DNA of 59,067 nucleotides from positions 1-59,067 of the forward strand of contig CACVAP010000102.1 in NCBI GenBank assembly GCA_902727895.1, written 5' to 3'. The position numbers and the translations under genes are program-made. A model generated the notes under the pieces. It did no database searches. It worked only from the letters and a program-made list of their open reading frames with translations, and was not told where the DNA came from. The DNA comes from an uncultured Sulfurovum sp. Its GTDB lineage: Bacteria; Campylobacterota; Campylobacteria; Campylobacterales; Sulfurovaceae. Below, piece after piece: positions 1 through 59,067 of this stretch (its first letter is position 1; every line of letters starts with the position of its first letter).

Positions 1-157
1 CAGAGAAAATATGTTGATTACAGAACTCTTCATTCATAAATTCAGTTACAATTTGTGCATAATTATAGGCATCTTTTTGTGTTTCAAATGACATGTTATT
101 TTTGTATTCACTTTTTTTAAAACAGGCGCATTCTTTTTCCATTTGTACAGTATACAT
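1..157 (-). CDS. Small cysteine-containing protein, 3' end outside window
   Basis: An open frame runs from an ATG at 157 off the left edge (52 codons visible). It is preceded by AAAGGAAAGACTTT, a good ribosome binding site. The visible N-terminus begins MYTVQMEKECACFKK and contains an early Cys-Ala-Cys pair and another Cys at residue 47; the rest is acidic and polar with no membrane segment. It resembles a short uncharacterised Campylobacterota protein, but I cannot name the family or its function. It is divergent from the helicase-like gene at 327. Confidence 0.6.
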   Translation of the reverse strand, partial: MYTVQMEKECACFKKSEYKNNMSFETQKDAYNYAQIVTEFMNEEFCNQHIFS

Positions 158-291
158 AAAGTCTTTCCTTTTAGTTATGAAATAACTATTATTCGCATAT
201 TTAGCGTTATGTGGAATAATAGCATTCTTTGCTTATTGTCCTATACAATATAGAATTAATTCTTAAATAGTATAAAAATCTCTAAATCAGC

Positions 292-297
292 TATAAT
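292..297 (+). promoter_or_regulatory. Predicted -10 of the helicase-domain gene
   Basis: TATAAT lies 29 bases upstream of the ATG at 327, in a long AT-rich stretch with no clear -35, as is usual for the vegetative sigma factor of Campylobacterota. The leader then carries CCAAGGAAAA as ribosome binding site. Confidence 0.4.
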
Positions 298-326
298 TTC
301 AAAAATACTCCAAGGAAAATACACAA

Positions 327-956
327 ATGTTTGAACAAACGGATACCCCTAAAGAAAAAATATATTATGACCAAAGATCTGTGACCCTAAGAACAACTCA
401 GAGTCTTTATTTTGTTCAGGAACATGACAAGACAATATTGCTTGGATTACTTCTAAATGAGCATAAAGAAAAACAAATTGTTATTGTTGTTAAAAGTAAG
501 AAAAAAGCAGATGCACTAAGTGAGTTTTTAATTTCAAAAGAGTTTAAAGCCCTCGCTGTTCATGGAAACCATAGAGAAGTACAACAAAAAGAAGCTGGAA
601 CAGCGTTTAATCTAGGAACACTCAATATTATCATCACTACCAATATGATTTTAAAAACATTAGAGCTAGAAAACATTAAACTTCTTGTCTCTTATGATTT
701 ACCAGAAACACCTGTAGATTACTATACACATTTAGCTTCTATGAAAGAACTTGGTGAAGCCTTTGCACTTGTAAGCCCAGAAGATGAACCTTTACTTGGT
801 GACATAGAATTTAATATGAAAAAAGAAATCGAAGAAAAAATCTTAGAAGAGTTTGTTCCTTCATCAGCTCCTTCTAACAAAGGCAAAGCAAAAAAAGACA
901 GACAAAAGAAACCTAGACACCGTAAAGTTAAAGCTAGAAAAGAGAAAGAAGCATAA
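327..956 (+). CDS. Stand-alone degenerate helicase C-terminal (RecA2) domain protein
   Basis: The 209-residue protein corresponds to only the second RecA-like domain of a DEAD-box RNA helicase. Residues 50-68 (IVIVVKSKKKADALSEFL) match motif IV, AVHGN (77-81) the following strand-loop, and IIITTNMILKTLELE (101-115) the motif V region. Residues 131-143 occupy the place of motif VI, but its His and both Arg of HRxGRxxR are missing. The N-terminal domain with Walker A and DEAD is absent, so it cannot be an ATPase by itself. The C-terminus (from about residue 183) is a Lys/Arg-rich tail suited to RNA binding. It could be a regulatory or ribosome-associated derivative of a helicase. It has its own ribosome binding site and terminator, which argues against a simple gene fragment. 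Confidence 0.7.
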   Translation: MFEQTDTPKEKIYYDQRSVTLRTTQSLYFVQEHDKTILLGLLLNEHKEKQIVIVVKSKKKADALSEFLISKEFKALAVHGNHREVQQKEAGTAFNLGTLNIIITTNMILKTLELENIKLLVSYDLPETPVDYYTHLASMKELGEAFALVSPEDEPLLGDIEFNMKKEIEEKILEEFVPSSAPSNKGKAKKDRQKKPRHRKVKARKEKEA

Positions 957-982
957 ATTAATGAAGCCTATTTCATTAATTT
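955..982 (+). terminator. Hairpin after the helicase-domain gene
   Basis: A perfect 11-bp inverted repeat (AAATTAATGAA / TTCATTAATTT, 6-base loop) begins at the stop codon at 954-956. It is AT-rich and has only a weak T-rich tail, so it may be a terminator or an mRNA 3' stabiliser. Confidence 0.45.
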
Positions 983-1018
983 AGTTTACTTAAACTTATG
1001 AAAATTATAGTTTTTCCT

Positions 1019-1187
1019 AAGTGCATTTTTTTTTATGCTATACTGACTTCAATATCAAATACTCGATCTGTATTTGACTTCGTTTTTATCATCCTTTAAA
1101 AACACCTATAACCCCATATAAAGCCTAGATCTACTCGAATTCACAACAAAAGATTTTTGTTAGGCTTTTTTCATGATGCACTTTTTT
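1019..1187 (+). ncRNA. Candidate structured small RNA (~169 nt)
   Basis: The 322-base gap between genes holds an ordered set of perfect inverted repeats. The outermost pair is AAGTGCAT (1019-1026) with ATGCACTT (1176-1183), followed by T residues. Inside are three consecutive hairpins: TCAAATAC/GTATTTGA (1055-1077), GTTTTTA/TAAAAAC (1082-1103), and AAGCCT/AGGCTT (1121-1167), the last enclosing AACAAAA/TTTTGTT (1145-1161). A TATAGT at 1006-1011 would place the transcription start at about 1019, the first base of the outer stem. An alternative extended -10, TGCTATACT, lies at 1036-1044. The shape (closing stem, three arms, T-tract) suggests a free small RNA, or a leader of the cytidylyltransferase gene 90 bases downstream. 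It does not match tmRNA, SRP RNA or the 6S rod shape that I know. Confidence 0.45.
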
Positions 1188-1278
1188 AATTAAAATCTAT
1201 GCACTCATTTCCACAGAAAACAATATTCAAAATAGTAAAAATAAAAAGAGACTTTAGCGCTCAAAAATTGGAGAAAAA

Positions 1279-1722
1279 ATGGTTATATATACCGTAGGTA
1301 CGTTTGATTTATTACATGTTGGGCATCTTGCTCTCTTAGAACATTGTAGAACTTTAGGTGACGTGGTCGCAGTTGGCGTTGCGTCAGATAAGGTTGTAAA
1401 TTCTTACAAACCAAATGTTCCCGTTATTGCGTTAGCAGAGCGTGAAGAGATGCTAAAAGCTTTATCTTGTGTTGATATTGTACGTCCTTACTATGAACTT
1501 GAGTATGTGTCTGCTTGTAAAGAACTTGATGTAGATGTTTTTGTGGTAGGTGGAGACTGGGGAGATAAACCTCACAACATTGCTGTAGAAGAGTATTTAA
1601 AATCAAAAGGTAAAAAGATTGTTCAAGTAGTTTATAATCCAAGAACCTCATCAACTAGAATTAAAAAAGATGTCATCGCTCAATTTGAGAAACGTAGAAA
1701 TAGTGAAAGAGCCGTTGTATAA
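1279..1722 (+). CDS. Cytidylyltransferase-like protein (glycerol-3-P / phosphoethanolamine type)
   Basis: The 147-residue protein is a single nucleotidyltransferase domain of the TagD/ECT class. It starts with TVGTFDLLHVGH, so the catalytic HxGH is residues 13-16, and it ends with an RTSSTR segment (122-127) in place of the family's RTxGISTT. Enzymes of this class couple CTP to a phosphorylated alcohol (glycerol-3-phosphate, phosphoethanolamine, phosphocholine) giving a CDP-alcohol. The substrate cannot be read from the sequence. GGAGAAAAA precedes the ATG. The stop codon abuts the ATG of the CDP-alcohol phosphatidyltransferase gene (TAAATG), so the two are co-translated and probably form a phospholipid head-group pathway. 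Confidence 0.8.
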   Translation: MVIYTVGTFDLLHVGHLALLEHCRTLGDVVAVGVASDKVVNSYKPNVPVIALAEREEMLKALSCVDIVRPYYELEYVSACKELDVDVFVVGGDWGDKPHNIAVEEYLKSKGKKIVQVVYNPRTSSTRIKKDVIAQFEKRRNSERAVV

Positions 1723-2370
1723 ATGTCAGAAATAAATAATACGAAACAACCAACGATTCTCTCTTATGTAAAAGACATACCAAACCTTTTATCACTTGCA
1801 GGATTAGCCTGTACCTTAATGGCTATTTACTTCTCTATTATAGGAGTTTACTACGCAGCCATGATCGGGATGGTTTGGGCTGTCGCTTTTGATTGGGCTG
1901 ATGGACTTGTAGCAAGAAGACTAAAGGGACGAACCCCTACCGATGGACAATTTGGTGGACAACTTGATGTTCTTATAGACATTGTAAGTTATGGTGTAAC
2001 CCCTGCCATTCTTCTTATGAGTTATGGAAAGTTTGAACCCATATTTTTACTAGGAGCATTCATTATGCTCGCTGCTGCTGCCATTCGTCTAAGCTATTTT
2101 AGCACCTACGGTTTAGCTGGAGGAACAAAATACACAGGACTGGCTCTTGATAATAACAGCTTGATTTTAGTCTCTGTATTTTTACTAGAAAGTGTGGTTA
2201 GCACTGGTGCTTTTACCATCATTTTATATCTTAGTGGCGTAGGACTTGCCATCTTGAATGTATCTGAGATTAAAACACCTAAGCTTTCTGGAAACCCTAG
2301 AAATGTTTGGTTGTTGGCTTCTTATACTTTGGGAATAACTGTAATTTATGGTTGGATGCTTTTGAGTTAA
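1723..2370 (+). CDS. CDP-alcohol phosphatidyltransferase, integral membrane
   Basis: The protein has 215 residues and several hydrophobic helices. The family signature is present as D60-G61-x2-A64-R65, then G78-x3-D82-x3-D86. The stretch between the two halves is 12 residues rather than the usual 8. The following LIDIVSYGVTPA resembles the phosphatidylserine-synthase branch. Such enzymes move a phospho-alcohol between CDP and a lipid or alcohol acceptor at the cytoplasmic face of the inner membrane. Its start codon directly follows the stop of the cytidylyltransferase gene, which suggests that one makes a CDP-alcohol and the other uses it. Against this, PssA-like enzymes use CDP-diacylglycerol. 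The exact product lipid is unknown. Confidence 0.8.
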   Translation: MSEINNTKQPTILSYVKDIPNLLSLAGLACTLMAIYFSIIGVYYAAMIGMVWAVAFDWADGLVARRLKGRTPTDGQFGGQLDVLIDIVSYGVTPAILLMSYGKFEPIFLLGAFIMLAAAAIRLSYFSTYGLAGGTKYTGLALDNNSLILVSVFLLESVVSTGAFTIILYLSGVGLAILNVSEIKTPKLSGNPRNVWLLASYTLGITVIYGWMLLS

Positions 2371-2411
2371 TTGATATCTATTGAGAGAAGAAGTATACCT
2401 CTTCTCTTTAC

Positions 2412-2846
2412 TTATTCTGTTCTAATAATTTGATTCACAAAAATCTTATCTTCTTTATCTTTCATAATAATTCTATCTCCATCATGAAGTCCTAATGTAC
2501 TGATAGTATATTTATTTCCAGAAAAAGATACTTCATCATTATCCTCATCATCATCAATAATACGAGACACTGTAACTTTCACTGGTGAGTTTTTCTCTAA
2601 GAGAATACCCTCAAATATTATTTCTTTATTCTCTTCTATAAAAATAACTGTATCAATAACATTGTCTTCTTTACCTCTTTGACTTTTTTCTTTAATTTTT
2701 TGTAATTCCAAATCTAGATCAATGGTAATTATTGTTGCTTCTTCTATTTCTATTTTAGTAACATTACTTTCGGCTTCTTTCGCACATAAAGTACTTATAC
2801 TTAGTAAGCTATAAGCCGTTAAAAGTATCATAAAACTTTGTTTCAT
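2412..2846 (-). CDS. Secreted acidic protein of unknown function
   Basis: I place the start at the second ATG (MKQSF...), because AAGGAA sits directly against the first ATG but six bases before the second. The protein has about 144 residues with a signal peptide (hydrophobic through about residue 19, likely cleaved after LCA). The mature part is rich in Glu, Asp and Ile, with short strand-like repeats and a DDDEDND cluster, and no recognisable catalytic motif. It follows the XRE-family regulator gene by 15 bases on the same strand, so the two are likely one transcript. It may be a periplasmic partner of the divergent CHAT operon, but only position supports that. Confidence 0.6.
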   Translation of the reverse strand: MKQSFMILLTAYSLLSISTLCAKEAESNVTKIEIEEATIITIDLDLELQKIKEKSQRGKEDNVIDTVIFIEENKEIIFEGILLEKNSPVKVTVSRIIDDDEDNDEVSFSGNKYTISTLGLHDGDRIIMKDKEDKIFVNQIIRTE

Positions 2847-2861
2847 TGTCATTTCCTTGTA

Positions 2862-3566
2862 TTATAAGTTATAGATTCGTTCTAGCATATTATGATCTAT
2901 TTTTAGTTGTACCGTACTATAGTCACCTAAAACCTCTTTGGCTTCTTCATAAGCTAATTTAACTCTAGAACAAAATCCAAAGCTTAAAAGTTCATTGTTG
3001 AGTGCATTCACTTTTGAGATACGTGAAAAAGGAAATGCATTGTAAGTAATACGATTATTATCAAAAGTAATGGTATTAAGGTTTTTAGCATTATGTGTCT
3101 CTTTAATAATAAGTGATTGATTTTTTCCTATAAAAATCTTTCCTTTATTTTTATGTTTATCTTCTACTGTTCCATCAGTATATATAGTTGTTTCAGTTTG
3201 CCATATATCATCATTTTTCTGACTATGGTAACTGTAAAAGTACCATGTTCCTACAAGCTTATTTAATAATTCTTTATTATTCTCAAATATTTTTTCTGTT
3301 TCTTTAGACTGCGTCAAAAATTTATCTATTTGTTCAGCTGTTTTAATATTGTCATTTTCAAAAATTTCTGTAGGAATGTTATATGCATGACAAATAGCAT
3401 AAAGATGATACTTACGTAGTTTTCCATTGCTATAGTTTTGTATTTGGGAAACCAATGCTGGGCTTATTTCTAATTTTCTTGCAATATCTTTTGTTGATAA
3501 ACTTAAAGACTTAATAACATATTGTAGTCTCTCTTCTAAATAATGTAACGTATTATCAGACTCCAC
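2862..3566 (-). CDS. XRE-family helix-turn-helix regulator with C-terminal sensor-like domain
   Basis: The start is GTG at 3566, five bases after AAGGAA. Residues about 8-70 form an XRE/Cro helix-turn-helix (STKDIARKLEISPALVSQIQ...), closed by a NIPTEIF segment typical of the fold. Residues about 100-234 form an alternating strand-rich region beginning LVGTWYFYSYHS, which looks like a small beta-barrel or lipocalin-like ligand domain; I do not recognise the family. It is transcribed away from the CsgG/CHAT operon across a ~130-bp intergenic region with phased ATTTAC repeats, which makes it the natural candidate regulator of both directions. Confidence 0.75.
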   Translation of the reverse strand: MESDNTLHYLEERLQYVIKSLSLSTKDIARKLEISPALVSQIQNYSNGKLRKYHLYAICHAYNIPTEIFENDNIKTAEQIDKFLTQSKETEKIFENNKELLNKLVGTWYFYSYHSQKNDDIWQTETTIYTDGTVEDKHKNKGKIFIGKNQSLIIKETHNAKNLNTITFDNNRITYNAFPFSRISKVNALNNELLSFGFCSRVKLAYEEAKEVLGDYSTVQLKIDHNMLERIYNL

Positions 3567-3592
3567 AGCATTTCCTTTTACCTTATTTTATG

Positions 3593-3690
3593 ATTATAAC
3601 CATAGATATTATATTTACTTCTTATTTACCAATATAGTCAATAAATTTACTAAAAATTTATAAAGTATTTACCTAAGTTATTTATATAAT
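3593..3690. promoter_or_regulatory. Divergent promoter region with 11-bp-phased ATTTAC repeats
   Basis: Four exact ATTTAC hexamers start at 3613, 3624, 3645 and 3667 and an ATTTAT at 3656. Successive offsets are 11, 21, 11 and 11, so all sit on one face of the helix. A minus-strand TATAAT (3598-3593) faces the XRE gene and a plus-strand TATAAT (3685-3690) faces the CsgG-like gene. The array lies between them, about -84 to -25 relative to the plus start. It may be an operator with several protomers or a phased-tract bend. Confidence 0.5.
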
Positions 3691-3725
3691 GGTTGATAAG
3701 AAATCAAAAAATTGAGGGAATAATC

Positions 3726-4496
3726 ATGAAAAAGAAGTTAACAGTTAAATTAGGATTCATAAGTTTACTAACAGTCTCAGTTATAAGTGGATGTACAAAC
3801 TCCTTAACACCAGCCGTAGTAAGCTCTGGTAAAGGTGGTGTTACAGTAGCTAAGAACACCGTAGAATACATTTCATGTAAAGCATCAACAGGAAAAAAAT
3901 TAACTGTTTCAAAAGTCAAATGTAAAGCAATAGGATGCAAAGAACAACCCCAACTGAATGGAAATGCACAAGTATTACTCGCAATGATGGGGAAAGATAC
4001 AGCAAACTTCTCTGAAATAGGTAATGGACTATCCAATATGCTACAAACCTCGTTAGATAAAACAGGATGTTTTGAAGTACTAGACAGAGAAACTATGGAA
4101 ACCCTACGTCAAGAGATGACATTAGCAGGTAAAACAATGAAACTACAAAGTGCTGATATCTTAATAACAGGTGCAATTACCAGTGTTAACCTTTCTAAAA
4201 GTAAAAGCTCCTTTCTTGGTTTTAATAAAAAAAGTAAAGTAGCAAAACTAGGTATGGATATGAAAGTGATAGATATAGACAGTTCAAAAGTAGTACTTTC
4301 ACAAGACTATTCAGCTGAGTCAGGTAAAACTAATTATGCTTATATCTCTGATGGATATAAAGGTTCTACCAGTGGACTTGCTGATTCTAGTATGGAAGAA
4401 GTGGCTAGGGACATTATTAATAGATTGACTTATGATATTGTCAAAAAATTTGCTGTAGGTCACTACAAAATTAAAACAAAAGTCATAGAAAACTAA
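3726..4496 (+). CDS. CsgG-like outer-membrane lipoprotein
   Basis: The start is the ATG at 3726 (MKKKLTVK...) with GAGGGAAT upstream. A TTG-initiated extension to 3693 lacks a ribosome binding site. The N-terminus is a lipoprotein signal peptide ending in the lipobox VISGC. The body resembles the CsgG family: a nucleotide-like alpha/beta region with FSEIGNGLSNMLQTSLDKTGCFEVLDR (residues about 95-121), then ADILITGAITSVNL and a strand pair with VIDIDSSKVV. Family members form outer-membrane pores (curli export) or act as periplasmic lipoproteins in other systems. No curli subunit genes are nearby. It is the first gene of a four-gene operon ending in a TPR-CHAT protein, with a 21-base gap to the next gene. 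Confidence 0.75.
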   Translation: MKKKLTVKLGFISLLTVSVISGCTNSLTPAVVSSGKGGVTVAKNTVEYISCKASTGKKLTVSKVKCKAIGCKEQPQLNGNAQVLLAMMGKDTANFSEIGNGLSNMLQTSLDKTGCFEVLDRETMETLRQEMTLAGKTMKLQSADILITGAITSVNLSKSKSSFLGFNKKSKVAKLGMDMKVIDIDSSKVVLSQDYSAESGKTNYAYISDGYKGSTSGLADSSMEEVARDIINRLTYDIVKKFAVGHYKIKTKVIEN

Positions 4497-4517
4497 AGAT
4501 AAGTTAAAGGGATACTT

Positions 4518-5315
4518 ATGCATAGTAAAAAAACAACCTGTACTCGCTGTGATAAGAACAATAATTCCAATAATAATTTTTGTATCTATTGTGGAATAAA
4601 ACTTGTTAAGGAGAAGAAAAAAATAAAAGAAGAGGAAGTAAGTCCGAAGAATGCTAATTATAATAACATACGAAATAACTATGATGGTCTTTTTATTTCT
4701 CTTTTATCAAAAGTAGCTAAAGTTGATGGGGGAATTAATCCACTAGAAGCAGAAGCTTTGGGAAAGGTATTTGATGAGTTAAGTAGATTTAGACAAGATA
4801 TTTTTAATATTCGAGATATTTATAAACAAATTTTGACTAATGAAAAAGACAAACTTGATAATGTAATTGACATATGTAATGCTTTAGTATGTTTAAAGAT
4901 TACTAACTATGACAAAATCAGTTTTATCCAATCACTTTTGACTCTCTCCTATATTAATGAGTCAATTAATCATCACAATGAAAATTTAATTATTAAAATT
5001 ATCGTTTTTTTAGATATTGACTTTTCATTTTATCTGAATATTAAATCAGAGTTTGAACCTCAGCAGAAAACAGAAGATTCAAGCTTTACAGGAAAGCATT
5101 TAAGCCTTGCAGAGTGTTATAATATTTTAGAGGTCACAAATAATGAATCTCATCAATCCATAAAACAGAGTTATCGAAAAATGGTGAGAAATTATCATGC
5201 TGATATATTGTCGAGCAAAGATTTACCTAGTGATATGCTTGGCTATGCTGAAGAGAAATTAAAAAAAATTAATAGAGCCTATGAGATATTGAAACAACAT
5301 AAAGGAATTAAATAA
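4518..5315 (+). CDS. Zinc-ribbon / TerB / J-domain protein with HAD in place of HPD
   Basis: The 265-residue protein has three parts. Cys8/Cys11/Cys22/Cys25 form an N-terminal zinc ribbon. Residues about 55-175 (LLSKVAKVDGGINPLEAEALGKVF...) match the TerB/DjlA helical domain. Residues about 193-262 form a J-domain (LAECYNILEVTNNESHQSIKQSYRKMVRNYHADI...). The order TerB then J-domain is that of DjlA, with the zinc ribbon replacing DjlA's membrane helix. The Hsp70-activating HPD motif is H227-A228-D229, so stimulation of DnaK may be reduced or lost. AAAGGGATACTT precedes the ATG. The gap to the next gene is two bases. It is cytoplasmic by sequence and may recruit or regulate the membrane and exported partners of the operon. 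Confidence 0.75.
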   Translation: MHSKKTTCTRCDKNNNSNNNFCIYCGIKLVKEKKKIKEEEVSPKNANYNNIRNNYDGLFISLLSKVAKVDGGINPLEAEALGKVFDELSRFRQDIFNIRDIYKQILTNEKDKLDNVIDICNALVCLKITNYDKISFIQSLLTLSYINESINHHNENLIIKIIVFLDIDFSFYLNIKSEFEPQQKTEDSSFTGKHLSLAECYNILEVTNNESHQSIKQSYRKMVRNYHADILSSKDLPSDMLGYAEEKLKKINRAYEILKQHKGIK

Positions 5316-5317
5316 TT

Positions 5318-5809
5318 ATGAAAATTTTACTTATTATTATATTTTTGTTAATCTTCTATATTTGGCTATGGAAAAAACTTATTAATGCTGAAGAAGTTTA
5401 TTTAGAAAGTCAAATCTGTCAAGCCTGTAACCATAAGAACATAAATGAAGCTATCTTTTGTGCAAACTGTGGTAAAAAAATTACTCAAAAAGTAGAAAAA
5501 AAACAAGGTATACTCATTACTATTGGACTGGGTCTTCTTTTCAATGCTTTATCAAGTGCTTTTATTACAGTAGTATGGGAACTCTATTCTTACCATCAAG
5601 TGTTGAGACGTTTCCAAGATTACTTTTATTATAATTACTATTATAGTTATTTCATAGATTCTCACACTTTACTAAGTTTAGCATTGGTTCTGACAGGAAG
5701 ATACCTACTAATTAAAAACGAAAAATATTCTTTTAAACGGTTAAGTTTGTTAACCTTAACTATAACATTTTGGTTCAACCTATTATACTTTTTTACTTTA
5801 TTCATCTAA
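5318..5809 (+). CDS. Zinc-ribbon membrane protein
   Basis: The protein has 163 residues. A first membrane helix occupies residues 2-19, then a zinc ribbon with Cys34/Cys37 and Cys48/Cys51 (CQAC...CANC), then about three more hydrophobic helices, with a Tyr-rich loop (YYFNYYYSYF-like) between the second and third. The ribbon resembles that of the upstream J-domain protein, so the two may interact or share an origin. The ribosome binding site AAAGGA lies inside the end of the upstream gene, indicating coupled translation. I do not recognise a family; a membrane anchor or scaffold for the operon is an inference. Confidence 0.6.
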   Translation: MKILLIIIFLLIFYIWLWKKLINAEEVYLESQICQACNHKNINEAIFCANCGKKITQKVEKKQGILITIGLGLLFNALSSAFITVVWELYSYHQVLRRFQDYFYYNYYYSYFIDSHTLLSLALVLTGRYLLIKNEKYSFKRLSLLTLTITFWFNLLYFFTLFI

Positions 5810-5822
5810 GGGAGCATTTTCT

Positions 5823-8375
5823 TTGAAATTTTTTATTATTTTACTGCTCATCTTGACAATATCTCATACAAAAGAATTAAACATTGCTACAGCCAATTTA
5901 ACAACGGAAGAGATGAAGCGTTTTAAAGGAAACAAAGCATTTAGCTTAGAAGAGCGAAAAAGAATAGTTGAAAGAATAAATCATAATACGGCTAAGCTTC
6001 TAGGATTACAAAAGTCAAAAAGAGCATGGAATAATATTCTAAAAAATCAAGTTCAACAAGCAGTAAAATTGGGTATGGTTAATGAGACTTTTTGGGCTAT
6101 AACCCTACTTGAAAATGCTTTGAAAATTACTGAAGCAAAGATGAGTGATAATAAAAGAATCTTGCTCAAACTCTATTCTGACCTTGGTTCTATGTACATT
6201 TTAGATACTCAGTATCCTAAAGGTATTAAATATACTAAAAAAACAATTCAACTTTATAAAACTATTAATCGTCCTCCTCCATTCCTTCTACAAGCATCTT
6301 ATCATTACTTAGGTTTTGCCTATCGAGGATTAGGAGATTATCAAGAAGCATTAAAATATTATCAACAAGCTCTCTCATTAGCTAAAAGTAATCCTTCAGC
6401 AAGAGTAAGTAGCTATGCTGCATTGGCAGACCTTTCCAATGAATTAAAAGACTATAAAAAATCTATCTCTTATAGTCAGAAGGCTCTAGAACTTACTCAA
6501 CATAATCCTATTTTTTCTAATGCTACTTATATGAACCTTTCGTACTCTTTACTCAAATTAAAGCAGTATAAAAAGGCATTACAACATGCTAAATCAGCCT
6601 CTAATACAGCTAAAAATATTTGGGGTGAAGAGCATATAAATATGGATCCTTACTATGTCTTACTAGGTGTCATATATACAAAACTAGAAGATTATGATAA
6701 AGCATTAAGCTATTTAAAGCGTTCTATAAATCTATTAATAAAAATAGATAATAAACCTCTTGCTCTAGCCTCACGATACCAACTTTTATCACAAACCTAC
6801 TCTAAAATTAAAAAAGCTAAAAAAGCTTATACTTCTATAGATAAAGGTTTTACTCTTTTTAATAAAGCACGTTCTCAATATTTTGGACAAGTAAATCACT
6901 TTCATAAAAGAAAACTCTCTCTTCAACAAATAGATTTTATTGCTACCTTGATGGAAGTTAGTTTTGAGACAAAACAAGGAAAAGAAAAGACCTTCAACCG
7001 ATGGCTAAATTACAAAAGATCAATTTTTGATATAGAAGACAGTTTAAAACTTTTGCATACGAATACTAGTGATCTAAAAGTAAAGCACTATATAGATTCA
7101 TTATTTACAAATCAACGAGCCTTAGCAAGGCTTTCGCTGAATCCTCCAACAGAATTTCAAAAACTAGGAAATTATAATAAAAAAGTTAGAAAGATTAAAG
7201 AAGAGATTTCTAAAGAAGAAATATTTTTGACTCAAAAAATTTTATCTTTAGATAAAAAAGCAATTAACTATCAAGAAATTTCAACAATTTTAAAATCAGA
7301 TGAACTCTACATAGACTTCGCCAAAATGGAAGAAAATTATTACATCTTCACTTTAAATAAACAAAATAATTTTACTTTTCAAAAACTGACTAAAAATGAA
7401 ACGGAGCAAATAGATAAAATAATTATACGAATTAGAGAAGATGCTGGTAAACATGATCATACAAGAATCTCTCAAAAGCGTTATACTAAACTTTATAATT
7501 TAATTATAAAAAAATTAGATATTCAAAATAAAACCTCTCTTATTATCTCTCCTGATGGACTTCTTGGACTTATTCCTTTTGAAGCTTTTTATGATGGAGA
7601 ACACTATTTAGTAGAAAAAACAGATATCCGATATATTCCTTCAGGAAAAGAGTTCGTCAAGCTTTATCAAAATAAGACTACTCCAAAAAATCAAAACGTT
7701 GTACTCTTCTCAGAAGTAGATTTCAATAAGTCAAACAGTACTCAAACCAACAGAGGAAGTGTTTTTGATAAGCTTGAAGCAAACTGGGCTAAATTAAAGT
7801 TTTCCAAATATGAAACAGAAGTAATTAAAAAAGTCTTTAAAGAGAACGTAAAATACTTTTTGGAAAACAATGCTAGTGAAAAGAATTTATTGAGCGTTAA
7901 TGCACCAAAAATACTGCATCTTTCAACACATGGCTTTTCTCCTAAAAATAATAAAACCATAAATCCTATGGAGAAATCATTTATATTACTTAGTGGAGCG
8001 AATGCATCAATACGTAATGAAAGAGGAGATGGTATCATCTCTGGACTAGAGTTAGCAGGCTTAAATCTTAAAGGTACTGAATTAGTTGTACTCTCTGCTT
8101 GTCAAACAGGTGTCGGAAAAGTAGAAGAGACCGAAGGAATTTCAGGATTAAGCAAAGCCTTCATTAAAGCTGGAGCCAAACATATTGTCATGAGTCTTTG
8201 GAATGTTGATGATGAGGCAACTTCTAAACTTATGAGATACTTTTATCAAAATATTCAAAGTGGAGACAATTATACCATTGCACTCAATAAAGCTAAACGT
8301 TCTATGATAAAAAGCAAAAACCTTAGAGAATCTCATCCTTACTATTGGAGTGGGTTTATAGGAAGTGGTTATTAG
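5823..8375 (+). CDS. Exported TPR-CHAT caspase-like protease
   Basis: The start is TTG at 5823, eight or nine bases after AGGGAG. The 850-residue protein has a signal peptide (hydrophobic to about residue 15). A tetratricopeptide array spans about residues 95-330 (repeats such as YKGIKYTKKTIQLY and YQEALKYYQQALSLA), followed by a helical linker. A CHAT domain runs from about residue 470 to the end. Its catalytic dyad is visible: His703 in HLSTHG and Cys760 in VVLSACQTG, followed by the family's AGAKHIVMSLWNVDD and SHPYYWSGFIGSGY. CHAT proteases (separase/caspase-like) usually cleave partner proteins after a trigger. The signal peptide and the CsgG-like lipoprotein in the operon point to action outside the cytoplasm. 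The substrate is unknown. Confidence 0.85.
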   Translation: MKFFIILLLILTISHTKELNIATANLTTEEMKRFKGNKAFSLEERKRIVERINHNTAKLLGLQKSKRAWNNILKNQVQQAVKLGMVNETFWAITLLENALKITEAKMSDNKRILLKLYSDLGSMYILDTQYPKGIKYTKKTIQLYKTINRPPPFLLQASYHYLGFAYRGLGDYQEALKYYQQALSLAKSNPSARVSSYAALADLSNELKDYKKSISYSQKALELTQHNPIFSNATYMNLSYSLLKLKQYKKALQHAKSASNTAKNIWGEEHINMDPYYVLLGVIYTKLEDYDKALSYLKRSINLLIKIDNKPLALASRYQLLSQTYSKIKKAKKAYTSIDKGFTLFNKARSQYFGQVNHFHKRKLSLQQIDFIATLMEVSFETKQGKEKTFNRWLNYKRSIFDIEDSLKLLHTNTSDLKVKHYIDSLFTNQRALARLSLNPPTEFQKLGNYNKKVRKIKEEISKEEIFLTQKILSLDKKAINYQEISTILKSDELYIDFAKMEENYYIFTLNKQNNFTFQKLTKNETEQIDKIIIRIREDAGKHDHTRISQKRYTKLYNLIIKKLDIQNKTSLIISPDGLLGLIPFEAFYDGEHYLVEKTDIRYIPSGKEFVKLYQNKTTPKNQNVVLFSEVDFNKSNSTQTNRGSVFDKLEANWAKLKFSKYETEVIKKVFKENVKYFLENNASEKNLLSVNAPKILHLSTHGFSPKNNKTINPMEKSFILLSGANASIRNERGDGIISGLELAGLNLKGTELVVLSACQTGVGKVEETEGISGLSKAFIKAGAKHIVMSLWNVDDEATSKLMRYFYQNIQSGDNYTIALNKAKRSMIKSKNLRESHPYYWSGFIGSGY

Positions 8376-8454
8376 TTAAATCACATCGAACCTAATCCTT
8401 ATTTTTATCAAACCATAAATTTAGAAAAATAATCATGCTGATATTTAGAGAAGG

Positions 8455-8556
8455 CTAGTTATTAGCGAATCTCCATCTACCCCACAAAATAAAAAGTATC
8501 AATGCAATTCCTAAAATATTGATAACCCATGAAAAATAATGATGCTCAGTAGTGCT
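8455..8556 (-). other. In-frame transmembrane extension beyond the MFS stop codon
   Basis: Directly after the TAA of the MFS gene (8559-8557) the same frame stays open for 33 codons and ends with TAG at 8457-8455. It encodes a polar start (STTEHHYF) and one clear membrane helix (WVINILGIALILFILWG) capped by basic residues (RWR). No ATG, GTG or TTG opens it after the stop. It could be the mutated remnant of a separate small membrane protein whose start lies inside the MFS 3' end (MSGVNKHAL...), or a region reached by readthrough. Coding character is good; expression is uncertain. Confidence 0.35.
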
Positions 8557-9741
8557 TTATAAGGCATGTTTATTTACTCCACTCATTTCATTAAAAATTT
8601 TCAACTTTAACACCTTATCATCTAACAAAACTCTAAACGAAAAAAGCAACACAACTATTATGATAACAACTGAAATCATATACGCCCACTCAACACCAAA
8701 AACATCTCCTAATATAACGCCTAAAACCATACCAATGTATTTAAAAAGTACAAAAAGATTGGTAATCAAGGCTTGATTTTCTTTTGTTGAAATATCTCCT
8801 TGTAAAGCAATAAACATGGGAAAGAGAATGGCTTGAGCTATGGAAACAAGTACCATGGCTACTACTAAACCTAACAATGTTTCTGAAAAATGAAAAGCTA
8901 ACAGTCCCAAAAGCGCTATTAACACCCCTAAAAGTATAATTTTTCCTCGACCATGTTTATCTGAAAACTTTCCAATCACCATAGAAAGTAAAAGAGGCAT
9001 AATAAAAAACATCGCTGAAAGTATGCCCACATACATTGGACTTTGAGTAACTATCTGCACATGAAGTGGCACAAGGGAAATGACAAGCCCAAACAAAATA
9101 GACTGAATAAATGAACTAGACAAAACACTTTTAAAGAGTGTAAGACTTCTAATCATAAAAATAGAATCACTACTTTTCTCTCTAACCTCACCTTCTAAAG
9201 TATCCATTTTAACAAATAGGTACAAGCCTCCAAACGCAAAGATTATCATCATGTAAAAAGCATCTTGATAGGAAAACATCTCTATAAGATAACCCAATAC
9301 AACTATTCCTAAAGCATACCCAACCCCATAAACAGCCACAAAAAATCCAGAGTTTGCACCACGATTATGAGCGTTGCTAATGCCTACCAAGTAATTATTT
9401 TGAGAATTCCAAAGAATAGCCCCAGCCAATCCTAATAGAATGGTACCTGTATAAATCACAAAAGTATTATCCATAATCATGGCTACAATACTCACAATAT
9501 AAGCAATCGTAGTCAGAACTATCATCTTCTGAGAGCCAAAACGACGTATAAAATAAGGTGCAATAAAATTGGCAGTAAAAATACAGAAGTAAAGAATTAT
9601 CAATATTTTAAATCCCATATCTTCTTTACCTTGGGCATAAAAATAAGGCGTAATGTATTGAAGTATACTTCCTATGGCTATGAACAACAAGGCAAAACCG
9701 TAAGAAAGTTTATTTAGGTTGGGGTTATTGCTTAGAAACAT
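8557..9741 (-). CDS. Major facilitator superfamily transporter
   Basis: The 394-residue protein has about twelve hydrophobic helices in two halves with a charged central loop (KMDTLEGEVREKSSD, around residue 180). GKFSDKHGRGKI in the second half matches the G-x-x-x-D-x-x-G-R-(K/R) loop signature between helices of MFS proteins. The first-half equivalent is degenerate (YFIRRFGSQKM). The overall pattern is of a drug/metabolite efflux type, but the substrate cannot be assigned. No clear Shine-Dalgarno sequence precedes the ATG. The gene stands alone, 68 bases downstream of the start of the ClpP-like lipoprotein gene's terminal codon region, on the same strand. Confidence 0.8.
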   Translation of the reverse strand: MFLSNNPNLNKLSYGFALLFIAIGSILQYITPYFYAQGKEDMGFKILIILYFCIFTANFIAPYFIRRFGSQKMIVLTTIAYIVSIVAMIMDNTFVIYTGTILLGLAGAILWNSQNNYLVGISNAHNRGANSGFFVAVYGVGYALGIVVLGYLIEMFSYQDAFYMMIIFAFGGLYLFVKMDTLEGEVREKSSDSIFMIRSLTLFKSVLSSSFIQSILFGLVISLVPLHVQIVTQSPMYVGILSAMFFIMPLLLSMVIGKFSDKHGRGKIILLGVLIALLGLLAFHFSETLLGLVVAMVLVSIAQAILFPMFIALQGDISTKENQALITNLFVLFKYIGMVLGVILGDVFGVEWAYMISVVIIIVVLLFSFRVLLDDKVLKLKIFNEMSGVNKHAL

Positions 9742-9809
9742 TTATTGACTGAGCTTATTTAAACTAAAAATGAATACGATGGAGGTCAGTTCTTCAATCT
9801 TAATCACAG

Positions 9810-11147
9810 TTATCTCATTCGATAATATCCATCAGGATTATAAATAAGATAGCTATCAGCTGGACTCAAACGTGGAAGGTACATGAACGGTTTTCCTTCT
9901 TTGTCTATTAGCTCTTTTGAAATAGCATAAGGGTTATCATAAGACTCTACTTCCGTTTCACCTTCTTCTTTGTGCATAGGGTCTACTCTTACCGACTTGT
10001 CTATAATACGCAGTACAATATTATTGACCCATTTTAACTTCTGTGCCTCAATAGCAAACTCTTGCCAATTACCTTTTGATGAGTGTGCATACATCTGTTT
10101 AATGAATTCTTCGGATGTAAGATTCATTTTTTTAGCCACAGGTAAACCAAAAATATTCCATACTTCTTCTAATGTTTCGTACTGTTCTCTTTCTTCTGTT
10201 AAGTTTGTCATCTCATTGTAATGATAAGTCATTGCTTGATGATGTAAAAGAATAGCATGAGGATAAGCATACGACTTCTCAGCCAACGTTACAATAACAG
10301 CTGCCATAGACGCTGCTAACGATTTTAAAACAACATAAACTGGAGCTTCACTACTGTCTATGGTTCGTAAAATAAGGTTTCCTGCCATAACAGCACCACC
10401 TTCTGAACGATCAATCACAAGGAAAATAGGCTTTTTATGATCTTTATTATTAAAATAGTTAATCTGCTTACTAATACTTAAAGCCATCTCAGCTGTAATC
10501 ATTCCATTTAACTCAACACGTCTATCAGAAATGGTAAGGGTCTGATTGTCTTCACTTAAAGGGTTGTCCAAGTAAGTTACTTTTTCCGTTATGTATACTT
10601 CTCTGGTTTTCTTACTCTTTAAAAAAGCCAATTCTGAATCTAGCTTCACTTGTTTAAACTCTATAGCTGCTCTCTCTAATTCTATTTCATTCAGTAATTG
10701 TTTTGCTTCTATTTCAGCTAAATTTGCTTTATATGCCAATTTTGACAACAATTGTTCTTGCTCTTTTCTCTCTTTGTCATATTTTTTCTCTTCTTCATAA
10801 GCCTTCTTTTCATCTTCCATTCTCTGAAGTTCAAACTTCTCAGACAAAATTTCTTTATCCCATTTAAGTTTTTGAAGTTCTTGTAACAACGCTGTATGTG
10901 TACTTTTTAGACCCTCTTCTGTCAAAGTATTTTCCAGTGCTATCTTTTTTTGTCTATTTTCCAAAATTTCCATCTCATCCGATGATTCAGATTCATTATC
11001 CTTTTTACTTACCTTAACCTCTTCACTTGTCTTAACTTCCGATGAAGTCTTAGTAGGAAGAACTTTTTTCTCTTCTGTTGTTGCTTCATCAGAACAGCCC
11101 ATAAATGTCAGCATACAAACACCAACTACAATTAACTTAAAACGCAT
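9810..11147 (-). CDS. Lipoprotein with ClpP/SppA-like serine protease domain
   Basis: The 445-residue protein begins with a lipoprotein signal peptide (TFMGC, Cys18), then an acidic linker and a long coiled coil (about 60-185), then a crotonase-fold ClpP-like domain (about 195-385). SDRRVELNGMITAEMA corresponds to the ClpP DRIIFLGG...EMA start, S280 in LAASMAA to the nucleophile, and H303 in AILLHHQ to the MxHQ histidine. The position of the ClpP aspartate appears changed (around AHSSKGN, 354-360), so the triad may be incomplete. It would face the periplasm, unlike ClpP, and has no visible AAA+ partner. AAGGATAAAAG precedes the ATG. A rhodanese lipoprotein gene lies 38 bases upstream on the same strand. 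Confidence 0.75.
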   Translation of the reverse strand: MRFKLIVVGVCMLTFMGCSDEATTEEKKVLPTKTSSEVKTSEEVKVSKKDNESESSDEMEILENRQKKIALENTLTEEGLKSTHTALLQELQKLKWDKEILSEKFELQRMEDEKKAYEEEKKYDKERKEQEQLLSKLAYKANLAEIEAKQLLNEIELERAAIEFKQVKLDSELAFLKSKKTREVYITEKVTYLDNPLSEDNQTLTISDRRVELNGMITAEMALSISKQINYFNNKDHKKPIFLVIDRSEGGAVMAGNLILRTIDSSEAPVYVVLKSLAASMAAVIVTLAEKSYAYPHAILLHHQAMTYHYNEMTNLTEEREQYETLEEVWNIFGLPVAKKMNLTSEEFIKQMYAHSSKGNWQEFAIEAQKLKWVNNIVLRIIDKSVRVDPMHKEEGETEVESYDNPYAISKELIDKEGKPFMYLPRLSPADSYLIYNPDGYYRMR

Positions 11148-11185
11148 CTTTTATCCTTGTTTATCTATTTATAAAATAACTGCTA

Positions 11186-11716
11186 TTATTTCCATCGTAC
11201 AGCTAAATGATTTCGCTTCCATTCTTCAATCCCACCAGACATATTAACAGCGTCAAATCCTTGGCTTTGTAAAAGTTGCGTTGCCTCTACACTTCTATTT
11301 CCTACATGACAATAAACAATAATCTCTTTTGATTTATCTAAACGATGTAAATTACTACCTAAAACCTGAAGAGGTATCATCACAGAATCAGCAATTTTAC
11401 CATCTTGAGGTATTTCATGTACCATTCGAACATCTAAAAGTAATACATTTTGATTATCTTGCATCTTATCAAACGCTTCTAATGGGCTAATATTAAAAGA
11501 TTTTGATTGTGATACAACTGGCTCACTTGAGTATGGTACATTATTATTAACCGTATTTATTTCATAACCCGATCCAGTTCCATAAATAGGGACTTCTTCA
11601 TAGTAAGTAACAGGTGCTTCTTCTATGCGTTGTTCGTTATTCCCTATGATAATTGTTTTGGTACACCCCAGAAATACTAAACTTACTAATGGTATCCATA
11701 CGAATTTATTTTGCAT
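11186..11716 (-). CDS. Rhodanese-domain lipoprotein
   Basis: I start at the ATG of MQNKFVW because GGAG lies eight bases before it; a GTG three codons earlier is too close to that site. A lipobox (VFLGC) follows a hydrophobic stretch, so the protein is membrane anchored and periplasmic. Residues from about 70 form one rhodanese domain (NVLLLDVRMVHE, then the active-site loop CHVGNRS with the catalytic Cys, and NMSGGIEEWKR). It probably handles sulfane sulfur, or uses the fold to bind a partner. It precedes the ClpP-like lipoprotein gene and may share its transcript. Confidence 0.85.
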   Translation of the reverse strand: MQNKFVWIPLVSLVFLGCTKTIIIGNNEQRIEEAPVTYYEEVPIYGTGSGYEINTVNNNVPYSSEPVVSQSKSFNISPLEAFDKMQDNQNVLLLDVRMVHEIPQDGKIADSVMIPLQVLGSNLHRLDKSKEIIVYCHVGNRSVEATQLLQSQGFDAVNMSGGIEEWKRNHLAVRWK

Positions 11717-11814
11717 AACATTCACTCCGTTTTTTTAAAGTATTATACTATATTTCATGTATCACACTTAAAACCTATAAAAGTTATTTTAAATATTTCT
11801 AAACTCTATTTACC

Positions 11815-11982
11815 CTATCTTTTTGTCTGATTATGTTCCATTGGATTTTCAATCTCTTGATGACTATTATTTGTTTCCCCAAAGTGAGCAGTCCTCTTTG
11901 TACCTTTCCAAACATCTATAGCATAAACCATCCCTAAAATAACTATAAATAAAACTATTATCATTATTTCTTTTACTTGCAC
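11815..11982 (-). CDS. Small membrane protein, 55 residues
   Basis: A GTG at 11982 follows AGGAG by six bases. The product starts VQVKEIM, has one membrane helix (IIVLFIVILGMVYAI), then a hydrophilic tail (DVWKGTKRTAHFGE...) ending QTKR. Codon use matches the neighbours. The gene sits alone between the rhodanese lipoprotein and the split pepP. I do not recognise it. Confidence 0.6.
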   Translation of the reverse strand: MQVKEIMIIVLFIVILGMVYAIDVWKGTKRTAHFGETNNSHQEIENPMEHNQTKR

Positions 11983-12137
11983 ATTACACTCCTACGTGTT
12001 AAATATATTGATCTTTTTCAAACTTTGAAAAATCTCTAACCATGCTACTCTGTCAAGCTTAGCCATGGCTGTAAACTCGGTTGTTTTTTCTCGTCTAAAT
12101 TCTATTCTTCTTCATAACTCAATTTATACACATATTG

Positions 12138-12159
12138 AAGCTACTTTATCAAGTAGCTT
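12138..12159. terminator. Perfect hairpin at the pepP 3' end
   Basis: AAGCTACTT and AAGTAGCTT (9-bp stem, TATC loop) overlap the last codons of pepP; the stop TGA lies in the loop. The T-rich side (TATTTTG) follows on the plus strand, so termination in the pepP direction is not obvious. Confidence 0.4.
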
Positions 12160-13543
12160 TATTTTGCATCATTTCTTCTATTTCTTCAACACTCTTCGGA
12201 ATTCCTTGTCCCAAAACTCGACAACCATTTTTAGTAACCACGACATCATCTTCAATGCGTATTCCTCCAAAGTCTAAGTAGTCACTTTCCAGTAAATCAT
12301 AATTAACATAAGCCATAAACTTACCTTTTTCTTTAAACTTATTAATCAACTCAGGAATAAAATAGATGCCAGGTTCTACCGTTAAAACAAAGCCTTCTTG
12401 TAACTCTCTAGCCAAGCGAATATAAGCTGTTCCAAAATCTGTACTTCGTTTTGTTGTTTCATTATAACCCACAAAGTCTTCTCCATAATCTTCCATATCA
12501 TGAACATCTAAACCCAACATATGACCCAATCCATGAGGCATAAAAAGTGTATGAACACCCTCTTTTAGAGCTTCTGAAACATCACCTTTTAGAATGCCTA
12601 AAGTTTTTAGTCCATCCAAAATAATTTTAACAGCAATAAAATGAATATCCCTGTACTTTACACCTACTCTTATCTCTTCTATGGCTTTCATATTTGCTTC
12701 TAAACAAATGTTATAAACGGCTTTTTGTTTCTCTGTAAATGTACCACTTACGGGAAATGTTCGGGTGTTATCAGAACAGTATCCCCGTTGCGTTTCTGCT
12801 CCTGCATCCACCAAAAGTAATCGACCATTTGTAAGAACTTCATCATGTTTATGATTATGTAAAATTTGTCCATTTTGAGACAAAATAGTTGGAAAAGAGA
12901 TACCTGCTCCAAAAGAACTGGCTAAACCTTCAATCTTACCAACGACTTCTCTTTCACTCAGCCCCTCTTTTGTGACTTTCATCGCTTAAGTATGCATCAT
13001 ATATCCAATCGCACTTGCTTTTTCAAGCTCTACTATTTCTTCTTCTGATTTAATCGAACGTAATCTCACCGATGCTTCAATAAGCCTACTAGATACCACG
13101 TTTTGAACCTCATCAATAGACAAATTTAAAAGTTTTGAAAGTAGTATTTTATTACTATCTCTATAAGGTGGAAAAAAATGAATCTCTTCTTTATTGAATG
13201 TTTTTACAAATGTATTCAAATCATTAAGTGCAACACTCTTTTCAACACCCACTGCAAATGCCAAATCTTTAACTAAAGGCTGTCGTCCCATCCATAGAGC
13301 ATCTTCATCACTGTAGTCATTTGCAAAAATGTACTCTTTACTATTGTCAACATCAATAAGCCCAACATAATTAGGATAATCCAATCCAAAGAAATACAAA
13401 AAAGAACTGTCTTGCCTAAACCGATAAGGATTATCTGGATAATTCATGCCTACATTACTATTTCCTAAAATCAGAATAACCCCATGTCCAACTAATTTTT
13501 TAAGCTCTTCTCTACGTTTTTGGTAGATTTCTTTTTTAAACAT
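12149..13543 (-). pseudogene. pepP: Xaa-Pro aminopeptidase (M24) interrupted by one in-frame stop
   Basis: Codons 1-185 (13543-12989) encode the aminopeptidase P N-terminal domain (MFKKEIYQKRREELKK...). The frame meets TAA at 12988-12986 and continues in the same frame as GCG-ATG-AAA through the whole metallopeptidase domain to 12149. The second part keeps all five metal ligands: Asp in LLLVDAGAE, Asp in GYCSDNTRTFP, His in PHGLGHMLG, Glu in LTVEPGIYF and Glu in GGIRIEDD. No ribosome binding site precedes the ATG at 12982, though it lies 3 bases after the stop and could reinitiate. It is either a recent nonsense mutation (one base restores it), a two-chain enzyme, or a sequence error. It shares a direction and short gaps with the MazG and Nudix genes. 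Confidence 0.85.
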
Positions 13544-13565
13544 TTTTCTCTCTTTCTCCAGAATA

Positions 13566-13961
13566 TTAATAATTTTCAGCAGACTCTTGCTCTTTTTTCA
13601 AACTCTCTTTCTGCCTAGCCTTAACCTCAGCCCAAATCTCATGGTCATAACTGTCACCATTAAGAGGTAATATTCTCTCTTCATACTTTTTCAAAGCGCG
13701 CTTCATAATGTCTTCATGTGAACCGACATACTTATCATCTTTTAGTTTCTCTACCAAAATCATCCAACCCCATAAAATGTCTGAGAGTTCATCTTCAAGA
13801 TGGGCTTTGTTATCTACTTTTATCTCTTCTCGAACTTCTTCTACCTCATCCCTAATGCTATCTAACAACCAATTAGGATCCATGTATTTCGCTTCAGCAC
13901 GTTTTATGTCAATTTGTTGCTTATGTTTTGCTAAGTCCATTAACTTTTCTAAAGCTTCCAT
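13566..13961 (-). CDS. MazG-like nucleotide pyrophosphohydrolase
   Basis: The 131-residue protein is one all-alpha NTP-PPase domain. The metal-binding pattern is present as E39-x2-E42 and E58-x2-D61 (DEVEEVREEIK and LEDELSDILW), the core of the MazG/dUTPase-like superfamily. These enzymes hydrolyse (d)NTPs or related nucleotides to monophosphates, often to clean the pool. The start lies one base after the stop of the Nudix gene, so they are co-translated, and both would act on nucleotide diphosphate bonds. The pepP gene follows after 22 bases. Confidence 0.8.
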   Translation of the reverse strand: MEALEKLMDLAKHKQQIDIKRAEAKYMDPNWLLDSIRDEVEEVREEIKVDNKAHLEDELSDILWGWMILVEKLKDDKYVGSHEDIMKRALKKYEERILPLNGDSYDHEIWAEVKARQKESLKKEQESAENY

Positions 13962-13962
13962 C

Positions 13963-14805
13963 TTATCTTCTTAGTCCCTTAACAATCTCAACGTAATCTT
14001 CATCATCAAGCCCAATGTATCCATGACGTACTAAAAAGTCTATAATCACCAAATTACAATTGAGTTTAAATTCATCCGTATCTCTGACTAATCTAGCTAC
14101 TTCTTCAATGGGCATCAAATAAAATTCATGAACCTCTCCATCGGTACACACAGGGACAAAATCTGCTTTTACTTCTAGGTCATAACAGTAAATAATCTCT
14201 TCTTTACCACCCATTGTATAGTCATACTTGTACGAGACTAAACCAACTTGTTTTGACTCTAAGGCTAAAGCTTCAGACATACCAGCTTCTTCATAACACT
14301 CTTTTTGTAAATTCACCAAAGGGCTAAGGTCACAAGGTAAACCACCAGCTACCATGTGGTCTAATTTTCCAGCTTCATACCCTCGATCATAAGCACGTCT
14401 GGCTATCCACATTTTCATACCATCGTCTGTCATTACGTAAGCATTAAGATGTTGTCCAAAAGAAAGTGTACCAAACAGATTAGAAATCCCACGGTCAAGA
14501 AATGCCAAAGGCTCTGAACTAGCAGAAGACAAAAGAGGAAAGTTCTCATTCATATAACGATTAGCAAGTCCATCAGCCAAAGCATTTTTAGCAAATATTG
14601 TAAAAACTTCTGTTCGTTGTTCAAATGTTTTGTAACTTTCTTTTAGCGTCAAAGCATTACCTTCACGTACAAAAAATCCACTGGTTAAACAATACGCTTC
14701 ATGCTCTTTAAATACCTGCCCAACTCTTAAGCCATCCACAACAAAAGGAATTTTGTTAGCCTCTTCATACTTATTACACTCATCTATTCTATTCATATAC
14801 GACAT
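13963..14805 (-). CDS. Nudix hydrolase with N-terminal accessory domain
   Basis: I place the start at the ATG at 14805 (MSYMNRID...) because AAAAGGAAAAAA precedes it; an upstream in-frame ATG at 14880 lacks a ribosome binding site and lies in the divergent promoter. The product has 280 residues. The first ~125 residues form the accessory domain found with eukaryotic-type thiamine-related Nudix proteins (Tnr3/YJR142W-like). Then a Nudix box spans GGLPCDLSPL...KECYEEAGM, with Lys for the first Arg of REUXEE. The substrate may be an oxidised thiamine diphosphate, but this rests only on the similarity of layout. It is divergent from the exported-protein cluster. Confidence 0.75.
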   Translation of the reverse strand: MSYMNRIDECNKYEEANKIPFVVDGLRVGQVFKEHEAYCLTSGFFVREGNALTLKESYKTFEQRTEVFTIFAKNALADGLANRYMNENFPLLSSASSEPLAFLDRGISNLFGTLSFGQHLNAYVMTDDGMKMWIARRAYDRGYEAGKLDHMVAGGLPCDLSPLVNLQKECYEEAGMSEALALESKQVGLVSYKYDYTMGGKEEIIYCYDLEVKADFVPVCTDGEVHEFYLMPIEEVARLVRDTDEFKLNCNLVIIDFLVRHGYIGLDDEDYVEIVKGLRR

Positions 14806-14876
14806 TTTTTTCCTTTTTATTAGTATACAATCTAAGCCATTGGACTTTGAGTAAATGTGCTTGGTATCATCATTTT

Positions 14877-14908
14877 GCAACGGTTTTGCAACGTTATTAC
14901 ATTAAAAT
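14877..14908 (+). promoter_or_regulatory. Promoter with GCAACG direct repeat (site A)
   Basis: Half-sites GCAACG at 14877-14882 and 14888-14893 are 11 bp apart. Exactly nine bases follow before the -10-like TAAAAT at 14903-14908. The same layout recurs at 26314 and 26576. The downstream half-site replaces the -35, as in PhoB-type activation. It drives the operon beginning at 14941. Confidence 0.65.
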
Positions 14909-14940
14909 AATTATATATTATTAAAAAATAAGGATGAATA

Positions 14941-16164
14941 ATGAGAAGACTTAAATATTTGAATCATATCGTATTACTAACAGCTTTAGCCATAAGTTAT
15001 GGTGGTTGTGGAGATACTAAAAAAGCAGATGAAAACAACGCAGAAAAAACTGAAAAACATACGACTACAACTAAACCATTCATAAAAAAGTATGCTGTAG
15101 AAAATGCGCAAATAGACTATAAGATAACTGGGTCTATGGATTTAATGGGTAGTACCTCCAAAACAACAGGAAGCAAAAAACTAACTTTTTCAGAATATGG
15201 AAGTCATGAATTAAGTGAAGTCAATAAAGTTGAAGATCAGAACATCATGGGTAATAAAAAGATACTTAATACCCATACTTTAGACTACATCAAAGAAGCC
15301 ACACTCTATAAAGTTGATTTCAATAAAAAAAATATTCAAAGACTGAAAGTCCCTGCTTTAGCCATGATGATGGGTGCTGGAGACGAAGACATCCTAGCAA
15401 AAGGTCAGAAGATGATGGAGAATATGGGTGGAAAACAGGTTGGTATGGACAAAATCTTAGGGTATGACTGTGAGGTTTGGTCACTAATGGGTACAAAGCA
15501 GTGTCTCTACAAAGGTATTCCTCTTAGAGTTGAAACCAATATTATGGGGGTAAAAAGTCTTCTAATTGCGACAAAGGCTGACTTTGATTTTTCCATAGAC
15601 AAAAATATTTATAAACTTCCAAAATTTCCCATAGTTAATGCGCTCAATCAAACGACTATAGAGAAAAGTAAATTGGCTGAGATGGATGCAAAAGACAAAA
15701 AAGATGCCATAGAAGAGGGAAAAAGAATGGCTGAACTTGGTCAAACTTTCAAAGAAGGTCAAAAGAAAATTGAAGCCAATCCTAACATGAGCAAAGAAGA
15801 ACAAAAAGAAATGATGATAGAAGCTATGAGTAACTCAAAAGGTATGCAAAGTCAGCTAGAAAAGCAAAAAGCAATGATGCCTAAAATCATTGAACTTGTA
15901 AAATTCTACCGAGACTGTCTCGAAGATGCTAACTCTAAATCAGATGCCAAATCTTGTGATACCAAAGGACAAGCTTTATCTAAAAAAATGGGAATGGATG
16001 AAGAATTTGATGAAGATGACGAGGAAGATTCTAGAGCATGGACAGAAGCAGGAAGAGAAACCATTGTTTCAGAACTAAACCAAGAAATAAAAATGATAGA
16101 AAGCACGCTACCATGTATTCAAAAAGCAAAGAATATGATGGATTTAATGAACTGTAATCAATAA
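14941..16164 (+). CDS. Lipoprotein of unknown function, first gene of exported-protein operon
   Basis: AAGGATGAATA precedes the ATG. The 407-residue protein has a lipoprotein signal peptide (lipobox YGGC, about residue 23) and a Lys/Glu/Thr linker. A beta-rich domain follows (about 50-225; strands such as IDYKITGSMDLMG and LGYDCEVWSLMGTKQCLY), similar in feel to periplasmic LolA-like or DUF4412-type proteins. The last part is a helical, Met/Lys-rich region with paired cysteines (RDCLE...KSCD, LPCIQ...MNC). Function is not recognised. It is the first gene behind site A, 17 bases before the SH3-domain gene. Confidence 0.65.
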   Translation: MRRLKYLNHIVLLTALAISYGGCGDTKKADENNAEKTEKHTTTTKPFIKKYAVENAQIDYKITGSMDLMGSTSKTTGSKKLTFSEYGSHELSEVNKVEDQNIMGNKKILNTHTLDYIKEATLYKVDFNKKNIQRLKVPALAMMMGAGDEDILAKGQKMMENMGGKQVGMDKILGYDCEVWSLMGTKQCLYKGIPLRVETNIMGVKSLLIATKADFDFSIDKNIYKLPKFPIVNALNQTTIEKSKLAEMDAKDKKDAIEEGKRMAELGQTFKEGQKKIEANPNMSKEEQKEMMIEAMSNSKGMQSQLEKQKAMMPKIIELVKFYRDCLEDANSKSDAKSCDTKGQALSKKMGMDEEFDEDDEEDSRAWTEAGRETIVSELNQEIKMIESTLPCIQKAKNMMDLMNCNQ

Positions 16165-16181
16165 TCGGGAGCTTATGTTTA

Positions 16182-17237
16182 ATGTGGAAATTTAAAAAAA
16201 TAGTTTTATTACTTTCTCTAATGACTTCTGCAAGCTTTGCAGAAGTTCAACCTCTCTTTTATGAGACCTACAATTTTGAAAAAGATGATGTTTTGAACAT
16301 TCGAGAACAGCCAAACTACAAAGCTAAAAAGATTGGGGAACTGGGCTTGCACTATGATGTAGATATTTTAGAATGTCGTAATATCAAAACGTCAAAATGG
16401 TGTAAAATAGAATCCATCTATGCCACAGAACCCCAAGGTTGGGTTAATGCTAAATTTCTACAACCAAAACAACATCAAGAAGGTTATGTAACGGTTAAAG
16501 GTAAAAAAAGTACTTGTGATTATGTCATTAAATGTGAAGAAGAAAAACATAACACCCTTTGCCTTGTGGTTACAGGGTTTGGAGACGATATGAATAATCT
16601 AACACTTCAAACAAAATGGTTTAACCGTAAAAATTTAAAACCAGCGTCACGTTTTACAGCCATGTATGACGAACCTGAAGCTGATGGATACTGTAATGCT
16701 GATAAATATATTTATCAATACCAAAGTGATCAAAAGATCAAAGAACTGTCTAAGACATTTACAAGTCCAGCATTTACAATCGTTGGTCAACTAATGAACA
16801 CACTAAGACACAAAGATGAAAAAGCCATACAAAAAATCATTCATCCAAAAAGTGGTCTGAGACTTAGTGCTTTAAGTTACTTTGATAAAAAAAGCAGTCA
16901 ACACTTTAGTCAAAAGACATTTTTAGAAAATTATAATAGTCGGAACAAACTCTTTTGGGGACATACTGAAGCCAAAGGAGATGTGATTCAAAAAGATCTC
17001 TATGCTTATTTAGAAGAGCTACCTTCTGATGTCCCACATATTTCAAAAGTTATTGTGCTAAATGATTTAAAAAACTATCCTAAAAATCATAATCAAACTG
17101 TAAAGGCCTATGAAATTTATTGGACTTTAGATGAAGAACATAAAGAATATGCATACCAAGGTTTGGTTGTTATTCTAGAACAGTATGAAAATCAATGGTA
17201 CCTCGTGGGAATTACCAAAGACTATTGGACACCCTAA
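16182..17237 (+). CDS. Exported SH3-domain protein
   Basis: The 351-residue protein has a cleavable signal peptide (ending ASFA, about residue 20). Residues about 35-98 form a bacterial SH3 domain (DVLNIREQPNYKAKKIGEL...WCKIE...GWVNAKFL), which usually binds peptidoglycan or peptides. Next comes a cysteine-containing strand region (CDYVIKCEEEKHNTLC) and a C-terminal domain of about 150 residues that I do not recognise, ending WYLVGITKDYW. It lies between the leading lipoprotein gene and the giant VWA gene in one operon. The sequence supports periplasmic action. Confidence 0.7.
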   Translation: MWKFKKIVLLLSLMTSASFAEVQPLFYETYNFEKDDVLNIREQPNYKAKKIGELGLHYDVDILECRNIKTSKWCKIESIYATEPQGWVNAKFLQPKQHQEGYVTVKGKKSTCDYVIKCEEEKHNTLCLVVTGFGDDMNNLTLQTKWFNRKNLKPASRFTAMYDEPEADGYCNADKYIYQYQSDQKIKELSKTFTSPAFTIVGQLMNTLRHKDEKAIQKIIHPKSGLRLSALSYFDKKSSQHFSQKTFLENYNSRNKLFWGHTEAKGDVIQKDLYAYLEELPSDVPHISKVIVLNDLKNYPKNHNQTVKAYEIYWTLDEEHKEYAYQGLVVILEQYENQWYLVGITKDYWTP

Positions 17238-17263
17238 TAAAATTTTATAAAAAAGGATACAGA

Positions 17264-20200
17264 ATGCAACAGATGGTTATTTTATTTTCTTTACTCTTCT
17301 TCACTTTGTCTACTTGGGCAACACCAACATCACTTTATGAGATAGAACCTAACAATACTCCTGTAGAAGCAACACACTTTTCAGGAGAAATACTCTTAAC
17401 GGGTAAAATACATAAAGGTAATCAAGATGCTTTTATGTGGGAGATTAGTAAAGAAGATACCCTTTATGATTGGAGTATAGAACTTATTGGTATACCCAAT
17501 GCCATGACCCGTATAGATATGATGAATGTTATCTTTACTACTGATGGTAAAGAGGTTGAGGATTATCAAAAATTTTTCTCTTTTGGTACAAAAACAGGAA
17601 ATAAACCTGTTTATTTACGAAATATTCTTGTTAGTGAAGGAAAATATTTACTGGCACTAAGCTCTAACGCTACAGAGGAACAAAGCTATCAAATTATTTT
17701 AAAAAAACATCGAAAATCTTCTCGTCAAATAAAAGAGAGTTCTAAAAAAAATGCTACGAAGGTCACCATACGCTATAACAATGACCATACTTATTACCAT
17801 TATAATTTTTTAAAACCCACACAATGGTTTCAATTTAAAGTTGATAAAAAAGACCATTTAAAACTCTGGACAATAAGAGGGATAAATACCATTGGACATA
17901 AAACAAAAGTAAAACTTTTCAACGAACAAAACAAAGTATTAGCTCAAAGTGAAAGCAATAAATTTGGAAAGTTTAAAATGCTAGATTTAGAATTAGATGA
18001 AGGAAAATATTACCTACAATATGAAGGCAAAGAAGAAGGTACTTCCTCAGCAATCAAAGTTTATAGTACAGGACAACAAAAAATCGACCAAAACGAAGTA
18101 GAACCAAATAATAAAATACACATAGCCAATGCCATTAATTATAAAAAGACCATTCATGGAAAAGTTGATAAGGCAAGAGAATATGACTATTTTTCATTCT
18201 CCATTCCTAAAAAATTTGAAGAAAAAGTTTTTGATATTGAATTAACAACAACAGACAAAGGAAGCTACTTTCACTTAGAAAATAGAGAAGGGAAAAAGAT
18301 TCAAAGAAAAAAAGTTGATGCTAACTTAAGCATAAAAAATCTTAGACTTAATGCTGATGAGACTTATTATATTTCACTCTACACTCAAAAAAAAGATGCA
18401 GAATATAGTTTTAAATTTTCAGAATTTAGGAAACATACTAAAAGTGAAGAAATTGAACCTAATGATACTGTTAAAAATGCGCATACTATTGAACTAGAGC
18501 AACAAGTAAATGCTTATTTTCAAGGTGATGAGTATGATTGTTTTCAATTTAATATTGAAAAACCAAACACACTTTGGAATATTACAGCTTTAGGTGAAAA
18601 GGTAGAGCGTCTAAAAATATTTAAAGGATTAATAAACACTACACTACTTTCAATTTCCAAGACTAAAGGTCAAGAATTAGCATTAAAAAACCTCTTGTTA
18701 CTTCCAGGAAACTACCGATCTTGTGTCAATGGTAAAAATGGAGCCTACAGTTTTTCTGTTAATGAAGCATCTCTAAGTGATTTAAATATTAGTTCATTAG
18801 ACAAGATAGAACATGAGCCAAACCAAAATAAAAGTCAAACCAATGAATTACTTTTTAATATGAGTAAAAAAGGGGTACTTGAACACAAACAAAATGAAGA
18901 CTATTTCCACTTTACACTCAAAAACTATGAACGTATTCGATTGACAGCAACACCTCCTAAAAATGGAGATGTACGCATGAAATTAATATCTGACTTAGAA
19001 ACCATAAAAGCCTATCCAGATATTGGAACGCCATCTGTTATAGAAGGGGTTTATCCTCCGGGGAGATACATTATTGATTTATGGTCGAAGAAGCCAAGTT
19101 ACGGCTTATATGATTTAAAATTAGAGCGACTAAACTTTTTTGATGCTAATGCTAGTGAATTGAACATCACAATGAAAGTCGTCAATGCCAATGATGAAGT
19201 AGCTACCTATAGTGAATCTGGTCAGAAAGTAAATTTCTCTATTGAAATGGAAAGTAAAAAAAATCTAGAACTAAATATTAGCTCGCATATTAGTGACAAT
19301 TCTTGGGAACTCAATAACAACAAAATAATAAGCCTAAAGAGTAAAAAAAAGAAAAACATTCCTTTTGAACTAATCATTCCTAAAAACATAGGAAAAATAC
19401 CTGTAGTCACTACTCTTAAGTTTACTAATAAAAGTGGAGCATTTAAAACTGTCTCTTTTAAAATAACACCAAAAGACAATGCCAAACCTCTGAACCCTTA
19501 TACAGACTGGGGTATACCCGAAAAGATGTTGGGAGGACTCAATGTTGCACGTTTGGACTTTGGTGCTAAGAGAATACTAGAACATAAGGAAACACAGTTA
19601 GGCTATGTTCCAAAAATTGCTAATGGTTATCATCATTTATTTGATGATATTGTCTATAGTAGTGGTTTTTATCTGTATGCTAATCGTAAAAGTGCAGATG
19701 AGAATGTAACTATTCAGTTAGCTGGTAATGTCGCAAGTGACATAATAGGCGTTGTACTAAACCCTTTTAGTAGAGGTAGCCGTGCAGAACAATTAAAAGA
19801 TTTCTCTATTGCACTTTCTTTAGATGGTAAAACATACACGCATGTCTATAAAGGTGTTTTAGGCTTAGAACGTCAAGACCAAGCCTTTGCTTTTGATAAA
19901 CCTTATAAAGCCAAATATGCAAGATTGACCTTGCATAACTCCTATCAAAACAAAACTAAAGGAGCTATAGCCTTAGGCGAGTGGAAGGTTATTGCTAAAC
20001 CACAAAGTGTTCAAGGACTAGAAGCTTTTAACCTAAGTAGTCCAAAACTTGGTGGGCATGTTGTCAAGTCTTCACATGATTTAGGAGGAGCTTGGGACAA
20101 ACGTGTCCTAACAGAGAAAGAAGATATTAGCACAAATCATTGGTTGTACAAAAAAGATAAAACTGTGTCATGGATAGTAGGTTTTAAAAATGAACGTATG

Positions 20201-22225
20201 GCAAAAATTACGGACATAAATTGGAGAGAAACAAAAAAGAGTAAAAAAGAGACTTACATGAAAAATGTCAAAGTTTTACTCTCAACACAAACCCCAAATG
20301 GACCATGGGAAGAGATGCCTTTATGGAACAAAAATTCTACGCTTATGAATACCTACCATTTTGAAAAGCCTACATGGGCAAGATATGTTAAATTTGTTTT
20401 TTCCATAGAAAAAGATGCACGTTATGCCTTTCCTGAAGAGCTTCAAGTAATGGAAGCAAAGTCCTCTGCTGACTATCGTTCTATCTTTGGAGAGTGGGGA
20501 GAGACGAATCATCAAGCTTTTTATGAGTATCAACAAGAAAAAACTAATCTACCCTTAAAAGGAATTACAGGGAATGAGAGTAAAGAAAAATCCTTTACTT
20601 TAGAAGTAAATCAAAGTATTCAAGGTCGTGTTTCAGTTGCTAATCATGAAGAAGATTGGTATAAGATTATTATTCCTGAAGGTCATAACCAATTCCACCC
20701 TACTTTCTCTGGAAAGAACTCTGTAGACGTAAGCTATGAACTCTTTGATGATAAAGATAATAAACTAATGCCCAATAAAACTATAAAAACACCACTTAAA
20801 CATGATTATTGGTTTGAGGTAGAGGCAGGAACTTACTATTTAAAAGTAAAACAACCCCCTATTTCAGTGGTATTTGCATGGGATAACAGTGGTTCAGTCT
20901 CTCCATATCATGCAAAAATATTTTCGGCTGTCAACAACTATACACAAACTATTCAAGCTAAAATTGATGCTGTAAACCTTTTATGTTTTAACCAAACCAA
21001 TACCTTTATACTCTCTGATTTCTCAGATAACCCAATGCAGATACAAGGTATTTTTAATAACTTTGATAGAGACTGTTCTGACAGTGATGCTGAACGTCCT
21101 CTACGAATCTCTTCCGAAGCATTAAAAAACAGAGATGGAACTAAGGGTGTGATTATTATCGGTGATGCTGTGGGTAGTCGTGATAAAAAACTTTGGTCTG
21201 TACTTGAAGAAGTTAAACCTAAAGTTTTTTCCATTCGTGTAAAATCACAATACCAAGACAATGGACTGTATGAAGGCATCATGCAAAGTTGGTCTCGTGT
21301 CAACAATGGAACCTACACTGTAGTGAGTGATGGGGTTGAACTTTATAAAGCCATTAATAGAGCCTCAGCAATATTAAGACGACCTGTTTACTACATGCTT
21401 CAAGCCCAAAGTAACTATGTACGACCTTTAGGTGATGGAATTTTAAAAGTAATGCCTAATCCTCAAAAAAAAGTCAATAAAGACTTTGCCATAGAACTTA
21501 TTTTAGATGCGTCAGGAAGTATGCTTAAACGCATTAAAGGTAAACGAAGAATCGCCATTGCAAGAGATGTACTTAAAAAAGCTGTGACAGATATTATCCC
21601 AGCTGAAACACAAGTGGCACTTAGAGTCTTTGGGCATAAAAAAGCTGACAGTTGCCGAACTGATTTAGAGATGAGGTTACAGCCTCTCAATGTAAAGAAA
21701 ACAACAAATATTATTTCTAAAATCAATGCTAAAAACTTGGCTAAAACACCCATCGCTGACTCCTTGGCTAAAGTAGCTGATGACTTGAAAAAAGTCAATG
21801 GTAAAAAAGTCGTCATCTTAGTAACCGATGGAGAAGAGACTTGTGACGGAGACCCTGCTAAAGAGATACAAATGCTCAAAGATAAAGGCGTTGATGTACG
21901 TATTAACATTGTTGGATTTGCCATAAATAATGAAGCGTTAAAAGCTCAATTTAAATCATGGGCAGAGCTTGGTGATGGAAACTATTTTGAAGCAGATGAT
22001 AAAGAATCGTTAAATGAAGCTGTCAAAAAAGCCTTACAAGTACCCTATAAAGTTTATAATAAAACAGATGAAATAGTCGGAACAGGTGTTGTTGGAGATG
22101 AGCCAATAAAACTTAAAGGTGGAAGCTATAAAGTAGTCATTGAAAGTTCACCCGAGCAAGTTTTTGAAGACGTTACCGTTATAGGGGAACAGATGAAAGA
22201 AGTAACATTAAAGGATGAAAAATGA
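17264..22225 (+). CDS. Giant exported PPC / double-VWA protein
   Basis: The start is ATG at 17264 after AAAAGGATACAGA; the frame is open further upstream but overlaps the SH3 gene without a ribosome binding site. The product has 1653 residues and a signal peptide (ending STWA). Four pre-peptidase C-terminal-like (PPC) beta domains begin with EPNN-type motifs near residues 26, 279, 397 and 517, and a fifth lies near 1085. A discoidin-like strand region spans about 760-970. Two von Willebrand A domains follow with intact metal sites, DNSGS at about 1207 and DASGS at about 1415; the second is canonical (TDGEETCDGD). A short beta domain closes the chain. It looks like an adhesin or surface scaffold. 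Its stop overlaps the next start (ATGA). Confidence 0.75.
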   Translation: MQQMVILFSLLFFTLSTWATPTSLYEIEPNNTPVEATHFSGEILLTGKIHKGNQDAFMWEISKEDTLYDWSIELIGIPNAMTRIDMMNVIFTTDGKEVEDYQKFFSFGTKTGNKPVYLRNILVSEGKYLLALSSNATEEQSYQIILKKHRKSSRQIKESSKKNATKVTIRYNNDHTYYHYNFLKPTQWFQFKVDKKDHLKLWTIRGINTIGHKTKVKLFNEQNKVLAQSESNKFGKFKMLDLELDEGKYYLQYEGKEEGTSSAIKVYSTGQQKIDQNEVEPNNKIHIANAINYKKTIHGKVDKAREYDYFSFSIPKKFEEKVFDIELTTTDKGSYFHLENREGKKIQRKKVDANLSIKNLRLNADETYYISLYTQKKDAEYSFKFSEFRKHTKSEEIEPNDTVKNAHTIELEQQVNAYFQGDEYDCFQFNIEKPNTLWNITALGEKVERLKIFKGLINTTLLSISKTKGQELALKNLLLLPGNYRSCVNGKNGAYSFSVNEASLSDLNISSLDKIEHEPNQNKSQTNELLFNMSKKGVLEHKQNEDYFHFTLKNYERIRLTATPPKNGDVRMKLISDLETIKAYPDIGTPSVIEGVYPPGRYIIDLWSKKPSYGLYDLKLERLNFFDANASELNITMKVVNANDEVATYSESGQKVNFSIEMESKKNLELNISSHISDNSWELNNNKIISLKSKKKKNIPFELIIPKNIGKIPVVTTLKFTNKSGAFKTVSFKITPKDNAKPLNPYTDWGIPEKMLGGLNVARLDFGAKRILEHKETQLGYVPKIANGYHHLFDDIVYSSGFYLYANRKSADENVTIQLAGNVASDIIGVVLNPFSRGSRAEQLKDFSIALSLDGKTYTHVYKGVLGLERQDQAFAFDKPYKAKYARLTLHNSYQNKTKGAIALGEWKVIAKPQSVQGLEAFNLSSPKLGGHVVKSSHDLGGAWDKRVLTEKEDISTNHWLYKKDKTVSWIVGFKNERMAKITDINWRETKKSKKETYMKNVKVLLSTQTPNGPWEEMPLWNKNSTLMNTYHFEKPTWARYVKFVFSIEKDARYAFPEELQVMEAKSSADYRSIFGEWGETNHQAFYEYQQEKTNLPLKGITGNESKEKSFTLEVNQSIQGRVSVANHEEDWYKIIIPEGHNQFHPTFSGKNSVDVSYELFDDKDNKLMPNKTIKTPLKHDYWFEVEAGTYYLKVKQPPISVVFAWDNSGSVSPYHAKIFSAVNNYTQTIQAKIDAVNLLCFNQTNTFILSDFSDNPMQIQGIFNNFDRDCSDSDAERPLRISSEALKNRDGTKGVIIIGDAVGSRDKKLWSVLEEVKPKVFSIRVKSQYQDNGLYEGIMQSWSRVNNGTYTVVSDGVELYKAINRASAILRRPVYYMLQAQSNYVRPLGDGILKVMPNPQKKVNKDFAIELILDASGSMLKRIKGKRRIAIARDVLKKAVTDIIPAETQVALRVFGHKKADSCRTDLEMRLQPLNVKKTTNIISKINAKNLAKTPIADSLAKVADDLKKVNGKKVVILVTDGEETCDGDPAKEIQMLKDKGVDVRINIVGFAINNEALKAQFKSWAELGDGNYFEADDKESLNEAVKKALQVPYKVYNKTDEIVGTGVVGDEPIKLKGGSYKVVIESSPEQVFEDVTVIGEQMKEVTLKDEK

Positions 22226-25200
22226 AAAGAGTAATGGTTCTATTTTTACTAATGTTCTTCACACTATTTATGGTGGCAGAAGAAGAGTTTGACAGTTTTG
22301 ATGATGAAGAGACAGCCTTTGTAATTAAAACTAAAAAACCAAAGATTCTTGTAAAAAAAGATTCAACAGAAGAGAAAGACGCTGTTAAGTTTTCAAAAGC
22401 TTCTGTTGGAGAAAACCAAGCCATTAGTATGTCTGTGAAGAACTTTTTAGTCTTTTCAAAACTTAAAGAGATAAATGCCCGATACCTTGTACTCAATCTT
22501 GAATTAAACAACATTTTAAAGTCTCAAAAAGTCATTGTCTCCAATGGTTCAAACCATCCTAGCTCATGGGTTAACAAAAGCAGTGAAGATTATGAGTACA
22601 AAGAAGCGATTCCACTTTATCAGATTCCAAACATTAAACAACATCTTTATTTACGTGTCAATAATAAAGAAGAAAAGAAAATAGATGCAATGTCATTGCT
22701 ACTTGATAAACCTTTACTGGCATTTAATAGCAATCAAGTAGAAGTTTTACCTAAAAAGTTTAGAGAAGGTCAATTAGCATTTAGGCTTCCTAAACGTACC
22801 AAAATAAAACAACTTTCCCTACACTACTATGACACAAAATATGGAAACATAAACATACCCATACTTGGTGAGATGAAACACAAGACTAGAGCCGTAAGTA
22901 GTTTGTCTAAAACTAAAAGTGAAAAGATGAATGACAACTTTTCACTCTCGGTCACAGGTTATGAAACACAAGATAAAATAGGAGAAAACGAAGCGCCTAA
23001 AGACGGTCAGTTTGAGATTGTAGAGATAGACATTGAGAGTAAGCTCTATGCACTGTTAGCATTTAATCCTTCTGAACGCTTTTACTTAAATATTGGTAAT
23101 ACACACAGTGTAAAGCTACACCCCATTACCCAAGCCTTACCTATGGGGTTATACACTTCAGCTTCACTCGCTCCAGGTTCTAACAACAAATTTCGTTTGG
23201 CATTTTATGTACCAAAAGGAATGGAAAAACAGTCTCGTAGTTTGATGCTAGAACTAAAAGGTAAAGACATTCTTATTCCTATTCAAAAAGGCAATGTGAA
23301 TTTGAGTAATACTGTATTGGCTAAAAGTTCTATTGAAGGAACTTCTTTAACGGTCAACGCTGTCTATTCTCATAATAAAAATATTCTAATTGATGTAACC
23401 TTTTATGATGAGGATGATGACTATGCTACAAGGTTACATAATGCATTTAAACTCAATGATAAAGCTCTAAAAAAGAGCAATACACTATTTGGTTTTAAAA
23501 ATAAAGAGGTCATTTTAAACAATTCTAAAAAACGTGTTCTTTTATGGTTTGATGCCCAATTTGATGAAAAAAAACCATTGCACTTAACCTCTACTATCTT
23601 TGAGTTGTTAAACTTTAAAATAGACAAAAAACCAGAAGCTTTACCTGAGAATTTAAAATACTTTTTGACCAAGAATTATAACTATCAACATAAACTAGAT
23701 GCTGTTGACAGAAAAGTATTGGCAATGGTCAAAACCTTTAAAGCTAAGAAGTCTAAAGAAGAAAAAGCTAAAACCACCAAGCGAAAACAGCATGTTGCTA
23801 CTTTAGAAAGCATCAAAGAGAAAAGCAAATTTATTAGCATTCCAGCTCTATCTGCCAGTGCGTATGGCGAAGAGAAAATTGCTAAGCTACAAACAGTTGA
23901 TGAGTTAATAGAAGCATTAAAAACATTAGAATGGGTACCCTCAGCTTATAAACCCACTACAGCTATCTACTCTACTCCTGCTATTTTCACCCAAGGATGG
24001 AGCAGTGAAAATGAAATGTTTAAAGCCATTTATAATCGAGTTAAAGAAAAAGGAGTACAGTTCGGTTTTTATACTCTAAGTGAAGCAGGAGAACAAGAGC
24101 TTAAAGTATTGGCTAAAAATATCCCTATGAATAAGAATATTCCTTTTATTGAGTGGATAGAGGAAGGGAAAAATCGTTCCTTAGTTCTGCCATTTTTAAA
24201 ACCATTGGATGAGGTTAAAAAGTATGTGACAAAGAAGCAATATCTTAAAAGCATCAAAGAAAAACAAGCTACCATAGAAATGAAGTTAACTTATACCCCG
24301 AAAAATGATGGAAGCTCCGTAGGTAGCTTTGGCATGTTTGGGGGTGCGTTAAATGGTGCAAAAACTACAGAAAAGACTAATATTATCTTTAAAAAGTCTT
24401 GGAATTTAGATGAGATATCTGATACACCCGTGGATATTTTCTTTCCTGAAACAACAGCGTTTTACACTGATAATAATGGAACACATCAAGATACTGCTCA
24501 TGGCTTAAGTACTAAAAAAATAGAGCCTAAAGTATTAACCATAAATATTACTATGCCTGATGGAAAACTTGATACTTATGAACACCACTTTCAAAAGAAG
24601 CAGGAGTTAAAAGATGTGTTCTTTACTTTTGCTTTGGCTACGCCTGATATGCCGAAAGGAGTAATTGAAAAAATGGAGGAAAAAAGGAAAGCACTTATTG
24701 GGAATAAAGATAAAAATAAGATAGATCCTTTAAACAAACTTCAATGGTCAAATAGAGTTAAAATATATAAATTTACTGCTTTGCAAACTCAATATGAACA
24801 AGAGTTACAAAAGACATTAAAGGTTCAAGCATATCGAAATAAAAGACCACGCATTATTATGTCAATGTTGGAAAGAAGATCTAATAAACAACTACTTAGT
24901 TACTTAGATTTACGACGGGTTTACAATGATGTATATGGTACAGAAAAAGCGATTCACTCCTTCAATATTATGAGTGGTATCTTTAATGCAAAGGCTGAAA
25001 ACACTGCTCTCCCTAATGGAAAAAATATCACTTCTTATTGGCTTAATCAAGTAGATTCCAACTTAGTACTTATCTCACCTGAGAATAAAAAAGAAGTTAT
25101 TAATATAATGCAAAAGAATAAGATAGATATAAAAATAATTACAAGATTAAAAACAAGTAATAAAATTTGGCTATACCCACTAAAAATTAAAAAAGATATA

Positions 25201-25671
25201 GGATGGTTAGAAATCAATCCCCACACATACGAAACCAATTCTGTTTATGAAAATGGTATGTACGGAGTAGCTGAACGTTCAGAAATGGATATGGCAATAG
25301 ATTCCGTGAGTAATTACTTTGTAGGTTTCTTTTCAGGAGTACTGGTTTCACAAGTATCTATGTTTGATACCTTAGTTGATAGTAAAGATTATTGTGACAA
25401 TGTCAAACAAGCTAAGGTCTTAGCTAATAACGCGTCTTGTCTTGTCGCTGTAGGAACAACAAGAGATGTGGCTGGAGCCATTAGTGCAGGAACAGGTTGT
25501 TTTGGACATTCTAAAACGTCTAAAGCTATTGGGATAGGTGGTGGAATGGCAGGAAATAAAACCACACAAGGAAAAATAATAGGTGGAATTGCAGGGTTTG
25601 GTAATGGTTTTGGAGATGGTGTCTCTTTTTATTTTGAAATGGCAGAAAAATATGTTGGGAATTGTAGCTAA
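22222..25671 (+). CDS. Large exported partner of the VWA protein
   Basis: The 1149-residue protein starts within the ATGA overlap with the VWA gene and has a signal peptide (to about residue 19). The N-terminal half is beta-rich with several domains of unknown type. The middle contains Lys/Glu-rich helices, and around residues 580-640 a segment (TQGWSSENEMFKAIYNRVKEKGVQF) that resembles a transglutaminase-like core. Later, DIGWLEINPHTYETNSVYENGMYGV resembles a motif following such domains. The last 90 residues have Gly-rich zipper repeats (GIGGGMAGNKTTQGKIIGGIAGFG) that could insert in a membrane. The translational coupling to the VWA gene argues for equal amounts and a shared complex. Catalytic assignment is tentative. 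Confidence 0.6.
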   Translation: MKRVMVLFLLMFFTLFMVAEEEFDSFDDEETAFVIKTKKPKILVKKDSTEEKDAVKFSKASVGENQAISMSVKNFLVFSKLKEINARYLVLNLELNNILKSQKVIVSNGSNHPSSWVNKSSEDYEYKEAIPLYQIPNIKQHLYLRVNNKEEKKIDAMSLLLDKPLLAFNSNQVEVLPKKFREGQLAFRLPKRTKIKQLSLHYYDTKYGNINIPILGEMKHKTRAVSSLSKTKSEKMNDNFSLSVTGYETQDKIGENEAPKDGQFEIVEIDIESKLYALLAFNPSERFYLNIGNTHSVKLHPITQALPMGLYTSASLAPGSNNKFRLAFYVPKGMEKQSRSLMLELKGKDILIPIQKGNVNLSNTVLAKSSIEGTSLTVNAVYSHNKNILIDVTFYDEDDDYATRLHNAFKLNDKALKKSNTLFGFKNKEVILNNSKKRVLLWFDAQFDEKKPLHLTSTIFELLNFKIDKKPEALPENLKYFLTKNYNYQHKLDAVDRKVLAMVKTFKAKKSKEEKAKTTKRKQHVATLESIKEKSKFISIPALSASAYGEEKIAKLQTVDELIEALKTLEWVPSAYKPTTAIYSTPAIFTQGWSSENEMFKAIYNRVKEKGVQFGFYTLSEAGEQELKVLAKNIPMNKNIPFIEWIEEGKNRSLVLPFLKPLDEVKKYVTKKQYLKSIKEKQATIEMKLTYTPKNDGSSVGSFGMFGGALNGAKTTEKTNIIFKKSWNLDEISDTPVDIFFPETTAFYTDNNGTHQDTAHGLSTKKIEPKVLTINITMPDGKLDTYEHHFQKKQELKDVFFTFALATPDMPKGVIEKMEEKRKALIGNKDKNKIDPLNKLQWSNRVKIYKFTALQTQYEQELQKTLKVQAYRNKRPRIIMSMLERRSNKQLLSYLDLRRVYNDVYGTEKAIHSFNIMSGIFNAKAENTALPNGKNITSYWLNQVDSNLVLISPENKKEVINIMQKNKIDIKIITRLKTSNKIWLYPLKIKKDIGWLEINPHTYETNSVYENGMYGVAERSEMDMAIDSVSNYFVGFFSGVLVSQVSMFDTLVDSKDYCDNVKQAKVLANNASCLVAVGTTRDVAGAISAGTGCFGHSKTSKAIGIGGGMAGNKTTQGKIIGGIAGFGNGFGDGVSFYFEMAEKYVGNCS

Positions 25672-25722
25672 TTTATAATGACAATATTTACAAATCATCA
25701 GAGATTATATAAAGGATAAACA

Positions 25723-26298
25723 ATGAAACAAAAAAATATATTATATTTATTAATACCCATTCTACTTCTAACGAGCTGTACAAATAATTATCACTACAGT
25801 AGTCAACCAGAAACTACTGCAACACAAATACAAATACAAACGGATATTCAAACCTTAAAGTTTACAAAACTCAATGGGCTTAATATCCAAAGTACTGACC
25901 AATGGAACTTCAAGCTTTACTTCAAAGAAGCATTGAAAAAAAGAACCTTTCTTCGTTTAGACTCAAACTCACCTAATATACTTGATATTAGAGTAAGTAT
26001 CTCTCCTCTCATTACTAAAAAATATAAAGACAGCTTTTTAAAAGTGCCTCAATTTCATCTCGATAAATCCATATCAATGATTGCAAACTATAAGGTAAAA
26101 GATAAAAATGGAAGAGTCATTGTTTCTGAAATCTATAATTCAAGTACTCAAAATACAGAAGTTTCTACTCATAATTATAGAGAAGCTGAAAAGAAACATA
26201 TGAATAAACACTCTAAAACTAAACTTCATGAAAAGTTAATGCGAAAGTTGGCTAAAACTGTAGTCAGTCAAATTATTGATGAACGCAAGATAAAGTAA
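25723..26298 (+). CDS. Lipoprotein of unknown function
   Basis: AAAGGATAAACA precedes the ATG. The signal peptide ends in the lipobox LLTSC (Cys18 or so). The rest (191 residues in total) is a small alpha/beta domain with conserved-looking strands LDIRVSISPLI and MIANYKVKDKNGRVIVSEIYN, and a basic C-terminal helix. It is similar in plan to small outer-membrane lipoproteins such as YajG or LptE, but I cannot assign it. It is the last gene of the site A operon, 51 bases after the 1149-residue protein. Confidence 0.6.
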   Translation: MKQKNILYLLIPILLLTSCTNNYHYSSQPETTATQIQIQTDIQTLKFTKLNGLNIQSTDQWNFKLYFKEALKKRTFLRLDSNSPNILDIRVSISPLITKKYKDSFLKVPQFHLDKSISMIANYKVKDKNGRVIVSEIYNSSTQNTEVSTHNYREAEKKHMNKHSKTKLHEKLMRKLAKTVVSQIIDERKIK

Positions 26299-26313
26299 GA
26301 AACAGCTCAACCT

Positions 26314-26345
26314 GCAACGCTTTTGTAACGTTTTTCTTTTATACT
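26314..26345 (+). promoter_or_regulatory. Promoter with GCAACG/GTAACG direct repeat (site B)
   Basis: GCAACG at 26314-26319 and GTAACG at 26325-26330 are separated by CTTTT (11-bp period). After nine bases comes the -10 TATACT at 26340-26345. It reads into the 60-residue lipoprotein gene at 26369. Confidence 0.7.
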
Positions 26346-26368
26346 TAAAGTATAAAGGAAAAATATTC

Positions 26369-26551
26369 ATGAAAAATTATAGAACAATAGTTTTAATAAG
26401 TATAGGGTTGATATTTGTTGCTTGTAACAATGTTTCTCCAAGCCTAACAGCAAATGATAAAGAAAAAGAAGTAGAAATAGAAAGTGACATTCCACCTGCA
26501 TGTCGTACTACTGAGCTTGAAAAGCTTACGTTAGATAAAAAAGAAAAATAA
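26369..26551 (+). CDS. Small lipoprotein, 60 residues
   Basis: TAAAGGAAAAATATTC precedes the ATG. The whole N-terminus is a lipoprotein signal (GLIFVAC, Cys19). The mature part is about 41 polar residues with a single further Cys (PPACRTTE). It has its own regulated promoter (site B) and is followed by another (site C), so it can be made in different amounts from its neighbours. Function unknown. Confidence 0.6.
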   Translation: MKNYRTIVLISIGLIFVACNNVSPSLTANDKEKEVEIESDIPPACRTTELEKLTLDKKEK

Positions 26552-26575
26552 ACCTTTATTTCATTCTTTACTTTT

Positions 26576-26607
26576 GCAACACTTTTGTAACGTGAATGTT
26601 ATATACT
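26576..26607 (+). promoter_or_regulatory. Promoter with GCAACA/GTAACG direct repeat (site C)
   Basis: GCAACA at 26576-26581 and GTAACG at 26587-26592 share the CTTTT spacer and 11-bp period of site B. Nine bases separate the second half-site from TATACT at 26602-26607. It drives the gene pair starting at 26633. Confidence 0.7.
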
Positions 26608-26632
26608 AAAAATATTAACAAAAGGATTGAAA

Positions 26633-27397
26633 ATGAAAAAATATATACTTTTAGGTATTTTACCCCTCTTAGCATCAACGACACTCTATGCAGAATTGGG
26701 TTATTCAGATAAAAATTTAAATAATGCAAAAAATAATAAAAAAGAAATTGATACAGCTATAAAAGCAGTAGATATTAAAAAATCTGATTACACTTTAAAT
26801 GTTAATGGGCAGGATAGAAATAAAGTAGGTAGTGAAATTGACACAGGAAAACCAAGAGCTGATGACCATTCTCCTACCGATCCAAATGGAGGCACAAACC
26901 CTGGATCTAAAGAAGGACAACTCAGTAATAAGAAAGATGATGAAGCAAAAGCAAAACGAGATGCTGATGTAAATCGTAGACTTGATAATGAATGTGCTAG
27001 AGGAAGTGAAACAGCTTGTGCAGAGCAAGAAAGAAGAAGGCTAGCAGCAGAGGAGAAGTGGCAACCTAATCCAGCAGATGAAGGAAGTCAAGATACGGGA
27101 AGAAAAGGTTCAGAAAAGCAAGAAAGAGAAGTTGAAAAATTAATAGAAAATCATGGTTTAGGTGAACGAAACCCCATAAAAAGCAATGGAGCTGATGGTG
27201 GAGAGGGAGATAACCGAGGTAACCGTAATGAAGATGAAGGAAGTACCAATAATATCCCCATTGCAGATTTAGCAGGTGGACCTTGTGATGGAAGAACATC
27301 TACAGCAGGTTGTAATGACGCTATAGATGCAAGTAGAAACAGAGCTAAAGATAGATTTGAACAGTTGGGTGGTGGTAATAATCCACAAAATAGATAA
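26633..27397 (+). CDS. Exported hydrophilic, probably disordered protein
   Basis: The start is ATG at 26633 with AAAGGATTGAAA upstream. A signal peptide ends at LYA (about residue 19). The mature ~235 residues are almost free of hydrophobic runs and rich in Asn, Gly, Asp, Glu, Arg and Lys, with two Cys pairs (NECARGSETAC and GGPCDGRTSTAGC). This suggests an unfolded or extracellular chain held by disulfides. It is the first gene after site C and is followed by the 389-residue protein after 26 bases. No family recognised. Confidence 0.6.
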   Translation: MKKYILLGILPLLASTTLYAELGYSDKNLNNAKNNKKEIDTAIKAVDIKKSDYTLNVNGQDRNKVGSEIDTGKPRADDHSPTDPNGGTNPGSKEGQLSNKKDDEAKAKRDADVNRRLDNECARGSETACAEQERRRLAAEEKWQPNPADEGSQDTGRKGSEKQEREVEKLIENHGLGERNPIKSNGADGGEGDNRGNRNEDEGSTNNIPIADLAGGPCDGRTSTAGCNDAIDASRNRAKDRFEQLGGGNNPQNR

Positions 27398-27423
27398 GAA
27401 CTTAATTTTATATTGGAGTTAAA

Positions 27424-28593
27424 ATGAAAAAAATATATTGGCTTACATTGGCTACGATTGTTACTTTATGGTCGCAGGAGACAAGAGATTTAGAGCGATT
27501 GGGTGGTGGTTTGGTTGGTGGTTCATGTGAGTATCGTGAGTATTCAGTAATCGCAAAAATTGTCTCTATAGTTGATAAACCTACGAGAGATTGTAAAAAA
27601 GCTGTAGAGGTAAAGTATAGATTTAATGAAAAATCTGTTTTACCTCAATATTTAAATAGTGAAACGATATACAGTATTCATGATGAGACTCATAGTATGG
27701 GTATTTCCAAAGAGTATGCTTTGAGTAAAGGTCTTACAATAGAAAGTGTACACAATGTAAAAATTAGTGAACTCATAAATGGTACATGTACTCCAATGAT
27801 AACAAAATTTACAGATATAGATTTTTCAGATCAAAAGAACTACTGTCAAGATAGTGAAAGTAAATCTCTTAATCCTTGGAGAAAATTTTCAAGATTAGAG
27901 TATAAAAATAGCGATTACACATTACGAGAAGATGTAGATTATTTTGAGTTAAGAAAGTATATTTTTGATATGAAAACCAATAAACAAGTGAGTAAAAAAT
28001 ATATACCTTACTCACCTATTTATAGAAAAAAACTTTCGTCTTATCCTAAAAAGATAGTTAGTAATTTTCAAAATATATCATTTGATAATCAAAAGTTAAC
28101 GCATATTACGACTTTTGGTACAGGAGCCATAGACTATATTTTTAAAGTTTATGGTTTTGTTATAAAAAAAGACAATAAGTTTTGGACAATTAATGAAAAA
28201 AAAGATTTTGTTTGGCTTTTTAATAAAATTGATACCGAAGCAGAACTTTCTCTGATTCTACGGCTAAATAATATGGGCAAAGATAGTTACAGAAAAACTT
28301 CTAATGGTTATGATGTTAAGCGAAATAAAATAGAGCATAAAGTTAGTAAAATAACAAAAGGAGATTTTGATGAATATACGGAGTATGAAATACATAGAAC
28401 CTATATATATCATATCACATCAAATGGAAAGTTTACGGAAGAACTCATTTCAACTATGCGAAAAAATGAAAAAAAGAGTAGAGTTAGTGTAGATTTTCAC
28501 CCTGACCCAGTACCTCCAATCTTTCCACCACCACCTATACCACTTGAAGTAGTTTTGAAAGATAAAAAATTTATTACACCAAGTTCTTATTGA
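27424..28593 (+). CDS. Exported protein of unknown function
   Basis: TTGGAGTTAAA precedes the ATG. The 389-residue protein has an N-terminal signal-like segment. A region begins GGSCEYREYSVIAKIVSI and ends at NGTCTPMITKF (about residues 35-135); this Cys-EY ... GTCTP pattern occurs in uncharacterised proteins of several phyla, as I recall. The remainder is strand-rich and basic. The C-terminus is a proline stretch (PPIFPPPPIPLEV). It shares LERLGGG-like wording with the end of the preceding protein (FEQLGGG), possibly chance. It is the second gene of the site C operon. Confidence 0.55.
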   Translation: MKKIYWLTLATIVTLWSQETRDLERLGGGLVGGSCEYREYSVIAKIVSIVDKPTRDCKKAVEVKYRFNEKSVLPQYLNSETIYSIHDETHSMGISKEYALSKGLTIESVHNVKISELINGTCTPMITKFTDIDFSDQKNYCQDSESKSLNPWRKFSRLEYKNSDYTLREDVDYFELRKYIFDMKTNKQVSKKYIPYSPIYRKKLSSYPKKIVSNFQNISFDNQKLTHITTFGTGAIDYIFKVYGFVIKKDNKFWTINEKKDFVWLFNKIDTEAELSLILRLNNMGKDSYRKTSNGYDVKRNKIEHKVSKITKGDFDEYTEYEIHRTYIYHITSNGKFTEELISTMRKNEKKSRVSVDFHPDPVPPIFPPPPIPLEVVLKDKKFITPSSY

Positions 28594-28688
28594 AAAGATA
28601 GATATTGTTCTTCACAAATAAAATTAACCTTTCTTAGCCATATTTAGATAGTATACTTTATGTCGTTTTTATTCACAAAGTCACTATC

Positions 28689-29363
28689 ATGAATGCCAAT
28701 ATCTTAATCGTTGAACATGATAAAACCGTTGCAATAGAAACTGAATGTTACCTAAAAAAACTGCATTATACTGTTGTTGATATCTGCTCAACAGCAGCTG
28801 ATGCTTACGAAAAAGCCATTACTAAAGAAGTTGACTTAATACTGATGGATGTCTGCCTTACAGACAGTAGTGGTATTGAAGCCATTACACGTATTAGAAA
28901 AGTAAAGAAAGAAATAAAAGTCATTTTCTTAACAGCCTTTGTAGATGAAGAGACCGTAGACAAAGCAATCGCACTTGACCCTGTTGCTTACTTACTCAAA
29001 CCGTTTAATCCTAAAGAACTTTGTGCTGCCATAAAGCTTGGGCTGAGCCATCTAAAACCTAAAAGTCTTGTACGTATTGGGGATAAAGTTTTAGATAATG
29101 AATTTAGTTTTGACAGTAGATCCTCTGAACTTATCTGTTGTGGAGACTTAGTAAGTTTAAGCAAAAAAGAACGGCTTCTCTTAACACTTTTTTTAGACCA
29201 TCAAAACAGCCTTATTAGCAACATAACTATGGAGTATGAACTTTGGCCTGACAAGCCAAGTAATGACAGTCGAAGACGTGCATTAATATCTCGTCTTCGT
29301 ACTAAGTTAAAACATAAGTTTATCGACACTCTCTCTGCTGAAGGTTATGTTTTTAGAGTGTAA
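28689..29363 (+). CDS. Orphan OmpR/PhoB-family response regulator
   Basis: The 224-residue protein has a receiver domain (about 4-118) with phospho-acceptor Asp54 (LILMDV), acidic Glu9 and Asp11, Thr82, Tyr101 and Lys104. A winged-helix DNA-binding domain (about 130-224) follows, with SLSKKERLLLTLFLDH and RRALISRLRTKL matching OmpR-type recognition helices. A TATACT -10 lies about 28 bases upstream of the ATG, with no GCAACG site. No histidine kinase is adjacent. OmpR-family dimers bind direct repeats about 11 bp apart, which is the spacing at sites A, B and C, so this protein is the best candidate to activate the exported-protein cluster. Confidence 0.85.
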   Translation: MNANILIVEHDKTVAIETECYLKKLHYTVVDICSTAADAYEKAITKEVDLILMDVCLTDSSGIEAITRIRKVKKEIKVIFLTAFVDEETVDKAIALDPVAYLLKPFNPKELCAAIKLGLSHLKPKSLVRIGDKVLDNEFSFDSRSSELICCGDLVSLSKKERLLLTLFLDHQNSLISNITMEYELWPDKPSNDSRRRALISRLRTKLKHKFIDTLSAEGYVFRV

Positions 29364-29373
29364 GCTTTAGAAC

Positions 29374-31071
29374 TTACTTCTCTAATATTACTTTCTCTAA
29401 CCTCACCACCCTATCAGCCTTATCAATCGTTGTTTGCCTATGTGCAATGGTAATAATCGTTTTATTTTTAATATACGCATCTAAAGCACTAAGCAATTTA
29501 TCTTCTGTATCTGTATCCAGTGAAGAAGTAGATTCATCAAATATAATTACTTTTGGTTTGTCTAACAACACTCTAGCAATAGACAGACGTTGGCGTTGTC
29601 CTCCTGAAAGCTTGGTTCCATTTTTACCTACAATTGTATCTAGTCTCTCAGGTAAGTCATCTACAAAATCATAAAGTTGCGCTACTTTTAAGACCTCATA
29701 CATCTCTTCATCACGGTACTCTTTTCCTAAAGAAAGGTTATACCGTAGCGTTGCATTAAACATGAGTGGTGCTTGTAAAACAAAACCAATATGCTCACGT
29801 ACCTTTTTATAACCTACCTTTTTTATCTCTACACCATTGTAAAGTATTTCGCCCTTTGTAATGGGGTAAAGACCTATTAAAATGTTTGCAAGTGTACTTT
29901 TTCCAGACCCTGTTTCACCTACTATCGCCACTTTCTCTCCAGCTACTACTTTTAAGTTAAAGTCTTTGAGTATTACTTTGTTCTCATCATAAGAAAAACT
30001 TACATTCTTCAGTTCAATGCTTGCTGTCTCATGCTCTTTAAAAGGGTCTTTTTTCATAATGTATTTTGGTTCTTGTTCAAGTTCTAAAATCTCATTTAGC
30101 CTCTGCATCCCTGCTATAGCATCATGGTAGTCTTGTACAAATTTAATAATCATATGAATGGGTGCCATAATCATCCCTGCATAAACAAATATTGCCAACA
30201 TCTCACCAATGCTCATGTCACCTAAAAAAACCAAGTATAAAGCGATGATTTTAAATAAGTCATTAGAGTACATAATGAACATACGTGAAACCGACATGGT
30301 TTTACCAGCTGTTACTTCATAATCATAACTGCTATTTCGGATATCTGTTGCATCTTTGTTCACCGTATTAGAAAAATGCTCTTCACGGTTTTGTACCCGA
30401 ATTTGGTTAAACAATTCTAAGCTTTCAGTTAATGAATTTGTGAAACTACTAATGGCTTTATTTTTCTCTTTTAAAAGAGTAGATACTTGTTTAAATGCAT
30501 TTATAAAAAATTTAATTACCAAAGGATTTAGTATCAAGATTATTAATGCTAGTTGCCAATTCAAATAAAGTAAAATAGCTGAAATACCAATAAGTGTAAA
30601 AACCTGTACAGCAATAATACCGATACTTCCTGCCAAGAATTTCATCACAGCTTCAATGTCCGTTGTCATTTTAGAAGAGATCGCTCCTGAACCTAGTACG
30701 TCATATTCACTCATAGAAACTGACCCTAAATGAGCAAGCATTTTTTGACGTATGTTTAAACGTATGTCCTCGACCACTTTAGAAACTAACATTCTTCGTA
30801 CAATCACTAAAGAGATGTTAATAGCACGAATAGATAAAGTCAAAATAAAAACTATCAAGATGTAATATTCAGGAGAGTTTATTTCCACAAACATATTGAT
30901 AAACGGTAGAAAACTTCCTTCTTTACCGAGAATCACCTCATCCACTAAAAATGGAATAAACAGAGGAATAGGTACCGAAATAATAATGGTAAAAATAGCA
31001 ATAAGGTTAGCAAGCAACACGCTTTTTTTATATAATTTCACTTGTTCCAATAAATAATCGAATGTAATCAT
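29374..31071 (-). CDS. ABC exporter half-transporter (fused permease and ATPase)
   Basis: The 565-residue protein has six membrane helices in the first ~310 residues and a C-terminal ATPase with Walker A GETGSGKST, signature LSGGQRQR, Walker B VIIFDEST and H-loop TIAHRQ. This is the type IV (MsbA/drug/peptide) exporter layout, working as a dimer. The substrate is unknown. AAAAGGAGAATAAAA precedes the ATG. It is convergent with the response regulator gene and lies downstream of one copy of a repeated structured element. Confidence 0.85.
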   Translation of the reverse strand: MITFDYLLEQVKLYKKSVLLANLIAIFTIIISVPIPLFIPFLVDEVILGKEGSFLPFINMFVEINSPEYYILIVFILTLSIRAINISLVIVRRMLVSKVVEDIRLNIRQKMLAHLGSVSMSEYDVLGSGAISSKMTTDIEAVMKFLAGSIGIIAVQVFTLIGISAILLYLNWQLALIILILNPLVIKFFINAFKQVSTLLKEKNKAISSFTNSLTESLELFNQIRVQNREEHFSNTVNKDATDIRNSSYDYEVTAGKTMSVSRMFIMYSNDLFKIIALYLVFLGDMSIGEMLAIFVYAGMIMAPIHMIIKFVQDYHDAIAGMQRLNEILELEQEPKYIMKKDPFKEHETASIELKNVSFSYDENKVILKDFNLKVVAGEKVAIVGETGSGKSTLANILIGLYPITKGEILYNGVEIKKVGYKKVREHIGFVLQAPLMFNATLRYNLSLGKEYRDEEMYEVLKVAQLYDFVDDLPERLDTIVGKNGTKLSGGQRQRLSIARVLLDKPKVIIFDESTSSLDTDTEDKLLSALDAYIKNKTIITIAHRQTTIDKADRVVRLEKVILEK

Positions 31072-31114
31072 TTTTATTCTCCTTTTTCTTTTCTTAGATT
31101 AATATAGAACGCTC

Positions 31115-31264
31115 TACACAATCAAACCACAAATTAATCCTATACTTTCCACATGAGAGAGATATTTTTTTTCCTTCCTATTTTTAATATCTCTCTTCAT
31201 AAGACTACTTTAACTTCTATTTCATATTTTTTTCTCCCATTGCTATTAGGCAAAATAGAAGTTA
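31115..31264. repeat. Structured ~148-bp repeat, copy 1
   Basis: About four-fifths identical by eye to 31571-31716 in the same orientation. It contains two hairpins: ATGAGAGAGATATT with AATATCTCTC(T)TCAT (31153-31200), and TAACTTCTAT with ATAGAAGTTA (31211-31264). In the second stem two pairs differ between copies and both partners change together, so the RNA or DNA fold is conserved. It lies just upstream of the ABC exporter gene. Confidence 0.65.
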
Positions 31265-31570
31265 TTTTCATCCCTCAAAATTTCAAATCATAAAAGTATA
31301 ATCAGTATTTTCCATAAGAAAGTAAAGTACTTTTCATCTAAAAAAAGAATTTAACTCTAGAAAATCATAACTTTAGAGAAATTTTAAAAGAACTCATGTA
31401 TATAAAGTGGAATTTTAAGAATTTTCGGAGAAATTAGCATGTTTAAAAAATCAAAGCTTGGGGAAATAAACTTTTGGAAGATGTTTGTTTTGAAATGAAA
31501 GGTGATAAGAGTCCTGAGAAAAGAAGCAGTAAGAGTATGAATAAACTAATTGTATAAGTAATTTATACAT
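31265..31570. other. 306-base spacer with a possible broken small ORF
   Basis: A plus-strand ATG at 31439, after CGGAGAAATTAGC, opens 19 codons (MFKKSKLG...) to TGA at 31498. From the GGGG run at 31460-31463, the -1 frame continues for a further 31 codons to TAA at 31557 (NKLLEDVCFEMKGDKSPE...). One extra G would join them into a 39-residue hydrophilic protein. Nothing else in the spacer looks coding. Confidence 0.25.
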
Positions 31571-31716
31571 TACACAATCAGCCCACGAATTAACCCTATA
31601 CTTTCCACATGAGAGAGATATTTTTTACTTCCTATTTTTAGTATCTCTCTTCATAAATTATTTTAATTTCTACTTCATACTTTTTTTCCCATCGCCAATA
31701 GGCACAGTAGAAATTA
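31571..31716. repeat. Structured ~148-bp repeat, copy 2
   Basis: Partner of copy 1. Its stems are ATGAGAGAGATA with TATCTCTC(T)TCAT (31609-31654) and TAATTTCTAC with GTAGAAATTA (31664-31716). It begins six bases after the stop codon of the RhlE-type helicase gene (read on the minus strand), so it forms that mRNA's 3' untranslated region. Confidence 0.65.
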
Positions 31717-31721
31717 AACTC

Positions 31722-33074
31722 TTATTCTGATGAACCTCTTGAATTATTTCTAGCACCACGATTATTAGTTCTGCTACGGCTATTTGAACGTTTTTGTTCT
31801 CCACCACCTGAAGCATTACCCCCACGGCTATTTCCATTACCGTTTGAAGGTCTTTGACCACCTCCACCACCACGGCGTCCTCTTCCTCCACCTTGATTGA
31901 TAGGTTCAGCTTTGATGCTTGCATCAACTTCAAAACCTTCTACAACTACTTTTTTAATTTGTTGAGAAATTAAACGTTCAATCCCTCTTAAGTAGTCATT
32001 TTCATCCACACATACCAAAGAAACTGCTTCACCTTCACGACCAGCTCTACCTGTTCTTCCGATTCTATGTACATAATCTTCTGGAACATTTGGAAGTTCA
32101 AAGTTTACTACATGGGGTAACATATCAATGTCAATTCCACGTGCAGCAATATCTGTTGCTACAAGAACACGAATACTGTTTGCTTTAAAATTTGCTAACG
32201 CTTTTGTTCTCGCCCCTTGGCTTTTGTTTCCATGAATGGCAGCTGAGTTAATTCCTTGTTGTTCAAGGTATTCACAAAGCTTATTTGCACCATGTTTTGT
32301 TCTTGTAAATACAAGTACTTGATGCCATTGACCTTCACTAATAAGCTTATAAAGTAACTCTCTCTTTTTACTTTTGTCCACAGGGTGAACCAACTGAGCA
32401 ATACGATCTGCTGTTTTGTTTTGTGCAGCTACTTCTACGATGAAAGGGTTTGTTTGAAAACCAGCTGCTAAAGCTTTAATCTCTTTTGAAAAAGTAGCAG
32501 AGAAAAGTAATGTTTGTCTATTTTTAGGAATAAGTTTTACTACTTTTTTCATGTCGTGGATGAAACCCATGTCTAGCATACGGTCTGCTTCATCGAGTAC
32601 AAGTACTTCTACCTTTGAAAGGTCAACCATTTTTTGGCTTGCTAAGTCAAGTAAACGACCAGGTGTTGCAATAAGAATATCAACACCTTGTTTTAACGTA
32701 GAGATTTGACGGTTAATGTTTACCCCACCAAAAATTACTGTTGATTTATAAGGTAAGTATTTTGCATACATGTCAACATTTTCAGCTATTTGTGCTGCTA
32801 ACTCACGGGTAGGTGTTAATATTAATGCTCTTATATGACGTTTTGGCTTACCTTTACTTACCGTAGTAGGCTTTTGTGATTGAATCATACGTTCTAAAAG
32901 TGGTAAAGTAAAACCAGCTGTTTTTCCTGTACCAGTTTGTGCAGCAGCCAATACATCTTTACCTTCTAATACTAGGGGAATGGCTTTGGCTTGAATGGGT
33001 GTAGGTTCTGTATAACCTGTTTCTTCGATTGCTTTTAAAATAGGCTCACTTAGCCCGAGTGAAGTAAATAACAT
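31722..33074 (-). CDS. rhlE: DEAD-box RNA helicase, RhlE type
   Basis: The 450-residue protein has all core motifs: Q-motif region ([13 protein letters not shown]), [39 protein letters not shown] and [13 protein letters not shown]. The C-terminal ~65 residues are Gly/Arg/Asn/Ser rich ([10 protein letters not shown]...), a flexible RNA-binding tail as in RhlE-like proteins. It unwinds RNA duplexes in ribosome assembly and mRNA decay, especially in the cold. It is divergent from pepN across 134 bases, and its 3' end runs into a repeated structured element that might affect its mRNA. Confidence 0.9.
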
Positions 33075-33208
33075 AGATTTGTACCTTGATAATTTAGAAT
33101 AGTTACATATATTAAGACTTAAAGAGTCCTAGAGTTACGCGAATTATAGCCACTTATTATTATTTAGATACCATACATAAATAAACCATACCCAATAAAA
33201 GAGAAAAT

Positions 33209-35770
33209 ATGAGCGAACCAATAGCCATTCAATTAAAAGACTATAAAGAACCAAACTTCAAAATTAATTCTGTAGAACTAACATTTGAACTGTTTGAAGA
33301 GTACACTATTGTTAAAAGTGTGCTGAGCATTAGCAATATAAATGAAGAAGTAAACACCTTAGAGCTAAACAGTATTGACTTAGAGTTAGAAAAACTCTCT
33401 ATTAATGATAAAGCCATAGACAGCACAAACTACACTTACGAAAATGAGATGCTAAGCATTACTAACGTACCAAGTGAGTTTACACTAAAAATTCAAAACA
33501 AAATCTACCCAGCACAAAATACAGAACTTGAAGGTCTTTACCTTTCTTCTGGTATTTTTTGTACCCAAAATGAACCAGAAGGTTTTAGACGTATTACGCC
33601 TTACTTAGACAAACCAGACAGTCTTTCAATTTTTACCACAACGATTATTGCCGATGCAAGTAAATACCCTTTATTACTAGGGAACGGAAACAAAGCTTCT
33701 GAACTTATTACTTTAGATGACAACCGACACAGTATGACATGGCATGACCCACATCCTAAGCCCTCTTATTTGTTTGCTTTGGTAGCAGGTAACTTAGGCG
33801 TTGTTAGCGATGAATTTACTACCATGTCAGGTAATAAAACAGAACTCAATATCTACTGTGATTTAGGAAACGAATCTAAATGTCACCATGCCATGAAATC
33901 ACTAAAAGAAGCGATGATTTGGGATGAAGAAAAGTATGGTCGTGAATATGACTTAGACATCTACAACATCGTAGCAGTTGACAGTTTTAATATGGGTGCC
34001 ATGGAGAACAAAGGGCTAAACATTTTTAACACTTCAGCTGTATTAGCAGATGCCGATGTCGCTACTGATGACAACTTTATGCGTATTCAGAGCATTATTG
34101 CTCATGAGTATTTTCATAACTGGACAGGAAACAGAGTTACTTGTAAAAACTGGTTTCAACTAACCCTTAAAGAAGGTCTAACGGTATTTCGTGATCAATG
34201 TTTCTCAGCCGATTTAAACTCAGCTGACGTACAAAGAATCAATGATGTTAAAGATCTTAGGTCTTACCAATTTGTAGAAGATGCTTCACCAACAGCACAC
34301 CCTATTCAACCTAAGTCATACATTTCCATGAACAACTTTTACACAGCTACTGTTTATGAAAAAGGGGCTGAGGTTATTCGTATGGTGCATACACTGTTAG
34401 GAGAAGAAACTTACCGAAAAGCTACCGATTTATATTTTGAAGCCTTTGATGGAAAAGCTGTGACGACCAAACATTTTTTATGGGCTATGCAACAAGCTTC
34501 AGGGCATGACCTAAACCATTTCTTACTTTGGTATAACCAATCAGGTACACCAACTGTACAAGTCTCAGATGACTATACGAATGGTGTCTATTCCATTACT
34601 TTGAAACAACTCATTCCAAATGCTGTCGATGGAACAACACAAAAGCCTTACTACTTCCCTTTTAAAATAGGACTTATAAATGCTAATGGAAAAGAGATTT
34701 TAGAAAAAGTATTAATTATCTCAAAAGAAGAAGAAACTTTTACTTTTGAAAACCTCTCCCAAAAGCCCCACCTTTCACTTAACCGTGACTTTTCTGCCCC
34801 TGTCATAGTTGACTATGCCAATGCCGACCATACCTTCTCCATGCAACATGACCAAAACAGTTTTGCACGTTATGATGCTGTTCAAGCTTTTGGCGTAGAA
34901 ACCATAGAAAAACTTATGCAAGGTCAAGAACTTGATGAAAGTTTTGTAGTAGCTTATGGAAAAGTGTTAGAGCTAGACATTGACCTTTCTTTTAAAGCCT
35001 TACTTTTAGAACTTCCTTCTATTAGCACACTGATGCAACGTCAAAATCCTATAGATTTTGAACTGATAGAAAATGCGAGAGAAAAACTAAGCCTTCGCAT
35101 TGCCAACACACATAAAGAAAAACTCTTAGCACTTTACAATGAACACCATAAACCAAAGTCTGGTATAGAAGCCAAAGACATAGCAGAACGAAAAATTAAA
35201 AATGTTTGTTTAGCCCGTCTTTCAGCTTTAGATACAAAAGAGATTATGGAACTTGCACAAAAGCAATATGCAGAGTCACTTTCAATGTCTGACAGAATGT
35301 TGGCTTTAAGTATTATTGAAAATTCTACTGAGCATTATTCAGAAAATGCGATAAATAACTTTTATGAAAAATACAAAGACAATACTTTAGTTATGAATAA
35401 ATATCTAGCTATTAAAGCTTCTTCTCATAGAGATGGACTACTACAAAGAGTGATAGAACTTCAAAATGATGAGGTTTATGACATTAAAGTGCCAAATCTT
35501 GTACGTTCACTCATTGGAGCGTTTGCAGGAAACCAAAAATATTTCCATGCTAAAGATGGTTCGGGTTATAAATTTATGGCTGACAAGATTATAGAATTAG
35601 ACATCATTAATGCCCAAATAGCGTCTAGGTTAGCAGGTGCATTTAAACTTTATAAGAAGATGAACAGTGTAAACCAAGAACTAATAAAAATCCAATTAGA
35701 ACGTGTTATTAGTACTGAAGGGCTGTCAAAAAATAGTTTTGAGATATTAGAGAAGATTTTAAAAGGGTAA
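33209..35770 (+). CDS. pepN: Aminopeptidase N (M1 family)
   Basis: The 853-residue length is that of bacterial PepN. The substrate-binding GAMEN motif lies near residue 262 (MGAMENKGLN). The zinc site is H299-E300-Y-F-H303 with the distal Glu about 19 residues later in NWFQLTLKEGLTVF. The C-terminal half is helical, as in the family (DUF3458-type). It removes N-terminal residues from peptides in the cytoplasm. AAAAGAGAAAAT precedes the ATG and a strong terminator follows. It stands alone. Confidence 0.93.
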   Translation: MSEPIAIQLKDYKEPNFKINSVELTFELFEEYTIVKSVLSISNINEEVNTLELNSIDLELEKLSINDKAIDSTNYTYENEMLSITNVPSEFTLKIQNKIYPAQNTELEGLYLSSGIFCTQNEPEGFRRITPYLDKPDSLSIFTTTIIADASKYPLLLGNGNKASELITLDDNRHSMTWHDPHPKPSYLFALVAGNLGVVSDEFTTMSGNKTELNIYCDLGNESKCHHAMKSLKEAMIWDEEKYGREYDLDIYNIVAVDSFNMGAMENKGLNIFNTSAVLADADVATDDNFMRIQSIIAHEYFHNWTGNRVTCKNWFQLTLKEGLTVFRDQCFSADLNSADVQRINDVKDLRSYQFVEDASPTAHPIQPKSYISMNNFYTATVYEKGAEVIRMVHTLLGEETYRKATDLYFEAFDGKAVTTKHFLWAMQQASGHDLNHFLLWYNQSGTPTVQVSDDYTNGVYSITLKQLIPNAVDGTTQKPYYFPFKIGLINANGKEILEKVLIISKEEETFTFENLSQKPHLSLNRDFSAPVIVDYANADHTFSMQHDQNSFARYDAVQAFGVETIEKLMQGQELDESFVVAYGKVLELDIDLSFKALLLELPSISTLMQRQNPIDFELIENAREKLSLRIANTHKEKLLALYNEHHKPKSGIEAKDIAERKIKNVCLARLSALDTKEIMELAQKQYAESLSMSDRMLALSIIENSTEHYSENAINNFYEKYKDNTLVMNKYLAIKASSHRDGLLQRVIELQNDEVYDIKVPNLVRSLIGAFAGNQKYFHAKDGSGYKFMADKIIELDIINAQIASRLAGAFKLYKKMNSVNQELIKIQLERVISTEGLSKNSFEILEKILKG

Positions 35771-35776
35771 AAATAG

Positions 35777-35824
35777 AAAGAAACAGTATAAAATATCTAA
35801 AATATTAAATTGTTTCTTTTTTTA
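35777..35824 (+). terminator. Intrinsic terminator of pepN
   Basis: AAAGAAACA (35777-35785) pairs with TGTTTCTTT (35811-35819), followed immediately by more T residues. It lies seven bases after the pepN stop codon. Confidence 0.65.
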
Positions 35825-35882
35825 TTAGCTAGATTTAATAAACTTTCAATATATTACTAATATTACTTTATAAGTAAAATTT

Positions 35883-36125
35883 ATGACAATCAAAAAATCA
35901 AACCTATTCATCAAGCTTGTTACTCTTGTAACTCTTACCTTTAGTATTGTATACGCAAGTAATATGATTTCTCCTAAAGATGAAGAAACAATACCTTATG
36001 CAGACCTAAGCACTGCCGAACTTCAAATAAAAGTCGAGACCCTCTCTAACAAAGGTACATTACCTTTTGAGATGGGTCTAGAACTTATGAAAAGATGGCA
36101 AACAGAACAACCTCAAGTTCAATAG
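35883..36125 (+). CDS. Small exported or membrane-tethered protein, paralogue A
   Basis: The 80-residue protein has an N-terminal hydrophobic segment (about 10-25, LVTLVTLTFSIVYAS) with basic residues before it. A short periplasmic tail carries a conserved C-terminal block LSTAELQIKVETLSNKG-LPFEMGLELMKRWQ. A second copy of the same design lies at 37745. The pair brackets the nhaA gene. A dimer or regulator role is possible but nothing more can be read. The stop is two bases from the convergent nhaA end. Confidence 0.65.
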   Translation: MTIKKSNLFIKLVTLVTLTFSIVYASNMISPKDEETIPYADLSTAELQIKVETLSNKGTLPFEMGLELMKRWQTEQPQVQ

Positions 36126-36126
36126 T

Positions 36127-37467
36127 TTAACTCTTCGGTTTAGCTTTAGCAATAAATCTAAGCCAAATATAACCAACAAAACCTGCAAAAAGTGAAGCTG
36201 ATAAAATTCCTACTTTAGCTTCAAATATAAGCTGAGGATTCCCTAAAAATGCTAAGTCAGCCACAAAGATTGACATGGTAAACCCAATACCTCCTAAAAA
36301 TGCTACCCCAAAAACTTGACTCAGGGTACTACCTTCTGGAAGTTGTGCAATATTTAATTTGATGGCTAACCATGCAACACCAAAGATACCTATTACTTTA
36401 CCCAAGATTAGCCCTGCAATAATTCCCATAGAAACAGGTGTCACAATGGTTGAACCAATTGAACTAAAGTCTATAGATATCCCAGCATTTGCCAAAGCAA
36501 AAAGAGGAATGATAATAAGTGCAACAGGAAGGTCTAACTTGTGTTCTAACCTAGCAGCTGGTGTTCCAATTTCATGAATACCATCTTGCATTTTAAAAAG
36601 AATTGCTTTTTGTCTTTCATTCATACCATCAGGATTGTCTTTAGGATAAGTATCATACTCATCTAATAGTGCTTTCGAATCTTCTCTAAAACTTCCTGGA
36701 GCACGTTTTGGTTTAGAAGGTATTGCCATAGCAGCAATAACCCCTGCAATGGTTGCATGTACACCTGACTGAAGCATGAAATACCACAAAAATAATCCTA
36801 ATATAAAGTAAGGTAAAATAGCATGAATACCAAAACGGTTAAAAGCAATCATGAGTAAAAACATACCACCAGCTAACATAAGAGGTAGAGTTTGTATTTG
36901 CTCAGTATAAAAGATAGCAATTACCAATACAGCCCCCAAGTCATCTACAATAGCAAGTGCCACTAAAAAAGCAACCAAAGCACGTGGTACTCTGTTTCCT
37001 AAAAGTACTAAGGCAGAGATGGCAAAAGCAATATCTGTTGCCATAGGAATTCCCCATCCTGATGAACCTTCTGTACCAGCAGTAATACTTAAAAAGATTA
37101 AAGCAGGGACTACCATACCTCCAATAGCAGCCAAGATTGGTAATATGGCAACTCTAACATTTGAAAGTTCGCCAACCTGTATTTCTCTTTTAATCTCAAG
37201 CCCTATCATAAAAAAGAAAATAGCCATGAGTCCATCATTTATCCAATGGTGAAGTGTATGAGAAAGCTTCCAATCACCTACCACAAAATCTATGTTTATA
37301 TGGAAAAAGTGTTTGTAAGCCTCTGCTAATGGTGAGTTAGCAAGTATCAATGCAACTATGGTCATTAACATCAATACCATACCTGTCGTCGATTGTGCGT
37401 GTAAAAAATGTTCAAATGGGGTTAGCACTTTTTTAAAAGTTTTTTCCCATGGAGCGTAGATTCTCAT
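36127..37467 (-). CDS. nhaA: Na+/H+ antiporter NhaA
   Basis: The 446-residue protein has about twelve membrane helices. The ion-binding aspartate pair is visible in LAIVDDLGAVLV, and the NhaA opening (STTGMVLMLMTIVALILANS) and SGVHATIAGV are present. A ~50-residue charged cytoplasmic loop (DSKALLDEYDTYPKDN...) separates the two halves and is longer than in E. coli. It exchanges external protons for cytoplasmic Na+ or Li+. AAAGGAAATAA precedes the ATG. It lies between two paralogous small exported-protein genes on the other strand. Confidence 0.95.
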   Translation of the reverse strand: MRIYAPWEKTFKKVLTPFEHFLHAQSTTGMVLMLMTIVALILANSPLAEAYKHFFHINIDFVVGDWKLSHTLHHWINDGLMAIFFFMIGLEIKREIQVGELSNVRVAILPILAAIGGMVVPALIFLSITAGTEGSSGWGIPMATDIAFAISALVLLGNRVPRALVAFLVALAIVDDLGAVLVIAIFYTEQIQTLPLMLAGGMFLLMIAFNRFGIHAILPYFILGLFLWYFMLQSGVHATIAGVIAAMAIPSKPKRAPGSFREDSKALLDEYDTYPKDNPDGMNERQKAILFKMQDGIHEIGTPAARLEHKLDLPVALIIIPLFALANAGISIDFSSIGSTIVTPVSMGIIAGLILGKVIGIFGVAWLAIKLNIAQLPEGSTLSQVFGVAFLGGIGFTMSIFVADLAFLGNPQLIFEAKVGILSASLFAGFVGYIWLRFIAKAKPKS

Positions 37468-37744
37468 TTATTTCCTTTGTATGTTTCAGTTTTTTAAAAG
37501 GTATTATATAAATATTATGTTTATATATTGTTGGAAATGTAATTTAAATAACAACCTTTAGTATCTTTGTTACAACTTGTAGTGATACTATAATATACAT
37601 TATTCAATACAATACAACAAACAAATTATGTTTTAATATTTATTTAAGTATAAAAGCAGTATATTCCATTTTCAAAAATAACTTATAATACTAATATAGT
37701 ATAAATTTTTATTATTTAAAGATATCAAATTACAAGGAAGTATC

Positions 37745-37990
37745 ATGAAAACTACTAAATCAAAACTCTTAATTAGACTTATTACACTTTTAACACTTAC
37801 ACTGGGTATTGTCTATGCAAGTAATATTATTACGCCTAAAGAAACATTAAGACAAGTACCTTATTCTCTAATGAGTACAGCTCAATTACAAGCAGAAGTA
37901 GAAAAACTTTCAACAAAAGGTGAGTTACCTTTTGAAATGGGTCTTGAACTTATTAAAAGATGGCAAAGTGAAGCGTCACAAGTTCACTAA
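37745..37990 (+). CDS. Small exported or membrane-tethered protein, paralogue B
   Basis: The 81-residue protein matches the one at 35883 along its whole length: basic start, hydrophobic segment ending GIVYASN, then MSTAQLQAEVEKLSTKG-LPFEMGLELIKRWQS. AAGGAAGTATC precedes the ATG. Family and function are unknown. The conserved part is the C-terminal half, so that is likely the functional part. Confidence 0.65.
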   Translation: MKTTKSKLLIRLITLLTLTLGIVYASNIITPKETLRQVPYSLMSTAQLQAEVEKLSTKGELPFEMGLELIKRWQSEASQVH

Positions 37991-38002
37991 GATCTCATCA
38001 TG

Positions 38003-38031
38003 TTTATAAAGGAGATTATCTCCTCTATAAA
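38003..38031. terminator. Hairpin after paralogue B
   Basis: TTTATA-A-AGGAG-ATTAT-CTCCT-C-TATAAA forms a near-perfect stem-loop 13 bases after the stop. It has no T-run, so termination is plausible but unproven. The rest of the gap to 38224 shows only the AT-rich lead-in with a run of nine A at 38201-38209. Confidence 0.4.
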
Positions 38032-38223
38032 CCACTAAGACAGACAATCAATATTTCTATCCCAAAAGTATTCAACATGTGTAGGTTAGTAACTCATTTC
38101 TAGTTCTTAACTAATCATCTCTTCCATATTTACTTTACATTGGGTATCATTACATATGAATCCAAAAAATAACTTTCTCAAAAAATCTCTCAAACCTCTT
38201 AAAAAAAAATTCAAAATAAAGAC

Positions 38224-38559
38224 ATGCTTTTTATAACCATTCGCCGTGTCTATACCCACCTTTCAGACCTTTCTAACGAAGAAATTTTAGACTACTATAA
38301 TGTAACATCCCTCAAAGAACTCAATAGCCATATAGAACATGTCAAAGAAGTACTAAAAAAACAAATAGAAAATTATGAAGAAGAATTAGAGGAGATAGAC
38401 AGATGTTTCTGTCTAGACTCAAGAGCTGACTTTAAGTACCTCTATCCTAGTAAAAAAGAAGCTGAGGAGCAAGTGAAATTTTCATTAAAAAGTAAACGGG
38501 TAAAATTAACACTTTATGCTTGCCCTTTTCATTGTGGGTGGCATTTAGCTAAAACATAA
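38224..38559 (+). CDS. Small putative zinc-binding protein
   Basis: The 111-residue protein has a helical N-terminal part, then Cys61/Cys63 and Cys100/Cys104/His107 (CFC ... YACPFHCGWHLAK). The ending resembles the short zinc-finger proteins that finish with a (Y/R)xCPxCGxWHLT-type motif. The ATG at 38224 has no ribosome binding site. An upstream ATG at 38156 would extend the protein if one base were added in the nine-A run at 38201-38209. The 3' end overlaps the convergent histidine kinase gene by 11 bases. Function unknown. Confidence 0.55.
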   Translation: MLFITIRRVYTHLSDLSNEEILDYYNVTSLKELNSHIEHVKEVLKKQIENYEEELEEIDRCFCLDSRADFKYLYPSKKEAEEQVKFSLKSKRVKLTLYACPFHCGWHLAKT

Positions 38560-40432
38560 CCTTAGGAATATCAATCGTGAAGATAGCACCACTCACATCA
38601 TTTTTAATGCTGGCTTTACCTCCCATCCCATTTTCAATTATCATCTTTAAAATATAAAGTCCAAGTCCTGTACCTTGGGCTTTGTGTTTTGTTGTATAGT
38701 ATGGCTCAAACATCTTAACTAAAACCTCATCAGAAATACCATCACCATTATCCTTAATGGTTATTATCACACGACTATCTAAAGTTCCTTTTACTACTAT
38801 ATTAATGATGGCTATATCCTCACCACTATAAGCATCTATTGCATTATTTATAACTATCAAAAGTACTTGTATTAATTCAGATTTATATCCAACCAATAAG
38901 ACATCATCTACATGACTAATAATCTCTACTTTCTTTAATGAACTCATCATTATGATTCTTTGACTTTCTGCGATTAGACTTGATATCCAAAACTCTTCTG
39001 ATTCTTTCTTTGTATTAAAAAAATTCATAAAATCATTAATAGTCTCTGACATATAAGCTGTTGTTTTTTCTATGTCTGAAATATGTTCTTCCATAAGTTC
39101 ATCAGTCAATTTTCCTTTATGATAGTCTATGTCTAAAACAAGTACACGTCCATTGATTTGACTGAGAGGTTGTCGCCATTGATGAGCTATACTTGAAATC
39201 ATTTCACCCATAGAAGCCAACCTGTTTTGTTGAACTATCAGTAGCTGTTGTTCTTGTTTTTCAGTATCTATCTCTTTAATTCTATAAGCCAATAATAATG
39301 AAAAAACAATGGTCTCCGTAAACATTCCTATTTGAAACAAATAATCAATAGGTAAACTGGTTGAGATTAAATTTGAATGCATTGCAATTAATAATAAGCC
39401 TAATATTGCCACAATGTTCCATATGAAGGCATAATAATAAACTAATTTATTTACCCTTTTATACGCCAAATAATTTAGTGAATACAATAATAAAAATACA
39501 TACAGAGGCATAATTACTGAAATCAGATTATATATAATTTGAGAGGAATAGAAATCTATCATAACTATAGAAATAGAATATACCACTAGAATAACAACAA
39601 GATACCAGACTACTATAGAAAAAGCCTTATCTATTTTAGGAAGGTATTTTTTTAATTGGAAAAGCTCCTTAATAAAAAAAACGGCAAAGATTATAAATCC
39701 TATACCACCCATATTCATTAACAGTACTACAATAACTGGCTCTATGTTAAATAATCTAAAATATCCAAAGTAAATACTCTGATAGATTAATAATAATAAT
39801 ACATAAGCTATATAATAAAGATATGCTCTAGCCCTAACAATCAAATAAGTTATAAAATTATAAACTATCATTAGTAGTAAAACTAAAAAGAAGGCACCTT
39901 GTAAAAAAGAGTAAATTTGAAAATATTCAATCATATACTTTTTCGTTGCTATTTTAAAAGGCATGTCTAGCATGTTGTAATTTTGAACTTTAAATAAAAT
40001 CTCAGCATCTTCATTTGGAATCAAAGTAAGAGGGAAAATTCTTTGAGACGAATTAAAAGAAGAACTATTTTCTTTTACATAAAGTCCATCTTTTCTATAA
40101 GTAATAACTTCGCCATTTTGAACAAGATAGTACTCAATTGAGTATACATACCGTCGCTCATCCATAAGATAGAGTTCTTTTAAAATATCCTCAGAGTTCT
40201 TGACTTTTACCCTCACCCAATAAGCCTGATGCTTATCATCTCGGTTAAAAGCAGACTTATCTTTATACCAACTGTTTTTATCTAAGTCACTGGGTAATTC
40301 ACTCATGTTTTTTACAGCAGAATATTCACTATAAGCCAATACTTCATAAGAGTCATCATCCCCAATCAACAATGTTTCACTGGCATGGAGAAAACTTAAA
40401 GAAAAAATAACTAAAAACAAAAATCTGAGCAT
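38549..40432 (-). CDS. Membrane histidine kinase with 7TMR-DISM sensor
   Basis: The 627-residue protein has a signal peptide (ending LHAS). A periplasmic beta domain (about 25-170) of the 7TMR-DISM extracellular type, seven membrane helices (about 180-385), a short coiled coil and the kinase core follow. The H-box is SIAHQWRQPLSQ with His417, the N-box NNAIDAY, and the G boxes DNGDGIS and GTGLGLY. Such kinases bind small ligands, often sugars or amines, outside the membrane. No response regulator is adjacent; the orphan regulator at 28689 is one possible partner among many in the genome. Confidence 0.85.
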   Translation of the reverse strand: MLRFLFLVIFSLSFLHASETLLIGDDDSYEVLAYSEYSAVKNMSELPSDLDKNSWYKDKSAFNRDDKHQAYWVRVKVKNSEDILKELYLMDERRYVYSIEYYLVQNGEVITYRKDGLYVKENSSSFNSSQRIFPLTLIPNEDAEILFKVQNYNMLDMPFKIATKKYMIEYFQIYSFLQGAFFLVLLLMIVYNFITYLIVRARAYLYYIAYVLLLLIYQSIYFGYFRLFNIEPVIVVLLMNMGGIGFIIFAVFFIKELFQLKKYLPKIDKAFSIVVWYLVVILVVYSISIVMIDFYSSQIIYNLISVIMPLYVFLLLYSLNYLAYKRVNKLVYYYAFIWNIVAILGLLLIAMHSNLISTSLPIDYLFQIGMFTETIVFSLLLAYRIKEIDTEKQEQQLLIVQQNRLASMGEMISSIAHQWRQPLSQINGRVLVLDIDYHKGKLTDELMEEHISDIEKTTAYMSETINDFMNFFNTKKESEEFWISSLIAESQRIIMMSSLKKVEIISHVDDVLLVGYKSELIQVLLIVINNAIDAYSGEDIAIINIVVKGTLDSRVIITIKDNGDGISDEVLVKMFEPYYTTKHKAQGTGLGLYILKMIIENGMGGKASIKNDVSGAIFTIDIPKVMF

Positions 40433-40559
40433 ATTTCATTATTCTTTCATCGTAGGCTTATTGAAGCATATATTAACATGTTTTATTTAACGCTCTCCTA
40501 AGAACTAACATCAAACTCTTTAGTTATACTTCACAGCTAATATTTTATAGGAGGTCATA

Positions 40560-42677
40560 ATGAGCCTATTTGGAAATAATAATAATGAATTTGAAACCGA
40601 ACTCCTTGAGGAAGAACTCATTGGGGAAGATGTTCAAGATAAAATAACCTACTGGATACTAAAAATCATCATTGAGATGGGTGGGCATAAGCGTTTTATA
40701 GATTCTGACAATGACTTTGAACATGAAGATATGGCAACGTTTTTAGGATTGGCGAAATACGTTGAATTTGACTACGATGACTTTAACCGTACCGAACCTC
40801 TACTGCTGCTCAAAAAACGTCTTAAAGCACTACGAAAAAAAGCACCTTTTGGTTCTTCTGATTTGTTACGTCAAAACATAGAACACCTCTCTGAACTTAT
40901 ATTACTAACACCCTATGAAAAACAAGTTTTAGAATTTGTCATTTTATTAAAACAATATGACATGTTAGACAATGCACTCAGTATGTTAGGAGGAGAGTTA
41001 AACTCTTCACGTGCAAAACGTATTTTAAACGTACTTCTAGACATACCCATAGAACAAATAAATGAAATGTTTGCAGCACACTCTACGTTTAGTCGTTCGG
41101 CATTGCTTATTTTACACTCTGAAGAAAACTACTCTTTAGGTTCTAAACTACGCCTCATTAACTATGAGTTTGCTGACAACATGCTAAACCTCAACGAAGA
41201 CATCACCGAAATGATAAAAGACTCGGTACGCCTTTCAGACAAAGGTACATTGAACATTTCTGACTATTCATACATAAAGAGTGACTTAGAAATTTTAATG
41301 CCTTTTTTAAACAAAGCACTCGACAGTAAATTAGCAGGTGTAAACATTTTACTCTATGGTCTACCAGGAACAGGAAAAACAGAACTTTCTAAAACCATTG
41401 CTGAGGTACTGGGTACCAAACTCTATGAGGTAAGCTATGCCAACTCAGATGGTGACCCAATAGAAGGGGAAGCAAGACTGCGTCTCTATAAAACAGCCCA
41501 AGCACTCTTTTTTAATAACCGAACCCTACTCATGTATGATGAAGCCGAAGATGTATTTGAAAGCTATGAAGGTGGCTTCTTCATGATGCCAAAACAACAG
41601 TCTGACAAAGCATGGATAAATAAGGTACTAGAAACCAATAACGTACCAACCATTTGGATCACCAATAACATTGGAAGCATAGACAATGCGATCATAAGAC
41701 GTTTTGACATGAGTATTGAACTCCCTATTCCTTCTAAGACCCAACGTAAAGAGATTATTAAAAAATACTCTAACAACATACTAAACAAAAAAGAGATTGA
41801 AGTTTTATCTGAACATGAAAACATTGCTCCTGCACTCATCTCTTCTGCTGTTAAAGTAGCTGAGCATTTACCTGAAAAACAAAAAAGCAACGCCTTTATG
41901 CAACTGCTTAACAACACGCTAAAAGCACAAGGCTACGAAGAGGTCAACAAAAATAAATCAGCAGACTTACCAGCAAACTACTCTTTAGAGTTTGTAAATA
42001 CCGACACCAAACTGGAAGAACTCGTAGAAGGAATTAAAGGTCATTCTTCTGCTAGACTTTGTCTTTATGGTACTTCAGGAACAGGAAAAAGTGCTTTTGC
42101 CAAACACATCGCTAAAATGTTAGACAAACCTTTTGTCATTAAGTCAGGATCATCGCTCATAAGTAAATGGGTGGGTGAAACTGAAAAAAACATTGCCAAT
42201 GCTTTTAAAGAAGCTATGGAAGAAGAAGCTGTACTAATTTTCGATGAGGTAGATGGTTTCCTAGCAGAACGTGGTCAAGCCAAAGTAAATTGGGAACTCA
42301 CACAGGTAAATGAAATGCTCGTTCAAATGGAAAAATTTGATGGTATTTTTATTGCTACCACCAACCTAATCGAGCATTTAGACCAAGCAAGTTTACGCCG
42401 TTTTGATTTAAAGCTAGAGTTCAAAACCCTAGCCCCTGAACAATTAGAAAAGATCTTCATCTCCTATGCCAAAGAGCTAAACATAGAAGCCCCAACAACC
42501 AATGAGTTACATACCATTCGTTCATTCAAGAAGCTCTCACCAGGGGATTTTGCTACGATAACAAGACAGAGTAAATTTCAAAAAATTGATTCCTGTGAAG
42601 AATTTATTAAACGGCTTAAAGAAGAGCAGAAACTTAAGAAGAATAAAGATGGAGGAAGTATGGGGTTTATTAGTTAA
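40560..42677 (+). CDS. Tandem AAA+ ATPase
   Basis: A strong AGGAGG precedes the ATG. The 705-residue protein has an N-terminal helical region (about 1-235) of unknown family and two AAA+ modules. The first has Walker A GLPGTGKT (267-274), Walker B LLMYDEAE and a NNIGSIDNAIIRRFD sensor/arginine region. The second has Walker A GTSGTGKS (504-511), LIFDEVD and LDQASLRRFD. The architecture recalls Cdc48/VAT-type remodelling machines but with a different N-domain and no FtsH or Lon protease part. It stands alone. The substrate is unknown. Confidence 0.8.
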   Translation: MSLFGNNNNEFETELLEEELIGEDVQDKITYWILKIIIEMGGHKRFIDSDNDFEHEDMATFLGLAKYVEFDYDDFNRTEPLLLLKKRLKALRKKAPFGSSDLLRQNIEHLSELILLTPYEKQVLEFVILLKQYDMLDNALSMLGGELNSSRAKRILNVLLDIPIEQINEMFAAHSTFSRSALLILHSEENYSLGSKLRLINYEFADNMLNLNEDITEMIKDSVRLSDKGTLNISDYSYIKSDLEILMPFLNKALDSKLAGVNILLYGLPGTGKTELSKTIAEVLGTKLYEVSYANSDGDPIEGEARLRLYKTAQALFFNNRTLLMYDEAEDVFESYEGGFFMMPKQQSDKAWINKVLETNNVPTIWITNNIGSIDNAIIRRFDMSIELPIPSKTQRKEIIKKYSNNILNKKEIEVLSEHENIAPALISSAVKVAEHLPEKQKSNAFMQLLNNTLKAQGYEEVNKNKSADLPANYSLEFVNTDTKLEELVEGIKGHSSARLCLYGTSGTGKSAFAKHIAKMLDKPFVIKSGSSLISKWVGETEKNIANAFKEAMEEEAVLIFDEVDGFLAERGQAKVNWELTQVNEMLVQMEKFDGIFIATTNLIEHLDQASLRRFDLKLEFKTLAPEQLEKIFISYAKELNIEAPTTNELHTIRSFKKLSPGDFATITRQSKFQKIDSCEEFIKRLKEEQKLKKNKDGGSMGFIS

Positions 42678-42818
42678 GCCTATCCTCCATAATCCAATAA
42701 AGAAGACAAGCCATTAACAATGGCACAAACTCATTTTTACACTACTCATACTCAACTTTTTACTCATTGGTTGTAAAGATGCCTACATCAATCAATAAAA
42801 ACTAAATAAGGACACTCA

Positions 42819-44213
42819 ATGGGAAAACAATACAAAGCACTAAAACCACAAGACATAGAATTCATACAAAAACAGAAACTTTTTTACATCGCCTCTTGCA
42901 GTGACAAAGAGGTCAACCTCTCTCCTAAAGGCTATGATACCATTCGAGTCATAGATGAAAACAAATTAGTTTATGCCAGTTACCCAGGGAGTGGGAACCG
43001 AACTCATAGAGATGCTGTGAATGATGGTGAATTTACCTTAGTTTTTAATGCCTTTGAAGGTGGAGCGTTAATTGTTCGCATCTTTTGTAAAGCAAATGTT
43101 ATTGGAAAAGAAGACAGTAAATACCAAGAGTATCTTAGTCTTTTTAATATCAATGAAGCACTTATTCGAGATATCTTTGAGTTTAACATCTATGCCGTTG
43201 AGTCAAGCTGTGGTATGTCGGTTCCTGTTATGGAGTATAAACATGAGAGAAATGAGCTGAAAGACTGGGCAAAAGACATGGACAAACGTGATAAACTTGA
43301 AGCCTATAAAGAAAAAAACTTTAACCCTTTTAATTTAAGTACCATTATAAAAAGAAGTAAAAACACCACCCATAAAGAACTTGAAAATGGCTTCAAATAC
43401 ATAGAAATTAAAAACACTCATGCCGAAGCCAAAATAGCCCTACAAGGCGCACACCTTTTTCACTACCAAGCACATAACAAAGAGCCTCTTTTATGGCTTT
43501 CTGACTTAGCACACTTTGAAAAAGGAAAAGCCATTCGTGGTGGTGTACCCATCTGTTTTCCATGGTTTGGTCCAAATACAGAAGATGCTAACCTTCCTCA
43601 ACATGGATTTGCAAGAAACCAAAACTGGAAACTCCTTTCAGAAGAGGATTTAGAAGATGGCTCTACCCACCTAAAATTACAGCTAACAGACAATAGTGAA
43701 ACAGTAAAACTATGGGATTACCATTTTGCAATTACACTTGATGTCGTTATTGGTTCAGAACTCAGCATGAGCATTACAACAACCAATCATGATACAGAAC
43801 CCTTTGAAGTAACCCAAGCACTACATAGCTATTTCAATGTTTCAGATATCAATAATGTATCTATAAAAGGTTTAAACAATACGATTTACTATGATAGTTT
43901 AGAAAGAGAATTAGCAAAACAACACGGTGTTCTTAAAATAGAAGAAGAAGTTGACAGAGTCTATTTTGATGGTTCAGCTAAGACTATTTTAGAAGATGCT
44001 GAAAGAAAAATAGAGTTAAATTCTGAAGGTTCTAAGTCTTTAGTTATTTGGAATCCATGGGAAGAAAAAGCAAAAACCATGGCAGACATGCAAGATGACG
44101 GCTACCAAACTATGGTATGTTTGGAAACAGCCAATGCCTTAAAGGACTTTGTTCTCTTGACACCTGATAAATCATATACACTGAAAGTGACCATTAGTCA
44201 ACTTACAGTTTAG
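42819..44213 (+). CDS. Fusion of a flavin-binding (PNPOx-like) domain and a hexose-6-phosphate mutarotase
   Basis: AAGGACACTCA precedes the ATG. Residues about 1-165 form a split-barrel domain of the pyridoxamine-phosphate-oxidase-like group (FYIASCSDKEVNLSPKGYDTIRVID...SGNRTHRDA). After a charged linker, residues about 180-464 are an aldose-1-epimerase fold of the YeaD/D-hexose-6-phosphate mutarotase type (GAHLFHYQ, IRGGVPICFPWFGP, PQHGFARNQNW, TQALHSYFNVSD, WNPWEEKAKTMADM). The two activities are normally on separate proteins; no indel or stop is seen at the join. The 3' end overlaps the convergent gene by 11 bases. Confidence 0.8.
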   Translation: MGKQYKALKPQDIEFIQKQKLFYIASCSDKEVNLSPKGYDTIRVIDENKLVYASYPGSGNRTHRDAVNDGEFTLVFNAFEGGALIVRIFCKANVIGKEDSKYQEYLSLFNINEALIRDIFEFNIYAVESSCGMSVPVMEYKHERNELKDWAKDMDKRDKLEAYKEKNFNPFNLSTIIKRSKNTTHKELENGFKYIEIKNTHAEAKIALQGAHLFHYQAHNKEPLLWLSDLAHFEKGKAIRGGVPICFPWFGPNTEDANLPQHGFARNQNWKLLSEEDLEDGSTHLKLQLTDNSETVKLWDYHFAITLDVVIGSELSMSITTTNHDTEPFEVTQALHSYFNVSDINNVSIKGLNNTIYYDSLERELAKQHGVLKIEEEVDRVYFDGSAKTILEDAERKIELNSEGSKSLVIWNPWEEKAKTMADMQDDGYQTMVCLETANALKDFVLLTPDKSYTLKVTISQLTV

Positions 44214-44757
44214 TTTGCTTCTCTATAAAAGCCCATGCTTTTGTAAAGCCTCTCAAAGAAAATCGTACTTTTTTATGCTTATTCTCATCATAGGCATAAG
44301 TAAAAGTAAGCCATCTAGCAGATTTTGAAGCTTCAAATATTGTATTTAATTGCGTTTGATTATGGAGTATATAGGTCTCCATCATCTTGTTATGTTCAGG
44401 GGTTTCATAATCTACAGCAGCAAATGAAAACTTCTTTCTATCGACAGTAATTCTAATGCTATCTATAAGTGAAGGTGCATCTCTATGAAAAAAATCAATT
44501 AATGCTAGCTTACTTGCCCGAGCTGGAATGATTGTCAAACGACTGTCTGCAAAAAAACCTGTTTTTATGTTAGTATTATTGTTTACATAGTTCACCATCC
44601 GACATTCACCCTCACCTTTGTCAGCACAGACTACAAGCCAGTCTTTAAAATAGACCCGTAACTCACCAAATGGATGCATAAAGGCAACACCATCTTTAGC
44701 AGAAAGATTTAGAGAAGTTCCAAATAAAACTACAATCAAAATAAGTTTAAATTTCAT
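44203..44757 (-). CDS. Exported protein, possibly IalB-like
   Basis: The 184-residue protein has a signal peptide (ending LSA, about residue 20). The mature part begins with an FGELRVYFKDWLVVCADKGEGECRMV segment and ends FSLRGFTKAWAFI, a layout similar to the invasion-associated IalB family, including the two N-terminal cysteines that would pair. It is probably periplasmic. The role of the family in free-living bacteria is unclear. AAGGAATTTATT precedes the ATG. Confidence 0.55.
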   Translation of the reverse strand: MKFKLILIVVLFGTSLNLSAKDGVAFMHPFGELRVYFKDWLVVCADKGEGECRMVNYVNNNTNIKTGFFADSRLTIIPARASKLALIDFFHRDAPSLIDSIRITVDRKKFSFAAVDYETPEHNKMMETYILHNQTQLNTIFEASKSARWLTFTYAYDENKHKKVRFSLRGFTKAWAFIEKQTKL

Positions 44758-44902
44758 AATAAATTCCTTAGTTTTAAATTATATAACATAATATATTACT
44801 ATAAGTAATTTAAATACAATAACTTTAAGAAAATCTCACGATTGTTATTGTTACTTTCATAACAGTTAATAATAATCATAAGTGAACCCAAAGTAAATTT
44901 TC

Positions 44903-45613
44903 CTATTTTTTAGGATACTCAGGATGACAATATGTTGACCCTAAAGAACAACAACCTTCTGATACACCGATACTTTTTAAACCTGTATCAAATGACCAAT
45001 AGTGATTATAACTACCATCTCTCAAAAAATTAAACACAGCTAAGACATCAGAAGCGTTACTGCTAGTTGCTTGAACAATGTATTTATCTAAATCATCAAT
45101 ATCTGTTACTTCAACCATACAACCTACTTCATAAGCATCTTTACTTGATTGAATTCCTTTATCATAAAGCACGTCATAGAGTTCTTGAATCGCTACCACT
45201 GGGTATTCTCCACTGCCATAAGCATCTAATGATTTTTTATCGTAAGGTACTTCTGTATCTGGATAAAGGGTAATGTTTAAATCATATTTGATTGCCAATT
45301 CATTCACAGCATCTTCATGTTTAGTTTCAGACTTAGTCGCAATGTTATAGAGCTGTTTCAAGGGTTGTTTTTCATAAACATTTAAATAAACATCTTTGGC
45401 TAACTTTTCTTCATTGTACATATAAGTAATAGAATCTTTAAGATCTTGAGTCAGTGTAGACTTGTCTGAGTCAAGTGCTGTTGTTACAGTTGAAGGTAAT
45501 ACCTCATCCGTAGTATCAGTATCAGCAGTATTATTTGATGAGCTAGCACCTCCACAGGCATTGAGTCCAAGTAAGATAGCTAGGGTGAGAGAAGATTTTA
45601 AAAGTTTGTTAAT
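44903..45613 (-). CDS. DUF2202 lipoprotein, apparent ATT start
   Basis: The first in-frame ATG (45421) would cut the protein short. The same frame is open for 64 more codons and reads as a perfect lipoprotein signal from an ATT at 45613: (M)NKLLKSSLTLAILLGLNACGG, then a Thr/Asp linker. AAAAGGA lies ten bases before the ATT, and no ATG, GTG or TTG is available in that frame before a stop. The mature domain (about 172 residues, MYNEEKLAKDVYLNVY...) matches DUF2202, a four-helix ferritin-like fold with possible metal ligands (E, E, H in KSETKHEDAV). Either ATT is used or the start codon was recently mutated. Confidence 0.7.
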   Translation of the reverse strand: MNKLLKSSLTLAILLGLNACGGASSSNNTADTDTTDEVLPSTVTTALDSDKSTLTQDLKDSITYMYNEEKLAKDVYLNVYEKQPLKQLYNIATKSETKHEDAVNELAIKYDLNITLYPDTEVPYDKKSLDAYGSGEYPVVAIQELYDVLYDKGIQSSKDAYEVGCMVEVTDIDDLDKYIVQATSSNASDVLAVFNFLRDGSYNHYWSFDTGLKSIGVSEGCCSLGSTYCHPEYPKK

Positions 45614-45674
45614 GAAAAGTTATTCCTTTTGAATTTTTGATGAAAAGAAAGTATACTCTTTTAAAATGAACAGT

Positions 45675-45858
45675 CTATGAAGGTCTCTTCAGAATTTCAA
45701 GATGATTTATTGTCTGCACACCTAAAACAAACCAATAAGGCTCAAAACTCTCCTCAACTAACAAAGAAACCAAAGCAATAAAAGGGTTCATAATCACCTA
45801 AAGTATGAGCCTCTAAAGCATCATAATAAGCCAAGTGACTCTCAACCTCACCATTGTT
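45675..45858 (-). pseudogene. Detached 3' fragment of the fic gene
   Basis: Downstream of the toxin gene the minus strand encodes ESHLAYYDALEAHTLGDYEPF (residues run from about 45846 to 45781) and then, one frame over, IALVSLLVEESFEPYWFVLGV to a TAG at 45677-45675. Together they match the usual C-terminal end of Fic proteins (YYDALxxAH...DYxxF...ESFxPYW). A single-base indel in CCCTTTTATT joins the two frames. With the 5' part at 46562-47092 this shows a fic gene cut by the VapBC-like genes. Confidence 0.7.
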
Positions 45859-46244
45859 TATATTTTTAGTAAAGATAACGCTTCTATTCGTTCAAAATGT
45901 TTTCTATTTAATGTGGCAAGGGGTATCTCTTGTGCGATAGCAGATGACGAAATTAAAATATCTCTAAATTCAATTAAAGTGTTTTTCTTTTTCAAGTCTT
46001 GATAAATTTTTGAAGCGATATAGGCTTGATTTTTATCAAATGAAAGCACCTCAACATTTTCAAAAAGAAGTTTATCAAACTCTCTGTTTTTTGAACCTGA
46101 CATATACTCAAAATAACAGATAGCAGAAGTTATTAAAGTATAACCCTCTTTTGTCAAACGGTAAAGAAGAGTCTTCTGTTTGTTCTCTTTTCTAAAATAC
46201 TCTATAAAGATAGATGTATCTATTAAAACTCTTCTATTTTCCAA
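45858..46244 (-). CDS. PIN-domain toxin (VapC-like)
   Basis: The start is TTG at 46244 with GGAT eight bases upstream, overlapping the antitoxin end by 22 bases. The 128-residue protein has the PIN-domain acidic residues Asp9 (VLIDTSIFIEYF), Glu46 (ICYFEYMSG) and Asp95 (EFRDILISS), with Asn113 near the end (LNRKHF). VapC toxins are RNases that cut tRNA or rRNA. Its stop codon lies within a few bases of the fic 3' fragment. Confidence 0.85.
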   Translation of the reverse strand: MENRRVLIDTSIFIEYFRKENKQKTLLYRLTKEGYTLITSAICYFEYMSGSKNREFDKLLFENVEVLSFDKNQAYIASKIYQDLKKKNTLIEFRDILISSSAIAQEIPLATLNRKHFERIEALSLLKI

Positions 46245-46477
46245 GACTTATATCCATCCTTAATATTTTGCTCCCAATTCTTTGCTTCATTTTCTAAAAT
46301 AGTAGGACCATTTTCTAATAAAAGTAAAAAATTATTTTCTGGCACAATAGATTTACTATTTGATATATCTATTTTCTGATGATGAAAAATTTCTCTTTTA
46401 TTTTGAGGAATATTTTGCAAAAAATTAAGAATTTGATCAAGATACCCATCATCAACATTTATGGTTAAAGTTTGCAT
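46223..46477 (-). CDS. Antitoxin of the PIN toxin
   Basis: The 84-residue protein begins MQTLTINVDDGYLDQILNFL, the opening of a common antitoxin family paired with PIN toxins, and ends in an acidic, partly disordered tail (EAKNWEQNIKDGYKSWKIEEF) that would wrap the toxin. AAAGGAAG precedes the ATG by five bases. Its 3' end overlaps the toxin start, which gives coupled translation. An inverted repeat over the promoter suggests autoregulation. Confidence 0.75.
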   Translation of the reverse strand: MQTLTINVDDGYLDQILNFLQNIPQNKREIFHHQKIDISNSKSIVPENNFLLLLENGPTILENEAKNWEQNIKDGYKSWKIEEF

Positions 46478-46510
46478 AGTAGGCTTCCTTTATAGTTTTA
46501 TATATGATTA

Positions 46511-46526
46511 TAACTTAATAAAGTTA
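46511..46526. promoter_or_regulatory. Inverted-repeat operator of the toxin-antitoxin pair
   Basis: TAACTT-AATA-AAGTTA is a perfect inverted repeat that overlaps the minus-strand -10 (TTATAATC) about 34 bases before the antitoxin ATG. It is a good site for autorepression by the toxin-antitoxin complex. Confidence 0.5.
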
Positions 46527-46561
46527 AAGGGTATTAGTTTTGTAAATTCCCTATTATTTCT

Positions 46562-47092
46562 TCACTCAGAAAGAAAACCACTTTTCATTAGTTCAAAATT
46601 CATAAGCAATCTTGAGGTTCGTCCATTTCCATCAATAAAAGGATGTATGCCTACAAAATCAACATGCACACGACAAGCTCTCTCTATAGGATGTAATGTT
46701 TGAGCCTCATTTTTATACCAATCAATAAATGCTTCCATTTGACTTGGAACTTCAAAGCTAAAATCATCAACATTCTTTAAAATAAGGGCATGAAGTGACT
46801 TAATGGTATATTCACTCAACACCTCATCTTTTTCAACCAAAGACTCTAAAAATAAAATGGCTTCCTTATGGTTAATAGCTTCAAAATGTTCTCGTAAACT
46901 TTTCCCACCAACCGTTATACCTTCTAGTGCTACTTTAGTTTCATTAAGTGTTAAAGTATTCCCCTCAATAGCATTAGAATTGTATGTCCATCTTAAGATT
47001 AAATCTTCTCTTAAGTTTTTAACAATGCTATCCTCTAAAGGTCGACGAGTATCTAATTTATTTTTTAGTTGGTCTAGTTTTTGGAAGTTCAT
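46562..47092 (-). CDS. Truncated Fic-family AMP-transferase (5' part)
   Basis: The 176-residue open frame keeps the key parts of a class II Fic protein: the N-terminal inhibitory motif S39-NAI-E43-G44-N45 and the catalytic loop H150-PFIDGNGRTS-R161. The frame ends with FLSE-stop, about seven residues after the Fic-core helix; intact proteins continue for 40-60 or more residues with YYDAL...ESFxPYW. That missing part is found at 45675-45858, beyond the toxin-antitoxin pair. The core may still fold, but the protein is probably inactive or altered. Its promoter (TGCTATAAT at 47107-47099) leaves six bases to the ATG, so the mRNA is likely leaderless. Confidence 0.8.
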   Translation of the reverse strand: MNFQKLDQLKNKLDTRRPLEDSIVKNLREDLILRWTYNSNAIEGNTLTLNETKVALEGITVGGKSLREHFEAINHKEAILFLESLVEKDEVLSEYTIKSLHALILKNVDDFSFEVPSQMEAFIDWYKNEAQTLHPIERACRVHVDFVGIHPFIDGNGRTSRLLMNFELMKSGFLSE

Positions 47093-47098
47093 AGTTTG

Positions 47099-47150
47099 AT
47101 TATAGCAGGTATTTTATATCAAGATTTAAGTATCTTAACTTTGCTATAAT
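47099..47150. promoter_or_regulatory. Two divergent extended -10 promoters
   Basis: TGCTATAAT on the minus strand (47107-47099) reads into the fic fragment. TGCTATAAT on the plus strand (47142-47150) reads into the AlbA_2-domain gene at 47178. The identical hexamers and TGC extensions, 34 bp apart, indicate strong divergent transcription. Confidence 0.6.
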
Positions 47151-47177
47151 ATATTCAGTTAAAAACAAAAGAGTTAT

Positions 47178-48263
47178 ATGACAATAAATGAAGTACATAC
47201 TTTAATAGCAAAAAACGAAAGTCCAAAATTAGATTTTAAAAGACAATGGTATAAAAAAGAAGAGCTAAAAACTGAATTAATTAAAGATATTATTGCATTA
47301 GCAAATGGTAATATACATACCATTGGACATCCTTCCTATCTTATTATTGGAATTAAAGAGAATTCAAATGGTAATGAACTATATGATGTAGAAACTGAAA
47401 GTAATCTTGAAACTATTAAAAAACAATTACTTCAAAATCTTCAAAAATATGCTACTCCTGCAATTCATGATTTAACGATAGAAAAGTTTATGATTTCCTC
47501 TAAAAATATTGTTGTAATTACAATTCCTTTTCATCCTTACCTTATAATACTCAAAGAAAAATTGAGACAATTCTCAAAAGATACTTTACTTTATAGAGCA
47601 GGAGAAGGAACAGTTAGTGCTGATTATGCAACTAGAAAAACTTTTGAAGATGCCATAAATAGATATGTACAAAAAAATGAGGATACTACTAATTTAACTA
47701 CGAGAATCAATAAGTATACCCCTGATGAAAGTGAATATTATGGAGCAGTAGATTATATGAAAATCACAACAAAAAGACTGCAAGACATATCTTCTATTCT
47801 GAAATTCGTTTCTCAAAGACAAAAGGTATACAATGATTTAATAACAAAAAGTGCAAATGAAATTAACTTATTAAAGAAATCAAGTAATCAAAAAAATATG
47901 AGTCAAGTTCAAAAGATTTTTAAATTATTAAGTAATGATACTATGAAGTATGCAAACTTTATTAATTCCCAATTATCAATTTTATCAGATTCAAGACAAG
48001 ATATATTTAATTCCATTAAAAAAATAATTGAACTAACAACAAATGTTAAAGTAGAACTCATTCATTCTTTTTATAAAACAGAATTTATGAAGCAAGCACC
48101 TGCTTTAAATTTAATGATTCATTCAACATCACTCTTCAAAAAAGGTTTACAACAAAACTTTCTAACTGCTGAGATGAATAAATCTAGTCAAGTTGCAATA
48201 AAAGCATTGGAGAACTTAGTATATGAAACTGAATTAATACTTCAACAAATAGAAGAACTGTAA
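47178..48263 (+). CDS. Schlafen/AlbA_2-domain protein with helical C-terminus
   Basis: AAAAGAGTTAT precedes the ATG. Residues about 1-160 form an AlbA_2 (Schlafen-type) domain: ESPKLDFKRQWY, LIKDIIALANG, SYLIIGIKE, and the final FYRxG-like strand LLYRAGEGTVSAD. The remaining 200 residues are helical and polar, without an obvious enzyme motif. AlbA_2 domains occur in bacterial transcription regulators and in phage-defence proteins, where the partner domain gives the effect. This C-terminal region is not one I recognise. Location next to a broken fic and a toxin-antitoxin pair suggests a mobile defence island. Confidence 0.75.
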   Translation: MTINEVHTLIAKNESPKLDFKRQWYKKEELKTELIKDIIALANGNIHTIGHPSYLIIGIKENSNGNELYDVETESNLETIKKQLLQNLQKYATPAIHDLTIEKFMISSKNIVVITIPFHPYLIILKEKLRQFSKDTLLYRAGEGTVSADYATRKTFEDAINRYVQKNEDTTNLTTRINKYTPDESEYYGAVDYMKITTKRLQDISSILKFVSQRQKVYNDLITKSANEINLLKKSSNQKNMSQVQKIFKLLSNDTMKYANFINSQLSILSDSRQDIFNSIKKIIELTTNVKVELIHSFYKTEFMKQAPALNLMIHSTSLFKKGLQQNFLTAEMNKSSQVAIKALENLVYETELILQQIEEL

Positions 48264-48342
48264 ACTAAAAAAGAATAACTTTCTACTCATTACCATTATT
48301 AGAGTTATTGGTAGAAAAGAATTTGAGTAAAACTCTCTCCTA

Positions 48343-49782
48343 TCACGAAGAACAAGAAAGCGTAACATTCTTATAATGTTCAGGTGTCTCCACAGCAAAC
48401 TTTTCAAACTCAGGTAACTCATCAAAAGGATGTTGAGCAAGGTATAATAACTCCTCTACCCTAGATAAATTCCCACCTTTAGCCAAAGCAATGGCATCGG
48501 CAAGCATGTAGTTTTTTAAAACATATTTAGGGTTTGTCTTTAGCATCTTTTCTTGACGCTCTTCATGGCTAAAAGACTCTTTTTCTAAACGTGCATCATA
48601 AAGATTTAACCATTCATCAATGGCTACTGGATTCATGGCTAGTTCAAACAGAGACATTCTTTCCCCATCGTAATGGCTAAGTACTCTAAAGAAATTAGTA
48701 TGGTCTACATAAGCATCTTGTAATGTCCCTACCAGTTCGGTAATAAGTGTCATATCTTCTTCTGATTCCACTTCTAAACCAAGTTTCTTACGCATCACTT
48801 CTATGTAGGCATTGGGGTAAATAAATTCACCATAGTCATCCAATTTCTTTTCCATTCTTTTTTTGTCAGCAATAGGTGCAAAGGCTAAAGCAAGTTTCGT
48901 CAGGTTCCAATAAGAGACATTCGGTTGTTCTCCATAAGCGTAACGACCAGCTTTATCTGTAGAGTTACAAACAAAACCAAAGTCATAATCGTCTAGCATT
49001 GAAAAAGGTCCATAGTCTATGGTTAACCCTGCAATGGACATGTTATCTGTATTCATAACACCATGACAAAAACCTATGCCTTGCCAACCAGCTATGAGCT
49101 TGGCTGTAGCATCAACAACTTCAGAAAAAAGTTTAAAATAACGGTCTTCATCATTTTCTAAATGAGGGTAAGACTCTTCTATGACATAGTCAGCTAAAGC
49201 TTTTAATTTTTCATATTCTTTAAAATAAGAGAAGTATTGAAACGTACCAAAACGTACCCAAGAGGATGACATACGCATCACCACAGCTCCTTTTTCTATG
49301 CCATTACGTAAAAGCTTTGTTTGGGAACCAATAATACCAACAGCACGTGTAGAAGGAATGCCTAAGTGATACATTGCTTCACTCATGAGGTATTCACGAA
49401 TAGAAGAAGGTAAGGCTGCACGACCATCTGCTGTACGTGAAAAAGCTGTTTCCCCACTTCCTTTGGTTTGCAAGTGCCAGCCATTGATGCTTCCGAGGTT
49501 TATGGCTCTTCCATCTCCTAAGCGTTGGGCATAGTGTCCAAACTGATGTCCTGCATAACACATGGAAAAAGGTTTGGCTGTTTCGGGCGTAAAAGTTCCG
49601 TTTAGTAGTTCTAGAAAACGAGGGTCATCTACACTTTCTTTATCAAGGTCTATTAGTTCTGCCACTTTAGGATTGAAACTAATTAAGTAAGGTTCATCAA
49701 GTGGTGTTGCTTGGGTGAACTCATAAAATTCATTGTCTAGTGAAAGGTATTTACTTTCAACTTTAAGGTTATCAACTGTCAT
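48343..49782 (-). CDS. selO: Protein adenylyltransferase SelO (YdiU family)
   Basis: The 479-residue protein has the family opening and pseudokinase core: YAGHQFGHYAQRLGDGRAINLG, LQTKGSGETAFSRTADGRA, HGVMNTDNMSIAGLTIDYGPF. It ends LSCSS, the conserved C-terminal cysteine pentapeptide of bacterial members. SelO transfers AMP to proteins and is linked to redox stress. The ATG sits inside the second arm of an ATGTAAA/TTTACAT inverted repeat with no ribosome binding site. It is convergent with the AlbA_2 gene. Confidence 0.93.
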   Translation of the reverse strand: MTVDNLKVESKYLSLDNEFYEFTQATPLDEPYLISFNPKVAELIDLDKESVDDPRFLELLNGTFTPETAKPFSMCYAGHQFGHYAQRLGDGRAINLGSINGWHLQTKGSGETAFSRTADGRAALPSSIREYLMSEAMYHLGIPSTRAVGIIGSQTKLLRNGIEKGAVVMRMSSSWVRFGTFQYFSYFKEYEKLKALADYVIEESYPHLENDEDRYFKLFSEVVDATAKLIAGWQGIGFCHGVMNTDNMSIAGLTIDYGPFSMLDDYDFGFVCNSTDKAGRYAYGEQPNVSYWNLTKLALAFAPIADKKRMEKKLDDYGEFIYPNAYIEVMRKKLGLEVESEEDMTLITELVGTLQDAYVDHTNFFRVLSHYDGERMSLFELAMNPVAIDEWLNLYDARLEKESFSHEERQEKMLKTNPKYVLKNYMLADAIALAKGGNLSRVEELLYLAQHPFDELPEFEKFAVETPEHYKNVTLSCSS

Positions 49783-49797
49783 GTAAAGGTTTTACAT
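49781..49797. promoter_or_regulatory. Inverted repeat over the selO start codon
   Basis: ATGTAAA-GGT-TTTACAT (plus strand) covers the selO initiation codon (49782-49780). In the mRNA it can form a 7-bp hairpin with a 3-base loop that hides the AUG, or it may be a protein-binding site. Confidence 0.35.
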
Positions 49798-49830
49798 TTG
49801 TTAGGCTTAAGAGTAGATAAGCTTAGTCTA

Positions 49831-50784
49831 CTAAAAGTTAAACCCTTCAGAATCTTTCTCATCAAGTGTTAAAATAGCTGCTAAACCTTCAAGCTCAGGA
49901 TACTCAGCAGCTACATCTAAAATGTATTTTAAAACAAGAGGAATATTTTCTAAATAAGCATCTTTCCCATCACGAATACTCAAACGTGCAAAAATACCTA
50001 AGATTTTAATATGTCGTTGAAGACCTGTAAAGTCAAACCAACGCATAAAAGTTTCATCATCAACCTCTATGCCTTTTAGCTTTTTAAATAGTAAGATTAA
50101 TCTTTTTCGTTCACGTTTATCAAGGACAACATAAGCATCACGAAGTAAAGAGACTAAATCATACGTTAATGCACCAGACTTTGCATCTTGAAAATCGATA
50201 ACAACCAATTCATCATTACTGTCTATCATTAAATTTTTTGAATGATAATCACGATGCACAAAAATTTCTTGAGGTTGAGCCAATACTTCTTTAGCAATAA
50301 GCATAAAACTTGTTAACAGCGTTCGTCCCTCTACACACTCTACTTTTTGACCTAAATGTTTTTTTAAATACCACTCCAACATTAGGTTCATCTCTTGGAG
50401 TAAAAAACCGTGGTCATATGGCTCTAAGCCTTCATGAGGAGCTTCTTGCATGGTCACCAAAGTTTTGATGGCTTTTTCATAGTAAGCAGAAGAACATTTA
50501 TCATATAAATGGCTAGTACCTACATCTTCTAACAAGATAAATCCTTTATCTAACTCATAAGAACGAATACCAGGAATACGTACTTTTCCATCACTAAGTC
50601 GCCAATTTATCCCAATAAAAGTAGGCACAGATTCTTTGTCATCTGAAGCATCCATCACAATCAATGCTGGAGATTGTCCCTCAACACGATAATAACGTCT
50701 TGAACTTGCATCGCCATGTAGTGCTGTGAGCTGAGGTTCTTCTATGCCTAACCACTCTAACCAGCCTTTTAATTCTTTGTGCAT
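49831..50784 (-). CDS. AmgK-like sugar kinase (APH fold)
   Basis: The 317-residue protein has the aminoglycoside-phosphotransferase fold with HGDASSRRYYRV (residues about 23-34), the opening seen in AmgK, the catalytic loop HRDYHSKNLM and the metal site VIDFQDAK. AmgK phosphorylates N-acetylmuramate or N-acetylglucosamine at the anomeric position during cell-wall recycling and is usually next to murU, which is not seen here. AAGGAGAGATAA precedes the ATG. The gene lies 48 bases upstream of selO, in the same direction. Confidence 0.75.
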   Translation of the reverse strand: MHKELKGWLEWLGIEEPQLTALHGDASSRRYYRVEGQSPALIVMDASDDKESVPTFIGINWRLSDGKVRIPGIRSYELDKGFILLEDVGTSHLYDKCSSAYYEKAIKTLVTMQEAPHEGLEPYDHGFLLQEMNLMLEWYLKKHLGQKVECVEGRTLLTSFMLIAKEVLAQPQEIFVHRDYHSKNLMIDSNDELVVIDFQDAKSGALTYDLVSLLRDAYVVLDKRERKRLILLFKKLKGIEVDDETFMRWFDFTGLQRHIKILGIFARLSIRDGKDAYLENIPLVLKYILDVAAEYPELEGLAAILTLDEKDSEGFNF

Positions 50785-50827
50785 TTATCTCTCCTTAAAT
50801 CTTTCGCGAAATATAACATAATAATTG

Positions 50828-51484
50828 TTAATTAAATTCCGAATGCCAAAACCGATACCAACGGTCACCATAAAAAGCTTTAAGCAGTAACCAACCTAAA
50901 TAAAGAAAGAAACTTATCAGAGGTAAGTAGTAACCAAAAAATGCCCAGAAAGCTTTATAGCTCTCCCAATCTGAAAGCTCTGTTACAGACCAATAGGCGA
51001 CTAAAGAACCAAATATTGGTACCAATGCTGTAAAGAAAGCTGCAACAGTTGACACTATGCCACCCCATTCGTATGTTTCACTGTACCATTCATAAATAAA
51101 GAAAAATTGTAAAAAAGTCATGACTCCATACCAAAGAATATTTACACCTACGAGATTGGTTATCCATCCTGGTACTCTACTTAATTCTAAATCATCTAGT
51201 TCACACTTATCCCAGTCGCCATTAACACTTTTGTAGAGTTCATACTCGATGTTCTCTTCATCAAATTCTTCATCAAATTCTTCTATAAATTCTGTGAACT
51301 CTGGCATGTTTTCTTCCATACCAATGTCCAGTTCAATACGTTCATTGGCTGTTAGTTGCACCATAATAGTTGTCGTTTTATAATCACCCTCAATAATAAA
51401 ACGTTGCATATGCTGTGCTAGGTTCTGCAAGGTATCAAACTCAACATGCTCATCTATGGAAAATCTTATGGCTACTTTTTTCAT
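50828..51484 (-). CDS. Membrane protein of unknown function
   Basis: The 218-residue protein has a cytoplasmic alpha/beta N-terminal domain (about 1-105), with a very acidic loop (FIEEFDEEFDEENIEYE), followed by three to four membrane helices rich in Phe and Trp. No family is recognised. The -10 (TGTTATGAT, 51499-51491) ends six bases before the ATG and there is no ribosome binding site, so its mRNA is probably leaderless. It is divergent from the pqi operon with only 38 bases between the two start codons. Confidence 0.6.
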   Translation of the reverse strand: MKKVAIRFSIDEHVEFDTLQNLAQHMQRFIIEGDYKTTTIMVQLTANERIELDIGMEENMPEFTEFIEEFDEEFDEENIEYELYKSVNGDWDKCELDDLELSRVPGWITNLVGVNILWYGVMTFLQFFFIYEWYSETYEWGGIVSTVAAFFTALVPIFGSLVAYWSVTELSDWESYKAFWAFFGYYLPLISFFLYLGWLLLKAFYGDRWYRFWHSEFN

Positions 51485-51490
51485 GGTAAA

Positions 51491-51516
51491 ATCATAACAT
51501 AAAAATATGCTATAAT
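51491..51516. promoter_or_regulatory. Compact divergent promoter pair
   Basis: The 38 bases between the two start codons hold a minus -10 (TATGAT, 51496-51491) and a plus extended -10 (TGCTATAAT, 51508-51516). Each hexamer ends six bases before its ATG. Neither gene has a Shine-Dalgarno sequence. Confidence 0.6.
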
Positions 51517-51522
51517 TTATAC

Positions 51523-52161
51523 ATGATTAAAGAACATGAGTTGGATAAACTTATCATTTGTAAGAAGTGCCATACCTTACATGAGAAAGTGAAACTAGAG
51601 AACAAAACAAAAGCCTATTGTTCAGAATGTAATGTACTGCTTTACCAGCAAGACCATGACATGATAGAGCGTACCTTAGCTCTTGTGATTACAGCCAGTA
51701 TCTCTCTTTTTGTTGCTTTCAATTTCAATATCATTAACATCAATATACAAGGACTAGAACAGAGTCTTACCTTAAGCTCTTTGTTTGTGGTTATTCTTGA
51801 ACATGAACAATATGTTGTGGGATTATTGTTTCTATTTATCATTGTTATTTTTCCCATTGGCATACTGTTTGCAACCTTTTTACTACTCTTCCTTATGAAA
51901 GTAGGCAAAGCAGCCTACTTAAGTAAGCGTCTACTCATTCTCTTGGCACATCTTAAACCTTGGAACATGGTAGATATCTTTTTCATTTCTCTTTTAGTCG
52001 CTATGGTCAAACTTTTTGATATTGCTAACATAGAATTAGGCGTTGCCTTTGTGGCTTTTATTTTCACCTTGATTCTCGATATAATCATTACAAAAAATCT
52101 AAGTTTTCATGACCTCTGGGCAATACACAGCAAAATATATGGACAAATAGATGAAGAATGA
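51523..52161 (+). CDS. PqiA-like membrane protein, first half-unit
   Basis: The 212-residue protein has an N-terminal zinc-ribbon-like segment (CKKCHTL...YCSEC, residues about 13-34) and four membrane helices. It includes PWNMVDIFFISLLVAMVKL, the conserved PWxMxxVFxxxxLVxxVKL-type block of PqiA/LetA. In E. coli PqiA both such units are in one chain; here they are two genes that overlap by 11 bases. The PqiA/PqiB/PqiC system moves lipids across the envelope. Its mRNA is probably leaderless. Confidence 0.8.
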   Translation: MIKEHELDKLIICKKCHTLHEKVKLENKTKAYCSECNVLLYQQDHDMIERTLALVITASISLFVAFNFNIININIQGLEQSLTLSSLFVVILEHEQYVVGLLFLFIIVIFPIGILFATFLLLFLMKVGKAAYLSKRLLILLAHLKPWNMVDIFFISLLVAMVKLFDIANIELGVAFVAFIFTLILDIIITKNLSFHDLWAIHSKIYGQIDEE

Positions 52162-52762
52162 ACATTACATACGTTGTCACATTTGTGAAACAGTCAACTA
52201 CGATAATAGTATTACCCACAACTGTAGACGCTGTCATAGTAAAATTAACCCTTCACTACATGCTTCATACAACAGAACCTTAGCACTTTTAATTACGGCT
52301 ATTATTCTTTATATTCCTGCTAATCTTTACCCTATTTTAAGTACCAAGCAATTTGGAACAAACTCTGACAGTACCATTTTAGGAGGAATTATTCACCTTT
52401 GGGAGCTGGGTTCTTACCCTGTAGCCATTATTATTCTTGTCGCGTCTGTGGTTGTTCCTCTTTTGAAATTTTTACTCATTATTTACTTACTCATTGCAGC
52501 TAAATATAAAACCCATTCAACCCTACTCGATAAGCATAAAATATTTTACATCACCGAGTCCATTGGACCTTGGTCAATGGTAGATGTATTTGTGGTCATC
52601 ATACTCTCTGTACTCATTCATTTCTCAGGCGTTCAAATATATCCTGGAACTGGCGCAACGGCTTTTGCACTCATGGTCTTTTTTACCATGTTATCAGCAC
52701 TCTCTTTTGACACAAGACTCATCATAAATTATGAAAAAGGAAACAACGTTCATGCCTCATAG
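52151..52762 (+). CDS. PqiA-like membrane protein, second half-unit
   Basis: The 203-residue protein repeats the plan of its upstream neighbour: Cys pairs (CHICETV...CRRC), four membrane helices and the block GPWSMVDVFVVIILSVLIHF. ANLYPIL at the end of helix 1 is a PqiA hallmark. It would pair with the first half to form the inner-membrane part of the Pqi complex. The start overlaps the previous gene, and its own end overlaps the pqiB start, so translation is coupled throughout. Confidence 0.82.
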   Translation: MKNEHYIRCHICETVNYDNSITHNCRRCHSKINPSLHASYNRTLALLITAIILYIPANLYPILSTKQFGTNSDSTILGGIIHLWELGSYPVAIIILVASVVVPLLKFLLIIYLLIAAKYKTHSTLLDKHKIFYITESIGPWSMVDVFVVIILSVLIHFSGVQIYPGTGATAFALMVFFTMLSALSFDTRLIINYEKGNNVHAS

Positions 52763-54437
52763 TAAATACAATGCCCCTAAAATCAAAGAGTCAAAAGGCA
52801 TACAACTCTTAACCACCATTTGGATGGTGCCATTCATTGCCATGGTCATTGCTTTATGGTTAGCATTTCAATACTACGCAAAAGTAGGACCACTCGTCAC
52901 CATAGAATTTCAAGAAAATGCTGGGTTAGTTGCCAAACAAAGTCATGTAAAACTACGTAATGTCATTGTTGGTACGGTGGAAAATGTCTCGCTCTCAGAA
53001 AAAGGTGATGGCGTAACAGTACAAATACGTATGAACAAAGATGTTTCAAAGTACCTCAATAAATCAGCAAAGTTCTGGATTGTCCATCCTGATGTTGACT
53101 CCAGTGGTATTACAGGGCTTGACACACTTCTTTCAGGCTCATACATTGAACTTAAAGCCACAAAAAGTGAAAATACAGAAAAGCATTTCAAAGGTTTAGA
53201 AGAAGCACCAGCAGAAAACTCCGAGGGTAAAACTTACCTACTCTCTGCACCCCAATCTTATCATCTAAAAAAAGACTCTAATGTCTACTATAGAATGATG
53301 AAAGTTGGTAAAGTTAAACGTGTCGGTATTGCCCCTGACGGAAGAAAAGTAAACTTTGTAATTTTTATTGATAAAGAATATACCAAGTACATCAATAGTA
53401 AAAGTCAATTTTACACCACTTCTTCTGTTTCCGTTGACGTTTCAAAAGGCAAGCTTGATCTAAATGTTGCTTCCCTCTCTCAAATTGCAAGAGGAGGAAT
53501 CTCTATCTATACACCAACTCAAAGCTTAAGAGATGATGCCCATTTACAGCTAACAAAAGGTCACCTCTTCCCACTCTATAAAAACCTAAATCAAATGAAA
53601 GCAAAACACCTTATGAGTGGTGCGAGTGACAAAGTATACAAATTTCATTTCAATGAACGTATTTCTCAACTAGAAATTGGTTCACCTATTGAGTTTAATG
53701 GGTTCCAAGTAGGTTCTATTATTGATATATCGAGTCATTTTCATGCTGAGTCTAAGAGCATAAAGTCAGAAGTTTATGCAATCATTCATACTAAAGGCTT
53801 TTCAGAAGAAAACAGCGAAAAAGATGGAGAAGAAGTTATAGAACAACTTGTTAATGAGGGGCTTAGAGCGCAATTAAGAAGTACGCTACCGTTCATTGGT
53901 TCGCAATTTATCAACTTAGTTTTTGATAAAAGTAAAAATGAAAAGCTTATTCATTCTGGCGATTTTATACTTTTCCCTACAATAAAAAAGAAGAAAAAAA
54001 CAAATATATTAAAAGAGATTGAAGCCCTTGTTGTTAAAGTAAGAAAACTTGAACTTGAAAAACTGGTTAACTCAGCCACAGACATTATTGAGAACAATGA
54101 AAAACCTATAACGGATATTTTACAAAATTTAAAAAAGACCATTCGTACGCTTGACAAAACCCTTTTAAGTTTTGATGCCACAGCTAAAAATATTAATAAT
54201 CTCACGGAACAAGAGTCTCTACAAGAACTTCCAGCTACCTTGCAAATGACCCTCAATGAAGTCATTTCTACCTTAGAAAAAGTAAAAACTTTAAGTCAAG
54301 ATTACAGTGCCAATTCAAAGTTCTCAGATGAACTTTCCTTAACCCTAAGAGAACTTACCATAACAGCAGAATCTATGGGTAAAGTAAGTAAAACACTTGA
54401 ACGTAAATCGAATGCCCTCATATTAGGAGATGAATAA
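52752..54437 (+). CDS. pqiB: PqiB-like MCE protein (three MCE domains)
   Basis: I choose ATG 52752 (MPHSKYNAPK...) because AAGGAAACAACGTTC precedes it. The 561-residue protein has one N-terminal membrane helix (about 25-40) and three MCE domains (near residues 45-145, 165-265 and 300-410), each with a GLVxxxSxVKxRxxxVG-like opening. A long helical C-terminal part (about 430-560) follows. Such proteins stack into hexameric rings forming a periplasm-spanning tube for lipids. It sits between the PqiA-like genes and pqiC, as in the classic operon. Confidence 0.9.
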   Translation: MPHSKYNAPKIKESKGIQLLTTIWMVPFIAMVIALWLAFQYYAKVGPLVTIEFQENAGLVAKQSHVKLRNVIVGTVENVSLSEKGDGVTVQIRMNKDVSKYLNKSAKFWIVHPDVDSSGITGLDTLLSGSYIELKATKSENTEKHFKGLEEAPAENSEGKTYLLSAPQSYHLKKDSNVYYRMMKVGKVKRVGIAPDGRKVNFVIFIDKEYTKYINSKSQFYTTSSVSVDVSKGKLDLNVASLSQIARGGISIYTPTQSLRDDAHLQLTKGHLFPLYKNLNQMKAKHLMSGASDKVYKFHFNERISQLEIGSPIEFNGFQVGSIIDISSHFHAESKSIKSEVYAIIHTKGFSEENSEKDGEEVIEQLVNEGLRAQLRSTLPFIGSQFINLVFDKSKNEKLIHSGDFILFPTIKKKKKTNILKEIEALVVKVRKLELEKLVNSATDIIENNEKPITDILQNLKKTIRTLDKTLLSFDATAKNINNLTEQESLQELPATLQMTLNEVISTLEKVKTLSQDYSANSKFSDELSLTLRELTITAESMGKVSKTLERKSNALILGDE

Positions 54438-54997
54438 TGAAAACATTAGTACTTTTACTATCAATGCTACTATTTACAGCTTGTGGTTCTAAAAAGTTTT
54501 ATACTTTAGGTGAAAACATCAACGTAGTAGCCCAAACCACCTCCTTAGAATCCATAGATGTTGTTAAAGTTCTTGTCCCTAAATATCTAAAAGAACATAA
54601 AGTTGTAAGACAAATCACTCCCTACCAAATCGAACTTGTGGACAAAGCACATTGGTTAATACCCATGGAAAAGAAGTTAACAGATATACTCATTGAGTAC
54701 TTACAGCAATCCATGAACAATCCGAATGTTCACCTATATCCGTGGGATAGTGATAATGAAACAAAAAGAAGAGTGGCTGTAGATATTAAAAGGTTTATAG
54801 CATCAAATACAGAAGTTGTACTTAAAGCCAATTATAAAATAATGGATTTAGAAAATAGAAGCACCCAGATTAAACACTTTGAAACAAGCGTAGCTACTAC
54901 TCCTGACATTCAGAACATGATGAAAGCAATGGAAGAAGCCTACATGAAATTGCTAGAAGAAATAACCATAACTCTTATTAACAATAAATCAGTATAA
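54437..54997 (+). CDS. pqiC: PqiC-like outer-membrane lipoprotein
   Basis: The 186-residue protein has a lipoprotein signal (LLFTAC) and the ABC-type transport auxiliary (DUF330) fold: KFYTLGE after the Cys, VVKVLVPKYLKE, and the central WLIPMEKKLTDILIEYL. PqiC caps the PqiB tube at the outer membrane. The start overlaps the pqiB stop by one base (TAATG), so it belongs to the same operon. Confidence 0.85.
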   Translation: MKTLVLLLSMLLFTACGSKKFYTLGENINVVAQTTSLESIDVVKVLVPKYLKEHKVVRQITPYQIELVDKAHWLIPMEKKLTDILIEYLQQSMNNPNVHLYPWDSDNETKRRVAVDIKRFIASNTEVVLKANYKIMDLENRSTQIKHFETSVATTPDIQNMMKAMEEAYMKLLEEITITLINNKSV

Positions 54998-55004
54998 TAA
55001 TTTT

Positions 55005-55955
55005 ATGAATTTATTTAAGCTTCTATACACGATATCGTCTAAAGTTTTTATGCTGATTATTTTGGTATTAATCTCACTTATTTTCTACTTTACAATTCCT
55101 ATAAAAACTACGAAGACTGTAGTTTTACCTAAAGGGTCTGTAACCAAAGTAGTAGAACATTTAAAGCAGCAAGGTTATGCCTTAACCAAGTTAGATACCT
55201 ATCTTCTTGCTTATGTTTTAGATGCTCCTAAAAGTGGTACTCTACTCATTGGAGAAGAAAAAATGAGTCGTATTGATTTTTTAAAAAAGCTCAGTTCAGC
55301 TAAAGAAGCCATAGACATTGTGACACTTATTCCTGGTGAAACACGTCCTGTATTTTTAGAAGAGCTGGCAAAAGAACACAAACTAAATGTTACTAAACTT
55401 GAAGATGCTTACAGCGAATACGCTAGCTACAAAGAATCTGGAATTATGCCTGAGACATACCACCTTCCTAAAAATATTTCTGAAAAAAAGCTCATCCACA
55501 CTTTGGTAGCACAAACTGAGAAGAAATATAAAGCACTAGCACTTGAACATCTAAAACAATACGACAAAAAAGAGTGGCTAAAAATCCTAACCATCGCTTC
55601 TGTCGTTCAAAAAGAAGCTGCAAACAATGAAGAGATGCCCATTGTGGCTTCTGTCGTCTATAACCGTTTAAAAATAGACATGCCTTTACAAATGGACGGG
55701 ACACTTAACTATGGAAAGTATTCTCACGTAAAAGTAACGCCAAAGCGTATTAGAACAGACCCTTCACCCTTCAATACTTACAAGAACAAAGGACTGCCAC
55801 CTTACCCTGTTTGCTCTGTTTCTATAGAAGCCATAAAAGCTGCATTAAATCCTAAAGAAACGAACTATTTATATTTTATGAAAAACAAATCTGGCGTACA
55901 TGACTTTACAGATTCTTATGGTCAACATTTGAGGAACATAAAAAAAGCCAAATAA
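55005..55955 (+). CDS. mltG: Endolytic murein transglycosylase MltG
   Basis: The 316-residue protein has one N-terminal membrane helix (about 15-33) and the YceG fold. Signatures are PETYHLPK, the catalytic glutamate in IASVVQKEA, and VVYNRLKIDMPLQMDGT and PSPFNTYKNKGLPPYPVCS. It cuts nascent glycan strands at the inner membrane and so sets their length. It starts seven bases after the pqiC stop, so it shares that transcript. Confidence 0.93.
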   Translation: MNLFKLLYTISSKVFMLIILVLISLIFYFTIPIKTTKTVVLPKGSVTKVVEHLKQQGYALTKLDTYLLAYVLDAPKSGTLLIGEEKMSRIDFLKKLSSAKEAIDIVTLIPGETRPVFLEELAKEHKLNVTKLEDAYSEYASYKESGIMPETYHLPKNISEKKLIHTLVAQTEKKYKALALEHLKQYDKKEWLKILTIASVVQKEAANNEEMPIVASVVYNRLKIDMPLQMDGTLNYGKYSHVKVTPKRIRTDPSPFNTYKNKGLPPYPVCSVSIEAIKAALNPKETNYLYFMKNKSGVHDFTDSYGQHLRNIKKAK

Positions 55956-56002
55956 GCATTTAAATATGTTAAAATTTCACTAAATTTTTATAAGGCATAT
56001 TT

Positions 56003-57220
56003 ATGGCAAAAAGAGAGATAAAAAAAGCTGTCTTAGCGTACTCTGGTGGGCTTGACACAAGTATTATTTTAAAATGGTTACAAGATGAATATAAATGTGA
56101 AGTCGTAACTTTTACAGCAGATCTTGGTCAAGGTGAAGAGGTTGAACCAGCACGTCAAAAGGCGTTGGACATGGGGATTAAACCTGAAAATATCTTTATT
56201 TTAGATTTACGTGAAGAGTTTGTAAAAGACTTTGTATTTCCAATGTTTAGAGCAAACACTATTTATGAGGGTGAATACCTTCTTGGAACTTCTATTGCAA
56301 GACCTCTTATTTCTAAAAAGCAGATTGAGATAGCAGCTGAAACAGGTGCTGATGCTGTAAGTCATGGAGCAACAGGAAAAGGAAATGACCAAGTACGTTT
56401 TGAACTAGGTTACCTTGGACTCAATGGAGACATTGCTGTTATTGCACCTTGGAGAGAATGGGACTTAAACTCTCGTGAAAAACTTTTGGCTTATGCTGAA
56501 ACACATGGTATTAAAATCGAAAAGAAAAAAGGTCAAGCTTCTCCATACTCTATGGATGCAAACCTATTACATATTTCTTACGAAGGTTTAGTTCTTGAAG
56601 ATCCATCTAAAGAACCAGACGAAGACATGTGGTTATGGTCAGTTTCTCCAGAAAATGCACCTGACCAAGCTGAATACATTAGTATTGAGTACAAAAATGG
56701 TGACCCAATTTCTATTAACGGTGAAGCTATGTCTCCAGCGACCATTTTAACAGAACTTAATGCTTATGGTAACAAACATGGAATTGGTAGAATTGACATT
56801 GTTGAAAACCGATATGTTGGTATGAAAGCACGTGGTTGTTATGAAACTCCAGGTGGAACTATTATGCTTAAAGGGCATAGAGCCATTGAGTCTATTACGC
56901 TTGACCGTGAAGCTGCACACATGAAAGATGAGCTTATGCCTCGTTATGCAAAACTTATCTACAACGGTTACTGGTGGTCACCAGAACGTGAAATGCTTCA
57001 AGCTGCTATTGACAAAACCCAAGAGCATGTGGAAGGTACGGTAAGATTAAAACTTTACAAAGGTAATGTAATGGTTGTAGGACGTGAATCAGAAAAGTCA
57101 CTTTTCTCAGAGGCACACTCAACATTTGAAGAAGATGATGTTTATGATCAGTCAGATGCAGAAGGGTTTATTAAATTAAATGCTTTACGTCTTATGATTG
57201 CTGGTAAGCTTCGTAAGTAA
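56003..57220 (+). CDS. argG: Argininosuccinate synthase
   Basis: The 405-residue protein has the ATP-binding loop AYSGGLDTS (residues 12-20) near the N-terminus and family blocks [14 protein letters not shown] and [23 protein letters not shown]. It joins citrulline and aspartate with ATP in arginine synthesis. TAAGGCATATTT precedes the ATG. The 47-base gap after mltG may hold its own promoter. A perfect palindrome follows the stop. Confidence 0.97.
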
Positions 57221-57232
57221 TTCTAACTAAAG

Positions 57233-57258
57233 CTGTTCCTCAAATATTTGAGGAACAG
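57233..57258. terminator. Bidirectional terminator between argG and the LysM gene
   Basis: CTGTTCCTCAAA-TA-TTTGAGGAACAG is a perfect 26-base palindrome between the two convergent genes. The stem is strong; the tails have only short T-runs. Confidence 0.65.
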
Positions 57259-57266
57259 TTAAAAGC

Positions 57267-57542
57267 TTATCTCCAACCTAAATGCTCAGGTTGATCTCTA
57301 AACTTTTCAGTAACAGGGATTTCTAATTCCATCCCAGAACTTAATTGACGATTTTCCCCAATCACATCTCTATTGGCATTATAAATCACCTCTGTCTCCG
57401 ACGCATCCCCATAATACGACGATGCCAAATCTGAAAGTGTTACATCATTAGAATTAATGGTAATGTTTATCCATGTACCTGCTAACGCTGTTGTAAGTAA
57501 AAATGCTAAAAGCATAAGTGTTTTTAGTAGTCTATTTTTCAT
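57267..57542 (-). CDS. Small exported LysM-domain protein
   Basis: The 91-residue protein has a signal peptide (ending ALAG) and then a LysM-like domain (VTLSDLASSYYGDASETEVIYNANRDVIGEN...SGMELEIP), the form found at the ends of FimV-type and peptidoglycan-binding proteins. It probably binds peptidoglycan in the periplasm. AAGGAAAAAAAG precedes the ATG. Confidence 0.8.
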   Translation of the reverse strand: MKNRLLKTLMLLAFLLTTALAGTWINITINSNDVTLSDLASSYYGDASETEVIYNANRDVIGENRQLSSGMELEIPVTEKFRDQPEHLGWR

Positions 57543-57597
57543 CTTTTTTTCCTTTTTTGAAAAGTGAACTTATAGTATACTAATTAAACTACAATAA

Positions 57598-57747
57598 CTA
57601 CTTATCTTCTTTTGTTTTCTTGTCTTTTAAATCATGACGGTGTCCGTTCTTATCAAACTTTCGTTGGAAGTTCCCTCTTATAATCGCAAATGTCATAATG
57701 GAAAACAAAACAATTGCAATAATATACAAGATGTCGCCAATAGGCAT
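57598..57747 (-). CDS. Small membrane protein, 49 residues
   Basis: The ATG at 57747 immediately follows the trmL stop (TAAATG) and has AGGAG six bases upstream. The product has one membrane helix (DILYIIAIVLFSIMTFAII) and a basic, polar tail (RGNFQRKFDKNGHRHDLKDKK). Its position and ribosome binding site show a real gene co-translated with trmL. No function is known to me. Confidence 0.65.
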   Translation of the reverse strand: MPIGDILYIIAIVLFSIMTFAIIRGNFQRKFDKNGHRHDLKDKKTKEDK

Positions 57748-58242
57748 TTAGTTCTCCTCTAAGGTATTTGCAATGGTGATTTTTTCAAAACCATCATAGT
57801 TTTGTCTTAGTGCTTCATAGGTTACAATTCCTGTAGCAACACCTAGGTTTAAACTACGCCCTTTACCACCCATAGGTACAGTAACACATCGTTCTTTGTT
57901 AGCTAAAAGTACATCTTCTCTTATGCCTTTTGTTTCTGAACCAAAAAGTATAAAATCATCTTTTTTAAACTCAGCATTAAAGTAAAGTTTGTCTGTTTTT
58001 GTGGTCGCTAAATGTGAGTTTTCACCTATAGGATGGGCTACTAAAAACTCATCAAAACTCTCCCAAACTACCAAGTCTAAGTCTTTCCAATAGTCTAGCC
58101 CTGCTCTTGTTACTGCTTTGTCATCAATGTCGAAACCCAAAGGTTTTATAAGATGCAATGTTGCTCCTAGGTTTACACAAAGCCTACCTATTGTACCTGT
58201 ATTGGGTGGAATTTGTGGCTCTACTAACACGATATTAAACAT
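57748..58242 (-). CDS. trmL: tRNA (cytidine/uridine-34 2'-O)-methyltransferase TrmL
   Basis: The 164-residue SPOUT protein has the family motifs PPNTGTIGRLCVN (about 11-23), LFGSETKGI and VTVPMGGKGRSLNLGVATGI, which form the knotted S-adenosylmethionine site. It methylates the wobble base of leucine tRNAs. It is divergent from the M48 lipoprotein gene and leads a two-gene operon with the 49-residue membrane protein. Confidence 0.93.
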   Translation of the reverse strand: MFNIVLVEPQIPPNTGTIGRLCVNLGATLHLIKPLGFDIDDKAVTRAGLDYWKDLDLVVWESFDEFLVAHPIGENSHLATTKTDKLYFNAEFKKDDFILFGSETKGIREDVLLANKERCVTVPMGGKGRSLNLGVATGIVTYEALRQNYDGFEKITIANTLEEN

Positions 58243-58307
58243 TAATACTCCTCTTGTATTTAAAAATTATCTTAGATATAATAAGTTCATTACACAAAAG
58301 GATTTTC

Positions 58308-59067
58308 ATGAAACAAACTGTAAAACAAATAATTTCTGGTGCCATTTTAGCACTTTTATTCATAGGATGTTCTAAAGCACCCATCACGGGTAGAAACCAA
58401 CTAATTATGGTTTCACCTAGCCAAGAATTAGCCCTTGGTTTTGAAAGTGCCAAACAAGTACTACAAAGTGAGAAAGTGAGTACAGACCCAGTAAAAAATG
58501 CACAAGTAAAACGAATTGGTCAACGTATTGCCCAAACAACAGAAGCACTGCATAAAGTTAACTATCAATGGGAATTCTTTGTAATTGATAACGATGAAGA
58601 AGGAAATGCTTTCTGTCTTCCTGGTGGAAAAGTTTTTGTTTACACAGGTCTTTTTAAATATGCAGCCAATGATGATGAACTGGCAGCTGTAATGGGTCAT
58701 GAGATTGCCCATGCATTAGCCCGTCATGGAGCTGAAAGAATGAGTTCTGGACAACTACAACAAATGGGTGGACAAGTTTTAGGTGCTGTAATGCAAAGTA
58801 GAGGTCAACCTGTACAAACAGCAGCAGTTATGCAAGCCTTTGGTATTGGAACACAACTGGGTGTTATGTTACCTCACTCAAGAACACAGGAGTACGAAGC
58901 CGATCATATTGGTTTAGTTTTAGCTGCTAAATCTGGGTACAATCCAAGATCAGCATTGTCATTCTGGGAAAAGTTTGGTGCAAGTGGAGAAACACCACCT
59001 GAGTACATGTCAACTCACCCTGCTCCAGCCAATCGTATTGCTGAAATTAAAGCGCTACTTCCACAAA
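58308..59067 (+). CDS. M48-family metalloprotease lipoprotein, cut by the window end
   Basis: AAAAGGATTTTC precedes the ATG. 253 codons are visible and the frame is open at the right edge. The signal peptide ends in the lipobox LFIGC. The conserved PITGRNQLIMVS follows, as in BepA/LoiP-like proteins, and the zinc site is HEIAHALARH with the distal Glu in EYEADHIGL. These enzymes act in the periplasm on misassembled outer-membrane proteins. The visible part nearly completes the catalytic domain; the true C-terminus is not in the window. Confidence 0.9.
   Translation, partial: MKQTVKQIISGAILALLFIGCSKAPITGRNQLIMVSPSQELALGFESAKQVLQSEKVSTDPVKNAQVKRIGQRIAQTTEALHKVNYQWEFFVIDNDEEGNAFCLPGGKVFVYTGLFKYAANDDELAAVMGHEIAHALARHGAERMSSGQLQQMGGQVLGAVMQSRGQPVQTAAVMQAFGIGTQLGVMLPHSRTQEYEADHIGLVLAAKSGYNPRSALSFWEKFGASGETPPEYMSTHPAPANRIAEIKALLPQ

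Follow-up and report, generated by a model that had tools for sequence, protein, structure and literature searches.

We propose, tentatively, that this locus of a deep-sea Sulfurovum-type genome encodes an inducible envelope proteolysis module, one that is switched by stress and has swappable parts; judged from gene neighbourhoods and trees, its kept core is a regulator family together with an exported CHAT protease. The stretch of DNA analysed, here called the window, is an entire 59-kb contig (59,067 nucleotides) of the genome coded G000. An initial annotation had placed six genes in it, and all six are present at the same positions and with the same spacing: two minus-strand genes (2412-2852 and 2862-3566) face, across 159 bases, four plus-strand genes (3726-8375) that do form the tight operon first described, with gaps of 21, 2 and 13 bases on one strand. 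CsgG, DnaJ, TPR and CHAT domains all score above their Pfam cut-offs in these genes, and zinc ribbons match weakly.

The last gene of the operon (5823-8375, plus strand) has a TTG start with AAGGGAG 8-9 bases upstream and encodes a protein in which TPR repeats (E 9.8e-25) precede a CHAT domain at residues 554-849 (PF12770, 227.6 bits against a cut-off of 24, E 2.9e-67). The initial annotation had named His703 and Cys760 as a catalytic dyad and had staked its reading on their conservation in homologues; both residues were confirmed, and each is kept in 17 of the 17 homologues that cover the site, the window protein included. By sequence, then, this is a protease homologue with a conserved catalytic dyad. 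It was also said to be exported. The window protein begins with a short hydrophobic stretch (MKFFIILLLILTISHT), homologues L058, L059, L060, L061 and L071 have Sec-type starts, and L056, L057, L072 and L105 carry lipoprotein signals or lipobox cysteines; among the CHAT homologues compared, a hydrophobic N-terminus is absent only from L065 and L066, which belong to a sister genus (g11). Because homologues carry such clear export signals, an extracytoplasmic location is supported by homology, beyond a lone prediction, and export of the window protein is likely. Outside the phylum, a copy on a Calothrix plasmid also starts with a hydrophobic segment and looks exported. The window's genome holds two further CHAT copies: one is intact and has no regulator beside it (G000:C86:183642), and the other, also on C86, has three in-frame stops and adjoins a regulator-SEC pair. 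The CHAT gene of L066 is likewise interrupted by a stop.

The comparison set comprised 149 related genomes, mostly fragmented metagenome assemblies, so where a neighbour is missing the contig has often simply ended. A CHAT homologue at E 1e-40 occurs in 16 of the 149 and the regulator family in 22 of the 149. In the fetched stretches a CHAT reading frame lies within 5 kb of a regulator reading frame in 20/39, and an exported caspase lies near one in 7/39 (Peptidase_C14 at 3.3e-27 for one of these caspases). The proximity of regulator and CHAT occurs in both co-directional and divergent arrangements. In one layout the regulator, CHAT and a small exported protein, F12, share an operon (L060, L061, L063-L066; cut by contig ends in L074, L110 and L111). 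In another the regulator and the small exported protein SEC face CHAT (the window, L072 and L105), with variants in which a Sel1 lipoprotein stands between the regulator-SEC pair and the facing CHAT (L058), in which the pair faces a small lipoprotein and CHAT is missing (L106, L107), or in which it faces a CsgG-like gene (G025, locus L055, where regulator, SEC and CsgG are kept and the contig ends 2 bases after the CsgG-like gene). A third layout places the regulator beside an exported caspase, a GGNPEV lipoprotein and outer-membrane-like proteins (L110, L114, L118, L124). Trees of these sequences show that parts have been exchanged between loci: G025 holds the sister of the window regulator, with those of L058 and L072 near by, and the window CHAT falls together with those of the regulator-less loci L056 and L057, apart from the CHATs of L058, L071 and L072 (supports 99/97 and 100/99). 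Among the 149 relatives the full six-gene set was seen once, in the window, which is also the only place where the CsgG-like, J-protein and zinc-ribbon genes occur together with CHAT; the operon as a conserved four-gene unit, absent from the 149, was rejected. The expectation that the genes would be kept together thus holds for the regulator-CHAT link and fails, or is cut short by contig ends, for the four-gene set: the CsgG-like gene recurs only in G025, and the J/zinc-ribbon pair occurs without CHAT. What survives of the initial proposal is a CHAT system at the envelope that has its own regulator and a conserved dyad.

That regulator (2862-3566, minus strand) had been labelled plainly as an XRE regulator; the label falls short in that the protein is the most conserved partner of CHAT and is predicted to carry a barrel domain. 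Its AlphaFold2 model, built with 25 homologues (pLDDT 88), has a Cro-like helix-turn-helix at about residues 1-75 and an 8-stranded barrel at about 98-204. Foldseek matched the model to lipocalins (4.9e-4), and its helix-turn-helix resembles phage 434 Cro; VIA-align 2 placed the barrel at Z 10-12.8 to designed beta barrels and avidins, the avidin matches being at Z of about 10 over about 90 residues. The predicted barrel has the eight closed strands of the lipocalin/calycin fold, and no Pfam family covers it. We thus predict a helix-turn-helix joined to a lipocalin/avidin-type barrel, and a barrel of this type makes the protein likely to be a one-component sensor of a small ligand. A search for the regulator family in plasmids found none. 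Nine bases separate the regulator gene from that of SEC (2412-2852, minus strand), a small exported beta-rich partner outside any Pfam family, whose seven homologues mostly have a lipobox; homologues lie directly downstream of the XRE gene in G025, L058, L072, L105, L106 and L107. Profile comparisons of SEC, F12 and the caspase-locus lipoprotein as one family were weak (32%, 56% over 22 columns, and 12%).

What might switch the operon is suggested by a repeat in the divergent intergenics. Across seven of them we found no shared palindrome of the kind that would serve as an inverted-repeat operator for the XRE protein; they do share a direct repeat, TWYACYAA-N3-TWYACYAA, with an 11-bp period, which reads GTAAA-N6-GTAAA on the other strand. 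In the window the best three-unit match (3646-3675, plus strand; TTTACTAA-TTTATAAA-TTTACCTA) scores 21/24, a score reached by 2 of 1000 shuffles of this intergenic, and ends 50 bp before the ATG of the CsgG-like gene; a degenerate two-unit box (14/16) lies at 3614-3632 on the same strand. At the matching place in G025 stands the best box of that locus (22/24, reached by none of 1000 shuffles). The window's copies are degenerate and contain no exact pair. AT-rich signals with an 11-bp period are a feature of Campylobacter-type promoters and could inflate degenerate matches. Exact 11-bp pairs number 15 in 355 kb of regulator- or CHAT-linked DNA, where a period of 11 is strongly preferred, against none in either the 202 kb of unlinked loci or the other 47 kb of the window, and next to none in shuffles, a count that is partly circular because the motif was discovered in the same linked loci. 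Most sites between nth and ppiC, and most of the excess in the window's own genome (10 exact pairs, where the reversed pattern gives 2), are independent of the loci of discovery. By hand tally, 42 sites fall in the 22 regulator-bearing genomes and 30 in the 127 without, against 18 and 62 for the reversed pattern. When up to one mismatch is allowed, totals do not rise above the control (26 vs 24), so that only exact pairs carry signal there.

Exact boxes stand in the nth|ppiC intergenic, before an exported PpiC-type foldase, in six genomes, and also upstream of a BepA/LoiP-like M48 lipoprotein, of genes for exported TPR and CHAT proteins and of OmpR-family regulators; OmpR-family genes either bear the box or adjoin box-bearing loci. 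A direct-repeat box of the CpxR/OmpR type is thus present upstream of envelope genes. The direct repeats bound by E. coli CpxR read GTAAA-N5-GTAAA (PMC12802237). The Cpx regulon likewise places such repeats on envelope foldase and protease genes; the Sulfurovum box differs in having a period of 11 bp and not 10. The XRE protein was dropped as the main binder, both because the box occurs at nth|ppiC in G014, where no regulator of the family was detected, and because it occurs on OmpR-family genes. The parsimonious inference is that an OmpR/CpxR-type activator is the candidate binder and that the XRE-lipocalin protein would form a second, local layer.

The remaining operon genes look like locus-specific add-ons outside the core. 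The CsgG-superfamily lipoprotein (3726-4496, plus strand, ATG start; PF03783, 73.1 bits against a cut-off of 20.8, E 2.5e-20) has the lipobox ISGC at cysteine 23; a TTG at 3693, upstream of the ATG, is a possible alternative start. CsgG is rare in the genus; the only closely related gene among the 149 relatives is in G025 (75% identical), and a family-wide search of 175 genomes found the gene only in G000 and G025. The next gene (4518-5315, plus strand) encodes a zinc ribbon, a TerB-like middle and a J-domain (DnaJ 5.2e-12; the DjlA model matches at 6.1e-23, below its cut-off). It was annotated as a modified J-protein, and motif alignment bears this out: the canonical HPD of J-domain co-chaperones reads HAD. 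The motif is HAD or HYD in three relatives that share the architecture, and a DjlA-like paralogue in the window's genome keeps HPD, so the loss is a trait of the zinc-ribbon J subfamily. The protein has the TerB-like middle and C-terminal J-domain of DjlA; where DjlA has its membrane anchor it carries a zinc ribbon, and HAD replaces HPD. The zinc-ribbon membrane protein that follows (5318-5809, plus strand; weak zinc-ribbon Pfam matches) has, by hydropathy, an N-terminal transmembrane segment, a ribbon at 34-54 and further transmembrane segments. Behind the J-proteins of this architecture in relatives comes a zinc-ribbon protein that bears an Lcl_C domain, and CHAT is missing there; because the pair is present without CHAT (G037, G056, G078), it looks like a module of its own.

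Could the locus instead be a secretion and processing line, with the CsgG-like protein as a curli-type outer-membrane pore and the exported CHAT trimming cargo or surface proteins? We consider this very unlikely. CsgG is the closest fold found by Foldseek (1.1e-9), and the model (pLDDT 68) predicts one long extended hairpin (145-183) of the two membrane-spanning beta hairpins that each subunit of a pore would need; the second stretch (203-214) is poorly modelled, with no hairpin resolved, and E. coli CsgG is longer in both hairpin regions. PelC, FlgT and GNA1162, which are not known to form CsgG-type pores, also match the model, and PelC and FlgT share the fold. A search of the CsgG-like protein against the PDB by sequence gave no relevant match (those to 30S S2 look like chance). 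The likeness to the curli channel, in Pfam family, lipobox and fold, thus stops at the shorter membrane hairpins, at a protease as companion and at the curli genes, none of csgA, csgE or csgF having a counterpart among the neighbouring genes examined; CsgG is absent, moreover, from most CHAT loci.

A rather unlikely alternative is chance assembly: an old regulator and a CHAT unrelated to it would have come to flank newly inserted CsgG, J and zinc-ribbon genes, which would not work with the protease. The full set was seen once, the J/zinc-ribbon pair stands alone elsewhere, and the window CHAT and regulator have different closest kin (regulator-less L056 and L057 for the one; G025, then L058 and L072, for the other), all of which this account would explain. 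Against it speak the gaps of 21, 2 and 13 bases on one strand, the box at the same place in G025 before a CsgG-like gene of 75% identity, and zinc ribbons in two consecutive proteins. A serious rival, though we think it rather unlikely too, is that the locus serves conflict or regulated death, the exported CHAT being a dormant killer, or a fratricidal effector, that is set free or activated when phage or competitors attack the envelope. CHAT domains are frequent among the effectors of bacterial conflict systems (PMC10907252), and for exported metacaspases an action at the cell surface or against neighbours has been proposed (PMC3501461); exported caspase sets sit here under the same regulator family, the distribution is patchy, with several paralogues per genome and swapped partners, and CHAT copies are broken (on C86 and in L066). 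A dispensable role or one in conflict would also account for the patchy presence and the broken copies. The conflict account has against it that the locus lacks a sensor NTPase, CRISPR or immunity gene, that the linked box stands before housekeeping genes for envelope foldase and protease as well, and that PADLOC returned only weak HTH and TPR matches and a chance-level match to Cas8a; with nothing meaningful there, a known defence system was set aside.

This agrees with the initial remark that no such system has been described, as does the open-access literature searched, in which we found no paper on an exported CHAT with this regulator. Craspase, the type III-E CRISPR protease Csx29, also joins a TPR arm to a CHAT domain with a His/Cys dyad; it is RNA-activated inside the cell and cuts Csx30 (PMC10028731, PMC9729208), whereas the window CHAT is exported, and none of the six locus genes matches gRAMP, Csx30 or the sigma factor beside CHAT. 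HetF of Anabaena, the CHAT namesake, is likewise a membrane-linked CHAT/TPR protein at the envelope, at the divisome (PMC8406250), but has another architecture with one transmembrane segment, a role in cell division, and no such regulator or operon. Exported bacterial metacaspases also have a caspase fold, a probable signal peptide and varied operons; their domain is of p20 type, not CHAT, and the accessible text of PMC3501461 yielded no common regulator or box.

Under the inducible proteolysis module that we favour, a two-component response regulator would switch the operon on under envelope stress, together with envelope foldase and protease genes, and the XRE-lipocalin protein would add a second, ligand-sensing layer that also controls itself. 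Sec would carry the CHAT protein to the periplasm or outer membrane; once there, the TPR part may hold a partner or substrate for His703 and Cys760 to cleave. The CsgG-like lipoprotein could form a ring in the outer membrane, either as a pore or as a scaffold, and the J/zinc-ribbon pair may be an inner-membrane accessory facing the cytoplasm.

Bacterial CHAT and caspase-type proteases are known mainly as intracellular immunity or cell-death effectors. We find it tempting, if doubtful, to speculate more broadly that a Sulfurovum envelope-stress regulon, lying outside the known Campylobacterota components, deploys exported CHAT and p20 caspase-fold proteases, each guarded by its own lipocalin-fold one-component sensor, with the caspase-type protease acting as a periplasmic stress enzyme. 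If this is true, the exported CHAT/caspase family would give caspase-type proteases a second job, each member being tied to an undescribed HTH-lipocalin regulator and apparently to a promoter box of the envelope-stress type.

The XRE-lipocalin regulator family, in which an HTH is joined to a predicted lipocalin/avidin-type barrel, would also govern a second system, found at the caspase loci L118, L114, L124, L110 and L061. These loci encode an exported caspase (Peptidase_C14), a lipoprotein and an exported protein of about 60 residues that share a GGNPEV motif, a large lipoprotein and an outer-membrane-like protein, with an OmpR-family regulator as an additional member in L118 and L114.

Two other copies of the CHAT gene are broken. 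At a paralogous locus in the window's own genome (L072, G000:C86:3418-5645) it carries three in-frame stops, and the regulator and its small exported beta-rich partner, SEC, are intact beside it; in genome G043 (L066, position 8465) a TAG immediately 3' of the SACETG catalytic motif interrupts reading. Elsewhere, the regulator-SEC pair stands opposite a small lipoprotein gene at the expected CHAT position (L106, 4441-4935; L107, 1964-2419), whose product has a GxW start like the regulator's barrel domain. A family regulator with 50% identity also occurs on a contig labelled Crocinitomix (Bacteroidota; L130), which is probably misbinned, with transfer of the regulator as the alternative.

At L067, L068 and L069 a zinc-ribbon-Lcl_C protein comes after the zinc-ribbon/TerB/J protein, whose J-domain motif reads HYD or HAD; the two look like an independent J-protein pair, adjoined in L067 by a VWA/metallopeptidase gene (DUF2201). 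Two genes from the CHAT operon, the window encodes a lipoprotein (9810-11147, minus strand) whose lipobox reads FMGC and in which a ClpP-type protease domain is recognised at 8.9e-17; export is unusual for a member of the Clp family.

The 11-bp direct-repeat box is present in the nth/ppiC intergenic region of six Sulfurovum genomes (L237, L238, L239, L240, L241 and L181), about 45-55 bp upstream of an exported PpiC-type foldase gene; in one of the six no XRE-lipocalin gene was detected. These boxes mark a candidate envelope-stress regulon of the genus Sulfurovum.
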